Origin: Rhizophagus irregularis
Taxonomy: Eukaryota; Glomeromycota; Glomeromycetes; Glomerales; Glomeraceae
Direction: 5' to 3'
Length of the DNA stretch: 64,000 nucleotides
NCBI RefSeq assembly: GCF_026210795.1
Contig: NC_089438.1
Location: 1,199,501-1,263,500, forward strand
Shown: positions 1 to 64,000 of the stretch, piece after piece
How positions within the stretch are numbered: the stretch's first letter is position 1
Layout of the letters: each line of letters opens with the position of its first letter
Made by a program: the position numbers and the translations under genes
Notes under the pieces: model-generated
Databases searched by the model: none
Seen by the model: only the letters and a program-made list of their open reading frames with translations
Told to the model about the DNA's origin: nothing

Positions 1-101
1 ATATATCTAAAAATAAATAAAATAATCGAATAATTAATAAAATTAATAAAATTAATTAAAAATATATATATATATATCAACAGTTTAAATTTTTATAATA
101 C

Positions 102-358
102 CTTAAAATTATTTGAAAAATTTCCGGTGAAATATTAGGTAATCTAATATGTACCAAATTATCATAAACTTTCTTTTTATTAATTGACAAAATTCTTTTT
201 AAATAAGGTGAACGATAATATAAGATGACCATATGAGCGTGAAAGGATTTTACATGAGGTTCATTACCAACTTCAATGACAATATCATAATATACTTCAT
301 CATCTAAAATTTCAAGTAAGTTTTGTGTTAATTTTTGTAAAAATTTATTTTCATCCAT
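102..358 (-). CDS. BTB/POZ domain protein, first exon (partial)
   Basis: First coding exon of a BTB/POZ protein whose remaining exons lie beyond the left edge. It starts at the ATG at 358 and ends at a donor (AAG|GTATTA, exon end 102), leaving two bases of a split codon; reading on gives only nine residues and a stop, which supports the splice. The 85 residues read like the N-terminal half of a BTB fold: the D-V-Y-Y-D-I-V-I-E-V strand, F-H-A-H-M-V-I-L helix with Y-R-S-P-Y-L-K, and the hydrophobic I-R-L-P-N-I-S-P-E-I-F-Q-I-I-L-R-Y helix. Two of these, F-x-A-H and P-x-I-F, are BTB family hallmarks. In fungi and animals such proteins dimerise and often act as Cullin-3 substrate adaptors; in Rhizophagus they are commonly joined to Kelch or TLDc domains, but which follows here cannot be seen. 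Family assignment is firm, function is inferred. Confidence 0.8.
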
Positions 359-369
359 TTTTTTTTTTA

Positions 370-1100
370 TGATTTATTTTATTTTTATTTTTTTTTTGAA
401 CGTAAACGAAAGAAGAGCGAAGAAAGAATTAATTCAAATTCCCAAATTTGTAAAATGGCCAAAAAACCTTGCATATTTATTTGTTATATTTTTGTGCAAC
501 GACAAATTTTTTTCTTTATTCTCAATTTCTCATCGATGCAAATATCACGTGGAATATAACTTTAACTGGATGTTGAGATGTTGAGTTACAACATTTTGAG
601 AAACAATCTTATCTTCTAAGTCAATGACCTGACTGCGTAATTATTTGTCACTCGGGATCGATTTTATATAATATTTGCATGGTTATAAAAAATCGATAGA
701 TTTTATTATATTTACCATCACGTTTTTCAAAAGCACAAAATATGTAAGTAGTATAATGTAAATATTTATTTTAACACATTATAAATACGAATTTCAAATA
801 AAGTTATTAAAATATAATACTATATGTAACGTATCGCATTTTTTTTTTCGGGTGAACAAACAAGCACCAAAAAAATAATCCTATAAAACCTATGATTCAA
901 TAATATTTCCCGTTAATTTAACTCGTAAATCATTTTTATTCGATAATTTAATAAATAATTCATGCATAATTTATAATGTCATAATTAACGAAAATTCATT
1001 AGTGGACCCACCAATCTTAGTTCTGACCAAATTTTTCGCAGGAAAAAATAGTGCCTATAAAACGAATTTTCATTAAATAAACAAACAAAAATAGCATCAA
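370..1100. other. Intergenic, no gene seen
   Basis: AT-rich sequence between the BTB gene start and the retroposon relic. Open frames here are short and lack recognisable protein character. The stretch just upstream of the BTB ATG is T-rich on the plus strand (A-rich leader on the coding strand) and would contain its promoter, but no motif can be singled out. Confidence 0.5.
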
Positions 1101-1102
1101 AA

Positions 1103-2680
1103 ATGGAGTCAGTATACAATTTTACAGAATATAGATATAGGTAAACAAAAACTTTATATCAGAAAATATTCGTAAACACGACTCGTAAGGTAAAATAACG
1201 TTTAAGGGAAGCAAACGAGAAACGGTACTTAACGGGGTAGAAGAAAAATTTATAGAGTCAATACAAAAGTTTACAGGACTACAAAGAACAACTATTACAG
1301 CTTTGATATTATGTTGTGCTAGAACGTCCTTCGACATATATACTGACGAAATAAAAAGACTTTCGAACGACGCGAGAATGACTGCGGCAGGCACATGAAG
1401 AGATAAGACAAATAAGGAAAAAATTGTAGAAGGAAAAGAACGAATAATAAGAAAGAATTATGGTGTGATAGATGAATTAAAAAAGAGAGCTTTTTACGGA
1501 AAGACAAAAGGTGAATAAACTAAATAAGGATATGTTGCGAACAAAGAAATTAAAGAACGAGTTGGGGGAACAACTCAATAAAGCTAGATCATCGTTGAAC
1601 AAGACTAATCAAGATCAACATCAACAAAAAAAAAAGAGTTGGTCACAGATATTCCAATTTTGGTAGACGATCAGACAAAGAAAAACCATGCGACATATTT
1701 TTCTACGACATACTTCCGAAGTATTGGAAAGATGAGGATATAGTGAATCAGTTGTCGAAACTAGGAAAAATTTTAGTATTAGTGAAGGTGCAACACAAAT
1801 ACAAATCTGTTAGAGCAAATATTTTATTGAAAGAAAATTTTTGAAAACAAGTTTTTGTACAATTCTTTCGGTGTTGGTATTAACAAACATTGGATCAGAT
1901 GATATAGAGGCGAAAGTACGGTTAAGGAGAGGAAGGAGCGTGATCGTTGGCAACTAACAAGAGATCTAATTGATGAGGGGATGGAGTAATGTAAAAATAA
2001 TGAGTACGAGTTCATTGGAAAAATAGGTCGAGACGCGTGACGCGTCAATTGGCAAATTCTTAAAATATCAAAAAAATGAAAATTATAGCATATCTTAAGG
2101 ATCAAAAAAAATATGGAATTAGCGGTGGAAAAGTCGATAGCAAATGGTGATATAGACAAAATTTGAAAGATTAGGAACAAAAGAAGAAAGAGGAATTACA
2201 AAAAGATTATAAGTAGAGAACGAAAAAAAGGCAAGACGAGGACGATGAAAGAATTTCGACAGAATCTTTGTTTGATACGCCGCCTCAAAGAGTCTTTTCT
2301 GAATTGGAAGGCATTGGCAAGTATCAAAATACAAAAAATATCAACAAAGGGAGTTCAGCGGATGATAAAGGGAAACCGTCGCTAATAACTGAAGATACAG
2401 TAGTGGACACAATTAATAGATTCAGGAAAGGAGTAGAAAAAGAAGTGAATGAAGAGAAGAAGGTAACAGACAAGAAACTACAAAAGGATAACGTTTCAAC
2501 AGAAAAGGTGGTGAAGATTAAGATTATTAACGAACAAAGAGATGGAAAGAAAAATAAATAGAAAATTCCATATCGACGTTTTAAACTCTCGCCACTTTTA
2601 TCCGAAGAAAGTGAAGTGAGATTTCAGAAAAGATGGAGAGTGGGACGGAATAGATAGATTGAGTTAGTTTGAGTCACGTG
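1103..2680 (+). pseudogene. Decayed retroposon ORF1-like gene (RNA-binding type)
   Basis: A plus-strand tract with clear protein character in all three frames but broken by many stops and frameshifts. The best stretch, about 1687-1842, reads CDIFFYDILPKYWKDEDIV followed by NQLSKLGKILVLVKVQHKYKS and a basic strand, the layout of an RRM-like fold (strand, helix, strand with K-V/Q-x-K-Y). Upstream is a charged helical region, downstream a Lys/Glu-rich tail to about 2561. I know similar RRM-like ORF1 products from LINE-type elements of Rhizophagus, but that comparison is from memory. No reverse transcriptase motifs (such as YADD) are seen before the poly(A) tail near 3270, so this would be a 5' or internally deleted copy. 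The minus-strand open frames here are shadows. Confidence 0.45.
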
Positions 2681-3270
2681 ATTTTACCTTAAAAAAAAGA
2701 TTTCCAACGAAATTTGTCATAAGGATTACTAATGTTTTTGTTTTTGTTTTTTGCTTTATTTATTTTTTTTATTTTGTATTTCAATCAAAAGTTAATAAAT
2801 TGTCTAGACTAGCAAATTTTTAGTCTTATATTTAGCATAGATGTTTATGAGGAAGATACAGGCACGGGATTAAAAAGCGAGAGTCGAGTTTGGTTTTTGA
2901 AATTATTTTTTCATCTAACACGATGCCACTGGTAGCGTATATATAATAATAGCACACAAGATTAGGCTCTGATAGGATTCGCTGCTAAAATTTCGTGATT
3001 AGGTAATTAGTTAGGGCCGATAGTTATAAAAATAAAAAAATTTTATATAAATTAAAAAAATTTTAGTTACTTTATTTATCAAATTAACTTGGCGGGTTAA
3101 TTGGTAGTTTAGGAATTTTCTTTTGTTTTTTCTTGGTTTTTGTATATATTCTTATTGATACTTTATTAATTGCATGAACGAAGCACTATTACTCTTTACG
3201 TGTACATGAAAGTTCCACGTTTGTGAGAATTGTTATACTAATAAAGTTTAAGATTCAAAAAAAAAAAAAA
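2681..3270 (+). mobile_element. 3' end of retroposon relic with poly(A) tail
   Basis: Non-coding continuation of the relic above. An AATAAA signal at about 3240-3245 is followed 11 bases later by an uninterrupted A14 tract (3257-3270), the arrangement of a polyadenylated, reverse-transcribed 3' end. No convincing target-site duplication was found between the sequence after the tail and that upstream of 1100, so the 5' boundary is uncertain. Confidence 0.4.
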
Positions 3271-3700
3271 TTCTTTAGTGCAGTAATAACCTTTCTAAGC
3301 ATTTTTTAGGATAACCTTAAAATGTGAAGCATTTTTTATTATAACCCTCTCCCAACTCAATTCGGTAAATTGCTAATATTGATTAATATAAGTGACTTGG
3401 CAATTTAAAATTCCTTGTCACAGTTCGTTACATTAATGTTAACGTCATATTCAATCTTTACATGATAACAGGAAAAACTTTTAGTCAATTTGAAAATATT
3501 TTTATTGACCGAGAACGAAATGTTTCGTAAGCAAGGAAATGAAATAATTGTAAGGTACAGACCAATTTGTATTTATTTCATAATATTCGTTATCATTCAA
3601 AATTTCAAGTAAAATTTTTACATTTCATAACAAAAATAAGTCATAAAACAAACATTCCGATTAATAATTTAAACTATCATTATATAAAGATTGAAAGGAT
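3271..3700. other. Intergenic, no gene seen
   Basis: AT-rich spacer between the poly(A) tail and the first fold-back element. Nothing recognisable on either strand. Confidence 0.5.
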
Positions 3701-3708
3701 AAAAAATC

Positions 3709-4446
3709 TGGTATCAGGACATTTTGCCGGAACCCGTTTTGCCGAAGTCATTTCGCCGAAGGGATGTTTCGCCGAAGAGACGTTTCACCGAAGAGACGTT
3801 TCGTCGAAGGGACGTTTCGCCGAAACCGAATTTCATTTTGCCGAAGCCATTTACGCCGAATGGACATTTGCCGAAACATTATTTATTGCATTTGTTTATT
3901 TTATTGTTTTTATACTAAATATCATACAATTATTTACACCTAATAAGCCACTTTCGATCATCAGTTAGCTAATCTTCCAGTTCTATGCTAAATAAACTAC
4001 AGTATATACTAAAATAAAAATAAAAAAAATAAAAAAAATACATACAAAAATAAACTGCATAAAAGTAAAATAAACTAAATCCATATTATTTATTATTATT
4101 TCTAATAAATTCACGTAACAATTCATTACTAATGATTTCACGGCTTAATTTTTTAACGATAGTCTTTTGTTTTCTTTCATGTATTTTTTTATTAAAGGTC
4201 CTGATGTAATTTAATAAAAAAATTTTTATTTTCATATAAAGTGATAATCGCTATCATTTCAATCATTTTCGGCGAAATGGCTTCGGCGAAATGGAATTCG
4301 GTGAAATGACTTTCGGCGAAATGGACGATTCGGCGAAATGGCTTCAGCGAAACGTCCATTCGGCGAAACGTCCTTTCGACGAACATCCCTTCGGCAAAAG
4401 ATGCCTTCAGCGAAATGGCTTCGGCTCGGAGAAATGTACCGTAACC
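3709..4446. mobile_element. Fold-back element FB1 (CGCCGAA-repeat arms)
   Basis: Two long inverted arms, about 3709-3880 and 4265-4446, are each made of degenerate short tandem repeats: TTTCGCCGAAGGGACG-type units on the left and their complement (CGGCGAAATGG-type) on the right, around a non-repetitive AT-rich core. The right end reads GAAATGTACCGTAACC and the left end begins with a diverged complement of it. The element is flanked by the 8-bp direct repeat AAAAAATC (3701-3708 and 4447-4454), consistent with a target-site duplication. Open frames inside the arms (runs rich in R-R-R-D-V-S-P-K) are by-products of the repeat, not genes. The coding-free structure suggests a non-autonomous DNA transposon of the fold-back/MITE kind. 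Confidence 0.7.
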
Positions 4447-4454
4447 AAAAAATC

Positions 4455-5687
4455 ATTAAATACTGAAATATATTAATGAAGTTTACAAGTTAAAATTTGA
4501 ATTCATAAAATTTGAAAAAAGGAATTTTCACGCAAGATGATAATCATTAAAGCATTTTTATAACTTAACACATTTCTTGTAGAAGAATTACAAATTTAGT
4601 ATCGATTGTTCCAAATGACAACTTGATTTATTGAAAAAAGTTTTATACGCTGTATTCCATATAATGTAACTATCTTGAGGCAGAGTTTAATCACATGATT
4701 TAGATTTTGGCCGGCATTACGACACTAAGGAATTTCATGTGACAAATAATGATGTGACAGAGTGTCAGATGACAAACTTTTAAAAAGTGAAAACTCCGAT
4801 GATTTAAGGACTACTTTTTATATTGTACATCATTAAGAAAGAAATTGTAGTTAATAAATATTCACGCTGTATTACAAAAATCGTCATATATTCTCCCAAT
4901 AACTTGTAGAGAATAAATTTATTAGTATATAAAAAAGTTGATAATAAATTAGTATATGTATCAGTTGTAACGTGGTAGCTTTGATAAGTCAGATTGTTAA
5001 AAAAAAATTCATTTTATGATTAGTATTAAAAAACATAATTTGAATTTTTGCATCGTTCTTTATAATTTAATAAATGGTTTAAAAATTTGTTAAAAACTAT
5101 TAATTAAAGTCATTTACCAAACCAACTGACTAATGAACATATTTTCTATTCATGAAATATTTTTAAAATTTTTTTTAGAATCATTTTTCTTTGGCAGAAT
5201 CTTTAGTAATATTGTTCCCATTGTATGACATTTATGTATTTTAAAAAAAATCACTACAAAGAATATAGTTTAATGAGCTAAATCTTACCATATGGATCTT
5301 TAAAATGAAGCGTCGAAAGCGGAAAAGTTTATATTTTTAATATCATGGCATTTGTATAACCAAATAAAAAATCCCGCAACATCGTTTTAATAAAACTCGT
5401 ACAAATTTCTCCGCAAATTGACCAAAATTATGAACCGGCGAAATGCATAATTTTGCATACTGTACAGTTTAACTGCGTAACCTTTAAACTTGTCATATGA
5501 TATGGGATTATATATAATTAGCAAACAATCAAAACAAAAATAGACGCTAAAAATGAATAAATAAAACATATACTTTTAGAAAGATGACTTTTTATTAAAA
5601 TGTGATCATTCACACTTCTAACATAGTGATCCTCGATTTCAAAATTCATAACCAAGTATTTCAATATTAGAAATTGGTCGTTTACAT
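4455..5687. other. Intergenic, no gene seen
   Basis: AT-rich sequence without recognisable genes. A segment near 4930-4975 (containing GTTGTAACGTGGTA) resembles one near 8725-8770, so a small dispersed repeat is likely, but I could not define its ends. Confidence 0.4.
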
Positions 5688-6449
5688 TGTTGGACCATTT
5701 TCTGAATGAATATATCTTTTCCCGAAGTCAATTACCATTTACCTGAATACATATTTCCCGAACTGATCCCTTTCCTGAACACATACAATTCCCTGAATCC
5801 TTATTTCCCGAACTCCAATTTACTCTCGAATCTCGAATCCCAAATCCCAATATCCCGAATTCCAACATTCAACATAAATTGCTATTTTTAACATTTTTGC
5901 CGAATAATAATACAGTATTTGTAGAATTGCTGAATAAAAATTATATTAAACATAAGTAAATCTTGTGTCATAATGATAATTTTTAAATTTAGAAACTTCG
6001 GGTATAATTATAGCTAATTATTAATATTTTAGAATATCTTATAGATAAAGTGTTTTGTTAGTAATTTTTTATGAATATTACGAAATTAACAAATGTTTAG
6101 TAATAGTTGACTTCAATTTCCAATATATTGTTATGCCACTTTTAAAATTTTTAATAGTATCTTAAATGTATTGAACTGATGCAATATTTATAAATTAATA
6201 TGTAGTAAATTTTAAAAAAATACAGTTGTTATATGTTTCAGGAAATTGTCTATTCAGGGTATTAGGATTCGGGATATTGGGATTCGGAATTCGGGAAATA
6301 AGATTTCAGGAAATTAGAGTTCGGAAAATAAGGATTCAATTGTATATTCCAGGAAAATGTTTAGTTCAGGAAATTGATATTCAGGTAATTGATTTCGAGA
6401 AAAGAAACAGTATATTCGGGAAATAGATTTCGGGAAATCGTACCGTAAC
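5688..6449. mobile_element. Fold-back element FB3 (TTCCCGAA-repeat arms)
   Basis: Left arm about 5695-5870 is built of degenerate units around TTTCCCGAA/CCTGAAT; right arm about 6236-6449 is built of the complementary TTCGGGAAAT/TTCAGGAAAT units. The core between them is AT-rich and non-coding. The repeat unit differs from that of FB1, yet the right end (TCGTACCGTAAC) matches the right ends of FB1 and FB2. No clear target-site duplication was found, so ends are approximate. Short open frames at both arms are repeat artefacts. Confidence 0.6.
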
Positions 6450-6793
6450 TGATTTATTGTTAAGAAAATGGAAAGGTTTGCTTGTTATAAATTTTATTTC
6501 TGAATAAGCCATTCGGAACTTCTTTTTTTGAAGAAAGTTCAGCTGGCTAATTCTGCCTAAAATTGGATTAGCCAATTTTGACAATTTCGACCATACAAAA
6601 AATGATATGGTATAACTGATAATATTATTAATAATAAAATAAAATATATCTCATAAATAGCTATGGGTGGGTACCGCATATTTGTAATATTTAGTATTAA
6701 CTTAATCATAATTATATAAACAACTAAGTAATTTAATGAGATTTACCAATGCTAGAATGAAATTAATTATTTTTTTAGTAAAGAGATATATTA

Positions 6794-7222
6794 CTAGGCT
6801 AGTTGTTCTATATGCCAAATATCTAGACTACCAGAGAATTTCCATTCATAATCCTTGTTATTCTTGAATGGTCCACGATATTTATCTTGTTCAGATGAAT
6901 CTTCGACAGAGAATGTTAGGTTAAATTCTGATGTAATATCGGATACATAAACATTAAAACCTTTGCGAGACCATGAACCTCCAAATCCCGCTTGTTGTCC
7001 ATTTACCATGACATAAACTTCGCCACGTGTAGCTGGCGCCATTTTGTTATGGACCCAAATAGTATTGCTTGCTTAATATATTTAGAATTGTTAGAACATA
7101 AGAACATGCAATTAATTTTTTTTTGCCAAGTTATATTGTTTAAAGTATTTACCTTCAATAGGAGTCATAACAAGGCCAATCGTTAAACTAAAAATGATGA
7201 CAATTATTAGGTTGTATTTCAT
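6794..7222 (-). CDS. Small secreted protein, two exons
   Basis: Spliced model: exon 1 7222-7153 (70 nt), intron 7152-7072, exon 2 7071-6794 (278 nt); 115 residues. Exon 1 encodes a typical signal peptide: M-K-Y-N, then a hydrophobic run (LIIVIIFSLTIGLVM) and a small-residue region before the splice, so the product should enter the secretory pathway. The mature part, about 90 residues, has alternating hydrophobic strands (GEVYVMVNGQQAG, SWSRKGFNVYV, FNLTFSVED) and a Trp-rich end (WKFSGSLDIWHIEQL) with no cysteines, suggesting a small beta-sandwich. I do not recognise the family. An in-frame ATG at 7249 would add nine residues, but the paralogue at 46.5 kb lacks it, so 7222 is preferred. A secreted, effector-like or wall-associated role is speculation. 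Confidence 0.7.
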
Positions 7223-7264
7223 GTTGAGAAAAATGTTAATAAATTTCATGGCAAAAGTGGAGGT

Positions 7265-7273
7265 GTATATATA
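7265..7273 (-). promoter_or_regulatory. Possible TATA box of the secreted-protein gene
   Basis: A TATATATAC run lies about 45 bases upstream of the preferred ATG. The paralogue at 46.5 kb has a similar TATACATAC at the equivalent place, and the sequence between (including TTTGCCAT.AAATTTATT) is conserved in both copies. AT-rich DNA makes such runs common, so this rests mainly on the paired conservation. Confidence 0.35.
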
Positions 7274-7480
7274 CTGAAATTTTATTTCTGTTTGAAATGT
7301 GTATGAAACTTGGAGACATGTGATAAAAATTTATTAAATGAGCCAAAGTTCATAATCGACCGACAAAAAGGATCACCACTGAATCATACGCATGGTTTCG
7401 CAATTTCCATCGTGATATCACATTTAGCTTGGCGCTTACGGACCGTTTCCCGACAATATACTTTCCTGACAGCCCAGCCT

Positions 7481-7508
7481 TTTGATCACGTGTTCATGCA
7501 TAACTCTG
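7481..7508. promoter_or_regulatory. Shared upstream box with CACGTG core
   Basis: A 27-bp motif, TTTGATCACGTGTTC followed by RTGMATAACTCT, occurs about 260 bases upstream of this secreted-protein gene and again at about 44870, about 285 bases upstream of the start of the four-module kinase gene. Both genes are on the minus strand and the box has the same orientation. It may be a common upstream element or a fragment of a dispersed repeat. Confidence 0.35.
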
Positions 7509-7536
7509 AGTAAATCTGGAGCAAAATCGTCCATCG

Positions 7537-7925
7537 GGAAATCGGGAATTGTATATCAAAATCCCGAAATTGAAATCCAGACTTGTACAAAATTCAGACA
7601 ATTAAAAAATTCTGAAATGATATGATGAAACTGAAGTAAAATTTACATTGAATGACTACAGTCACTACACTGAATTTGAATATTAATTTTTGGCCATGCC
7701 GAAATATTACGGCACATTACACCAATTCGGCATTACACCGGTGTATACTGGTTTTCATATAAATCTTCGAACAAAAATTTGGTGTAATATATTTCAACAT
7801 TACACAGCCTGAATGCCGAATTATCTGAAATAATAACGCCCCCATGTATAAATTCTACCTGTCAGGATATTAAACTTCGGGATTTTGTAAATGTCTGGAT
7901 ATTGTCGGGATTATGAATTTCGAGA
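7537..7925. mobile_element. Nested palindromic element, non-coding
   Basis: Outer imperfect inverted arms at about 7537-7602 and 7859-7924 carry AATCCCGA/TCGGGATT and CCAGACTTGTACAAAAT-like pairs. Within them a second inverted pair, AATTCGGCATT at about 7719 and AATGCCGAATT at about 7810, surrounds CATTACAC motifs. No protein coding potential; ends and target-site duplications are not resolved. Probably one fold-back element inserted in another. Confidence 0.4.
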
Positions 7926-9208
7926 ACCTCATTGATATGTATCATATGCATGTTTCAAATATATAATATAGTACAGATCGGGATGCGGTCAAAATCCTGA
8001 CGGGCCAAAATCACAAATATCACAAATAATCACACACCACGTGATTTTCAAACCGCGTTGCGGGAAGCTTCTTCATTATCATAAATTGAGCTTGCTAACT
8101 TTTTTGAAGGTATGATAAAAGCAAACATTTACATATAAGTGTGAATAATTCAATTTTTAGTAATTAAAATAAAATATTCACAGACAAAATTATTAAAAGA
8201 GTTAAATTAATCAAAAATAAAATTAACGGTAAAACATTTTGCATATTTACAATAAATATAAGCCATGCTTAATTTAATTATTGTTGTTTCATTTATTTAG
8301 ATTATATTACGAAACAATTTGAAAAATGTATCATTGATGAAAGTAAGTAAAATATTATATTTCTAAAAATTTGTATTATCTCAACCTAACTTTTTTAACT
8401 TAAATTATTGGATACACTACGCATAGAATTGATTTTGATATTTAAATGTCGGTCTATACTTTCTCCTTTTAATATTATTTTTGGTGATTTGGTTTCAACT
8501 TTTATCAGCTTTATATATATATTATTTAGTTGAACATTATATGTTCTGAATGACTGCCTCTACCAGTGCTAAATGGCTTCGTATGGCACTTTCTCAAATA
8601 TGACCCGGGCTATCGAGAAACCGAATATATAAAGAAGCCTTTAGACCTTGCACGTCCCGATAAATTGCATCGAAAAAGTTGAGCGATTAGCCCAAAGCAT
8701 GAATTATATAGAAATTAAATTTTGATAATAAACTAGTATATTACTATATGCATCAATTGTAACGTGGTAACAGTCTTGAAAGGCATAATGTCATAATTTA
8801 TCAAGAATAATAAAGACTAAAAAACGTATGCAAATATGTCAAATTATAAATATAAATCTATTACTAAAAACCGTCTGTCTAACTTAAATATAAAGAGATT
8901 ACATATTGTTTATCGTTCACCTAAAATGTTTAATCATTTTTTTCAATTCGTAAATATGGATGGAGAAATCACTGATGCTTTTCAACCCTATAAAAAATTT
9001 TATCCGTTATTTTTGTAAAAACTTCGTAATATGAGCCTTTTACGCATACCTGAGTTTTCTATTAAATATAGAGCGTACAATATTTTTATTGCGAGAAAGT
9101 TTTAAAGATAATCAAATTATTTTTTGAATGAAGAAAATGTATAAATTTGATAAAATTATTTCATTCGGTATTTGAAAAGTTGCAGATTTCTAATATTTGA
9201 TAGACTCT
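7926..9208. other. Intergenic, no gene seen
   Basis: AT-rich sequence. The short open frame at 8836-9018 has no recognisable feature and is not called. A more GC-rich block at about 8570-8700 could be a relic of an older insertion but nothing identifies it. Confidence 0.4.
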
Positions 9209-9217
9209 AATGTGAAA

Positions 9218-9839
9218 AGCATAGCGGACATGCTCATATCACCTTGCCGATCATTTGCTGATCACTAATTCCGGATTTTAAAAACTTATTGCAAAATCAC
9301 AAATATTTTTCAAATTATGTAGCAAAAAAATAATGGAAATCTAAGTAAAAACACTAAATTATCATATGACTTTAATTATGTAATTATTAGACAATTTTTA
9401 ATAATATCATAAAAATATTATTTGTATATGGTAATTCACTAATTATTGCCGATCATCAGACAAAAATTGAAGTGCGAAGATGAATATGTGAGTGCGAAAC
9501 TTAAGAATTTGCACAAATATTCTTTATATTATGTAGAATATATAAAAAAAATAATGCAGTGATCTGATTCATAATGCAGGTTTTTTATTAGTAACATAAT
9601 TAGTGAATAATTTCGTAAAATGAATAAATATATGCCAAATAATAATAAAATCTAATGAAATTTAATACACAATAAATTAAAACTAAATTTAAGTTATTTG
9701 TGAAATTTGAACATATTAATTATTATGTAGATTTTTTTAGCAACGGTATTTATATTATGTGATAATTGAATAAATGATCGGCAAATGATCGACAAATGAT
9801 CAGTCAGTATTGTGATAAAATAGGGATGTCCGCTATGCT
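9218..9839. mobile_element. 622-bp MITE with 9-bp target-site duplication
   Basis: The ends are a 14-bp perfect terminal inverted repeat (AGCATAGCGGACAT at 9218-9231, complement at 9826-9839) with further imperfect inverted similarity inwards (TGATCGGCAAATGATC-type motifs). Immediately outside, the 9-bp direct repeat AATGTGAAA occurs at 9209-9217 and 9840-9848 without mismatch. The interior is AT-rich and has no open frame of note. A 9-bp duplication is typical of Mutator-like (MULE) transposition, so this is probably a non-autonomous MULE derivative; the near-perfect ends suggest a comparatively recent insertion. Confidence 0.8.
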
Positions 9840-9848
9840 AATGTGAAA

Positions 9849-10520
9849 CCAGATGCCAATGTTAATTATTAGATATTACAAAGAATTTCCTAAACAATAC
9901 AAAGAATCCAATCACTTTCAATTTCACGCCAACCAACTTATTTAATTAATTTTTTGCACTGAAGTATAATTTCTACTTGAACCTTTTGGTTTTATAATAT
10001 GTTGAAATTTTTTTTTTAAATGTTGAGAATTGAATATTTAATGTGACATACTATAAAACGTCTAATATCAAGAAGCTATATAATTTTTATGGATTAACTA
10101 GTATTAAGGATATTGACAAGTTGATGAAGATAATTTTTTCCATGTCAATAAACGCTTAGCTGTTAGATATTTAAGAGAAATTGGATTATTATAAATGTAA
10201 TTTTGAAGGTAATATGTGGTTTACTGTGAAAATAATATTAAATTGTCTTTGGAATTTATTTGTCTATACGATCGTAGCGTAGGACCGTTTACTTCTAGGC
10301 ATTTCAGATGCAATGTCGTTCTATCCCGCATGCTTATTGACCAATTGGATTTTGTATTTAGTTCACATTTTCTGTACATGTAACAATTGCAACATGATGT
10401 AAATAAATTGATAAAATGATTATGTTTCTATGACTTTAGCCGATTATCTAATCCACAGCTATGTCACATTCTTTATAAATTAATAGTATTTTTAATGGGT
10501 ATCCAAACTTTTCATTGAAG
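9849..10520. other. Intergenic, no gene seen
   Basis: AT-rich spacer between the MITE and the second fold-back element; nothing recognisable. Confidence 0.5.
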
Positions 10521-11124
10521 TTCATTTCTTCGAAACCATTTTGCCGATGCTATTTCCAAAGGGGTATTTCACCGAAGGGATATTTCGCATAAAGGATGTC
10601 TCGCCGAAGGTCTCGCCGAAATACCATTTCACCGAAAACCATTTCGCCGAATCATGAATATTTCGCTGAATGGACATTTTGCCAAAAAATTATTTGTTCC
10701 ATTTTGTTATTTTATTTGTTTTCTTGAATTAGCTGATTTTTATTAAATTTATCTCGTTGTTTATAATATATTGATAGTCTTTTTTTTACTTACTTTTTCG
10801 TGAATAAATGTTTTCAGGAAAATAAAGTTATTTATTTATTTCTTATCATAACAATTAATATCAGTTACTTGAATGTTAAAGTGATAGTATCCTGTAAAAA
10901 AAAATCTCAATAAATAATTTAATTTTATTTTCATTGCGCCATGATGAATATTTTTTATTAAAATGTTAATCGCTACCATTTTTGGTGAAATGTCCTTGAC
11001 AAAATGGCATTCAGCGAAATGGACGATTCGGTGAAATAGATTCGATAAAATGCACTTCGGCAAAACGTCCCTTCGGTGAAATATCCCTTTGGTGAAATGT
11101 ATTTTGGTGAGATGTACCGTAACC
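10521..11124. mobile_element. Fold-back element FB2, same family as FB1
   Basis: Left arm about 10521-10690 (CGCCGAA/CACCGAAGGG units) and right arm about 10980-11124 (complementary TTCGGTGAAAT units) flank an AT-rich core. The core edges are also alike in FB1: a left segment ATTATTT..ATTTT.TTATT after the arm and a right segment with AATCGCTA(C/T)CATTT before the arm. The right end, GAGATGTACCGTAACC, is nearly identical to that of FB1. Arms are more diverged than in FB1 and no clear target-site duplication remains, so this copy looks older. Open frames within are repeat artefacts. Confidence 0.6.
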
Positions 11125-12940
11125 TTTTTAATGTTAGCAAAAATTATTCTTAGCTATACATTTTATTTAATTGGTTATTTATATTTATTAACTTTTCTAT
11201 TGTTTAATTATTTGTAAATAAATATCTGTATATGAATTATCATTGTCATAGGTTTATTCTTACTTATGTATAGAACCATATTTAAAGATTTCACTGAAGT
11301 GACTAAGCAATGACTTTTATTTCTTTTTAAGTGGTTCATTAGCAATAATACTGTGTTTTTGCTCACAAAAAAAAGTTATTTGTTTTACTATCTAATTTTT
11401 TTTTAAATATGTTTCTAACAACAAAATATTTGAATAGTCAGTTAGCTATAACTTCAATATTAGTAATATTAGTTCAATTAAATATATAATTTCGGATTAT
11501 GAAAATATTAAATATCTTATTAAACCTAAATTTTGAAATTCTTTGATTTAAAGTAATGAATGACTAAATATAAATGGGCACTTGTATAATATTAATAATA
11601 AATATGTAATAAAACTTAAGAATTTTCAACCTGATGTACCTGATGACAGGCTGATGTGAAATAAATAAGACTATAATAGTAAAATATTACTTCGGAATTT
11701 ATACTACCTAATTAATACCTAACTTCTATCCTTGATACTGACTCTCATCTGATCCTAGTAATTCCAGTTAAAATATTATTACCGGCGATAACACTATGGC
11801 GCAATTTTAAATTAAATAATAAATCTTAAAAATCAAAGAAAATTGAAGAAAATTGCTAAATCTTGCGTGTAATAATTACTATACCAGCATTAGGGAGAAA
11901 TTTCGGGCAGAATTTACATTTTTAACTCTGCCTGGAACTTCGCCTAATTTGGTAATGTTGATCGTAACCGTTGGTGATATTTAGCAATACTCAAAATTAA
12001 ATTATTTATTTTGAAATAGTTTAAGTATATTAATTTAAATAGATTATCAATATCATGATTTAATAGAAAAATTGAATTGCAATTTTGTGGCTGTGACTGT
12101 GACTTTTACATAACTATGCCACAAGGCTTTGATATTACATGTGATAATGATGGTCTAAATGTAAACATTTAAATGTGTAGACTTTTTATTTGCTTGTTTG
12201 CTAAAAGAATTTAAATATAAATAGATCAGAAATTCATTGATTTATGCCTTTCAAAAAAACTACATTTTCTTTATATCTTTCTAAAACTTAAATTTTATTA
12301 AATATAATAATTTCTTTTAATATATATACCTTATTTAATAAATGTAAAATTTTCAATATTAAATAAAAATTTACCATTAGTCAGCCATAGAATAGAGTTG
12401 GGTTTGTAAAGCTCTTAATTATATTAATCCCTTGACATATTCACTCATAAACATCACTAAAAAAATCTTTTAAACATATATTTATTTTGATGGTTACTTT
12501 TTCCAATATCAAAACCCATGACTAGAATTGTAAACTTCCAAACACTGGACCCATTATTCTCTTAGAGACACCTCAGAAGTTATTAGTATCAATAATCACC
12601 ACTAAAACTTAATCATATATTGTCATCCATTGATATTCTTCAATTTAATAATAAAGCTGGAATCCTAGGATCAATAATATAAGAAATTCACATATAATCA
12701 AAGAACGCAAAAGAAAAATGATTTTGATATTATAGAATTGATCATAGTAGTAAAGTAAAAATAGAGAAATTGGAGAATTCCAATATGTTTAAAATTGAAA
12801 TTATAAAGTCAGAAGAAAATAAACGAAGAAAACTTTTACCTGAATAATCGACATTTGGTCCTGAATTATATTTTTTAAACAAACTAGAATATGTTATGTA
12901 TACTTCATGAATAAAGAACATATAAATATGATAAATATTA
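11125..12940. other. Intergenic, no gene seen
   Basis: AT-rich, low in coding signal on both strands; no repeats with defined ends were recognised. Confidence 0.4.
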
Positions 12941-15900
12941 TATTGCTATATTGTAATTTATTTAAAATGAGAGTTAAAGGCCAAACCATTAAGAATCAGA
13001 CAAATAATAAGATAGTTGAATATGGTTCACAAAAAATCAATTAAAATTACTTATCAATCATAATCAAAGCAGCGAAACGGATAGAAAGATTAATGAACCT
13101 CTAAAACTTGACTACACCAACGCATATAATACTATTCCAGATTCATTAGACATCTCTCACATTCCTTCATTTTAGCATCGTGTATTAACGATGAAAGATC
13201 TTAAGCCACAGGTTATAAATATCATTAAAATATTATGAAAAAGACAAAGTGGAGGAGCTAAAAATCTGGAAAACTGCAAGGTAGAACTATTAGATATAAA
13301 AATTACTTTATCAGAACCACAAGTTGCAATGTCTGATTTTTTAGAATATTATTATTGTCAATATGTCTTTACTATGCCATGCACCCTTATCAAGATCGTA
13401 TAGACAAGTAGAAGGTGTATGTATCTTTTCTACTATAATATTACTGTTATACTTAAAGCCTATTAAGAATACTGCAATAACATTTTAATTCTGCTGAGAT
13501 GAGCCCATCATAATTCAATTGTAATTTATGATATAGTCAATATTGACAAAATAGTGAAAAACATACTATGTTTTCTGTAAATATATGCAGTTAATATTTT
13601 ACTATATATTTATTGTGTTGTCCTTATATTATATTTAATAATAAATCTTTTGGGACTTTTTAACATGCTATCAAGATGTCACAATATTGGCAATTTCTTG
13701 ATTTATATGTTTATATTTTTTCACCAGACAAATTATTTGAATGTCATAATTTGATTTGTTATATGTTCATATCTTATTTTTACTCAAAAAAGGATCTCTC
13801 TTCGCTGATCACTTTGTCAAATTTTCCAAGACGATATAGAAAAAATCCTTACCAAAAAGAAAAGTTCCTTCTGAGATCTACACGTCACCTAAGAAACAAA
13901 AAATTCACTTCACTATATACAACCTCACTAAACTTTCAACTAAACATGCCTAACAGCTCTAGTATTTGTTCTATAAATTTTGATATTGAATACCCAAGAG
14001 AAGCAAAATGATCCAAGACAAATGAGTGAACACAATAATATTATAAAAGGAAGTGTAGCAAAAAGCATTACGTACCGTCCATGGATTTTTTCATGACCAA
14101 GATGGAATAATATAATTATTGAAAGAAATTTATGAAAATTATATCAACTTAGTGCTAAAACTATTAGGGCTACTAAAAAAACTATTTATCAGTTGAACAC
14201 TCAATGATAAGTAACTTTTTTGAGCATAGTAATACCAATGCCATTTACTACTGATTAAGTATAAAATATTCATATAGAAAAATGATATTAATAGCAAAAA
14301 AAAAAGATATAAATCCTTCAAAAGGTTACTAGATACAAAAAAATTTATAAAATTACTACAGAAAAAAGCTATAATATCAAACATTTTTAATCCAATAAAG
14401 CTTATGAAATGAATGTATTAATATAAGAAAATATATATTAGTATTCAGACTAGAAATTTTGCAAACTAAAAGAAAAGCATTACCTACAGAAGAGGTATTA
14501 TGATGAGTTTTAAAAGGATAAAATGGCGAAAGAACCTTAAATAGATATTAGGAAAATGGCAGTAGGGAATAATAAAAATTCCATTGTTGCTACATTTCAT
14601 TCACCAAACTCCTACCATGCAATTCTTATCAATATTTTCTTATAATAAAAAATATATTTTTTTTACGCTTCATCATTCTTTATTTGGGTGGATTCAGAAT
14701 TAAAGAATATATATGAGATCGATAGTGAATGTACATGGCTTGAGCAGAAAGAAACTATCATCACCAAATTACTTCCACCACTTTATAAATTAGTTAACAA
14801 AAGATATAGTGTTTCGAATGGTGACTTATTGTTCTATAACATTCAATATTCTACCAACTTTAACACAACTTGTTGTGATTATGGAGATATTCATATGCTT
14901 TGTTAAAACCATAAAATGGCGAACACCTTAAAGAAGGTGAAAACAATTAAATAAGAGCATTTTTCTGTGCCTCTCTCACAATCTCTTTCACTCATCATTA
15001 CCAACCAATATTCTAGAAATAAAAAGATTTAGTAATAATTATTAATTATATTTTAAAAGTAATTTGAGACAATAATTTTGGAAAATAATTGACTTACATA
15101 GTAAATAATATAAAAGCCTTCACAAAGAATATGTTAAGAATCCCTGGATTAAGTAATAAAAAAATATTGAAGTTCAAATAATGAAAATAGCAAGTATTAT
15201 TTATATAAAATACACAATACTATGTTAAATTTCTAAAAAAAATTCAAGAACTGGAAGAGATTAATTACAGTATTTAAGATTTATAATTATCTCCATTCAA
15301 CTATGTGATAATTTCTTAATGCCAGTTATGAAGTAATAATTAAATTACAGAATTATTAATTAAACAAAAAATATATATATCTACAAAATTTCTGTAGTTT
15401 ATTATTAAATTAAAAAAATATATATTTTACCAGTTACAAAAACATTATGATTGATTAACTTCAGTTATATATGATATAGTTTAATTACTAAAACAAAGAT
15501 AGTCTTGTATTACAAAATAGATTAATATAATTTCTTCAAAACTAGAACCACTAGCTTCACATATTTGTAATACATTTAAAAAGTAAAATAATTTCAGGAT
15601 GATATTGAAGATATGTTTGTAATTGAGCTTTTAGGACTGTTATTTACTAAGGAAGATCTCAATTTAGAATACCTATTCACAAGGGGGATATATAAATTTC
15701 AAAGAAGAATGATAGAAGAAGAATGATAGAAGAAGAATGATAGAAGAGTTATGAGACATAATGTAGTTAGCCATATTAGGCATCATTTCATTTATACCTG
15801 TAAACAGACAAAAATACACTTCTGGACTGTAGGGTTTCTTAATGAAATAGTACTAAAAGTACTTTGTTGATGGATTCCAAATGAAGTTGAAAGTATTTCA

Positions 15901-18100
15901 TCAAAGAAATAATTTTATTTACTTCAAAATTAAAATAAGCTGAGTTTTAAGGAATATGAGATATGATTGTCTTTATGTGATATTATTATTTGAAAATAAA
16001 ATTCTTTAATGCATCAGACTATTAGTATACTATCAAATATTGCTAATAGGAAACAAGCATGGTCAACAGAAATCAACCAAAAACATACTCATGAGATGTC
16101 TAAAGTCTAGCAAAAATTATCCAATGAAAATCATTTACATAAAGATTAAAGCATTTATCCTCTTAGATTAAAATATAATAAAAATTATTTGCTATGCAAA
16201 TTATTTTATTTTATCACACACTTTGATAGAGTTAGACTTGTAAGTCTGTAAGGTTATCATTGATAAATTCTTTAGTTTCCTGCTAATTAATCTAATTAAT
16301 GTGATTTGAGATGCTATTTTTTTCAATACTAATAGGATTTTGTGGGTTAAAAAAATTCCATTACTATTTATAACCACTAATGGTATTAATGAATTTTACT
16401 CATAACCACAAATGGCATTTATGAATTTTTATTTAAATATGATTGGCTCAAGAGATAGAAAAGAAATACAAATACATGCAAGGAAAAGTAGATGATCCAA
16501 CAAATTGCACATTAAATGATTGTAAAATTCTTGAAACTTTTCAGCTCATAATGAGCCTGGAAGTTTGACAATCATAAAGATTTCAAAACGCTAAAGAAAA
16601 AGCTAATTTGAATAAATATCAAAAGTATAGAATGAGGTCTCCAATCACTCCACAAAAGTTGGCAAGAAACAAGGAGACAAATCCTCCAAAAAACTGGAGG
16701 CGCAAAAAAAATTAGATAGAGCCATAATAAATTTAATTGATGCGTTTAATGATAGACGTTTTTGTAATTTTATGATCTATTTTCCATAGATAGTCTTTAT
16801 CTGATCAGAATCAATCTACTTCCGATTATCTTTTATGCACCTAGTTATTTTTCAACTTATATTATCTATTTATTACATAAATCAACTTTTTGATAGAGAA
16901 ATAATCTATAAAAAAACTAATTTAAATTTATGAAATAATTACATATATATAAAAAAATATGCATATTATGCAAAATTATTTTTATATTTTAAATTTAAAT
17001 TTACTTATTTTCTTTGATATTATTATCATATTATTAGTATTCCTTAAAATTTTCACCACTTTTATTCTATTCACATTATTATTTTTGTTATAACAAGAAC
17101 AAATAATTTCTACAATTTGTAGTAAATATTCATTACCACCATTATCCTTAATATTAATGATGTTGCCACTTTAAATATTTATATTATAATCATCACCTAT
17201 AATTTCTCAATTATCAACTTTACCAATTTTCTTTCATTTAGACGAATAAATATTATTGAGGAGTCAAGAAATTGAGAATCAAGATCAAGATTTATAACAC
17301 TTCAAGAATATTGTGTATGGTTGGAGAGAGAGAGAAAAAGCCAAATATTATTCAAAAACTTCCACTATGGCTTTTATAAAAAACAAACATCTCCATTAAC
17401 TTTGCATGAATTACACATTAAAGATTACATAGGAGAGCTGATTCTATCCACTGAATTAGAAATTTATACAATTAATAACAAAAATATTGATTGGATAAAT
17501 CAATTTACCTATCACAAGTGGAAGGACAACTCGACAAGATACGACAGATATGGTCTCAGGAGATACGATGGAAGGAGTCATTAAGACCATTCTCCCACAA
17601 AGCATTAATAGCTACGTTTTCGATTACAATGAAAAAGAGTTAAGATGAATTTAAAAAAACAAGTGAATTACATATTGTGAAAGACAACTAGTTTGTTAAA
17701 GCAATTTAATTGTGATTATTTTCATTGTCCTTAACAAGTTACTTATAATTGATTATTTTCTGACTTATTGGTTAATTATAATGATAATTACTACTTTATA
17801 AGATTACTAATATTTTGTTGAAGCAACTAATTTTATCATACATATCAATTTTAAGATTTTTAATAATTTGCATGCACAATTTATCTCAAAGATTAATGGT
17901 TTCAAAAGTCTTCAGAATCATATAAAATACTAGTAGTATTAGATAATGTATCAATTTATAAGAAACAATAATTATATAATACTTATTGATGCATTTAAAT
18001 ACTTTTCTTAGCTACAGTAATATTCATTTTATTAATAATAGAACATAAGATTTTTAAGCTAAATAGTAGGGAGAATTGTACTTTGAAGCGGCGGTCATTC
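12941..18100 (+). other. Gene-poor tract with traces of decayed coding sequence
   Basis: Several short plus-strand stretches have non-random amino-acid character but are cut by stops within 30-110 codons, for example 13240-13370, 13676-14011, 14688-14906, 16560-16710 (reading K-Y-Q-K-Y-R-M-R-S-P-I-T-P-Q-K-L) and 17321-17584. None has a recognisable family. They share strand with the relics further right and may derive from one large decayed element. I call no gene here. Confidence 0.3.
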
Positions 18101-18119
18101 AATTATAAAATAATAAGGT

Positions 18120-18760
18120 GGAGTTAGAAAAAGATAAAAAGACTTGGAGTAGTTGGTCATGTGAGCTTGAGTTAGAGTTGGAGAAAATGGGATACGAATT
18201 ACATAGTCCTAAGACAGGAGTTAGCTCTAAAAAGTTATAAAAATGGTGTAAAACATATCAGTATCTTTTTATGATAATACTTTATACACTATTTAAGCCA
18301 CTTTAATATAATCTCGAATCTGTAGAATGACTGGAGGATACCAAGGACACCAAGGACAACTCTGATGATTATAGTGACTATGTCAGGGTGGACAAGAATC
18401 TGGGTAATCGCAAAAATGTATTAGGTTGCAATATCTTGCACGTAGTTATCAGAGATTAGAGGGTGGTAAATAAAAATGTATATAATGTGATTGATGATAG
18501 ATTAATGATAAACCCACCAACTTGGGAGAAAATAGAATATCATGTAGCAAATGTCAAGTCATCACATCAAACTCCCAAACGTCAATAGTTAATAGGAATC
18601 ATTTATCAATTAAGTTTTTAAAAATAACTTATTAAAATATTAAGAGTTATAAATGATTCACCATTCAATAATTTGTGGAATATTTCATTTAGTGATAAAT
18701 GGAATTTCTCAATAGAGGGGGTGAATTATAAAGAGCATTTGTTAACAAATTGCCTTGAAA
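18120..18760 (+). pseudogene. Decayed coding relic, family unknown
   Basis: One frame gives a run rich in charged and aromatic residues (VELEKDKKTWSSWSCELE and onward), interrupted by stops, then resumes after frame changes with D-D-R-L-M-I-N-P-P-T-W-E-K-I and a Trp-containing block near 18650-18770. The amount of interrupted but protein-like sequence exceeds what the surrounding AT-rich DNA gives. No family recognised; probably part of the same decayed element as the relics at 20.0-21.4 kb. Confidence 0.2.
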
Positions 18761-19908
18761 TAAAGGTTTTTATATAAATTGTTGGACAACTTCTAATCAC
18801 CAAGCAAAAATTGCACATTAAATAAAAACCTAGAAACTTGGATTTAAATTATAAGTAAAATTTCAAACATAATGGGTAGTAAAATAATTAAGGTTAAATA
18901 ATATATTAATATTAATTAATATTAATAAAACTTAATAAATTGTTTTAGATATGGTTTTATTCATTTTGACACCATCAAGCAGAAAAATAATTTCTTAAAT
19001 TTTGTGAAAACAAGAATAATTATCAGACCGTATGGCAAAAAAATAATATTTAATAACTACTATATCTCAAGCAATGAATGGAAAATATAAGCAGAAATTT
19101 CTATAAACTATTTTCTTTTACAGTAAATCAAAGAATATTCAACAATGTTAAAAATAATACAAAAGAGTAATTACAATAATATGGAAATGGCAATAACTGT
19201 AAATATAATATACTTTAACAAGTAGTTGAATTGTTAATCAAATATCAATTATCATTATAATAGTTATAAAAAATTAAATCAACCAAAAAGATTTCAAGAC
19301 ATTTATGACCATTTATTAATAAGATGAGAAAATTTGAAAGTGAGAATTTTGATTATTATTCAAAAAGTAGATTAATTACTGAAACTTAAACAATCATATA
19401 ATTATGACATCAAAATAGATATCTATATATAACAAATTTGTTAGTTGAAATAGCAAGTTTTTATTCAATATTAATTTAAATAATATTACTAAAATTGAGG
19501 CATGAGAAAAGAGAAATACTGCAACAAACAGAAGGGAATTTTAATCATCCTACAAATCATTTCTAATTTAATTATTATATGAAAAGTATAATTCAACAAA
19601 TAAAACATATTTATTATAGTTATTATGGGAAATCATATAAATTCAGAAACAATTATGATGAATTATTATATAACAGATGAAAATTTTACAATTTTTTTTT
19701 TATTTTAGGGGAAATCTCTTGCTACAATGCATATACCAAAAGTGAATTTATGCATAGACTGGTGATATAATAATTGAAGTTTTTCATTTTAATGACGAGT
19801 ATACATATTATATATATATTCATTTTGATCAATTACTTGGAATAACTTGAAGTTTGATGTGAGTGTCAATAATAAAAAAAATGGACTAGATGCAATGATT
19901 TCAAAAGC

Positions 19909-20570
19909 TTGTATAGCAGTCCCTGGAATAGTTTTTCATATTCTGATACATATGAAAAATTTCAACAAATTATTAAAAATGGTAGTATTATTCAACAAAA
20001 AAATGAAAGAAATGAATTAAGAAAAGAACATTATGCAAATGAGAGAAAAGAACTTACTAGCTCTTACAAAAACAATGAACATTACTGGTCATAATTCATA
20101 TCATGGTTGCAGATTTTGATATTGAATATAAAATTATATAAAAAAATTTAAAAAATTACAAAGACAGCAGGCGTATCATGTATTTATTGTAGTGAAAACC
20201 ATTGGATTTTTACTGCAGTTATATACTGTATAATTACAAAGGAAGTTGCATAAATTGCTGGAAGAGCAATTCACGAAATACTTATGGAAGTAAGAGAAAT
20301 AGCAATTTGCCAGTAATTGAAAGACCTTCCTAGCAGAATCAGAAATCCCCAAATTAAGACAAAAAGAGAATAATAGATGTAGTGAATGTGGTGAACAAAA
20401 AAGATATTTGTAGTAAATGTGAGACGAAAAATTAATTAATCAAGTAAATGCTTTGGACATTCAGTTGGTCCTAAAAAGTGCTTTTATGCTAACTGTAAAC
20501 TTGAATTTGATTTAAAACAACTTAGCACTATCAGTGATAAAAAGAAGTATTGTTCAGATTATTTAGAAAG
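19909..20570 (+). pseudogene. Decayed relic with zinc-finger-like cysteines
   Basis: The first open stretch (19909-20094) reads W-N-S-F-S-Y-S-D-T-Y-E-K-F, then frames change repeatedly. From about 20375 two cysteine-rich pieces appear in different frames: CSECGEQKRYL, and later GHSVGPKKCFYANC with a further K-K-K-Y-C-S-D-Y. These resemble a broken zinc-binding region of a transposon or DNA-binding protein. Stops and frameshifts rule out an intact gene. Confidence 0.25.
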
Positions 20571-21044
20571 ATGAAAATACTCTATTTTGTTGTTTCTGCA
20601 TGATATCAAAGGAAAATATATCAAAATGGTGCAGGAGCAGGTGCACTCCATAAGAGATTTTGCTTTTTGCTTCGATTGTAAAATGCAAGGGGTACATAAA
20701 CTCTTTTAAAAAACTTTTTTTTAGTTTACATTTTTCAAATAACATATTGTTGAATTTCGAAGTTTTTTAAAGAAATTATGGTAGATATTTCAATAATTTA
20801 TTTTATTATTAATTAATATTATTTATAAAACATTAAGGGCAAAGCATCTTGTTTGAATTATCATCAATTAATTTGCCTGGATTTACTTATTTTACATTAT
20901 TCTTTGAAATAGATATTTGAACAAATATCATATTTTGTGTAATCATATCAATATTTTTTCTTCTGATAAAAGAGTTTAGTCAAAATATTTTGGATGAATA
21001 TATCTGATTTATTTAAGAAAAATCTACTTATAAAAATAGCATAA

Positions 21045-21410
21045 ATGAAAATAATTCTTACTCTTTATACAGATGGTAGACCAGATCATCAAGTTACTTA
21101 TATTTGTCTAGTCAACCTTAAATGCATTATTATTAAAGTTAAATTTGGATTTAATAATTACTACAAAACTCTACCAGCAGGCTACTCTCAAAACATAATA
21201 TTTTATGATGATTATCCTAAGCAGATAAAAGATATGAATGAGCCATTAAATGATACTAAACAAATATGCGTCAAGTTCTTGTGGCTAGGGACCAGAACAA
21301 GTTCATGACAAAAACAAACCTTCCATCATGGGAAGTATGTGATACTTTAGGGATTTTTCTAGCACAAGGATATCGTAAATCATTTTCAAATATTAATAAT
21401 ATTGGTGTAT
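21045..21410 (+). pseudogene. Decayed transposase-like fragment (TDGxPDHxxTY)
   Basis: The open stretch begins with a strand-turn motif LYTDGRPDHQVTY. I associate (T/S)DG-G-PDH-x-T-(Y/F) with a group of DDE-type transposase-like proteins found repeatedly in Rhizophagus and invertebrate genomes, in which the first Asp is likely catalytic; here the second Gly is replaced by Arg. After a frame change near 21280 the text continues VLVARDQNKFMTKTN and PSWEVCDTLG before stops. No intact gene. The family link is from memory and is weak evidence. Confidence 0.3.
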
Positions 21411-22750
21411 AGATTGTTTATATATCTTAACATTTAATATAAATTAGGATTATTGTCTGTAATGGGTTGGGTATGAACAAGTTATGTAACAAGTAGTATT
21501 TTTTAAATTTACTATGAACTTGAATCAATTAATTATGAAGTCAAAAAAATTATATATTATAATCTAAAAGGTTCTATTTACTAATAAGCTATACTCAGAA
21601 TTTGTTCAAATACACAAGATAGAAAAATTAACAAATGAGAAATTAAGATTATAGTAAGGATTGATATGAAAACGTGTAAAAATTGCTTAAGAAAAATGCA
21701 TTGTAGAATAGCAAAGATAAATAAGAACTATTATACATTACACGGACAGAATTTCGAGCAGAGAATTTAAGATTTTAGAAGTCCCTAACAATGTTGATAA
21801 AAATATTATTGAAAATAGCATTCAACGATTACTACATGGAAGTCCATTCTTTATTACGGATAATAATTATCCTCACCTATCATATGGGTACCATCAAACG
21901 CACACTATCACAATTGCAACCATATGATATTGACAACTATATCAAATGGCAAATGAATTTTATAAACAATATCAGATATGAATATAGCCAACCACAACCG
22001 ATAAAAGTTTTAAATATAGATCCGACAATATTTTATTTTCTATTGATTCAAATCTTCTTCCATCTGAGGTGTAAAATATTAAGAATATCATATTGTTAAT
22101 GTTTTATTTTTATCTATTGTTCATTATTTTAATATTAGAAGTCAAGCCAATATATAGACCTATGTACAAATATAAACTACAAGATAGAATGATATAGGAT
22201 CAAAAGATTGGAAGCAACACTGCCTTAGCCGTCTAGTACTTAGTATTGAGTTTTTTGTATTGAAATTTATATAGTAATCTCAAGTATAATCACTAGTAAT
22301 TTCCAGGAATTATTCAGAATCATTCTTGTAATCATAATGATGGATTATCTATAAAGGAACTTTTACATATAAAAATATTCTATAACACATCCTTTAAATA
22401 CTCTAATCTATAAAGTTTAGTAAAAGTTAAATAGTTAACTAAAAAGTTTTTATGATATTAATTAATATACATTTAATTTATTTATATGATTTCAATTAGC
22501 AGAATCGTCAAAATGTAGTTTAAAGTAAATAAATCTTGGATAATTTGAATTAATAAGTTGTAAAATTTTCTTTTTCTTATTTCTTAATATTGTCTTAAAT
22601 TATAAATAAGAAATTAAGAATTAATTTTTATAATTATGCTAGGTACAATTTTGACAAAATGTCAATAATTTATTTTTTGAGATTTATCTGTATTAATATA
22701 TTATCAATTTGTTATATTTAACTTACTTCTATCAGCACCATTATATTCAA
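21411..22750. other. Intergenic, no gene seen
   Basis: AT-rich. The open frame at 21791-22099 has no recognisable motif and lies in the tail of the decayed tract; not called as a gene. Confidence 0.4.
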
Positions 22751-22757
22751 CAAAAAT

Positions 22758-23118
22758 TATAAATCACATCACTGGTGTTCAACACCACAGTTATATGTAT
22801 TAATTATTTTTTTTTTATTTATCATATAATTTTTTATTCTTTATTATTATAGTCTAATTAAGATGTTTCTATTAATAAAATATTATAATCCATATTGCAA
22901 TATTTAATGCTGTATCATATACTTACATATATTTTTCTTAATTTTTCAATTTTTTTTTTTATTTTGCAATATTTATGGTATAAATAAAAAAAAAAGTACT
23001 AAGTGACCATTTTCAGGGGTGCTGAACAATTTTAATTAAAGTAACTTCTTTAATTTAAGCATAGTTTTCATGAAAACCACATACTATGGTGTTGAGCACC
23101 AGTGGTGTGATTTATAAA
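22758..23118. mobile_element. About 360-bp MITE, possibly Tc1/mariner type
   Basis: Terminal inverted repeats of about 35 bp: left TATAAATCACATCACTGGTG at 22759 on, continuing TTCAACACCA; right end the complement at about 23083-23117 with three or four mismatches. A TA dinucleotide sits at each outer edge, compatible with the TA target of Tc1/mariner elements. The interior is AT-rich and non-coding. Confidence 0.55.
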
Positions 23119-25382
23119 GCTCCATATCCAATATTTAATTTGGTAAATTAGTGCTATTAAAATATATAGTAAAAAAAAATTACTCATCTGCGTGCCTATT
23201 TTTTTTGCTTTTAAAATATTGTTACTTAAATTATGAATTTTATTTATGCTTGATAAATATGAATTTTTGATTATTATCATTGGTACTAAATTATCGTTTT
23301 AAGATTCCTGTCAATTTTCTATATTTGTTAGTTTAATACTAGTAATATCTGATTTCTAAATTTTAATTATATTCTTTCTGTTCTATTATTTTAATATCAG
23401 GATTCAGGAGAAAGTAATTTTTTTTTTAAAAATTTTTAAAAGAAATTTTCTTATTATGCATATTCATGCATAATTAAAACGCTTAGACTTTTTTTGATAT
23501 CAAAAAAAAAAAAAAAAAAATTTAGTTTTGGGTTTTCTATGCCACCTTTGTTTGTATTATAAATTAAATAGTAATAGGATTTTATTAAGAATTTTATTTT
23601 TGTTGATTGTCTTAGATTAATATTTTATTTTTACATTGAATATTTGTGAATCCGTTATCATACTTTGATCAAAAATTCAATTTTAAAGTTAAATATCATT
23701 AAATTACGTAATTTGTTACAATTTAAAATCCATTTTGACAGGAATGGAATCTTTATTCATAAAATATTCTGGATATACTCTTGTATGTATTATTATAAAT
23801 AAAGGATTAAGGTTCTTGCCAATAAATAACATCATAGTTAATATTAAAGATGCCTAAGTAAAAAAGTATATTTATTGTATAACTAGTCAAAACACAACTC
23901 AAACTTCTACAAAAAAAAAGAATATAAGTGTAAGTGTCTTATTAATGAAGAAAAAGCAACAAGAGAAAGCCAAAAATAAAATACCAAAATTAAAATCTCA
24001 AATATTTTCTCGTAGCGTCAACCTACAAAGTCAGAATCCAATAGCAACAATACAAAATTAAAAAAGTGATTTTAAATGTTTTAAATAATAAAGACAAAAT
24101 CGATTCAATAATAAAAACACCCTAAATCAGTCCTAAATCAGCCTAAATATATAAAATTAGATACTTGTTGGCAACAAAATCGCCACGCATCAGCCTAATC
24201 CAGTTGCTGCGTCATCTGATCAGATGATTATTTGCTGTTCTTAAAAAGAGATCATATTGAGATGAACCTAAAGAAGTGGAGTATTGTAATTATTAGTCAA
24301 TTTAATTATAAAGGAAAATTTAATTTATTTAGGTTAATAACAAACAATTATGGCTATTAAAAAAAATAAATTTTTTTTTATACCCTTTTGTATCCGATTG
24401 GTATGTTCCTATATATATACAGTATGTTGTGCCCCACGATTTGCGTCATATGTCAACTGTAATTTTTTTAATTTCTACAAATATAAATCTGATTGTACTG
24501 AAATTTGAATTATATATTTACAAATATGACGAATAAATTTAACTAGCCAATAAAGTAATAAAGTAAATTATAGTTACAAAAAATAGAAATAAACATTATT
24601 TATAATAAATAATTCAAAATATAAAATATTTATTCCAAATTTTCAGGATATATGTAATTTGTTATGATGCACAAGTTCGCTTATAAAAGTAAGTAATAGT
24701 TATTTTACGAGGAGTCATGATATTCATGCGACACGTGAAATAACAACTCTTTTCTCTCATGGAGACTAACGTCCAGAAAGGGAAAGGTACAAATAAATTA
24801 TAAATACACGTGAGCATGAAAAATATCATCAGGAGAAATTACAGGCATGATAAAAAAAAAAACTTAAAAACGCCGGAACCCGACGTTTTTTCATTAAAAA
24901 AAAATAAAAATTCGCTTTTTTTTTAATTAAAAACGTCGAACCATGAATATATATATCATCAAAAAAATCACTGGCGACCAATTAGTAAATATGAGATAAA
25001 ATTGATTTAATCAATAAAAAAAAAAATAGTTTACATAGTTTACTTATATCAAACTATTCAAAATTGACCAATGTCAAATACTGGGCTATGGATCCGTAAC
25101 TTACCTTGTAACACCCGAAAAATCCCGAAATCTGGGCAGAATTATAAATGATCGGCGCTGCGCTGCATAATTGTTGGGTGTAATTGTTATACAATCGGAG
25201 AATTCCGATCATCATTCAAACAATCAAATTTGAATGTAATATTGTTTACTAAATATAATTATATGGGAAAAAAATTTTTTTTTATAGGTATAATTTTTTT
25301 TTTATCGCACAAAAAAAAAAAAAAAAAAAATTTAAAATCTTCACTTTATATAAAGATTAAAACTTTTTAACGATAACAGATA
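23119..25382. other. Intergenic, no intact gene seen
   Basis: Contains long A/T homopolymer runs, a small imperfect palindrome with CGCCGGAACCCGACG near 24868-24950, and a short block at about 25110-25190 in which GTAACACCC and GGGTGTAATT form an inverted pair around GATCGGCGCTGCGCTGC. These may be short fold-back remnants. The last 150 bases before the F-box gene are A- and T-tract rich and presumably hold its promoter. Confidence 0.4.
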
Positions 25383-26954
25383 ATGAAACTACCTTATTTA
25401 TCAGATGATTGTATTTATTATATATTAAAATATCTTCGAGATGATCATTCAACTTTGTTCAATTGTTTATTGGTTAACCGATTCTGGTGTAAAGAAACGG
25501 TACCTTTCCTTTACGCAAATCCTTTTGAACATTTAATTGGATCAAAAAATAACACAACTCATAAATGTTCAATAATTTTTACATTAATTTCATGTTTTGA
25601 TAAAGCAGAAATTTTAAGAATTAAAAATCAATTAAATGAGTATAATGATAATATTAATTATTATATTAATGAAGAAAATGAATCATTATTTGAATATTCA
25701 AAATATTTAGAAAATTATAATTGTTTAACTATAAACAATATAATTTTTGAATGGTTTAAGAATTTTTTTAACATACCAAGTAATCATGAAATTGTAGCAA
25801 ATTTTATTCCAACATTTCATCAATCAAATTTAAGACAAAGTATTAATATAAAACGATTAGATATTTCATTTTACTCATTTTTTTTTAATAAAAATAATAA
25901 TATAAGAAGTTTTGATCAAAATTTAACAAAATTAAATTCATTAAGTTTACGAGATATTAACGAAAAATGTAATGATTTTACACAAGAATTTTTAGAAAGT
26001 GTAGCAAATATTTGTTCAAATTTGAAAAGATTAGAAATTTCATCATTACCGAATAATATTTCTATGAAAATTAAAGAAAATCTTTGCAAAATAATTCAAA
26101 ATCAAAATAAATTTAATGCACTTAAAATATCAAGATGTGAATCTTTTTTAAATAATATATTTTTATCATTAGAATTTCAAAAACATTCTTTAGTTTATAT
26201 TGAATTTGTAGGTATTAATTTTGGTAATATTCCTTTTAAGAATTTTATAACTTTATATAATTTAAAATATTTAAGTTTTATTTATTGTGGGGAAATATCA
26301 AGCGAACAATGTAATCTTTTAAATTTTGCAACGTTTAAACTTAAAGAATTAACACTTTTAACATGGTCCAATAATATTGCACTTTCAATGATAAAATATT
26401 TAGGTAAATCATTACAAAAATTATATTTTGATGGAATTAGTATAACAATAACTATTATTGAATATATATCAACATATTGTTTAAACCTTAATAGTTTAAA
26501 ACTTAGAATTGGTTCAGGTATTAATTATGTATTTCCTTATTTTAAAAATTTAAGAATTAATAATTTAATTCTTATTATACATAATCAATATTTTAGAAAT
26601 AATTTGTTAGCAAATTTATTTGAAAATTTAGCTCCTATTAATGTTAAAGAAATTTCTATTTATTTGTTTTATTTTAGTGATACTACACTTAAGGAAATTT
26701 TAGAAAATTGTCATCATCGTTTAGAAATGATTAATTTAAATATTAATATTGATTTAGAAAAACTTCAAATTATTTTAAATTATATTGAAAAAAATAATAA
26801 TAGTTTGAAATTTTTGGGTACGAAAAAGTTAGAAAGAGTGTTAAAAGATGAAGAAACGAAATTATTGGATCAAATTAAAGCAAGAGGTGTAACATTATTA
26901 GATTTTTATAGTGTTTATCATGAATGTAGTCCACTTATTTATAATTCATTTTAA
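25383..26954 (+). CDS. F-box protein with degenerate leucine-rich repeats
   Basis: Intact 523-residue single-exon gene. The first ~45 residues form an F-box: L-P-Y-L-S-D-D-C-I-Y-Y-I-L-K-Y-L, then S-T-L-F-N-C-L-L-V-N-R-F-W-C and the trailing P-F-L-Y-A-N-P, the last being the usual Rhizophagus form. F-boxes bind Skp1 in SCF ubiquitin ligases. The rest is a long solenoid of irregular leucine-rich repeats (for example LKRLEISSLPNN, LNSLKLRIGSG, L-E-M-I-N-L-N-I-N), expected to recognise substrate. Asn/Ile/Lys bias simply follows base composition. It is close to the usual 450-550 residues of this expanded family and shows no frameshift. The ATG is the first after a T/A-rich leader and aligns with the F-box start. 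Substrate unknown. Confidence 0.85.
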   Translation: MKLPYLSDDCIYYILKYLRDDHSTLFNCLLVNRFWCKETVPFLYANPFEHLIGSKNNTTHKCSIIFTLISCFDKAEILRIKNQLNEYNDNINYYINEENESLFEYSKYLENYNCLTINNIIFEWFKNFFNIPSNHEIVANFIPTFHQSNLRQSINIKRLDISFYSFFFNKNNNIRSFDQNLTKLNSLSLRDINEKCNDFTQEFLESVANICSNLKRLEISSLPNNISMKIKENLCKIIQNQNKFNALKISRCESFLNNIFLSLEFQKHSLVYIEFVGINFGNIPFKNFITLYNLKYLSFIYCGEISSEQCNLLNFATFKLKELTLLTWSNNIALSMIKYLGKSLQKLYFDGISITITIIEYISTYCLNLNSLKLRIGSGINYVFPYFKNLRINNLILIIHNQYFRNNLLANLFENLAPINVKEISIYLFYFSDTTLKEILENCHHRLEMINLNINIDLEKLQIILNYIEKNNNSLKFLGTKKLERVLKDEETKLLDQIKARGVTLLDFYSVYHECSPLIYNSF

Positions 26955-28950
26955 ATAAATAAATATTTCATTTTTATAAATTGGATGTTTTTATTATTAG
27001 TTGTGTAAAAAATTGCTTAAATATCAAATATGGTCAATAATAATCATATTCTCAAATCAAACGTTCTTTCTATTTGTAGTTATTAATATAAAAAATGACT
27101 TGTCGGCTATCCGCTTATACAAAATTCGCGCTAAGCAATAAGAGCGGCATATTGTTAATTCGTTTTAACTTTTAAGCGCCATTTCGTTTGTAAATAAATA
27201 AATTGCGAGAAATTAACGTAAAAATGCTTTAATTTGTTAAATTATCACATTATCACGAGTATTTTTTTTTCAATGAAATCTAAAAAATAAGTATGAACCT
27301 ATAACTTAAGACAACATTTTTATGTTTTTATAATTATAAATATCTCAAATATCTAGCCATAGATGTTTGCTTTTAAAGAGAAAAAAAATGGCAGAGAATT
27401 AAACAAAGTATTGTTAGACTCGAATACTTAATATTGTTGTGAATTACATGAAAAAGTAGATACCAAAAAAAACAATAGTAAAGAAAACTTGATAATTCTT
27501 CAAATTCTATAAAGTAAAATTGTTCAATAAATGTAGTTCACTTAAAATAAGTGTAACTTTTAATTTCTTCACTTTTTTATTTTTTTATTCCAATAATTCC
27601 AACTTCAATTAATTTTACAATATGAGAATAGTTTTCAGTTTCATAATTAGCCGTTTTCATGATTACTTAAATACCTATTAAAACAAACGTTATAATATAA
27701 ATCTTAGTAGTTCTTTAAGTAAAACGTAAATAAAATATTTATATAATTTTTAAAGACCTGAAAGGTTATATAATTAGTAACATACTTATTTATTTTAGTA
27801 TTTTTATATGTATTAATATGTCTTTATTATTGTCCTTATTATTGGGAATTTTGTTTTAGTTAACGCTAAGGTTAAAAAACTGCGATCAAAGGCCGCAAAA
27901 TTTGAGTAATAAAAATTCAACTTTTTTAATAAATAGTACGTACCGCTTGTTTAATCGCATTTAATGATATACAAAATTTAAAAAATTTTACATCAACGGA
28001 TAAACGTTAGTTTTGATGATTTAAACTTGTGAAACTAGATTTTTTAATTTATTTAACAAACTATATTTAGTTTAATTGATTTTAAAGTCAAATGCAAAAA
28101 TGAAATTTTTTTTTTTTATTTACAAATTTATTCGATTCATTTTCATCTTTACTTTCTGCTAATTACAAATATGTACTATAACTAATGATCCAAATTTTTT
28201 TTTTTCAGATCGTACTATATTATAACGATGATGAATTTATTTAATTTTAATTCTAATAAAATTTCATAAATATTATTTGTGGTTCCTATAATTAATTAAA
28301 ATTTTGCAAACTAGGAAAATTAGAGTTTATGATAATTTTTGTTTACTATCATATTCATCATATTCATCGGTATCGCATGACAATTCCGCTACGGATCGAC
28401 AAAAGAGAAAAGTCATATGATAACGAAATTTATAAATGATAACTCATTTAAGTAAAAAAATTTTTTTACATGATAATAATTAATAACTAAATCATCCAAT
28501 TTAATTTTACGATTTTATATTCAAAGAAAAGTCTAGCCATTCTTTATTTTCAATGCCTACTAGGATTATTTCATTTAAGTAAAAGTAGTTTATTAATTAC
28601 AGGGCTGGATTAGAAATTATTAACTTTATTAACGTCACTATATGAATTTTTGCAAGCAATTTTAGTTAATTTATTATTATCAAAGCATAATATTGTCTAA
28701 AATGATTAAATAATGACTTGACCCATTTGCGAAAATTTTTTATCATTTATGCCGATCAATTGTAACCCAGGTTTATACTATACTATTTATAGAAATTTTA
28801 AATAAATGTTACACATGTTGCACGAGAGTTTATTTGCGAATAAATTTACCCGAACTCCGTTAAATTTTTTTTTTTTTTTACGCTTCATTGATTAAAGTAA
28901 CGTTATTGAATTTAATAAATAAATTGCAATCTATATATATACAACCCAAA
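26955..28950. other. Intergenic, no gene seen
   Basis: AT-rich spacer between the F-box gene and the first kinase gene; no repeats with definable ends and no protein signal. Confidence 0.5.
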
Positions 28951-28954
28951 TCGT

Positions 28955-30829
28955 ATGGAAATATCAAAAATGAATTCTAAAGAAAATCTTAAAAGTTTAT
29001 GGAATGGCTATAGTGGTTATCAGGTAAAAACAGTTCACTTTATCATTATTATTAATAACATTATTTTTTAAATAGTAATAGCTTTTTTTTAATTATTTAT
29101 TATAAAAGGTATATGCCATTACAAATTCTACCATAGATTCCACTACTGAATTAATAGAAGAGGCAGGTCACAAAATAATTTATATGAATGACTTAGAAAA
29201 AAGAAAACAAGTATATGGAATATGTGGGGAATGTAATGAACCTGGCACAGGACTTGTATGGTGTCAACCTTGTAATGCTAAAAGATTTAAGGATAACTTT
29301 AAAAATTGGACTAGTGGAAATAAAGATATTGATGAATTTATACAACAATCACAACTTAATGCCGTGCACTATAGTAAAAAACTTGAATGGATACCTTTTG
29401 AAAATTTTAAAGATATTACTTATATTACCAGAGGTGGATTTGGTAAAATTTATTCAGCTAAATGGCCTGAAGGATATATTGATTCTTGGGATATTGTAAA
29501 TCAAAAATGGCATAGGTATAGTATTAATATAAAAGTTGCATTAAAAAGTTTGGATAATTCTTCTTGTTTAAGTACAGAATTTTTAAATGAGGTAATTAAA
29601 ATAAGAAATATAAGTTATTTATTTTAATTTTTATTTATATATTATTTATATATTTATTAAAAATTTTTCACTTTTCATTATTTTATTAGATTAAATCTCA
29701 TCTTCAGTTTTATCATTATTATGTTATTCAATGTTATGGAATAACTCAAGATCCAAATACCAAAGATTATATGATGGTTTTAGAATATTGTGAATATGGA
29801 AATTTGAGAAATTATTTAAATAAATCTAAAAATTATATAAATTATTTTTCAAAAATTAGAAATTTAATGAAAATTGCAAGAGGACTTTTAGACATTCATA
29901 ATGCTGGAAAAATTCATAAAGATTTTCATTCAGGCAATATATTATATAATTTTCATGGTCATCCATATATAAGTGATTTAGGAATGTGCCAACCAGCAAA
30001 TAATGAAAAGCAATTAGTTAAACAAGAAGGAATTTATGGAGTATTACCTTATATGGCACCAGAAGTTTTACGTGGATATCAATATACAAAAGCATCTGAT
30101 ATTTATTCATTTGGAATAATGATGAATGAATATATATCTGAAGAAACTCCTTATAATAATATTCCTCATAATCATGCTTTAGCTATTAAAATATGTAAAG
30201 GACTTAGACCAAATATTTTTAAATATACACCAAAATTACTTTCAGATTTGATTACTAAATGTTGGGATGCTAAAGCAGAAAATAGACCAACTGCTAAAGA
30301 ATTGTATCAAACATTAAATAAATTGTATAAATGTGAGAATGATAGTGATACTGAATCTCAAGTAAATGAATATAATGATAAAATTAAATTAAACAGAACA
30401 AGTGAAAAAAGAACTAAAAACATTCAAACACATCCACAAGCAATCTATACTAGTAGACTTTTAAATTTCAAAAATCTTCCAGAACCAGTAAATTCAGGTA
30501 ATTTAATTACTTTTTAATAAAACTTATATTTAATATGTTACTAATTATTACATATTTTCTATAAACAGGTGCTATTCAATCAACATTATGTAAGTAAATT
30601 ATATTTATGAGTAATTTATATAATTAATAAGATAATATTTTATTAATATTAATTTAATTGATTTATTATAGTTTCAGAAGGTTTTGATTGCCAATTAGAT
30701 GAATCAGGTAAGATATTTATTCTTTAATGTTTTACTTTATTTGTTACTTTATATATATTTATTTATTTGTTTATTTATTTTATAGATCTTAATGAAATGA
30801 ATCAAGATGATGAAAATAATATTGAATGA
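28955..30829 (+). CDS. TKL-type protein kinase, six exons, intact
   Basis: Exons 28955-29023, 29109-29591, 29690-30497, 30569-30589, 30672-30707, 30786-30829; all introns GT..AG and phases agree, giving 486 residues. Order of parts: short N-terminal extension; cysteine cluster C-x2-C-x9-C-x2-C (62-78); linker with NWTSGN (89-94); kinase domain about 125-395. Visible kinase motifs: glycine loop RGGFGKIY (131-138), VALK lysine (169), Glu at the exon 2/3 junction (184, probable helix C), catalytic loop HKDFHSGN (Asp 262, Arg of HRD replaced by Lys), DLG in place of DFG (280-282), APE (307-309), CWD and Arg 383. The tail has I-Y-T-S-R-L-L-N-F and L-P-E-P, shared with the gene at 41-44 kb, then three tiny exons of acidic sequence. 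Expected Ser/Thr or dual-specificity cytoplasmic kinase; pathway unknown. An HKD kinase may be active or weakened. Confidence 0.85.
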
Positions 30830-33170
30830 AGTTTACTTTTCAAATCAGAGAAATTAGTTTAATTAAATAACATTATTAAATTATCTTTTTATGTATTTTA
30901 TATATGGTATATTGGTTAAAATAAAATTTAAATTGTTATATTTAATAAAAAATCATGATTATAAATTAGCCAGAATTAAAATTAGATAATATCATCTGGT
31001 AACAATTTATTCTATGTATTTCCAAACATTTTAAATGTTCTTCATGAGTAAGATAAAATCTGGAGCTCAATGTCTTAAATTGTCTTAAAGAGCAAGAAAC
31101 AGTTAAATATGAAAACAGCATATAATTGAAGTAGTAGAAAGTGAAATAACTAGTGAAACTCAATTTGAATCAAACCTTTAAATGATAGTTATCGCGACAT
31201 TTAGATAAGATTATGATGATAATTTAATAAAAGTATATAAATAAAAAGTATAATTTAAACGTCTGTTGTACAGAAATTGTTTTTCTCTGTAAAGTCTGTA
31301 AAGTAAAAATAGTTTAAACGTCTATACTGACGTTTTGATGTTAAAAATTAATTTCATATTAAAAGAATTTGATATTTAGCCATATCAGTTCGTCCGAATT
31401 AGCGTGATCCTAATATACCGACCAATAATATATCAGTAGTATCTTATAAAAGTATTAAACAAATTCAATGTCAAAATGTCCCGACATAATGATTAATTTT
31501 TTTTTTGAGCAAAAAAATTTTGTTTGATTCTTTAACTTAAAAAAAATCGGAAATTTTGGAATAAAAATTACCTAATTTGAGAATTTCAAATTAACTACTA
31601 TTAATTGCACATGTAAAAAAAAAATTTTTAATGAAAAAACAAACATAATTTAAAATATTTTACATTCAGTTAATGTTAATTGATCAAAATTAGAAATGAT
31701 GTTGATAAGTTTGCGTGGTTTCTTCAATGATCAAAAGTATTAAAAGAAAACTATTAAGTGTAAAAAACAATGAACTTTTCTATACTATTTCAATAGACAT
31801 AATATGATGACTAATTGGGCTATGCATCATAATTTCTTTTTGCTTATAATCCATCACAATTTTATAAGGCTAGGAAACGGAAACCGTTTAAGTCCTCTGG
31901 ACTTTTTTGGTATTTGTGTAATGGCATGGGTACAACTAAATTAGACATTAATATATTTCAAGGGCTCGTATTAAAAAAGGAAATAAAAGTGATGTTTTTA
32001 TTGGGACAAAATAAAACAGGGGATTAAACTAATTTACTAACACAGTACGGTAAATATTCTTTTGGACTGAACGGAATAAATTTTTTTTTTCTTTTTAAAG
32101 ATTATCGAAGATTATCGTTATATATTATCAATCAATTTAAGTAGATACACTATAATTATAATAATTTTTTTATAAGTAATGTCTAACATCAGAAAACTTT
32201 TGCATAAATTGACTATTGAACTGAAAAATATGGCGCAGCATATAGGAATTGTGAAAATTTGATTATTGCAATAAAGTTAATAAAGTTATAAGATAACTAA
32301 AGCAAAATAAAATGATATTAACTATTAATATTATATGATAATTACGAGAATTGAACTTTTATTTCCTTATTATAAGAAATACTACAAATTCTTTATAGAT
32401 TTAATTTCAAAAAAATACTCTTAATAATAGGAATATTTATTTACTAATATTATTTTTTTCAAATGTTACTTTAAAGAATTAATAATATACGTTTATTATT
32501 TCATTTACTATTTTATGTAAATGAAATCTTTTTTTATACTTTTCAAGTTGTGGATTTTATATTAAATACTAAATAATGGAAAATATTATTCTTTAATTTT
32601 TTATATTAAGTTTATAGAATTACGCTTATAAATCATTCTATAATTGTAAATTAATTTACTATAATAAATTCTTCAAATTTTGACGTAGCGATGTATATAA
32701 ATAATTGATACGTTGCATTTATTAGTATGCACAGAAATATGTCAATTTCAAAACAAAAATTTGAAAGAATGCAATCAGTTTTGATTATTAATTTTATTTT
32801 CTAGATTGGAATCAATTAAATTAATCAAATTAAGAATAAATTAATAACTATCTTAAAGTAAATTAGCTATTTCACAGATACAATTTTACAATTTTACCTT
32901 AAATTTTATAACATTCTTCAGGTTATATAGTCAAAAAAAATCTTGACCAATATTTTTACCGGTAGTCATATATACTGTAGTATATGGTTAGTATTTAATA
33001 TACTATGGTCATTGTCAAACTTTTACTTTATATCTTGTCTTAATTAGATATGATTTAATAATATTTAAAACCATTTTATAATTCTAAAATAATTATTTTT
33101 AACTTATTTAAACAAAATTAATAACTATAAATAAATTGATAAACTGTTTGATTTTTACAGAAAGAAAAAA
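30830..33170. other. Intergenic, no gene seen
   Basis: AT-rich spacer with the 3' flank of the kinase gene on the left. The minus-strand open frame at 30966-31163 is not supported. No defined mobile element recognised. Confidence 0.5.
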
Positions 33171-33173
33171 AAC

Positions 33174-33605
33174 TTATTCACTATTATCATCATCATTTTG
33201 ATTAATTTCGTTAAAATCTATAAAATAAATAAATCAATAAGTCATAATAAAATAAAGAACTAAGAATAAATATCTTACCTGATTCGTCTGATTGACAATC
33301 AAAACCTTCTGATACTAATATTAGGTTAATATAATGTGAATATTATTAATTATACTGGTTACCAATAAATAATAAATGTATTACTTACATAATGTTGATA
33401 GAGTATCTATTAAAAATAAATACTGTAATTAGTAACATAAATATATTTTCTGTTTAATATCAAAATAGATTAAATTAATTACCTGAATTTTCTGGAAATT
33501 AAATGTCTATTAGTATAGATTGCTTTGTGGATGTGTTTGAATGTTATTAGATTTTTTTTCACTTGTTCTGTTTAATTTGATCTTATTATCATATTCTTCA
33601 TCATT
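33174..33605 (-). pseudogene. Kinase gene tail relic (last exons only)
   Basis: The minus strand matches the 3' portion of the intact kinase gene at 29-30.8 kb, including its introns. Recognisable are the end of exon 3 (a segment reading LNRTSEK and the N-I-Q-T-H-P region, then a frameshifted I-Y-T block), a donor after AATTCAG, exon 4 (STL), exon 5 (SEGFDCQSDES) and exon 6 (DFNEINQNDDDNSE then stop at 33176-33174). The kinase domain itself is absent. It is therefore a truncated, inverted duplicate. High similarity of even the small introns' boundaries suggests a fairly recent duplication. Confidence 0.75.
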
Positions 33606-36017
33606 ACGGTATAACCCTACGATAAAAATAAAATACAGCACGAATGATGGGTGATCGGCATAATAACAACTAGATGGTTGGTAAGATGCAAAAGTAAAAA
33701 GGATCCATTAAAATTTAAGATATAAAATTAACGAAAATTTTAACTAAATAAAAAATAGAGATAAAATAAAATACGTTATAAATGAAATAATTTAACTGTG
33801 CACCACGTGATTATTAATATGATTCGTGATTGTTGTTTCGATCAAATTATTTAAAGAAATAAAAATACAGAAATTAATAAGTATAATATAAATATGTCTT
33901 AAATAATAATAATTACAAAATGAATTTATTATGAAAGGATATCAAGTAAAATTATATAACATTTTTTTCGTCAAGAGTAAAATCTTCCTTTAAAAAACTA
34001 AACTTTCTTTAAACACTAAATTAATAACCAATAAAGAAGTTAAAAATAAAAAACCTTTTTGAAGTTAGAATTACTGGATGTTATATAGAATACAAATTTA
34101 TCGAAAAGGATATATTTTATAACACCAAAGACACAAAAATAAATTTTTATAATAAACTCACAGTGAAATCATTTGGCCGGGATCATCTATGATCGCTTGG
34201 AAATCATTTGAGCAAAAATACTAAAAAAATATTTGGATATGCAGCTTAACAAAAGTTAAAACACTTTTCTATCGCATTATTTCTTATATATCGCATTATT
34301 TTTTTATAAATGATACTAATTCGAAAATAACAATAAATGGTTTGTTTTCAATCCATCTATCCTTTTTGTTTATATTTAATACCCTTTATAATTTACCTGT
34401 TATAAGAACAAGTCGTACAATTTGATCATCCGAGTTGATATTTTTTTCTTAGATTAAAAGATGTCCTTAAAGTCTTGAACTTCTTAATTTATATACCAAT
34501 TAACTGTTAAACCATTTTTAACGCTCTAAACTTTTCTATATTTATATTATGAATAATTTCTATTTATAGCTTTATCTTATTTAACATTTATCGTTTGCTA
34601 AAAGTTATAATAAAGTTTAAATGTTAAAACCTACATTTTAAAATTAAAATTAACTTTTGTATACAATATACAATACAAAATTGTCTTCATTATAGAATAA
34701 TAATAAAATAGAGAATTTTAAATATTGTGAAGTTAAATTTTTATATCATTAAAAAAAAAGTAATATATAAATATTCGAGGCCAGGATTACATAATTCCAT
34801 CTGCCATTATTAAAAAAAGGAAGGATCTACACGTTATCTTGGCTTTTTATGTTATTTCTCGTGTCCTATTACAACTTACATCTTAATCTGCTTCATGAGT
34901 TTATAAATATTAAAATAATTGTAATTAACTCACCTTTGTTACTTTGTGAGGCTATTGTTGTGATGTCTAAAGTGTAAAAAATTTTGTCAAATTTTGTTAC
35001 ATTAATTTACCAAGTATTTCATAAGAACAATAATTAAAATAATTTCAAGATTTTGAGATATTCATATTTAAGACTTACTATTCTACTATTACATAGAATA
35101 AAATTCGGATTAATTAGTAATTGTGATAAAATAATTATCAATAAAAATTGATTAATTTTTTTAAAAGTATGTTCATTTCATTTATTATTATTCTTTTGAT
35201 ACTCATTCGATAAATTATTAATTTATTTAAACCATTTGAATTAAAAAAATCTGGTGATTATTTAGAGAATTTTGGATATGGATTTGGTTATAATAGGTCT
35301 ATTATTAAATCAACAATTTCTTTAATTAATTAATTATAAAAATATTATAAAAATATCAAATTTTTTTTTTGATTTTTATGAATTTGAAAATCAAACTATT
35401 TATCTAGCGTTCAATTTAATTAATTTAATTGAAAATCTTAATCATCTTTCTATCAACGTCGGTCAATTTTCCTACATGTTATATTAATTTTTTTTTTAAA
35501 AAAAAATAATAATTTTGTAAATATATTTAATATATAAATATTTTATTTTTTTAAAAAAAATTGAAAGAAAAAAAAATTAAAAAAAAAATTGGGGAAAGAA
35601 AAATGATAAAAAAAGAAAAAAAGGGAAATTTCCGAAAAAAAAGGAATCTGAAAAAAAAATAAGTACAGAAAAAAATTCTGAAAAAAAAGGACACGGTCCA
35701 AAAAGAGACAAATAACAATACAGTCTAATAAAAAGATCGAAAAAAAATAAAAGACTGAAACAAATAGGATTATTTAATAAAAAAAAAAATATTTTCAGTT
35801 TGGGAAAAAAAAATTAAACCTAAACGGGAAAAGAATGAAAAAAACAATTTGAAAAAAAAACTAAGCCAAAAGTATTAGTTGATTGGGAATGACTGGAATG
35901 TACATAGATAAATAGATCAGGTGGAGGCATGTCACGGGTTTATGGCATGGGATTTCAAGTTACACAATTCAAATTATTTATGCAGAGACTAATCCAAACG
36001 TCAGACAAATTTTTTTA
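33606..36017. other. Intergenic with purine-rich low-complexity tract
   Basis: AT-rich; about 35470-35880 is strongly A-rich with scattered G on the plus strand (runs such as AAAAAAGAAAAAAAGGG). No gene recognised. Confidence 0.45.
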
Positions 36018-36201
36018 GACTGTGTATGAAATTTTCATACGCAGTCATACGCATGGTAATATCTGCCCAGACCGTCAAACTCATTTTTTGAATTTTTCAT
36101 ATGCAGTCATCCGCAGTTATATCACATAATTCTAGCAGTTTACTATGCGTGTATGACTGCGTATGGCTGCGTATCAGCGTATGAAAATTTCATACGCAGT
36201 C
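36018..36201. mobile_element. Short palindromic element with CATACGCAGTC repeats
   Basis: Both ends carry GACTG(T/C)GTATGAAATTTTC (itself partly palindromic), with several extra copies of ATACGCAGTCATACGCA-type units pointing inwards from both sides. The structure is the same in principle as the larger fold-back elements: inverted arms built from a short tandem unit. No coding potential, no defined target-site duplication. Confidence 0.5.
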
Positions 36202-36402
36202 GAAAATCGAATTATGTGGTCCGTCATTTTCGCAATAGCTGTAAAAATGGAAAAAAACCAAAAAATTAACATAAAACCATTGATGATTGATAAAATCAGC
36301 TAGTTTGATTATTAAAAAAGTGTAAATTTTATAATTCAGAAAGTAATTTTTTTTTTCCTTAAATTCTTGTAAAGATGTTCATGCAGTATTACGGTAACCC
36401 AG

Positions 36403-37146
36403 TGTAGAGTTTATATCCGTTATCCGTTAAAAAACGGATATTCTGATTGAACGGATACAGAATTCTGGATATCCGGATAATTCGACGGATATCCCGTTTA
36501 CAAATTTTATAATGCCGGCCGGCTATCGCCAAAAATGGGGGCCCGTTAAAGCGGGGTAGAATCACGTGATTTAAAATTATTATGATTTGATAAATTTTTT
36601 ATAAACTAAAATTAAAGTGAACTTGAAAATCATTAAATAAGTGTATTTCGGCCTGCTCCGCAAGTTTACTTAGGGAGAAAAAGTGGATTTTGAACAATGT
36701 TTTTGACTTTACATATGAGCAAACGAATTTTGCTGATTATACCCAAAAAAGGATAGATCAATTTTAACGAAATTGTAAAAGTTGAATAAATCGAAAACGG
36801 TGTTCTAAACCTCATTTTGTGCTCTAAGTAAACTTGCAGAACAGATAAAAATGCACTTAGTATATGTTTATTTGGAAGGTTTTATATATAATAAAGAGTT
36901 TTATTTAAAAAAAAGAAAAATTTCGAAAGTCACGTGATTCTACCCTGCTTTAACGGTCCCCCAAAAATGGAAATGATCATCTTACCAAGGCGTAATCCTG
37001 GTCGGAATTATAAATTTGGCCTGAATTAGCCTACAAAAATAATTGGATATCAGGATAATTTAGGTATCCAGGTAATATCCAGATTATCTGGATTATATCC
37101 GGATTATATCCTGATAAATCAGCTGGACCGGATAAACGGATAACAC
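36403..37146. mobile_element. Fold-back element with GGATATCC-type arms, 8-bp TSD
   Basis: Arms at about 36403-36500 and 37040-37146 consist of repeated ATCCG/CGGAT units (ATCCGTTATCCGTT on the left; GGATTATATCCGGAT and AACGGATAACAC on the right). Directly outside is the 8-bp direct repeat TAACCCAG (36395-36402 and 37147-37154), matching a target-site duplication. A second element is inserted in its core (see 36539-36962). Non-coding. Confidence 0.7.
36539..36962. mobile_element. Nested MITE inside the 36.4-kb element
   Basis: Terminal inverted repeats of about 35 bp begin GGG(G/C)(A/C)CCGTTAAAGC and continue GGGTAGAATCACGTGA; only a few mismatches separate the two ends. The direct repeat AAAAATGG flanks it (36531-36538 and 36963-36970), inside the GCCGGCC..TGGTCGG hairpin of the host element. 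The interior is AT-rich and non-coding. The TIRs carry the TCACGTGA palindrome also found in other elements of this window. Confidence 0.7.
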
Positions 37147-37303
37147 TAACCCAGAGTTACGGCAGTATAATAAATGCAACGTTCAGTGTTAGCCAAATTA
37201 AGGATTATTTATATTTTGTGGAACAAACGGAAATCCAAAAATACTTGAACAGCAAATAAAGCTTTTAACAATTTAATTTTTTAAGATTTAAATTTTCGCT
37301 ATT

Positions 37304-39517
37304 ATGTCAACCATACGAAATGATTTAGTTTATGCTGCATATAAAAGGGCACATGCCTTGTTTAATCTTTATGATAATATTGATAAACGACATGAATTTA
37401 AACACAAACTATTCTTGTTGATAAATCACTTACAAAAGATGAAAAGTCAAAAATAATAAAATACCTAAATGAAGATTATGATTATAATAAAATTCTTTTT
37501 AATGAAGGGAAAAGAAGAACTTGTGAAATTTGTCAAAAAGAATGTTTAGCAACATTATATTGTGAATATTGTATTAGAAATTATTTAAAAGCAAAATTTT
37601 CAAATTGGACATCTGGAAATAATGATATTGATGATTTAATACAGAAATATCAAATGAAATCACTTCATCCAGAAAAGATAGTTGAATGGATTCCATTTAA
37701 TAATTTACAAAATATTAAATATTTAACTAAAGGTGGTTGCTCCGAAATTTATACAGCAGATTGGATGATGGAGAATATCAAAAATGGAATCCTACAGAAC
37801 AACAATTAATAAGATATGGATTTAAACAAGTTATACTTAAAAAGTTGGAAAATGTTGAAAATACTAATAGAAATTGGTTTGATGAGGTATAGTAATTGAA
37901 AAATATTCTCAAATCAAAGAATCTAATTATAATACTTAGACCATAACATTTTACTATGCCAATATATTTATTATTTATAATCAAGTGAGATTTGGCCTAC
38001 AGAAGGTTTTAACTCAAGATCCATCAAATGGAAATTACATACTTGTAATGAGAAAATTAAATGCAAATTTAAGAGAATATTTACAACATAATCATAGTAA
38101 ACTTACATGGGAAGAAAGAATTAAAATCGTTAATGAGGTAACAATAGCGCTTAGTAGGATTCACAGTGAAAATGCTATTCATAGAGATTTACATTCAGGA
38201 AATATTTTATATAATCAATATAAAAATTTTTGGCATATTAGTGATCTTGGATTTTGTGGACCTGCTGATAAACCACTAAAAAGTATATATGGAAATCTTC
38301 CTTACATAGCACCAGAAGTTATTGCTGGAAAAGGATATACTTTTGCATCTGATAATTATAGTATTGCAATGATAATGTGGGAAATTTCATCTAAACTACC
38401 ACCTTTTGCTAATTATGAAAATGATTATAATCTTGCAATGGATATTGTTAATGGTATGAGACCAAAGATTGTATCAGGAACTCCTTTAAAATATAAAAAA
38501 TTAATGGAACAATGTTGGGATGCTGATCCAACAAAAAGACCTGATATTTTTACAATTAGAGTTAAAATAAGAGCAATTAATAAGTTATGTTACCAAAATA
38601 CTATACGAGATGTACCAAATGATAAGATTTAAAAAAACAATAAATTTAAATAAAAAGAGTAGTTTAGAAATAATGAGGATTTACTATGCAAGTAGCAGAT
38701 TATCTATAAGTAAAACTTATCAATTTGAAAATCTACCTGAACCAAGAAATGCAACTGAAGGTATATTATAAATTTTCTTCTAAAATTTATTAAATTAAGT
38801 TTTTAATTACTATTTTTTTTTTTAAAAAAAAAATAAATACATATATAATAGAAGAGTTAGAAGGTTAGTAATATTTGAATTTTTTTTTTCATTAAAAGTT
38901 TAATTTTATTCTAATATGATGATATTTTATTTTTAAAAAGCATACCATAGTAAGCCCTATAGTTTTAATATTCCTGAAGATAGTAACTAGTAAGTATTTT
39001 TTATTTATAATAGCATTATACAATTATATATAAAAATAAGATTTCCTTTTCCAGTTGATGATTTCAATCAATCAAATCAGAATAATGATAGTACATCAAA
39101 AATAAATAGTATTGTTAAAGGTAAATATTAATTATCAAATTTTACTTTTGAATATATCAGTTATTAATTATTATTTGATAATATAGGAAATAGTAAAATA
39201 TAATTATCTAAAGTATTACAAAAATTGTCAAGAGATAGTAAGTTATTAATTTATAAATATGTTTTTTTTAATGTAACTAACTTTTAATTATATGTAATTT
39301 TAGATAAACAAGATAATTACGAAAAAAAAATTATAAAACAGCAAGTAAAGAAACAGGATGTTGGTGGTATGTAAACGTTTATAAGTCTAAAGCAATTTCA
39401 AATATCCTTACAATTTTTTTTTATTTCATAGATAATGATGATGATATTTTTAATAATCCAAATTTTCATTCTGAAAATCAAGACGAATTTGAAATTCCTG
39501 ATGGCAATTTTATTTAA
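37304..39517 (+). pseudogene. TKL-type kinase pseudogene with frameshifts
   Basis: A kinase gene of the same broad family but a different subgroup. Start ATG 37304 opens MSTIRNDLVYAAYKRAHALF; the frame breaks by about one base near 37410, and again near 37763 (GATTGGATGATGG). Between breaks are the cysteine cluster (C-E-I-C..C-E-Y-C), NWTSGN linker and a degraded glycine loop (KGGCSEIY). After an intron (about 37888-37985) the C-lobe is open from 37985 to 38632: HRDLHSGN, DLG, APE and CWDADPTKRPD are intact. A further frame change precedes the L-P-E-P tail (to 38759). Candidate small exons follow, the last, D-N-D-D-D-I-F, ending at TAA 39515-39517. Loss of the reading frame in the N-lobe makes an active kinase unlikely unless unrecognised introns remove the breaks. 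Confidence 0.7.
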
Positions 39518-41054
39518 TTGTTAAGAAATAATTTCAATAATTTAACATTAGAATAGTAGTTTTACTTATTTTAGACGGTTTTTAAATTATTCTATTATCA
39601 ATTACAATTATTATTTCAATATTATTTGGAATTATTTAAACACTAAGACTATTCTCAGTTTGTAATTTAAATCATTCATTTTTTTTACATTTGTTATAAA
39701 TTTATACTAACAATATTTTTATTATGCAATAATTAAATATATTTTTAAAATTTCATAAGATAAATAATATGTTAACTGACGCAAATCGACACCTGAAGCG
39801 CAACATTTATTTATCAATTTTAAAGTGTTAAGGATGCAACATATGTATATTACATTAGTTAATAAATCTGAATGAAATGAAATTATAAACATATTTACAT
39901 AATTTTTTTTACAGAATTTCTTTATAATATACTAATTTTATATACTAAAAAAGTGAAATAAAAAATATTTGTTGAAGTGTAAGGGATTTCGCGATTAATC
40001 GTTTCTCAAATTTCGATTCTAAATTCGATTTTCGATTTGATTAATCGTTTCTAATCGATTGTTCATCATTAAATTTATGGCCAATAATCACAAATTTAAC
40101 ATATAAATCATTTAATTATTAGATTTATGATTTTGTATTTAAAATAAAACGTTTATTGCACGAATAAATCAGTGATCGGCGGTAACTCTGGCCAAGCTTA
40201 TAATTCCGGCCAGAATTAACACTTTAATAACAAGATCTAATGTCACGTGATTTATAATTTCGTAATTTGGGCCGGCACTATAATTTCGATAATCGTGATT
40301 TAGAGACTCAGCAAATTTTAAAGAAAAGAACTCGGAAATATTTGGTAAAGCTCAAAATAAGATAAAATTATATCACCATTCTCGGATTAGTACTCCAAAA
40401 TTAGCAAAATTAGCGTATAATTTTTATTTTATATAAATCTTTACCAAATATTTCCGAGTTCTTTGAAATTTGTTAACATTATGAAATCAGTTGTAATCGA
40501 TTCTGATCGAATCGATTACAGTAATTTTCCGATTCCGATGCAAATAATTTAACTTCACATAATAAATATTTAAAAATCTTAATATCACATAAACGTTTTT
40601 CATATATCAGAAAAGATAAATTATGAAATGCAATTCTTTAAAAATATATCAATATTTCAATACAATTAATACAATTTTAATTTATTTAAATTAGAAAAAA
40701 TCATTAGTCTTATTCCGTTTTATATTTGGTTTTAAAAATATTTTTATTTAATAAATTGAGTAAATATGAGATAACTGAACAAATAAGTTCATAAAAGTTA
40801 AAACATAAAAGATAAATATAAAAAGATAAATATTTAAGACCAAAACTTCATAATTGTCCTATTATTCAGTTTTGATCGATATATTTTATAATTTCATCAA
40901 AAAAAAAAATCAAAATTATTGAAAAAAAAAAAATTTTTAAAAACTATGATGGCGGGTGGGGAAAAAAAATTCAAAAAATATAAATATTTTAATTTATAGT
41001 AACAAAACCACCAGATAGAAATTACTACTTTGGCTCGAAATTATTCAATTGCTT
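39518..41054. mobile_element. Spacer with palindromic elements, about 39990-40530
   Basis: Outer arms of GATTAATCG/AATCGATT-type units lie at about 39998-40062 and 40488-40545. Inside are a GGCCAAG..TTCCGGCCAGAATTAA block (40170-40205) and an almost perfect 40-bp hairpin: 40312-40351 and 40438-40477 (AACTCGGAAATATTTGGTAAAG and its complement). This looks like one or two fold-back elements nested. The rest of the spacer is A/T-rich with no gene. Confidence 0.4.
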
Positions 41055-44000
41055 TCAGATTTGTAATCCTAATTTAAAAAATGAATAAATAAAAATAAAT
41101 ATATTAGACACGAGTAAAAAAAAAATACATAATAGAAAATACTATTTACCATCTTTACAATCTCCGCCAATGTTTAATTGAGTAATATCAATTTGAAGGG
41201 ATTCTATTTTATAAGTTAAAAAAAAAATTAGCGCGTCATAAAAAAAAAATCAATTGAATTTTTTTTTTTTACTAATATATACCTATAGATCCCGTACTGA
41301 TCATATTACCATTTTCCTCATAATAATCATCAGAATTTTCTGTTTCAGGAAAATTATTATTATTATTGAATTTTAATTGAGAAATATCAATTTTTTTTAA
41401 GGATTCTATTTAGCGAATTAAGATTTATTAGTATTTACTTATTATTTTGATTACATTTTTTTCATAAAATATTAAAATATACCTGAATGTTTCATGTTAA
41501 TATCGTCATTTTTTTCGTAAATATCATTAGAATTTTTTAATTCAAATGGATCGTTAATATTTTTCAATTTGGAAATATCAATTTGTAATGATTCTATATA
41601 ATGATTATAAAATTATTAGTATTTTTTTACAATTAGAACAATTAATTGAATTTCTTTTGTTAATAAATACCTAAAGTTTCCACGCTAACAATATTATCAT
41701 TTTCTTTATAATAATCATCAGAATTTTTTGGTTCTGGAAGATTGTCAAAATCAAGCAATCTACTAGTATAAATAGCTTCTGAATGTGTTTCATATGATGA
41801 TGATAAACTGTTAGTTGATAATTTATTATTGATTACTTCTGCTTCTTCAATTTGTTCTCTTATATTTGTAAAACTAACGACGTAATATTTATTAGGATCT
41901 TGTGAATTAAATGATTCTTTAAACCATTGATTTGAATTCTTTTTAATTTCTTCTGCTGTTGGTCGTTTTAATGGGTCTGCATCCAAACATCTTTTAATTA
42001 AATGCACAATCAATTGAGGTACCTTAATATTAAACCTTGGTCTAAGTCCTTTACAAATTTTTATTGCCAAATCATTATCATGACTAACATCATGATATGG
42101 TGGTAATCCAGAAATTACTTCATACATAATTATACCAAAACTATAAATATCAGCAGCTTTAGTATAATTTTGACCTCGTAAAATTTCAGGTGCAATATAA
42201 GGTAAAACACCATATAATTTGTTTTTTCCATTCTCCGACAATTTATAATCTACGGGTTTACATAATCCTATATCACTTAAACAAGTAACACTTGCAAGCC
42301 TTAATATATTACCAATATGTAAATCACGATGAATTAATTCTTTTTCATGAATACATTCAATTCCATGCGCAATACTATTTAAATAATGAATCTTGTCACT
42401 CCAACTTAATTTGTTATAACTTGTATCTAAATAATTTCGTAAATTTCCATTTTCCGCATAATCTAAAACCATAATATAATTTTCTGTTTCTGGATCTTGA
42501 GTTATTCCATAAAATTTAATAACACGCTCATATAAATTTACTTTATGATGTAACGCAATCTATATATTTATAAAATAAAGATTAGTACCAAAAAATTAAA
42601 TAACGATTAAGTAATTATTAAATAATTCACCTCATTCATAAATTCCAATGTAATATTTTTTGAATTATTTAGGATTTTAAGAGCTACTAACATATTTTGA
42701 TCCTTTCTTTTCCAAAGTTGATAGTCATTATCCCATTTATCTATAAATCCATCAATCCACGTTGCTCTATACACGCTGCCAAACCCGCCTTTTGCAATAT
42801 ATTTAATATCACGAAATTTATTGTAAGGAATCCATTCTAATGCTTGCATTCCATTCTCATGAGCTAACAGCTGAGAATCTTGAATAAATTTATTAATATC
42901 ATCATTACCGCTAGTCCAATTTTTAAAATTTCGCCGAAAATATATTGAATTACACAGAACATTGCATTTTTCACATATATCATCCAAAATCAACATATAA
43001 TTCTTGGTTTCTTGATTTCGAGTTATTCCATAAATTTTATGAGACGTTGCGATCTACAATAAAATTAAATAGTAAACAAAAAAATTTTGAACGTTGTTTA
43101 GTTATTAAATGGTGCAATACAATGTGATGGTCAATTTACAAAGAAATAAAAAATAAATTTAAGATACCTCATTTATAAATTCTGATGTAACACTTGCTGG
43201 ATCATTTAAAACTTTCAGAACCACAAACATATTTTGTTTATCTCTTCTCCAATTTTGATTATTATTATCCCAACAACTCACATTTCCATCAATCCAATTT
43301 GCTCTGTACACATTGTCAAGTTTGTCCTTTACAATATCATAAAATCTATAATCAGGGACCCATTCTAATGCTGTTGATGCATTATGATGAGCTGATAACT
43401 GAGATTCCTGAATTAATTCATCAATATCATTATTGCCACTAGTCCAATTTCTAAAATTTCGCTGAAATTGTATCGAATTACACACTTCTTCACATTTTTC
43501 ACACATATCATTCAAAACTACCATATAATCCTTGGTTTCTGGATTTTGAGTTATTCCATAAACTTTATGAGGTGCTGAAATCTATAATATAATAAAATTA
43601 AATCCATTAGAAAAAAAATTTTTAGCTATTTTTAGGCTGATCAGCATATTAATGGCGTGATACAATGTATTACAATTTATGAAGAAATAAAAACAAATTT
43701 AAGATACCTCATTTATAAATTCTGATGTAATACTTGCTGGATCATTTAAAGTTTTCAGAATCACAAATATACTTTGTTTATCTCTTCCCCAATTTTGATT
43801 ATTATCATCCCAATGACTCATTTTTCCATCAACCCAATTTGCTTTGTACACCTCGCTAAATTTGTACTTTTTAATACCATGTAATCCTCTATTAGGTATC
43901 CATTCTAATACTTTTGGTACTTCATAGTTAAAGTGTGTTGATAGCTGTGATTCTTGAATTAATTTATCGATATCATTATTACCGCTAGTCCAATTTACAA

Positions 44001-44585
44001 ATTTTTGCTGAAAGCGTGTTGCATTACATTCAATATTACATTTTTTACACTTATTAGCATCAAAAACCACCATATAATTCTTGGTTTCTGGATCTTGAGT
44101 TATTCCATAAACTTTATAAGGTACCGAAATCTATATTACATAATAAATTAAAATATATTAGTTAATCAAAATTTGAATTATTTTATTACATAACAAATTT
44201 ATTATACCTTATACATAAATTCTAATGTAATATCAGCTGGATTATCTATAATCTTCAAACCTATTGACATATTTTTTTCATTTCTTTTCCAATCTTTGCT
44301 TACGTCATCCCAATGAACTATATATCCATCAATCCATTTTGCATTATATACTTTAACGTTTGTGATATATTTAACATCACATAATCTATCGTAAGGTATC
44401 CATTCTAATGCACGGGATTCATAATAACTATGATCTGAAAGCTGATTATTTTGAATTAATTTATCAATATGATCATTTCCGCTAGTCCAACTTTTAAAAT
44501 TTTGTTTAAACTGTCTTGCATTACATTCATAATTACAATCACATGACTTAATCAATTTTTTAATGCTTTTGGTAAAAGAATCCAT
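41055..44585 (-). CDS. TKL-type kinase with four tandem N-lobe modules and one C-lobe
   Basis: Nine exons: 44585-44208, 44130-43708, 43581-43168, 43053-42631, 42559-41671, 41593-41483, 41405-41283, 41203-41150, 41068-41055. All introns are GT..AG and phases agree, giving 942 residues with no stop. Exons 1-4 (126, 141, 138, 141 codons, all phase 0) are versions of one module: short cysteine motif (such as CEKCEEVC), NWTSGN or SWTSGN linker, and kinase N-lobe to helix C. Only module 4 keeps a glycine loop (KGGFGSVY, 493-500); module lysines remain (GLK, ILK, VLK, ALK at 531). Modules 2-4 begin with a KVYGIT-type strand that normally opens the C-lobe. Exon 5 supplies the single C-lobe: HRDLHIGN (Asp 625), DIG (642), APE (669-671), CLDADPLKRPT. 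Module 4 plus exon 5 form one complete kinase domain, about 490-750. Modules 1-3 look like pseudo-N-lobes. The tail repeats the motif E-S-L-x-x-D-I in exons 6, 7 and 8. Transcript evidence is absent; separate or aberrant transcripts are possible. Confidence 0.7.
42631..44585 (-). repeat. Four-fold exon duplication unit of the kinase gene
   Basis: Exon plus downstream intron is repeated four times with a period of about 530-555 bases. Intron sequences also resemble each other (for example GGTATCTTAAATTTG at two donors, and AG|AT(T/C)(T/G)C acceptors), so whole exon-intron units were duplicated, not exons alone. Units 2 and 3 are most alike (S-E-F-I-N-E-V-S at the boundary, NDPAS(I/V)TSEF), implying that they separated last. 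Unit 1 is most diverged in its glycine-loop region. Confidence 0.75.
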
Positions 44586-44862
44586 TGTCGAATTTTTTTT
44601 TTTTCAAAAACTAAAATTAATACATGTAAAAAGTAAAAATCAAAAAGTTAGAAAATTTTGCGGTATTAAGGGGGAAAATTTTTTTCAGCCCGATCAACAC
44701 TTATGCATAATTATGTATTGTTTGATCAACCATTGGAGATCGTAAATGTGGGCTGAGAACTCAACCGGTTATCTGCAGATCATTCTCAATTTTATTTCAC
44801 GTGAATTTTTCTTGATAGAAAATTTCGCAGGACATTATCCGATAACCTAACGCTGGCCATTT

Positions 44863-44897
44863 GATCACGTGTTCGTGAATAACTCTCGTGTAGTAAC
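44863..44897. promoter_or_regulatory. Shared upstream box with CACGTG core, second copy
   Basis: TTTGATCACGTGTTC followed by GTGAATAACTCT, about 285 bases upstream of the kinase ATG, nearly the same as the copy at 7481 upstream of the secreted-protein gene. Significance uncertain; it may be a transposon fragment. Confidence 0.3.
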
Positions 44898-46485
44898 CGA
44901 AAATTATGCCGATTGTTAAGAAATTTAGGAAAACTTTAAGCAAAAATATAATGTGTTCATTCGGAAATAGTAAAATGACGAAGCATATTTTAGGTTATTC
45001 ATCATATATTAAAGTTTTTTTTAAAAAAAAGTTATTCAACTTGCTTTATTAAAATTTGAGGTCACTTACGCAATTAATAATACATGATAAAAAGACCATT
45101 CCCAGATGTGAAGAATAACAGGTTTAATAAAAAAGTTAATCTAATACTATATTTAAGTAAATATTAGTCAATGATCATTTACAGTATAATAATAATCAAG
45201 TTGGTAAAATAAACAGTAAATTAATTTTTTAAAAAAAGAAATTATATAATATTCATTGAATTGTATTTTAATTTTCCATCAGGATATAAGAAAATACGTT
45301 CTTTTATCATCGTTAAACCCATTTTTTGTGTTAAAGTAAAATACGTGGCACAGCTGCACAGCAAATGTTTTTAACGAATCAACACTGGTTCACACTCTTT
45401 TTATTTACATCAATAATAACGGTTATTTAATAATTGATATAAATAAAGAAATTAAGAAAATATAATCGATTGTATTGTTGTAACTTAAAAAAATAAAATT
45501 ATTCAATGGATATAAGAAATTGTAATAATAATAATCCCTTCAAAACAAACTAATGCATATTATCTTATTTGATTCTTTCCGTCTTCCAGTAATAAAGTTT
45601 TGATTACCTGATTTGGTATTTTAAATAATGTTGACAAGGTCTTAGTTATTGTCGCTAATTTTACACAATAGAATGTTTTAAGTTGAACGGTCACTAACAT
45701 TGTACCCATAAATTCCGCAAGTTCCCTGAATTTTAGAAATAGATCAACCGATTCAGAAATAGATCGAAAGTTCTAATTAAATATTCATGCAATATACTAA
45801 ATATCAATACGGAGTAAGTAATAAATCTCGTAATTTCTTATTTTATTATTTCTCTTAATTTAGAGTGATAAAAATAACGATACAAATGTGCTATATATAT
45901 ATAACGTAAAAAAATTGATTCTTTCGTTGTATTTTACTTTTCAGAAAAATTTGAATCTTTTACTTGTTCACACCAGAAGAATTGCTCATAAAATTTTTCA
46001 ATTGCAATATTTTTTTTTTAATCAAAAAAAAAAAGCAAATCTACACAATTGATTATTTAAAACACAAATTTTGGGTAACGGAAATTATGAAAATCATTCA
46101 GATTTAATATTTGCCAATATGTTGGTTACTATTTAAATTTCATATCAAAACTCAATAACGTGAAATTACTATAATTACTATGGAGATTACGAAATGATTC
46201 AGTGGTGATTTACTGGTCATCCCTTTGGTCATTATGTCGATCATGTAGGGAGGTGACAAAAAAAATTCATTATAGTCTTTTTTAAGGCATTATTACGTGT
46301 TTTTTTCTAGTGTTTGTCATCACTTTACATGATCTACATCACTTTCAACCATTTTTGATACCGGTAATAATAAATTTTCACAGGTCATCCAAGTTTCATA
46401 CATATTTTAAAAGAATAAAGATCCCTTTATACATACAACCCACCTTTGCCATAAAATTTATTCAACACTTTTCTCTTTTCTCATC
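44898..46485. other. Intergenic, no gene seen
   Basis: AT-rich spacer. The last 70 bases before 46486 resemble the promoter region of the secreted-protein gene at 7.2 kb (TATACATAC, TTTGCCATAAAATTTATT). Confidence 0.5.
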
Positions 46486-46879
46486 ATGAAATACAACTTA
46501 ATCATGTTCACCACCTTTAGCAGTCTAACGGTTTGCCTTGTAATGTCTATTGAAGGTAACTTTAAAAAAAATATACTTTGGCGTAAAATTAATTATATTC
46601 TAACAATTCTATACGTATTATTCAAGCCATACAATTTGGGTCATAACAAACTGTGGTCAGGTACAAATGCCGTAGTTGAACTCTACACAAAAGGTAAAGA
46701 GGGATATCAAGAGAGGTGTATGGTCTCACAAAGGTTTTCATATTGATGTATTCGATAACATAACAGTTTGCATCCTAGCATTTTCTGTCAATGTTTCAAC
46801 TCAAGGAGACAAACTTCGTGGACCATCATGGAAATTCTCTGGTAGTATAGATAATTGGAAGATAGAACAGCTATACTAG
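46486..46879 (+). pseudogene. Paralogue of the small secreted protein, frameshifted
   Basis: Exon 1 (46486-46555) encodes a signal peptide of exactly the same length as in the 7.2-kb gene (M-K-Y-N-L-I-M-F-T-T-F-S..S-I-E) and ends at the equivalent donor. After an intron with acceptor at about 46626, one base is missing in GGGTC(C)ATAAC relative to the intact copy, and a compensating extra base appears near 46714, so the middle of the protein is read in another frame. The last part (GVWSHKGFHIDVFD.., G-D-K-L-R-G-P, WKFSGSIDNWKIEQLY) aligns well with the intact paralogue. The 3' flank to about 47190 is duplicated as well. A functional product would need an unseen splice; a pseudogene is more likely. 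Confidence 0.7.
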
Positions 46880-47413
46880 TAATATCTTCTTTACTAATTT
46901 TGCTCTCTATGTAATATTTTCATATTATCATAATTATGTAAACAAGTAATTTAATTTTACCAAGACGTATCATTTCACCCGTGGCTATTCATGAGATACA
47001 TTTTTATTTTATTGTTAATATTATATCATAATTATCAATATTGTCTTTTTTTGTATTTTTTATTAATTGGCCGAAATTGTCAAAATTGGCTAGTCCAATT
47101 TGGGACGTAGAATTATGAAATAAAACTAGTCGAATTTTCCACAAAAAAAAAGTCTCCGAATGGCTGCTCAGAAATAAAATTTATAATAAATTTGGTATTA
47201 ATTCCAGTTTTTTTTTATTAAAATTCTGATTTTCATCAACCTATATTATATTTGCGCAGTCTCTGTCACTAATAAATTGAAGGCATGTGATTGGTCACGG
47301 GGAAGGTGTGGAGATCGCGTCGCATCCCCCTGTGTTCACTATATTTTTCATGTATATTTGCGCAGTCTCTGTTATTTGCGCAGTCACTAACAAAATTTAT
47401 GGAAAGACACAGT

Positions 47414-47484
47414 GGTTCGAATCCGGGGGATGATTTTTTTTTTACATTTTTTTTTATGAGGTCACGAGACACGGGTTCGAATCC
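47414..47484 (+). promoter_or_regulatory. Paired Pol III B-box-like motifs with T runs (unit 1)
   Basis: GGTTCGAATCC, the tRNA T-arm/B-box consensus, occurs at 47414-47424 and 47474-47484, each followed within about 20 bases by a run of eight or more T. The same pair recurs in unit 2 (51227, 51287) and unit 3 (58284, 58344). No tRNA cloverleaf or clear A box is found upstream, so this is not a tRNA gene. Confidence 0.4.
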
Positions 47485-47529
47485 AGGGATTTTTTTTACT
47501 TGACATATTTCGCAAAATCACGGGTTCGG

Positions 47530-47705
47530 CTCTTTAAGCCAAGCCAAGCCGATCAAGCCAAGCCAACCCAAGCCGAACTTCAAGCCAACCCAAGCCAATC
47601 TGTATTGGCTTATCAAGAGAAATCAAGCCAAATTTTATCAACTTAAAAGGACATTCAAGCCAAACCGAGCCAAACCGTATCGGCTTAAAGGGCATTCATA
47701 CACGT
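47530..47705 (+). repeat. GCCAAGCC tandem repeats
   Basis: Irregular array of AAGCCAAGCC/AAGCCAACCC units near the Helitron 5' end, with TATTGGCTTATCAAG and TATCGGCTTAAAGG spacers carrying the complementary GGCTT. Comparable arrays are at about 51359-51500 and 58415-58580. They may form alternating hairpins in single-stranded DNA. Confidence 0.65.
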
Positions 47706-49330
47706 ATACTTTTCGTGTAGAGACATGTACACGTGATAAAGTGTATGTAAATGCGCATAAACAAGCCGAACCAAGCCAGCCAACCGATGGAGCCAAAATA
47801 TATCACGTGACATTACACAAATTTCCAAAAAAGGAAATTTTGTTTCTAACGAAAAAAGAAGTTTGGGTTACACAAAATTTCCTAAAAAGGATATTATTAT
47901 GCAGATCAATTAATTCCGGCCGGAATTAAAGATTTATTTAATTACGCAAAGTATATCACGTGATATTACGCAAATTTTCAAAAGAAAATTCTTATGCAAA
48001 TCACAATTCAATATTTAACTTTTAACAATACTATATATTCCAATACTATATAACAATATTACAATACATATTAATAAAAATACAGTTTTTAAAATTCTAA
48101 TGATACTTTTATAATAAATATAATTTAATTTAATAACCAAAATTAATAAAATACAATATTTAAATTTTAACAATATTTTATAAATAAAATTTCATATTTG
48201 ATTTTTTAACAGCACTATTATTAAGCTAATATTTCAATTTACTCATCAACAATTTATTACAATTATCAATTAAAGAGCATATATTAAAATTTAAAAGTAC
48301 ATATAAATTGACATTATACAAAACTTTAGATTAATGACAATTCAACTGATGCTCCAACCAGTAAAAAACTTTCAAGGTTATAAAACCTTTAGATTAATCA
48401 TTTATTTGGTGTTAGACATATTACAATATAACTATTTATTACTATCTAACACATAACTTTTTATATATATCAAATATAAAGAATATTAAAATAATGATAA
48501 TACCTGTAAAATATATTTTCAAAAAATACTTCATCTTACAACTAAATACAAATCCATATTAATAAAATCTTCAAATCTACGAAAATACAATTAGCTCTAA
48601 TAATATAATAAAGTAGATGTCCAAGCTTATTAAATTTTCATTATAAGAAAATTCATTAATGCTATAATAAATTATTCAGCATTAAAAAATTTTAGTATAA
48701 CTGAATGCAATAAAATAAAGGAAAATCAAAACATTTGTAAAATGTCATGCTCAAGGAAATTTCAAAATATAATTATCCATCTTTTAATACTTTTGATAAA
48801 ATGAATTAAAAATGATAAAAATTGTTTATTTAAAAAATATTCCATAAAACCAGCATCAAACTGCCCTTTATATTAAAATTTATTTTATAAAAATCTTTTA
48901 TATTAAAAAAAAAATTCGTTTTAAAAGAAATTCATTATTTAACTATAATGCATTTAGCTATAAATATGAGAATTCAATTAATAAACAACAAAATTTTATT
49001 AATTATTTATTACAAATTGAAAAAGGAAAAGAATCCATATATCCTAATATTAGTAAAAATATTGTAAAATTGCATTTAATAAAGAAAATCTTGAATTATT
49101 AATATTTTAAATCTTTTATAATATTAATAATAATAAAGCTATTCCAAACTAATAATTAGTTTAACATTCTTTCCAGCTGAAAAATTTGAGGGGGGAAGGG
49201 AATAATTTAAACAAATATAATATTTAAACATATCAAAATTTCTGGAAGGTTTTAGTAAAATCAGAAATATTCAATATACTAATTTCTTTTTTTCAGAAAA
49301 GAAAGGAAGTACTTTAAACATATATAAACA

Positions 49331-49474
49331 TATGGGTGCTTTGCAGTAGAAAAGTACGAAATTATTAAAAAAATAAAAAATGGGTTAATATAGCATTTAA
49401 AATATTTTTGGTATATAAAGGAAAATTTGAATTTTTTCAGTAGTTTCATTCTTTTTTACTGCAAAGCACCCATA
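49331..49474. mobile_element. 144-bp MITE within Helitron unit 1
   Basis: Inverted ends TATGGGTGCTTTGCAGTA and TACTGCAAAGCACCCATA, flanked by TA, surround an AT-rich core whose flanks also pair (GAAATTATT/AGTTTCATT). A diverged copy sits at the corresponding place of unit 3 (59897-60036), so it inserted before those units separated. Tc1/mariner-type by its TA flank; non-coding. Confidence 0.6.
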
Positions 49475-49539
49475 TATATTTAAATTATTTTAAAATTTAA
49501 ATATCCTAATTAATATCCTAATTATAAAAATACTGATAA

Positions 49540-49840
49540 TAATATTAATTATATTAAAGATAAAGTAATATTTATAACAAAAAATAATATTTTAATATTT
49601 TTCCTAAAAAAGCTAAAGAATTCTTATTAGCAAATTCAATTAAAAATAAAGATTTAGTTTATCAAAATCTTTATCCTATAGAATTCTTAAACACTTTAAC
49701 AATTAAAACTCCTTCCTACAAATTGATTTTAAAGTTAGTACTATACCTATCATACTTTTAAGAAATATTAGTTCAATAGAAGAACTTTATAATAGCAAAC
49801 TAATAGTTAATAAATTTCAACATGTAATAGATGCAGAAAT
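49540..49840 (+). pseudogene. Helicase C-terminal remnant in Helitron unit 1
   Basis: Decayed copy of the region encoding residues about 1360-1480 of the unit 2 Rep-helicase. Matching pieces include FPKKAKEFLLANSIKN against the intact FPGNTQEFLSADSVED, NLYPIEFLNTLT against NLYSVEFLNTLT, and I-L-L-R-N-I-S-type text in a shifted frame. Stops and frameshifts throughout; it ends where the 49.84-kb insertion begins. Confidence 0.7.
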
Positions 49841-50207
49841 AGAGGTCTGTAAATGGAATTCAGAACCCAGAAACCTAACTGGCTCAGACCTGAATCCAGG
49901 TTTAACCTGACAAACTTTCTTTAAAATTCACCTGGGGTGGGTTCAGGCTGGCACATGATTTTTCATTAAACCCAGATTTTCGTAATTCTGGCCAAAATCT
50001 TTTTAATTCTGGCTGAAATAAATTGGGTCAAAATTAAGTTATCCGATTTTTTTTGTTTTTTACAACAAATGTTATAATAATAATCTGGGTCCAGTCCAGG
50101 CTGGATTTTTAATATAATTTTGGGCTGGACTAGGCTAACACTTTAGGTCAATTTTCAAGTGCGGGCCAGACTGGATTGTAAAATAAAAGTCAATACAAAT
50201 ATCTCTA
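49841..50207. mobile_element. Fold-back insertion in the helicase remnant (unit 1)
   Basis: A more GC-rich block with inverted motifs (CCAGG/CCTGG, GGCTGG/CCAGCC, TTCTGGCC/GGCCAGA) begins AGAGGTCTG and ends ATCTCT. It is flanked by TGCAGAAAT (49832-49840) and TACAGAAAT (50208-50216), an 8-of-9 match that may be a target-site duplication. It interrupts the helicase sequence after the V-I-D-A-E-I equivalent. The same insertion is in unit 3 at about 60567-60937. Confidence 0.55.
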
Positions 50208-52137
50208 TACAGAAATTTTAATAAATCATATATATATATTTATCATTTTAATTAATACATTATTAATTTCTGGTTTACTTAGCCTTTACTATAATAATAA
50301 TCAATAAAATTTAAAAACAAATAATAACATATATAGGATTAATCCTATATTTGCTTATGGCAATTATATGTAGTATTATTAAGGATTCAATTAAAAAATA
50401 ATATTAAACTTTTAGTAAAAAAATATTAATAGATAAAATATATATATAAAAAATATTGTATATAATAAAATTTTTTAATATATTATATATATAATTTAAA
50501 AATTCTTTACATTTATAACAAATTTTTACTTCAAATTATCAGGATAATCATCACCATTGACCAGAATTATTGATTTTTACTGGAACTATATTTTTTTAAT
50601 AATACCAGTCAATCATCATAATTTCAGTCACCAGTAATCATCACCCCAATTAGAAAATTCTTTATAAAAATAAAAAGTAATTTATTTTATATATTTGATA
50701 TAATTCATATATAAAATATTATTTGGGTTACTTTTTGCAGTTCAGATGATATTATGCATAATAAATTATACTAACAAAATTAATTTCACTAATTATATTG
50801 ATAGGATATTTAGGATTAGTGTTAGTTAAGTTTAGGGAGAATAAGTAAAATAAGTTAATTATTAGGGTTAGGATTTTAGTACAATGATTAGAATTAAATT
50901 GTTTAAAAATTGATCATAATATTAAATTATAATAGTGAATTAATAATATTAAGCTTATATAAATTTTAATTTAAAAATAATTATTCTTACAATTTAATTA
51001 TAATAAAACAATTAATTTAACCTCTTATAAACCAAACCTTAAAATTTCATCAACGTTGACGAACCTGGGGCAACGCCCAGGCCTACGGGCTAGTCAACCT
51101 ATATTATATTTGCGCAGTCTCTGTCACTAATAAATTGAAGGCATGTGATTGGTCACGGGGAAGGTGTGAAGATCGCGTCGCATCCCCCTGTATCACTGAT
51201 TTTTCATGTTGAAGGCAAGACACAGTGGTTCGAATCCGGGGGATGATTTTTTTTTACATTTTTTTTTGATGAGGTCACGAGACACAGGTTCGAATCCATA
51301 TATTTTTTTGACACATATTTTTTTGACATATTTCACAAGATCACGGGTTCGGACCTTTAAGCCAAGCCAAGCCGATCAAGCCAAGTCAAGCTAAACCGAA
51401 CTTCAAGCCAACCCAAGCCAACCCGTATTGGCTTATCAAGAGAAATCATGGCAAAGTATATCGGCTTGAAGGATCAATCAAGCGAATCAAGCCAACTTAA
51501 AGGGCATTCATACACATATACTTTCGTGTTAGTGCATGTAGAGACATGTACACGTGATAAAGTGTATGTAAATGCGCATAAACAAGCCGAACCAAGCCAG
51601 CCAACCGATGGGAGTCAAAATATATCACGTGACGTTACACAAATTTCCAAAAAAAGAAATTTTGTTCCTCACGAAAAATGAACTTTTGAGTTACACTAAT
51701 TTCCCAAAAAGGAAATTTCTTTGCAGATCTATTAATTCCGGCCGGAATTAAAGATTTATTTAATTACGCAAAACTCTATCACGTGACATTACGCAAAAGG
51801 AATTTTGTTTCTCGCGAAACATAAAATTGTGGCTTACACAAATATTTAAAAAAGGAAATTCATAAGCAAATCACACACTAACTTTTATTAGACTTAAATA
51901 TTGTTATTAAAAATATGATATGATTATTATATATAGTATGTTTCATAATTTCATTATAATTATTAAACTTTTAACAATGTTATAAATTCTAATAATAATA
52001 CTTTACAATAATACATTTTTTTTTATCTATCAAATCACTATAATAAATACATTTGATTTTTTAACAATGCTATATAATATTTAAATTTAATACTACTATA
52101 TTTAATTTCTACTGTATTATATATATTTTTTATTATA

Positions 52138-52559
52138 ACAATAATGTATAAAAAAAAATATAATATTTAAATCTCTAATAATATTCATAATACTATTAAA
52201 TAAAAATACAATATTTAAATTTTTAATAAATAAATTAATAATATTCTATAAATAAATTTACTATATTTAATTCTTAACAATGCTATTTGATTTTTAATAA
52301 TAAATATGATGTCATAAAGGTGATTGAAACTTTATTGTATTTTATTATAATTTATAACAATACTGTATAAAAAAAATATAATATTTAAATTTCTAATAAT
52401 ATTCTATAATAAATACATTTGATTTTTTACAATACTATTAATTAAAAATACAATATTTAAATTTTTAATAAATAAATTAATAATATTCTATAAATAAATT
52501 TACTATATTTAATTTTTTAACAATGCTATTTGATTTTTAATAATAAATATGATGTCATA
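52138..52559 (+). repeat. Tandem duplication upstream of Rep-helicase
   Basis: Two copies, 52138-52316 and 52357-52559, of an AT-rich segment (ACAATA.TGTATAAAAAAA to AATATGATGTCATA) separated by a 40-base spacer. The last ~110 bases are nearly identical in both. They occupy the promoter/leader position of the Rep-helicase gene. Confidence 0.7.
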
Positions 52560-52640
52560 TATTTTATTTAAAAAGTTAATATAAATTCTTTTATTTTGCA
52601 TAATTTTTTCCCTAAATATTAAATCAAAAAAACTTTTAAG

Positions 52641-55600
52641 ATGACACATAAATCATTACAAGAAATTGAACTTGCATTTTCTGAACCTGAAAATGAATCA
52701 AATGAAGCCAGAAAAAAAAGGTTAAAAAATAAACAACAAGCAATAAGAAGGTTTAATCAAAGGCAACAGTCCTCTCAATCTACAACAACTACAAACGCTA
52801 AAATAAGAAAACAAAAATCAAGAACTGCTATGACAGATGAGCAAAGAACAAATATTCTTGAACAAGATAGACTTGCACATCAAATTAGGTATACTGCACA
52901 ACAAGAACTATTAAGAACTCAATTTCTAAAAATTGGGTGTTATAATATAGACAATTATATTGAAGATATGATTGAAGGTGATGAAATAATAAATGGTAGA
53001 CATAGATTTGAAAGAATGAACAAAATTTGTGATAAATGTTATGCACTTAAATGGAAGAATGAAACAAAAGGATTTTGTTGTTTAGATGGACAGGTTATTC
53101 TATCACCTTTACATGAAGCTCCACCAATGTTATATAATTTGCTTACATCAAATGATCCAAATACAGATAAACCTTATATAGATAGTATTAGAGCATACAA
53201 TAGTATATTTGCATTTACATCATTAGGAGCAAATATTGATGAAGACCTAGCAAATGCCAAGGAAGGTGTTTATACTTTCCGAATTCAAGGTGCATTATAT
53301 CATAGAATTGGTGGATTAATGCCTAAAGAAAATTATCCACCAGCATTTGCTCAAATTTATTTTTATGATTCAAATATGGATAATCAACTTGAAAGAAGAC
53401 AAGAAATTTTTCCACATTTGAATTCCAACATGTTGAGTGCATTGCAAACTGAGTTGTATGACATTGAAAATCCATTTGTTCATAATTTTATAACTGCAGG
53501 AGAACAAGCTAAAAGTATAAATAATATTGATGATATGAGATTAATTATTCATACTACACATGGTAAGGATATGAGACAATATAATAAACCAACAGCCAGT
53601 GAAGTTGCAGTTATACTTCAAGATTTTAATAATTTTAATCAAGTACCAGATCCAAGAGATATTGTTATCAGATGTCATGAAGATAAGTTAAAACATATTA
53701 ATGAACTACATGGTGCTTATGATCCTTTACAATATCCTCTATTATTTCCATATGGAGAATATGGATGGCATGATAGTATTTTAAAATGTAATATAATAAT
53801 GCCATCTGAATCTGAATTTGAATATGAAACACCAATGATTAGGCATACAGGAGCAACTCAAGATATGGAAAATCTTTTAATTGAACCTGAAATATCTAGA
53901 AGAAATAAAGGTAAAGGTAAAGTAATAGAAGTTGAATCCAATGAATCTAATGATGAGCAAGATGAAGAAGAAGGAATCAAATCTGATAATGAACAAGAAA
54001 TTGATGATGAACAAATAGAAATTAAACGAAAAAGAGTTACAATTAGAGAATTTGTAGCATATCGAATTCAAGTTAGAGATTCAAATAGATCTAAAAGTAT
54101 TTTACACCTTTCGGGAAGATTGTTTCAACAATACTTGGTAGATCAATATGCCAAATGGGAATCAAATAATTTAAGATGGTATAGAGACCATCAACAAGAT
54201 CTCAGACAGGAAATATATTCAGGTTTACGAGATTTTGCTTCAGATGAAGATGCCATTTACAGTAGTATTGGTAAAAAAATAATTTTATCATCATCATTTA
54301 CCAATTCTGAAAGATACATGCAACAATTGTATCAAGATTCCATGGCAATTGTTAGAGAATTTGGCAAACCTGATCTATTTGTAACTATTACTTGCAACCC
54401 AAATTGGCCTGAAATTACAGATGAACTTTTACCAAACCAACAAGCAAGTGACAGGCCAGATTTAGTTACAAGAGTTTTTAAATTGAAATTAAAATCAATC
54501 ACTCATGATCTTTTTATAAAAGGTGTATTAGGAAAAGTTATTGCTCATATTCATGTAATTGAATTTCAGAAACGAGGTTTACCACATGCACATATATTAA
54601 TGATATTAGCACCAGAAGATAAACCAAGAATATCAGATGACATTGATAAATTGGTGTGTGCAGAAATTCCGGATAAACAGCAACAACCATTATTATATGA
54701 AACTGTTAGCAGAAACATGATTCATGGCCCTTGCGGAAGATTAAATCCTAATTCACCCTGCATGGAAAATGGAAAATGCAGTAAATATTATCCAAGAGAT
54801 TTTGTTTCAACATCAGCAACAAATAAATTTGGATATATAGTATATAGACGAAGAAATGATGGATGTAAAATTGTAAAAACAAGAGCAACTATTGATAATA
54901 GATGGATTGTTCCCTATAACCCATATTTATGTCAAAAATATAATTGTCATATTAATGTGGAAATATGTTCAAGTATGCGATCAGTAAAGTATCTTTATAA
55001 ATATGTTTATAAAGGTCATGATCGTGTAATAGTATCTATTGAACATTCATATGATGAAATTACAAAATATCTTAATGCAAGATATGTTTCTGCTGCTGAA
55101 GCATGTTGGCGAATATTTAATTTTAACTTGCAAGAAAGATCTCATAAAGTTGAAAGACTTCCAGTTCATTTATCTGAACAACAATCTGTTATTTTTCAGG
55201 AAAATCAAGATATAACAACAATATTAGAACAATTTTCACATACAAAGTTGACCCGTTATTTTGAAATTTGTGCAAAAAATCAAGAAGATTTGACAATTAC
55301 AAGTTTACGTTATATTGATTTTCCAAAATATTTTGTTTGGAAAAATGGAAATTGGCAACCAAGAAAAAAAGGTGGTGAAAAAGTAATCTCAAGAATGTAT
55401 ATGTGCAGTATACAAGATAAGGAACGATATTATTTAAGACTTTTATTAACTCAAATTCATGGAGCAACATCTTATGAAGCTATTCGTACTATAAATGGAA
55501 CTGTTTATAATACTTTTGAAGAAGCAGTACGATACCTTGGATTATTAGATGAAGAGAATAATGAATTTGATAAATGTCTTGAAGAAGCTGCTACATTTAA

Positions 55601-57380
55601 AATGCCATTCCAATTAAGACGATTATTTGCCTCCATTCTGTTATTTTGTGATCTTCATGAAGTAAATCCCTTTACTTTATTAAAGAATCATTTTGATAAT
55701 TTAAATGAAGATTATATGCATCAACAAGAAAAATTTAGAAATACTGATGATTTAACTGATAATGATTTTAGAATTGTAATTACAAAAACATTAATAGATA
55801 TTGAAAAATATCTTATTCCTTATGGTAAAACATTGTATGATTTTTCTATTACAAGACCTGATTACTCTTTAATAGAAGATTTTCAACAATCTAATATGAT
55901 AATGGAAGAATTAAATTATGATTCAACAGAATTACAGAACTTTTTAGCAAATGTAGATCAATTGAATGATGATCAAAAAAATATTTATGATACCATTATT
56001 AAAGCATATAATAAGGAAATAGATCAAACATTATTTTTTGTTGATGGACCTGGAGGTTATGGAAAAACCTTTTTATTTAATATAATTTTAGCTAAAATAA
56101 GATCAGAATCTAATATAGCTATTGCTGTTGCTTCATCAGGAATTGCTGCATTATTACTGAATGGTGGAAGAACTGCACATTCAAGATTTAAGATTCCTAT
56201 CAAATTGTTTGAAAATTCAACATTAAATATAAGTAAACAATCTGAGTTAGCCAAATTGATTAAAATGACAAAATTGATCATTTGGGATGAAGCACCAATG
56301 GCACATAAATTCACTTTTGAAGCTGTTGATAGAACATTTAGAGATATAACAGGAGTTGACAAACCATTTGGAGGCATTATTTTTGTAATGGGTGGAGATT
56401 TTAGACAAATCTTACCTGTAGTAATTCGAGGAACACATTCTCATATTGTAAATGCATGTATAAAATCCTCATCATTATGGAGAATAGTTCAAATAATGCA
56501 TTTAACAATTAATATGAGAATTCACAAACAAGATAATGAGGAACAAAAGGAATTTGTTAATTATTTATTAAAAATTGGACAGGGAGAAGAGCAAAAATAT
56601 GATGATATTGGTGAAGATATTATAAAATTAAATAATACTATGATCCTTGATAATGGAATACTTGAATTATTAATATCAACAATTTTTCCTAATCTTGATA
56701 GTAATTATCAGGATACTATTAATTACATTAATTATATTAAAAATAGAGCAATACTTACAACACGAAATGAAGATGTTGATGATATTAACTCACAAATTAT
56801 TAATATTTTTCCTGGAAATACTCAAGAATTCCTATCTGCAGATTCAGTTGAAGATGAAAATTCAGTTTATGAAAATCTTTATTCTGTAGAATTTTTAAAT
56901 ACTTTAACACCAAATGGAACTCCCCCTCACAGATTGATTCTTAAAATTGGAGTACCTATAATATTATTAAGAAATATTAGTACAATTGAAGGACTTTGCA
57001 ATGGTACTCGACTTATAGTTAGAGGATTTCAACGTCATGTAATAGATGCTGAAATTATAACTGGCTCTCATCTTGGAAAAAGAGTTTTTATTCCTCGAAT
57101 CAGAATAGCACCATCAGATTCTGATCTGCCATTCCAATTAATTCGCCGCCAATTTCCAATTCGCTTAGCTTTTGCCATGACAATTAATAAAGCTCAGGGA
57201 CAAACCATTCCATATGTAGGATTGGATTTACGCAATCCTGTATTTACACATGGCCAATTATATGTAGCTTTATCAAGAGTTCAATCAAAAGATAATATTA
57301 AAATCTTGGTAAATAATATTTGTAATGATGATAGACCAGGAGTTTATACAAAAAATATTGTATATAGAGAAGTTCTTTAA
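52641..57380 (+). CDS. Helitron Rep-helicase (RepHel)
   Basis: Intact 1579-residue open frame, usual length for the family. N-terminal Lys/Arg/Gln-rich region, then the Helitron-like N domain. An acidic low-complexity segment lies at about 415-462. The HUH rolling-circle nuclease has P-H-A-H (648-651; metal-binding His 649 and 651), a Cys-rich block from C698 (CGRLNPNSPC..C), and YLYKYVYKG (784-792) with tyrosines spaced three apart as in two-tyrosine Rep enzymes. The C-terminal half is a Pif1-type SF1 helicase: Walker A GPGGYGKT (1136-1143), Walker B DEAPM (1216-1220), GGDFRQILPV, NMR, and NKAQGQT (1516-1522) plus ALSRV near the end. It should nick one strand at the element ends and unwind it for rolling-circle transfer. 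Tyr in the Walker A loop replaces the commoner Thr, which the consensus tolerates. The minus-strand open frames here are shadows. Confidence 0.95.
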   Translation: MTHKSLQEIELAFSEPENESNEARKKRLKNKQQAIRRFNQRQQSSQSTTTTNAKIRKQKSRTAMTDEQRTNILEQDRLAHQIRYTAQQELLRTQFLKIGCYNIDNYIEDMIEGDEIINGRHRFERMNKICDKCYALKWKNETKGFCCLDGQVILSPLHEAPPMLYNLLTSNDPNTDKPYIDSIRAYNSIFAFTSLGANIDEDLANAKEGVYTFRIQGALYHRIGGLMPKENYPPAFAQIYFYDSNMDNQLERRQEIFPHLNSNMLSALQTELYDIENPFVHNFITAGEQAKSINNIDDMRLIIHTTHGKDMRQYNKPTASEVAVILQDFNNFNQVPDPRDIVIRCHEDKLKHINELHGAYDPLQYPLLFPYGEYGWHDSILKCNIIMPSESEFEYETPMIRHTGATQDMENLLIEPEISRRNKGKGKVIEVESNESNDEQDEEEGIKSDNEQEIDDEQIEIKRKRVTIREFVAYRIQVRDSNRSKSILHLSGRLFQQYLVDQYAKWESNNLRWYRDHQQDLRQEIYSGLRDFASDEDAIYSSIGKKIILSSSFTNSERYMQQLYQDSMAIVREFGKPDLFVTITCNPNWPEITDELLPNQQASDRPDLVTRVFKLKLKSITHDLFIKGVLGKVIAHIHVIEFQKRGLPHAHILMILAPEDKPRISDDIDKLVCAEIPDKQQQPLLYETVSRNMIHGPCGRLNPNSPCMENGKCSKYYPRDFVSTSATNKFGYIVYRRRNDGCKIVKTRATIDNRWIVPYNPYLCQKYNCHINVEICSSMRSVKYLYKYVYKGHDRVIVSIEHSYDEITKYLNARYVSAAEACWRIFNFNLQERSHKVERLPVHLSEQQSVIFQENQDITTILEQFSHTKLTRYFEICAKNQEDLTITSLRYIDFPKYFVWKNGNWQPRKKGGEKVISRMYMCSIQDKERYYLRLLLTQIHGATSYEAIRTINGTVYNTFEEAVRYLGLLDEENNEFDKCLEEAATFKMPFQLRRLFASILLFCDLHEVNPFTLLKNHFDNLNEDYMHQQEKFRNTDDLTDNDFRIVITKTLIDIEKYLIPYGKTLYDFSITRPDYSLIEDFQQSNMIMEELNYDSTELQNFLANVDQLNDDQKNIYDTIIKAYNKEIDQTLFFVDGPGGYGKTFLFNIILAKIRSESNIAIAVASSGIAALLLNGGRTAHSRFKIPIKLFENSTLNISKQSELAKLIKMTKLIIWDEAPMAHKFTFEAVDRTFRDITGVDKPFGGIIFVMGGDFRQILPVVIRGTHSHIVNACIKSSSLWRIVQIMHLTINMRIHKQDNEEQKEFVNYLLKIGQGEEQKYDDIGEDIIKLNNTMILDNGILELLISTIFPNLDSNYQDTINYINYIKNRAILTTRNEDVDDINSQIINIFPGNTQEFLSADSVEDENSVYENLYSVEFLNTLTPNGTPPHRLILKIGVPIILLRNISTIEGLCNGTRLIVRGFQRHVIDAEIITGSHLGKRVFIPRIRIAPSDSDLPFQLIRRQFPIRLAFAMTINKAQGQTIPYVGLDLRNPVFTHGQLYVALSRVQSKDNIKILVNNICNDDRPGVYTKNIVYREVL

Positions 57381-57588
57381 TATTAATATGTACTATTTAA
57401 ATAATTTAATTATAAAATTTTAGTAAAATATATTTATATTAATAGATCAGATATATAAAAAATTATTATATATAATAAAATTCTTTAATATATTCTATTT
57501 ATAATTTAAAAATACATTTATAAAATAAAAAGTAATTTATTTTATATATTTAATGTAATTTATATATAAAATATTATTTGAATTACTT

Positions 57589-57667
57589 TTACTATAATTT
57601 ATTATGCAAAATATTCTCTGAACTGCAAAGCAGTTCAGATAATATTTTGCATAATAAATTATAACAA
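57589..57667. repeat. Subterminal hairpin, unit 2 (loop AAA)
   Basis: Two 38-base arms around a 3-base AAA loop; the arms pair with only a few mismatches. The core is CTGAACTGC/GCAGTTCAG extended by TTATGCAAAATATT. The same hairpin is in unit 3 at 61530-61608 (loop GAA) and unit 4 at 63529-63607 (loop TTT, perfect arms); unit 1 keeps only one arm, at about 50739-50775. Confidence 0.85.
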
Positions 57668-57699
57668 CAAAAATTAATTTTCCTATTTATATTAGTAAA

Positions 57700-57875
57700 A
57701 AATATGATTAGAATTAGTATTAAATTTAAGTTTAAAGTTAAGTTTAGAGTTGGGGTTAGGGTTAGTGTTAGGGTTAAAGTTAGATTTAGGGTTAAGTTAA
57801 AATTAGGGTTAGAATGAGAGTTAGAATTAGAATATGATTAAAGTTAGGATTAGTGTTTATTGGGACTAAGAAAAG
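57700..57875 (+). repeat. Degenerate TTAGGG-like repeats, unit 2
   Basis: Runs of GTTAGGG, GTTAGAATTAGGG and related six- to eight-base units on the plus strand, downstream of the hairpin. They drift from a TTAGGG core to TTAGAA/TTTAAG units at the edges. TTAGGG is the common fungal telomere repeat, but the array is internal and imperfect. Confidence 0.7.
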
Positions 57876-60149
57876 TAAGTAGAGTAAGTTAATTACCAGT
57901 ATTAGGATTAAAGTAATATGATAAAAAAAAAAATTAACAATAAATTCATATTCAAATAATATTCTAATACCCATATGACAATAATAATAAATTAATAATA
58001 TTAAGCTTATATAAATTTGAAGTTAAAAAATATTCTTATGATTTATTTATAATAAAATATCTAATTTAACCTCTTATAGACCTATAAACCAAACCTTAAA
58101 ATTTCATCAATGTTGACGAACCCGGGGCAACGCCTGGGCCTACGGGCTAGTCAACCTATATTATATTTGCGCAGTCTCTGTCACTAATAAATTGAAGGCA
58201 TGTGATTGGTCACGGGGAAGGTGTGGAGATCGCGTCGCATCCCCCTGTATCACTGATTTTTCATGTTGAAGGCAAGACACAGTGGTTCGAATCCGGGGGA
58301 TGATTTTTTTTTACATTTTTTTTTGATGAGGTCACGAGACACAGGTTCGAATCCATATATTTTTTTGACATATATTTTTTTGACATATTTCACAAGATCA
58401 CGGGTTCGGACCTTTAAGCCAAGCCAAGCCGAACTTCAAGCCAACCCAAACCAACCCGTATTGGCTTATCAAGCGAAATCATGGCAAAGTATATCGGCTT
58501 AAAGGATCAATCAAGCCAAATTTTATCAACTTAAATGCATTCAAGCCAAACCAAGCCAAAGCGTATCGGCTTAAAGGGCATTCATACACGTATACTTTCG
58601 TGTTAGTGCATGTAGTGACATGTATACGTGATAAAGGTATGTAAATGCGCATAAACAAGCCGAACCAAGCCAGCCAACCGATGGGAGCCAAATATATCAC
58701 GTGATGTTACACAAATTTCCAAAAAAGGAAATTTTGTTTCTAACGAAAAATAAAGTTTTGGGTTACACAAAATTTCCTAAAAAGGAAATTATTGTGCAGA
58801 TCAATTAATTCCGGCCGATCAATTAATTCCGACCGGAATTAACGATTTATTAAAATCTATCATATGACAATACTATATATTCCAATAATATTACAATACT
58901 ATATTAATAAAAATACAATATTTAAAATTATAATGATACTTTATAATAAATACAATTGATTTTTGATAAACAAAAATGATAAAATACAATATTTAAATTT
59001 CAACAATACAAAATTTCATATTTGATTTTTTTAACAGTACAGTTATCAAGCTAATATTTCAATTTACTCATTAACAATTTATTACTATTACCAATTAAAG
59101 AGCATATATTAAAAGTACATATAAATTGACATTATACCAAACTTTAGATTAATGACAATTCAACTAACACTCTAACCGGTAAAATTATAAGACTTTCTAG
59201 ATCAAAAATTTAATTTCATTTATCTTATTACAATATAATTATTTATTACTATCTAACACATAACTTCTTATATATCAAATATAAAGAATATTAACATAAC
59301 AATAATACCTGCAAAATATATTTTCAAAAAATATTTCATCTTACAACTAAATACAAATCCATATTAATAAAATCTTCAGATTAATGAAAATATAATTAGC
59401 TCTCAATATAATAAAATAGATGTCTAAGCTTATCAAACTTTCATTATAAGAAAATTCAATAATGTTATAATAAATTATTCAGTATTGAAAAATTTTAGTA
59501 TAATGCAGTAAAATAAAGAAAAATCAAAACATTTATAAAATGTTATATTCAAGAAAACTTCAAAATATAAATTATCCATCTTTTAATAAAATGAATTAAA
59601 AGTGATAAAAATTGCTTATTTAAGAAAAACTTCATATCAAACTGCCCTTTATATTAAAATTTATTTTACAAAAATTTTTTTTATATTAAAAAAAAGTTCG
59701 TTTTAAAAGAAATTCATTATAATATATAAGGTTTAAATCTTTTCTAATATTAATAATAAAGCATTCCAAACTAATAATTAATTTAACATCCTTTTTAACT
59801 AAAAAATTTGAGGGGGAAAAAATAATTAAACAAATATGATATTTAAACATATCAAAATTCCTGGAAGTTTTTAGTAAAATCAGAAATATTCAGTATAAGG
59901 ATGCTTTGCAGTAAAAAAGAATGAAACTATTAAAATATTCAAATTTTCTTTTATATGGCAAAAATATTCTAAATGCTATAATTTATTCAGATTTTATATT
60001 TAGTAGTTTCATCCCTTTCTACTGAAAAGCATCCATACCCAATTTCAGAAAAGAGAGGAAATAAACATATATATTTAAAATTTTTAAAAATAGAGGGAAG
60101 GAATACGTTAAACTAAAAATTAATTTGGAATGTCCTAATTATAAAAATA

Positions 60150-60566
60150 CTAATAATAATATTAATTATATTAAAAATAAAGCAATATTTATAACAAAAA
60201 ATGATATTTAATATTTTTTCTGAAGAAGTTAAAGAATTCTTATCAACAGATTCAATTAAAAATAAAAATTTAGTTTATCACAAAAAAAAAAAAAAACATT
60301 TTAAGTATTTTCTTCTTTATTTCAATTTTTTAAATTAAAATTAAAATTAAAATTAAAATAAAATAAAATAAAAAAAAAAATTACTATCAATATCTTTATT
60401 CTATAAAATTATTAAACACTTTAATAAGTAAAACTCCTTCCCATAAATTAATTTTTAAAGTTAATATATCTATTATACTTTTAAAAAATATTAGTTTAAT
60501 AAAAGAATCTTATAATACTAAATTAATAGTTAAAAAATTTTAACAACATATAATAGATGCAAAAAT
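60150..60566 (+). pseudogene. Helicase C-terminal remnant in Helitron unit 3
   Basis: Equivalent of the remnant in unit 1: pieces such as IFFLKKLKNSYQQIQLK-type frameshifted text and T-P-S-H-K-L-I-F align with the intact gene around codons 1370-1480. It also has an extra A-rich and TAAAAT-repeat insertion near 60280-60380 absent from unit 1. Confidence 0.6.
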
Positions 60567-60937
60567 AGAGGTCTGCAAACGGGATTCAAACCAAAAAAAC
60601 CCTAACCGGCCTGGACCCAGATCCAGATTTGGACTGGCAAACTTTTTTCAAAATTTACCTGGGCTGAGTCCAGCCCAATATATGATTTGTTGTTAAATCC
60701 AGATTTTTGTAATTCTTGCCAAAATTTTCTTAATTCTAATTGAAAATAAACTAGGTCAAAATTTAAATTAACCAATTTTTTTTTGTTTTTATAACAAATG
60801 TTATAATAATAATCTGAATCCAGCCCAGGCTGGGTTTTTAATATATTAAGTTCAGGCCGGGCTGAGCTGACACTTTAGGTTAATTTTCAAGTGCGGGCTA
60901 AACTGAATTGTAAAATAGAGGTCAATACAGATCTCTA
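60567..60937. mobile_element. Fold-back insertion in the helicase remnant (unit 3)
   Basis: Same block as in unit 1 (AGAGGTCTG start, ATCTCT end, CCTGG/CCAGCC inverted motifs, GTGCGGGC near the right end), moderately diverged. Located at the identical place in the helicase remnant. Confidence 0.55.
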
Positions 60938-61529
60938 TACAGAAATTTTAATAAATCATATATATTTCTTAAACAATATTTATTATTTTAATTAGTACAT
61001 TATTAATTTTCAGTTTACTTAACCTTTACTATAATAATAATCAATAAAATTTAAAAACAAATAATAACATATGTAGAATTAATCCTGTATTTGCTTATAG
61101 CAATTATTCGTAGTATTATTAAGAATTCAATTAAAAGATAATATTAAAATTTTAGTAAAAAAATATTAATAGATGAAATATATATAAAAAAATTGTTGTA
61201 TATAATAAAATTCTTTAATATATTATATATATAATTTAAAAATTCTTTACATTTATAAAAATTTTTACTTCAAATCATCAGGGTGATCATCATCATTAAC
61301 TAGAATTATTAATTTTTAATAGCACTATATTTTTTTAATAATACCAGTTAATAATCATAATTTCAATTACCAGTAATCATCATTCCAATTTAAGTAATTT
61401 ATTTTATATATTTAATATAATTCATATATAAATCATCACTCCAGTCAGAAAAATTCTTTATAAAAATAAAAAATAATTTATTTTATATATTTGATATGAT
61501 TTATATATAAAATATTATTTGGATTACTT

Positions 61530-61608
61530 TTAGTATAATTTATTATGCAAAATATTATCTGAACTGCGAAGCAGTTCAGATGATATTTTGCAAAATAAAT
61601 TATACTAA
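61530..61608. repeat. Subterminal hairpin, unit 3 (loop GAA)
   Basis: 38-base arms with two mismatches (one could be a G-T pair) around a GAA loop, about 370 bases before the unit's 3' end. Confidence 0.85.
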
Positions 61609-63034
61609 CAAAAATTAATTTTACTAATTATATTAGTAGGAGATATAGTTAGAATTAGAATTAAGATTAAGTTTAAAATTAAGTTTAGAGTTAAAGTTGA
61701 TTACTAGGGTTAGGATTTTAGTATGATAATTACAATTAAATTGTTTAAAAATTAATCATAATATTAAATTTATATAATAGAAAAATAATAGGGTTTACAG
61801 TTTAAATTATAATAGTGAATTAATAATATTAAGCTTATATAAATTTGAAGTTAAAAAATATTCTTATGATTTATTTATAATAAAACATCTAATTTAACCT
61901 TTTATAGACCTATAAACCAAACCTTAAAATTTCATCAACGTTGACGAACCCGGGGCAACGCCCGGGCCTACGGGCTAGTCACCACTATATATATTTGCCT
62001 TTTCTCCGTCACTAATAAATTGAAGGCATGTGATGCGGCACGTAACAGATAATGTGATCCCCGCAGAAGGGGTGACATTTTGTGTGTGATGCGCTAACTA
62101 CCACATCCCTTAAACGTCGCATCCCATGATCAGCTGATTCTGACTATAAGGACCAATCAAGCCAGCCAACCGATGGAGCCAAATATATCACGTGATGTTA
62201 CACAAATTTCCAAAAAAGGAAAATTTGTTCCCTCACGAAAAATGAAATTTTGAGTTATACAAATGTTCCAAAAAGGAAATTTCCATGCAGATCAATTAAT
62301 TCCGGCCGGAATTAAAGATTTATTAAAGTCTATCATGTGACGTTTACAAATTTTCAAAAAGGAAATTCTTATGCAAATCACTTAATTCTTTAAATATTTA
62401 ATATTACATATAACAATCTATAATAATACTTAACAATACTATATCAATATCTAAATTTCTAATAATACTCTATAATAAATACATTTGATTTTTTAACAAT
62501 ACTATATAAATAAAATACAATATTTAAATTTTAACAATACTTTATAAATAAAATGATTTTTTAATAATACTATTATTTAAACTCACATTTTCAATTTATC
62601 AACAATTTATTTATTACTATTATCAATTAAAAATCATATATTAGAAATTCAAGATTATAAGACTTTAAATAAAATGCAATAATTAAATTTAACAATACTT
62701 TATAAATAAAATTTCATATTTTATTTTTTAACAATGCTGTTATCCAAACTTACATTTTCAATTCACTCATCAACAATTATTACTAATTAAAAATCATATA
62801 TTAAAAGAATATGATTAGCATTACAGCAAACTTTTAATCAATAACAATTTAACTAACATTCTAACCAGTAAAAAACTTTCAAAATTATAAAACTCTAACT
62901 AAAAATCCAATATTTAAATTTTAACAATACTTTATAAATAATATTCATATTTAATTTTTTAACAATGCTATTATCCAAACTTATATTTTAATTCACTTAT
63001 CAATAACTACCATATATAGTGATAGTATATAATA

Positions 63035-63210
63035 AGGGTAATGATATATATTAGCTAATATTTTAGGGAGTGGGAGAGTAAAAGAAAATCTTAGATTACA
63101 CATAATATAAACCATGTGAAATGGTTGTGATTGGTCATAAAATCTTACCTGGGGGTGGGGAGTAAACGTTACTATTAAAATAATATTAGCTAATATATAT
63201 TACTATCCTA
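63035..63210. mobile_element. About 175-bp MITE in Helitron unit 4
   Basis: Inverted ends AGGGTAATGATATATATTAG..CTAATATTTTA and the complement at about 63174-63209 (TAAAATAATATTAGC..ATTACTATCCT) flank a short, relatively G-rich core with GTGGGAGAGT and GGGGGTGGGGAG. No coding potential; target duplication unclear. Confidence 0.5.
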
Positions 63211-63528
63211 ATATATCCTTGATAAATAAAATTTATTTAATTATATAATTTTACCCAAATTTTCAAAAAAATGTAAATTATCACAATCAAAAACAAATAA
63301 CATTATCAAAAATGTAAGAAAACTTGATCATTATACTCTATAATATTTAAATTATATAAAGTAAAATAAATAATAATACAAATAATTTTTTTTTTTTTAA
63401 AAAAAAATGATTAATATAAATTATAAATTTTAAGTAATTTAATCCAGGTTATTTAACCTAAAAGGCAAGTTAGCAAAACTCTTATATATTTGATATGATT
63501 CATATATAAAATATTATTTAGGTTACTT

Positions 63529-63607
63529 TTAGTATAATTTATTATGCAAAATATTATCTGAACTGCTTTGCAGTTCAGATAATATTTTGCATAATAAATT
63601 ATACTAA
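63529..63607. repeat. Subterminal hairpin, unit 4 (perfect, loop TTT)
   Basis: Two 38-base arms that are exact complements, with a TTT loop. See the equivalents in units 2 and 3. Confidence 0.9.
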
Positions 63608-63679
63608 CAAAAATTAATTTTACTAATTATATTAGTAGGAGATATAGTTAGAATTAGAATTAAGGTTAAGTTTATAGTT

Positions 63680-63828
63680 AAGTTTAGAGTTAAAGTTAGG
63701 GTTAGGGTTAGGGTTAGGGTTAGAGTTAGGGTTAGAATTAGGGTTAGTGTTAGGATTAGGGTTAGTATTAGGTTAATGTTAGTATTAGTTTTATATTAGG
63801 GTAGGATTAGTATTTATTAGGGTTAGGC
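63680..63828 (+). repeat. TTAGGG-rich repeats, unit 4
   Basis: Contains four consecutive exact GTTAGG-G units (about 63697-63722) within a degenerate array that grades into TTAGAA/TTAGTG units. Same position relative to the hairpin as in unit 2, but more regular. Confidence 0.75.
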
Positions 63829-64000
63829 TGCTCCAAGCCAATTCTTTGTTTAACATAACATAGGGGTCCCAATCTAGGGGGGGGGGGACAAAAAATAATA
63901 CATAAAATACAATACATGACCAGAATTACCATTAATATTGGCCAAAATTTTGACCAAAAGAGTGAGCAAAAATTTTGGATGATAATTCCGGCCAAGACTT
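63829..64000. other. Unrelated sequence after unit 4, with G11 tract
   Basis: The Helitron match ends abruptly at GGTTAGGCTGCTCC. A run of 11 G (about 63877-63887) follows, then sequence ending AATTCCGGCCAAGACTT that resembles the CCGGCC motif of other elements. Probably part of another insertion continuing off the window. Confidence 0.4.

Follow-up and report, generated by a model that had tools for sequence, protein, structure and literature searches.

A kinase fold is generally considered to require both of its lobes. In the JAK family and in plant tandem kinase proteins, dead kinase-derived units lie in line with an active kinase, and the KIND domain is a kinase non-catalytic C-lobe domain. 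For fungi, pseudokinases have reportedly been described by Kwon et al. 2019. Together with the MLKL-like homologues of Glomeromycotina (PMC8778642), these fungal pseudokinases resemble the arrays analyzed here in that they also have a kinase fold, are thought to be inactive, and are reported as expanded in the Glomeromycotina or, among fungi, as confined to them; however, the available part of the MLKL-like report describes no half-domain arrays. The dead units of JAK and plant tandem kinases are whole bilobal domains, whereas the dead units of the arrays described here are N-lobes without a C-lobe of their own, in numbers of up to about 14. In both KIND and the array modules, a single lobe of the kinase has been put to non-catalytic use; KIND is a C-lobe, while the array module is an N-lobe that occurs in long arrays attached to a kinase.

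Kinase expansion in Rhizophagus irregularis has already been published (PMC6123716, PMC8647823, PMC10234402). According to the available passages of these papers, the DAOM197198 assembly has 32 chromosomal scaffolds and 146,773,001 bp with a kinase repertoire of 2,533 members (PMC10234402), and PF07714 is the most frequent motif among annotated species-specific and expanded genes (PMC6123716). Module 4 and exon 5 of the gene described below belong to this expanded TKL/PF07714 family, in the available accounts of which tandem N-lobe modules are not mentioned. Similarly, we found no description of tandem N-lobe arrays in the open-licence literature as covered by titles, the starts of abstracts and passages, with subscription papers outside this scope.

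The window analyzed here is a stretch of 64,000 nucleotides of R. irregularis contig NC_089438.1. For this DNA, an earlier note had proposed a gene in which four phase-0 exons encode the same cysteine-motif/NWTSGN/N-lobe unit ahead of one C-lobe exon, with nine GT..AG exons giving a stop-free frame of 942 codons. Rebuilding the gene by script, we obtained a nine-exon model on the minus strand from 44585 to 41055, in which all introns are GT..AG and the exons form one open frame of 942 codons, with the following features:

44208..44585, minus strand: exon 1, start codon, short N-terminus MDSFTKSIKKLIKS and module 1 (Cys motif, SWTSGN, EWIPY, beta1-beta3, alphaC)
43708..44130, minus strand: exon 2, beta4-beta5 of module 1 (ISVPYKVYGITQDPETKNYMVVFD), then module 2 with VILK and without a glycine loop
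43168..43581, minus strand: exon 3, beta4-beta5 of module 2, then module 3 with VVLK and without a glycine loop
42631..43053, minus strand: exon 4, beta4-beta5 of module 3, then module 4 (AKGGFGSVY, VALK, alphaC Glu)
41671..42559, minus strand: exon 5, full-length alphaC-beta4 segment, beta4-beta5, C-lobe (HRDLHIGN, DIG, APE) and start of the tail
41483..41593, minus strand: exon 6, tail unit ESLQIDISKL...NSNDIYEKN, with repeats D7/D8
41283..41405, minus strand: exon 7, tail unit 2, ESLKKIDISQL...NSDDYYEEN
41150..41203, minus strand: exon 8, tail unit 3, short, ESLQIDITQL
41055..41068, minus strand: exon 9, 14 nt including the stop, placed on the basis of the open frame and the least certain part of the model; alternatively, read-through meets a stop after DGK

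The layout and the frame of the earlier note are thus both recovered in the sequence, with the joining of the nine exons representing predicted splicing. The four module exons (378, 423, 414, and 423 nt, corresponding to 126, 141, 138, and 141 codons) are all in phase 0, and their repeated unit comprises a cysteine motif, the NWTSGN helix, the EWIPY strand, beta1-beta3, and alphaC, where strands and helices are named by analogy with kinases. The repetition is also evident in the repeat families D1 and D2, each of which has four copies in the window at a spacing of 497-546 nt and with 61-84% DNA identity to the reference copy. At the protein level, exons 2, 4, and 1 are 64%, 57%, and 41% identical, respectively, to exon 3. 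Exons 6-8 form a second, small series of tandem exons, and a regular expression for the IDISQL-type tail motif matched in 16 of the 47 loci fetched from the genome.

The exon junctions of the modules fall just after the alphaC Glu position. An N-lobe therefore comprises exon k together with the first ~24 residues (beta4-beta5) of exon k+1, and the exon unit differs from the domain unit. Module 4 is the sole N-lobe with the ATP-site residues AKGGFGSVY, VALK, and the alphaC Glu, while the beta3 Lys is kept in modules 1-3 (GLK, ILK, and VLK), in agreement with the earlier note, which had assigned a glycine loop to module 4 only; module 1, which is without this loop, has a Lys at the alphaC Glu position. 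In Pfam searches of the spliced protein, PF07714 matched residues 489-753, i.e., module 4 and exon 5 (E 9.2e-48), modules 1-3 (the first 430 residues) matched no Pfam kinase family at E up to 1, and when the five exons were run singly the C-lobe exon alone matched. Pfam-based surveys thus miss the N-terminal part of such proteins. Module 4 with exon 5 has the features of a TKL-like (PF07714) kinase (AKGGFG, VALK, MNE, HRDLHIGN, DIG, and APE), with Ala in place of the first Gly of GxGxxG and DIG instead of DFG, and its relatives in the PDB include TYK2, TAK1, ROCO4, IRAK4, and BRAF, the TAK1 alignment starting at VALK. These data support that the window gene encodes a TKL-type protein kinase; the two or more whole kinase folds that define tandem kinase-pseudokinase (JAK/TKP) proteins are not present in it. 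AlphaFold2 predictions for exons 3 and 4, based on window-only alignments of four rows, had a mean pLDDT of 40.5 and 41.8, respectively, and are unusable; the putative N-lobe-like fold of the upstream modules therefore rests on homology to module 4.

Next to this gene, the genome (146,748,485 bases on 32 contigs) contains many related sequences. A strict NWTSGN DNA pattern, which recovers only 126 of 220 full class 1 modules (see below), occurred 1,475 times vs 2 for the reversed control, and the catalytic-loop pattern HRDLHxGNI 862 times vs 0. Three protein searches with 150 scored matches each identified at least 418 distinct places, of which at least 321 map to at least 90 clusters (two or more places within 1.5 kb) on at least 22 contigs; at least 27 clusters have four or more module places. 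We fetched 47 stretches and, including the window gene, read 41 arrays of 3 to about 14 modules. The earlier note knew of no described protein with this layout; the 40 further arrays in the same genome show that the layout is not unique. In viral and prokaryotic sequence collections, single-protein queries, which reach close relatives only, gave 3 and 15 pattern matches, respectively, and no relative.

The first 20 loci were mostly visible clusters among the best 150 of 4541 candidates, together with NWTSGN places, and the query for them was module 4, which itself bears the glycine loop. The next 18 loci comprised 12 further module 4 matches, most of them alone or paired, and six NWTSGN places on contig C1. 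All 12 of these matches proved to be arrays. Among the six C1 places, L036 is an array, and L033, L034, L035, and L037 carry a single module ahead of a C-lobe, with a further, distant fragment in L034, while L038 is a weak match without a C-lobe. Thus, kinases of the NWTSGN kind are not always arrays. Class 2 loci were picked from the clusters of a search with an upstream module as query.

The arrays fall into two sequence classes, which are separated by one change on the module tree. Class 1 comprises 32 arrays, including that of the window, with 240 module slots and 3 to 15 slots per locus; the 15 slots of L004 count one split module twice, giving about 14 modules, and counts for arrays cut by a locus edge are lower bounds. 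Class 2 comprises nine arrays (L010, L036/L040, and L041-L047) with 73 module matches, six of which are not full modules, and is marked by WCxxC cysteines and GISQ instead of the GITQ of class 1. Thirty fragments and 12 modules of other loci were excluded before counting, and L010 was reassigned from class 1 to class 2 and is still included in the nearest-relative and same-array dN/dS figures below. L039, a decayed array in which even the last module is frame-broken, was fetched and left out of the counts. Three cysteine columns are 94, 96, and 98% Cys in class 1 upstream modules, and class 2 modules have a CxxC...WCxxC pattern; the CxxC may represent a metal knuckle.

The fetched stretches include a C-lobe for 39 of the 41 arrays (30/32 in class 1 and 9/9 in class 2), the stretches of L007 and L011 ending before any C-lobe. 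There is one C-lobe match in 37 of these 39 arrays and two nearby matches in L020 and L030. Among the 32 class 1 C-lobe frames, HRD is present in 29, DxG in 27, and APE in 29.

Which module retains the ATP site follows a simple positional rule. The last module, adjoining the C-lobe, has both the glycine-loop pair and the VALK alanine in 39/39 arrays, while the combination is found in 0 of the 248 other full modules. By the loss of the glycine loop and the adenine-pocket Ala as used to recognize pseudokinases, 0/190 class 1 and 0/58 class 2 upstream modules keep both. Within class 1, none of the 30 last modules lacks any of G1, G2, Ala, Lys, or the alphaC Glu; the 190 other full modules have G1 and G2 in 2, Ala in 1, Lys in 172, and Glu in 70 cases, and none of them has G1, G2, and Ala together. 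Within class 2, GKGGF and VALK are present in 9/9 last modules, and the 58 others include one with a GG loop (L047) and eight with the Ala (3 were unscored for Ala), with no overlap. The rule was not a criterion in choosing loci, although the class 1 query itself is a last module. Loss of the VALK alanine alone is no proof of inactivity since the single-module kinases L033, L035, and L037 have a GGFS loop but VILK; we therefore rejected VALK-to-VILK as the sole mark of a dead module.

With the catalytic columns left out of the tree, the 39 last modules entail 22 changes of the last/other label, compared to a mean of 37 and a minimum of 33 changes with shuffled labels, which suggests that catalytic state tracks position more than ancestry, although the tree is weak because it rests on about 115 residues. 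By identity, and with L010 included, 29 of 31 last modules are closest to the last module of another array, and 159 of 197 upstream modules are closest to an upstream module of their own array.

Among the explanations considered, we favor as moderately probable that the upstream modules form a recognition or scaffold stack of variable length that feeds into a single kinase. The N-terminal region of the kinase would have arisen by repeated tandem duplication of one phase-0 exon with the Cys motif, NWTSGN, and N-lobe parts, and the module exons would be spliced into one polypeptide. The upstream modules may fold as N-lobe-like, nucleotide-free repeats, possibly with a CxxC metal knuckle, and the stack may recognize or scaffold partners, ligands, or other modules and thereby control or target the terminal kinase. 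Unequal exchange within arrays would continually renew the stack, and selection would hold the catalytic residues in the last position.

This reading has to be weighed against a nearly neutral ratchet, in which unequal crossing-over adds harmless in-frame exons that are functionless baggage. In line with a ratchet, module number is very variable, and same-array copies that are young (dS < 0.25; L010 included) have median ratios of 0.83 for the whole module and 0.91 for beta1-alphaC, i.e., near 0.8-0.9, values that are compatible with much relaxation and with weak selection on upstream modules. Between the four modules of the window gene, dN/dS is 0.60-0.88, which disfavors the neutral ratios that the earlier note had listed as a refutation. 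Class 1 upstream modules, compared in 80 independent pairs from the same array, give a pN/pS of 0.67 (bootstrap 0.62-0.74), and 15 pairs of last modules give 0.47. By region, pN/pS for upstream vs last modules is 0.80 vs 0.18 in the glycine-loop region and 0.39 vs 0.34 in the NWTSGN region, so that the NWTSGN helix, which with the EWIPY strand and beta2 makes up the constrained parts of upstream modules, is about as constrained as its counterpart in last modules, and the relaxation affects the glycine loop. In the linker, pN/pS is 1.21 vs 1.29; because it evolves equally fast in last modules, there is no sign of sensor-specific selection, and positive selection on a binding surface is unsupported.

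Broken frames exist, in line with a ratchet: 9 of the 240 class 1 slots are split and one further module is broken in L004, with no last module among them, and L039 is decayed. However, at about 10 among roughly 209 upstream modules of class 1, they fall far short of the 60% (113/189 upstream modules with a stop) expected without selection in a substitution-only simulation, an excess of open frames that bears out the view of the earlier note that the modules are retained rather than plainly decaying. Protection of the downstream kinase from stops could explain the open frames. It does not explain constraint at the level of residues, i.e., the 28 alignment columns in which at least 93% of upstream modules have one residue. 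We consider the ratchet unlikely.

Of the 198 neighboring module pairs, 178 resolve to GT..AG introns, with a median length of 73.5 nt and a length that is a multiple of three in 62 of 178. The donor is in phase 0 after alphaC in 172 of the 178 resolved junctions, and any skipped set of modules would keep the frame. The symmetric exons could therefore serve as a splicing cassette that is skipped or chosen to give transcripts with different module subsets, and mutually exclusive tandem duplicated exons are a described mechanism in the available parts of PMC9013439 and PMC9741552. We regard such a cassette as quite unlikely: truly mutually exclusive exons should be interchangeable, whereas the ATP-site residues are in the last exon only and any other module beside the C-lobe would yield a dead kinase. 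One candidate for a processed copy, a 311-aa C20 frame with two modules, was rejected, as it apparently reads through an open intron.

As we read the sequences, the first module is directly preceded by an in-frame ATG in 19 of the 32 class 1 arrays, and the N-terminus preceding module 1 in other arrays is often related to that of exon 1 (MDSFxKSIKKLIKS-like). Of the remaining 13 arrays, 11 are apparently cut by a locus edge, and the other two (L013 and L020) are ambiguous in this respect. Translation is thus likely to begin at module 1, although some exons may be skipped, and a start at exon 4, which the earlier note had named as evidence against its proposal, is disfavored by the ATG before the first module in these 19 arrays.

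The earlier note had also suggested that modules 1-3, as pseudo-N-lobes, could compete for the single C-lobe or gate it; by such competition or capping, they would control the kinase in cis. The modules are homologous to the active N-lobe and lie in the same predicted chain, and the beta3 Lys is kept in most of them (172/190 in class 1). The alphaC-beta4 loop anchors a kinase N-lobe on its C-lobe. This segment is about 16 residues long in the C-lobe exon (its start is readable in 25 of 32 C-lobe frames), and in exon 5, NLYERVIKF aligns with N-HPNIVKL of TAK1 (HMMER). By contrast, only 4 or 7 residues of it are left in 160 of the 178 resolved class 1 inter-module exons, and this shortened docking segment speaks against upstream modules replacing the active N-lobe. 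Class 2 modules often retain a linker of 10-18 residues; we therefore limit this argument to class 1, and a loss of the loop in all upstream modules is rejected for class 2. Gating is further at odds with the alphaC Glu being present in only 70/190 class 1 upstream modules, and the widely varying number of modules per one C-lobe is hard to fit to a one-to-one switch. Thus, of the suggestions in the earlier note, the identification of modules 1-3 as pseudo-N-lobes is supported, gating of the C-lobe appears very unlikely, and a binding array is preferred.

An assembly artefact or a pseudogene family has a negligible probability and is already largely refuted: there are split modules, the C-lobe is represented by two matches each in L020 and L030, and Nanopore-based assemblies can carry indels, but the four copies in the window, at up to 39% DNA difference, are too divergent for a simple artefact, the R. 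irregularis assembly with the corresponding size and number of scaffolds is described as uniformly covered in the available part of PMC10234402, and the ATP-site residues are in 39/39 last modules of the counted arrays.

Returning to a recognition or scaffold stack, a more specific version is tentative: the stacked dead N-lobes may act as the reading head of a single-kinase sensor that is present in scores of genes and forms a fast-evolving repertoire. In its style of evolution, though not by descent, such a repertoire would resemble immune or self-recognition receptors built of repeats. In the available part of PMC8647823, the serine/threonine/tyrosine kinase genes of R. irregularis are more CpG-methylated on average than core genes; hence, some arrays may be little expressed.

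In summary, a single genome contains at least 40 arrays besides that of the window in which one lobe of the kinase has become a multiplied module, and a clear rule of position governs which copy retains the ATP site. The arrays make it testable whether an N-lobe on its own can form a stable domain for binding and by what means the inputs of a kinase family that expanded in one lineage, that of a root symbiont, are diversified. They also allow the study of how one copy is kept distinct by selection within a homogenizing array. If the stacks indeed constitute a sensor repertoire, then half of the protein-kinase fold would have become a repeat domain.

The kinase tail of the array gene is itself a small tandem-exon series (window 41150-41745, minus strand) built from the units ESLQIDISQL and NSDDYYEEN. 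The ESLQIDISQL motif is present in three copies in this tail, and 16 of the 47 loci fetched from the same genome carry it in one or two copies each. Two further features lie beyond the gene:

37560-38632 (approximate), plus strand: second kinase gene, single-module and of another sub-type, with CEICQKECLATLYCEYC, NWTSGN, GGCSEIY and the C-lobe motif HRDLHSGN
40325-40464: 54-nt loop flanked by 43-nt inverted-repeat arms that are 88% complementary

The single-module gene and the array gene are convergent, with their ends ~2.4 kb apart. The inverted repeat is located ~0.6 kb downstream of the array gene and could be a small mobile element.

Among the matches listed from the protein searches of the genome (G000), module matches crowd into a few megabase-scale neighbourhoods:

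Contig C2, 4.85-5.87 Mb
Contig C26, 2.15-2.89 Mb
Contig C14, 0.25-1.2 Mb
Contig C16, 0.5-1.4 Mb

One sibling locus, L039 (G000:C20:591500-597500), is a decayed array with several short, broken module frames. Two of its modules are joined by one open intron into a 311-aa frame; in its last module, KGGFGKIY and VALK are still readable but split over two frames. In a second sibling, L030, the upstream modules at 2951 and 3455 have a GG loop together with VILK or a VILK-like sequence at beta3, and these modules may be remnants of conversion with a last module as donor. At their N-termini, arrays generally start with a KSIKKLIKS-type sequence, while L009 and L026 have a hydrophobic stretch (IIxAFFFILIII) ahead of module 1 that is possibly a membrane anchor.
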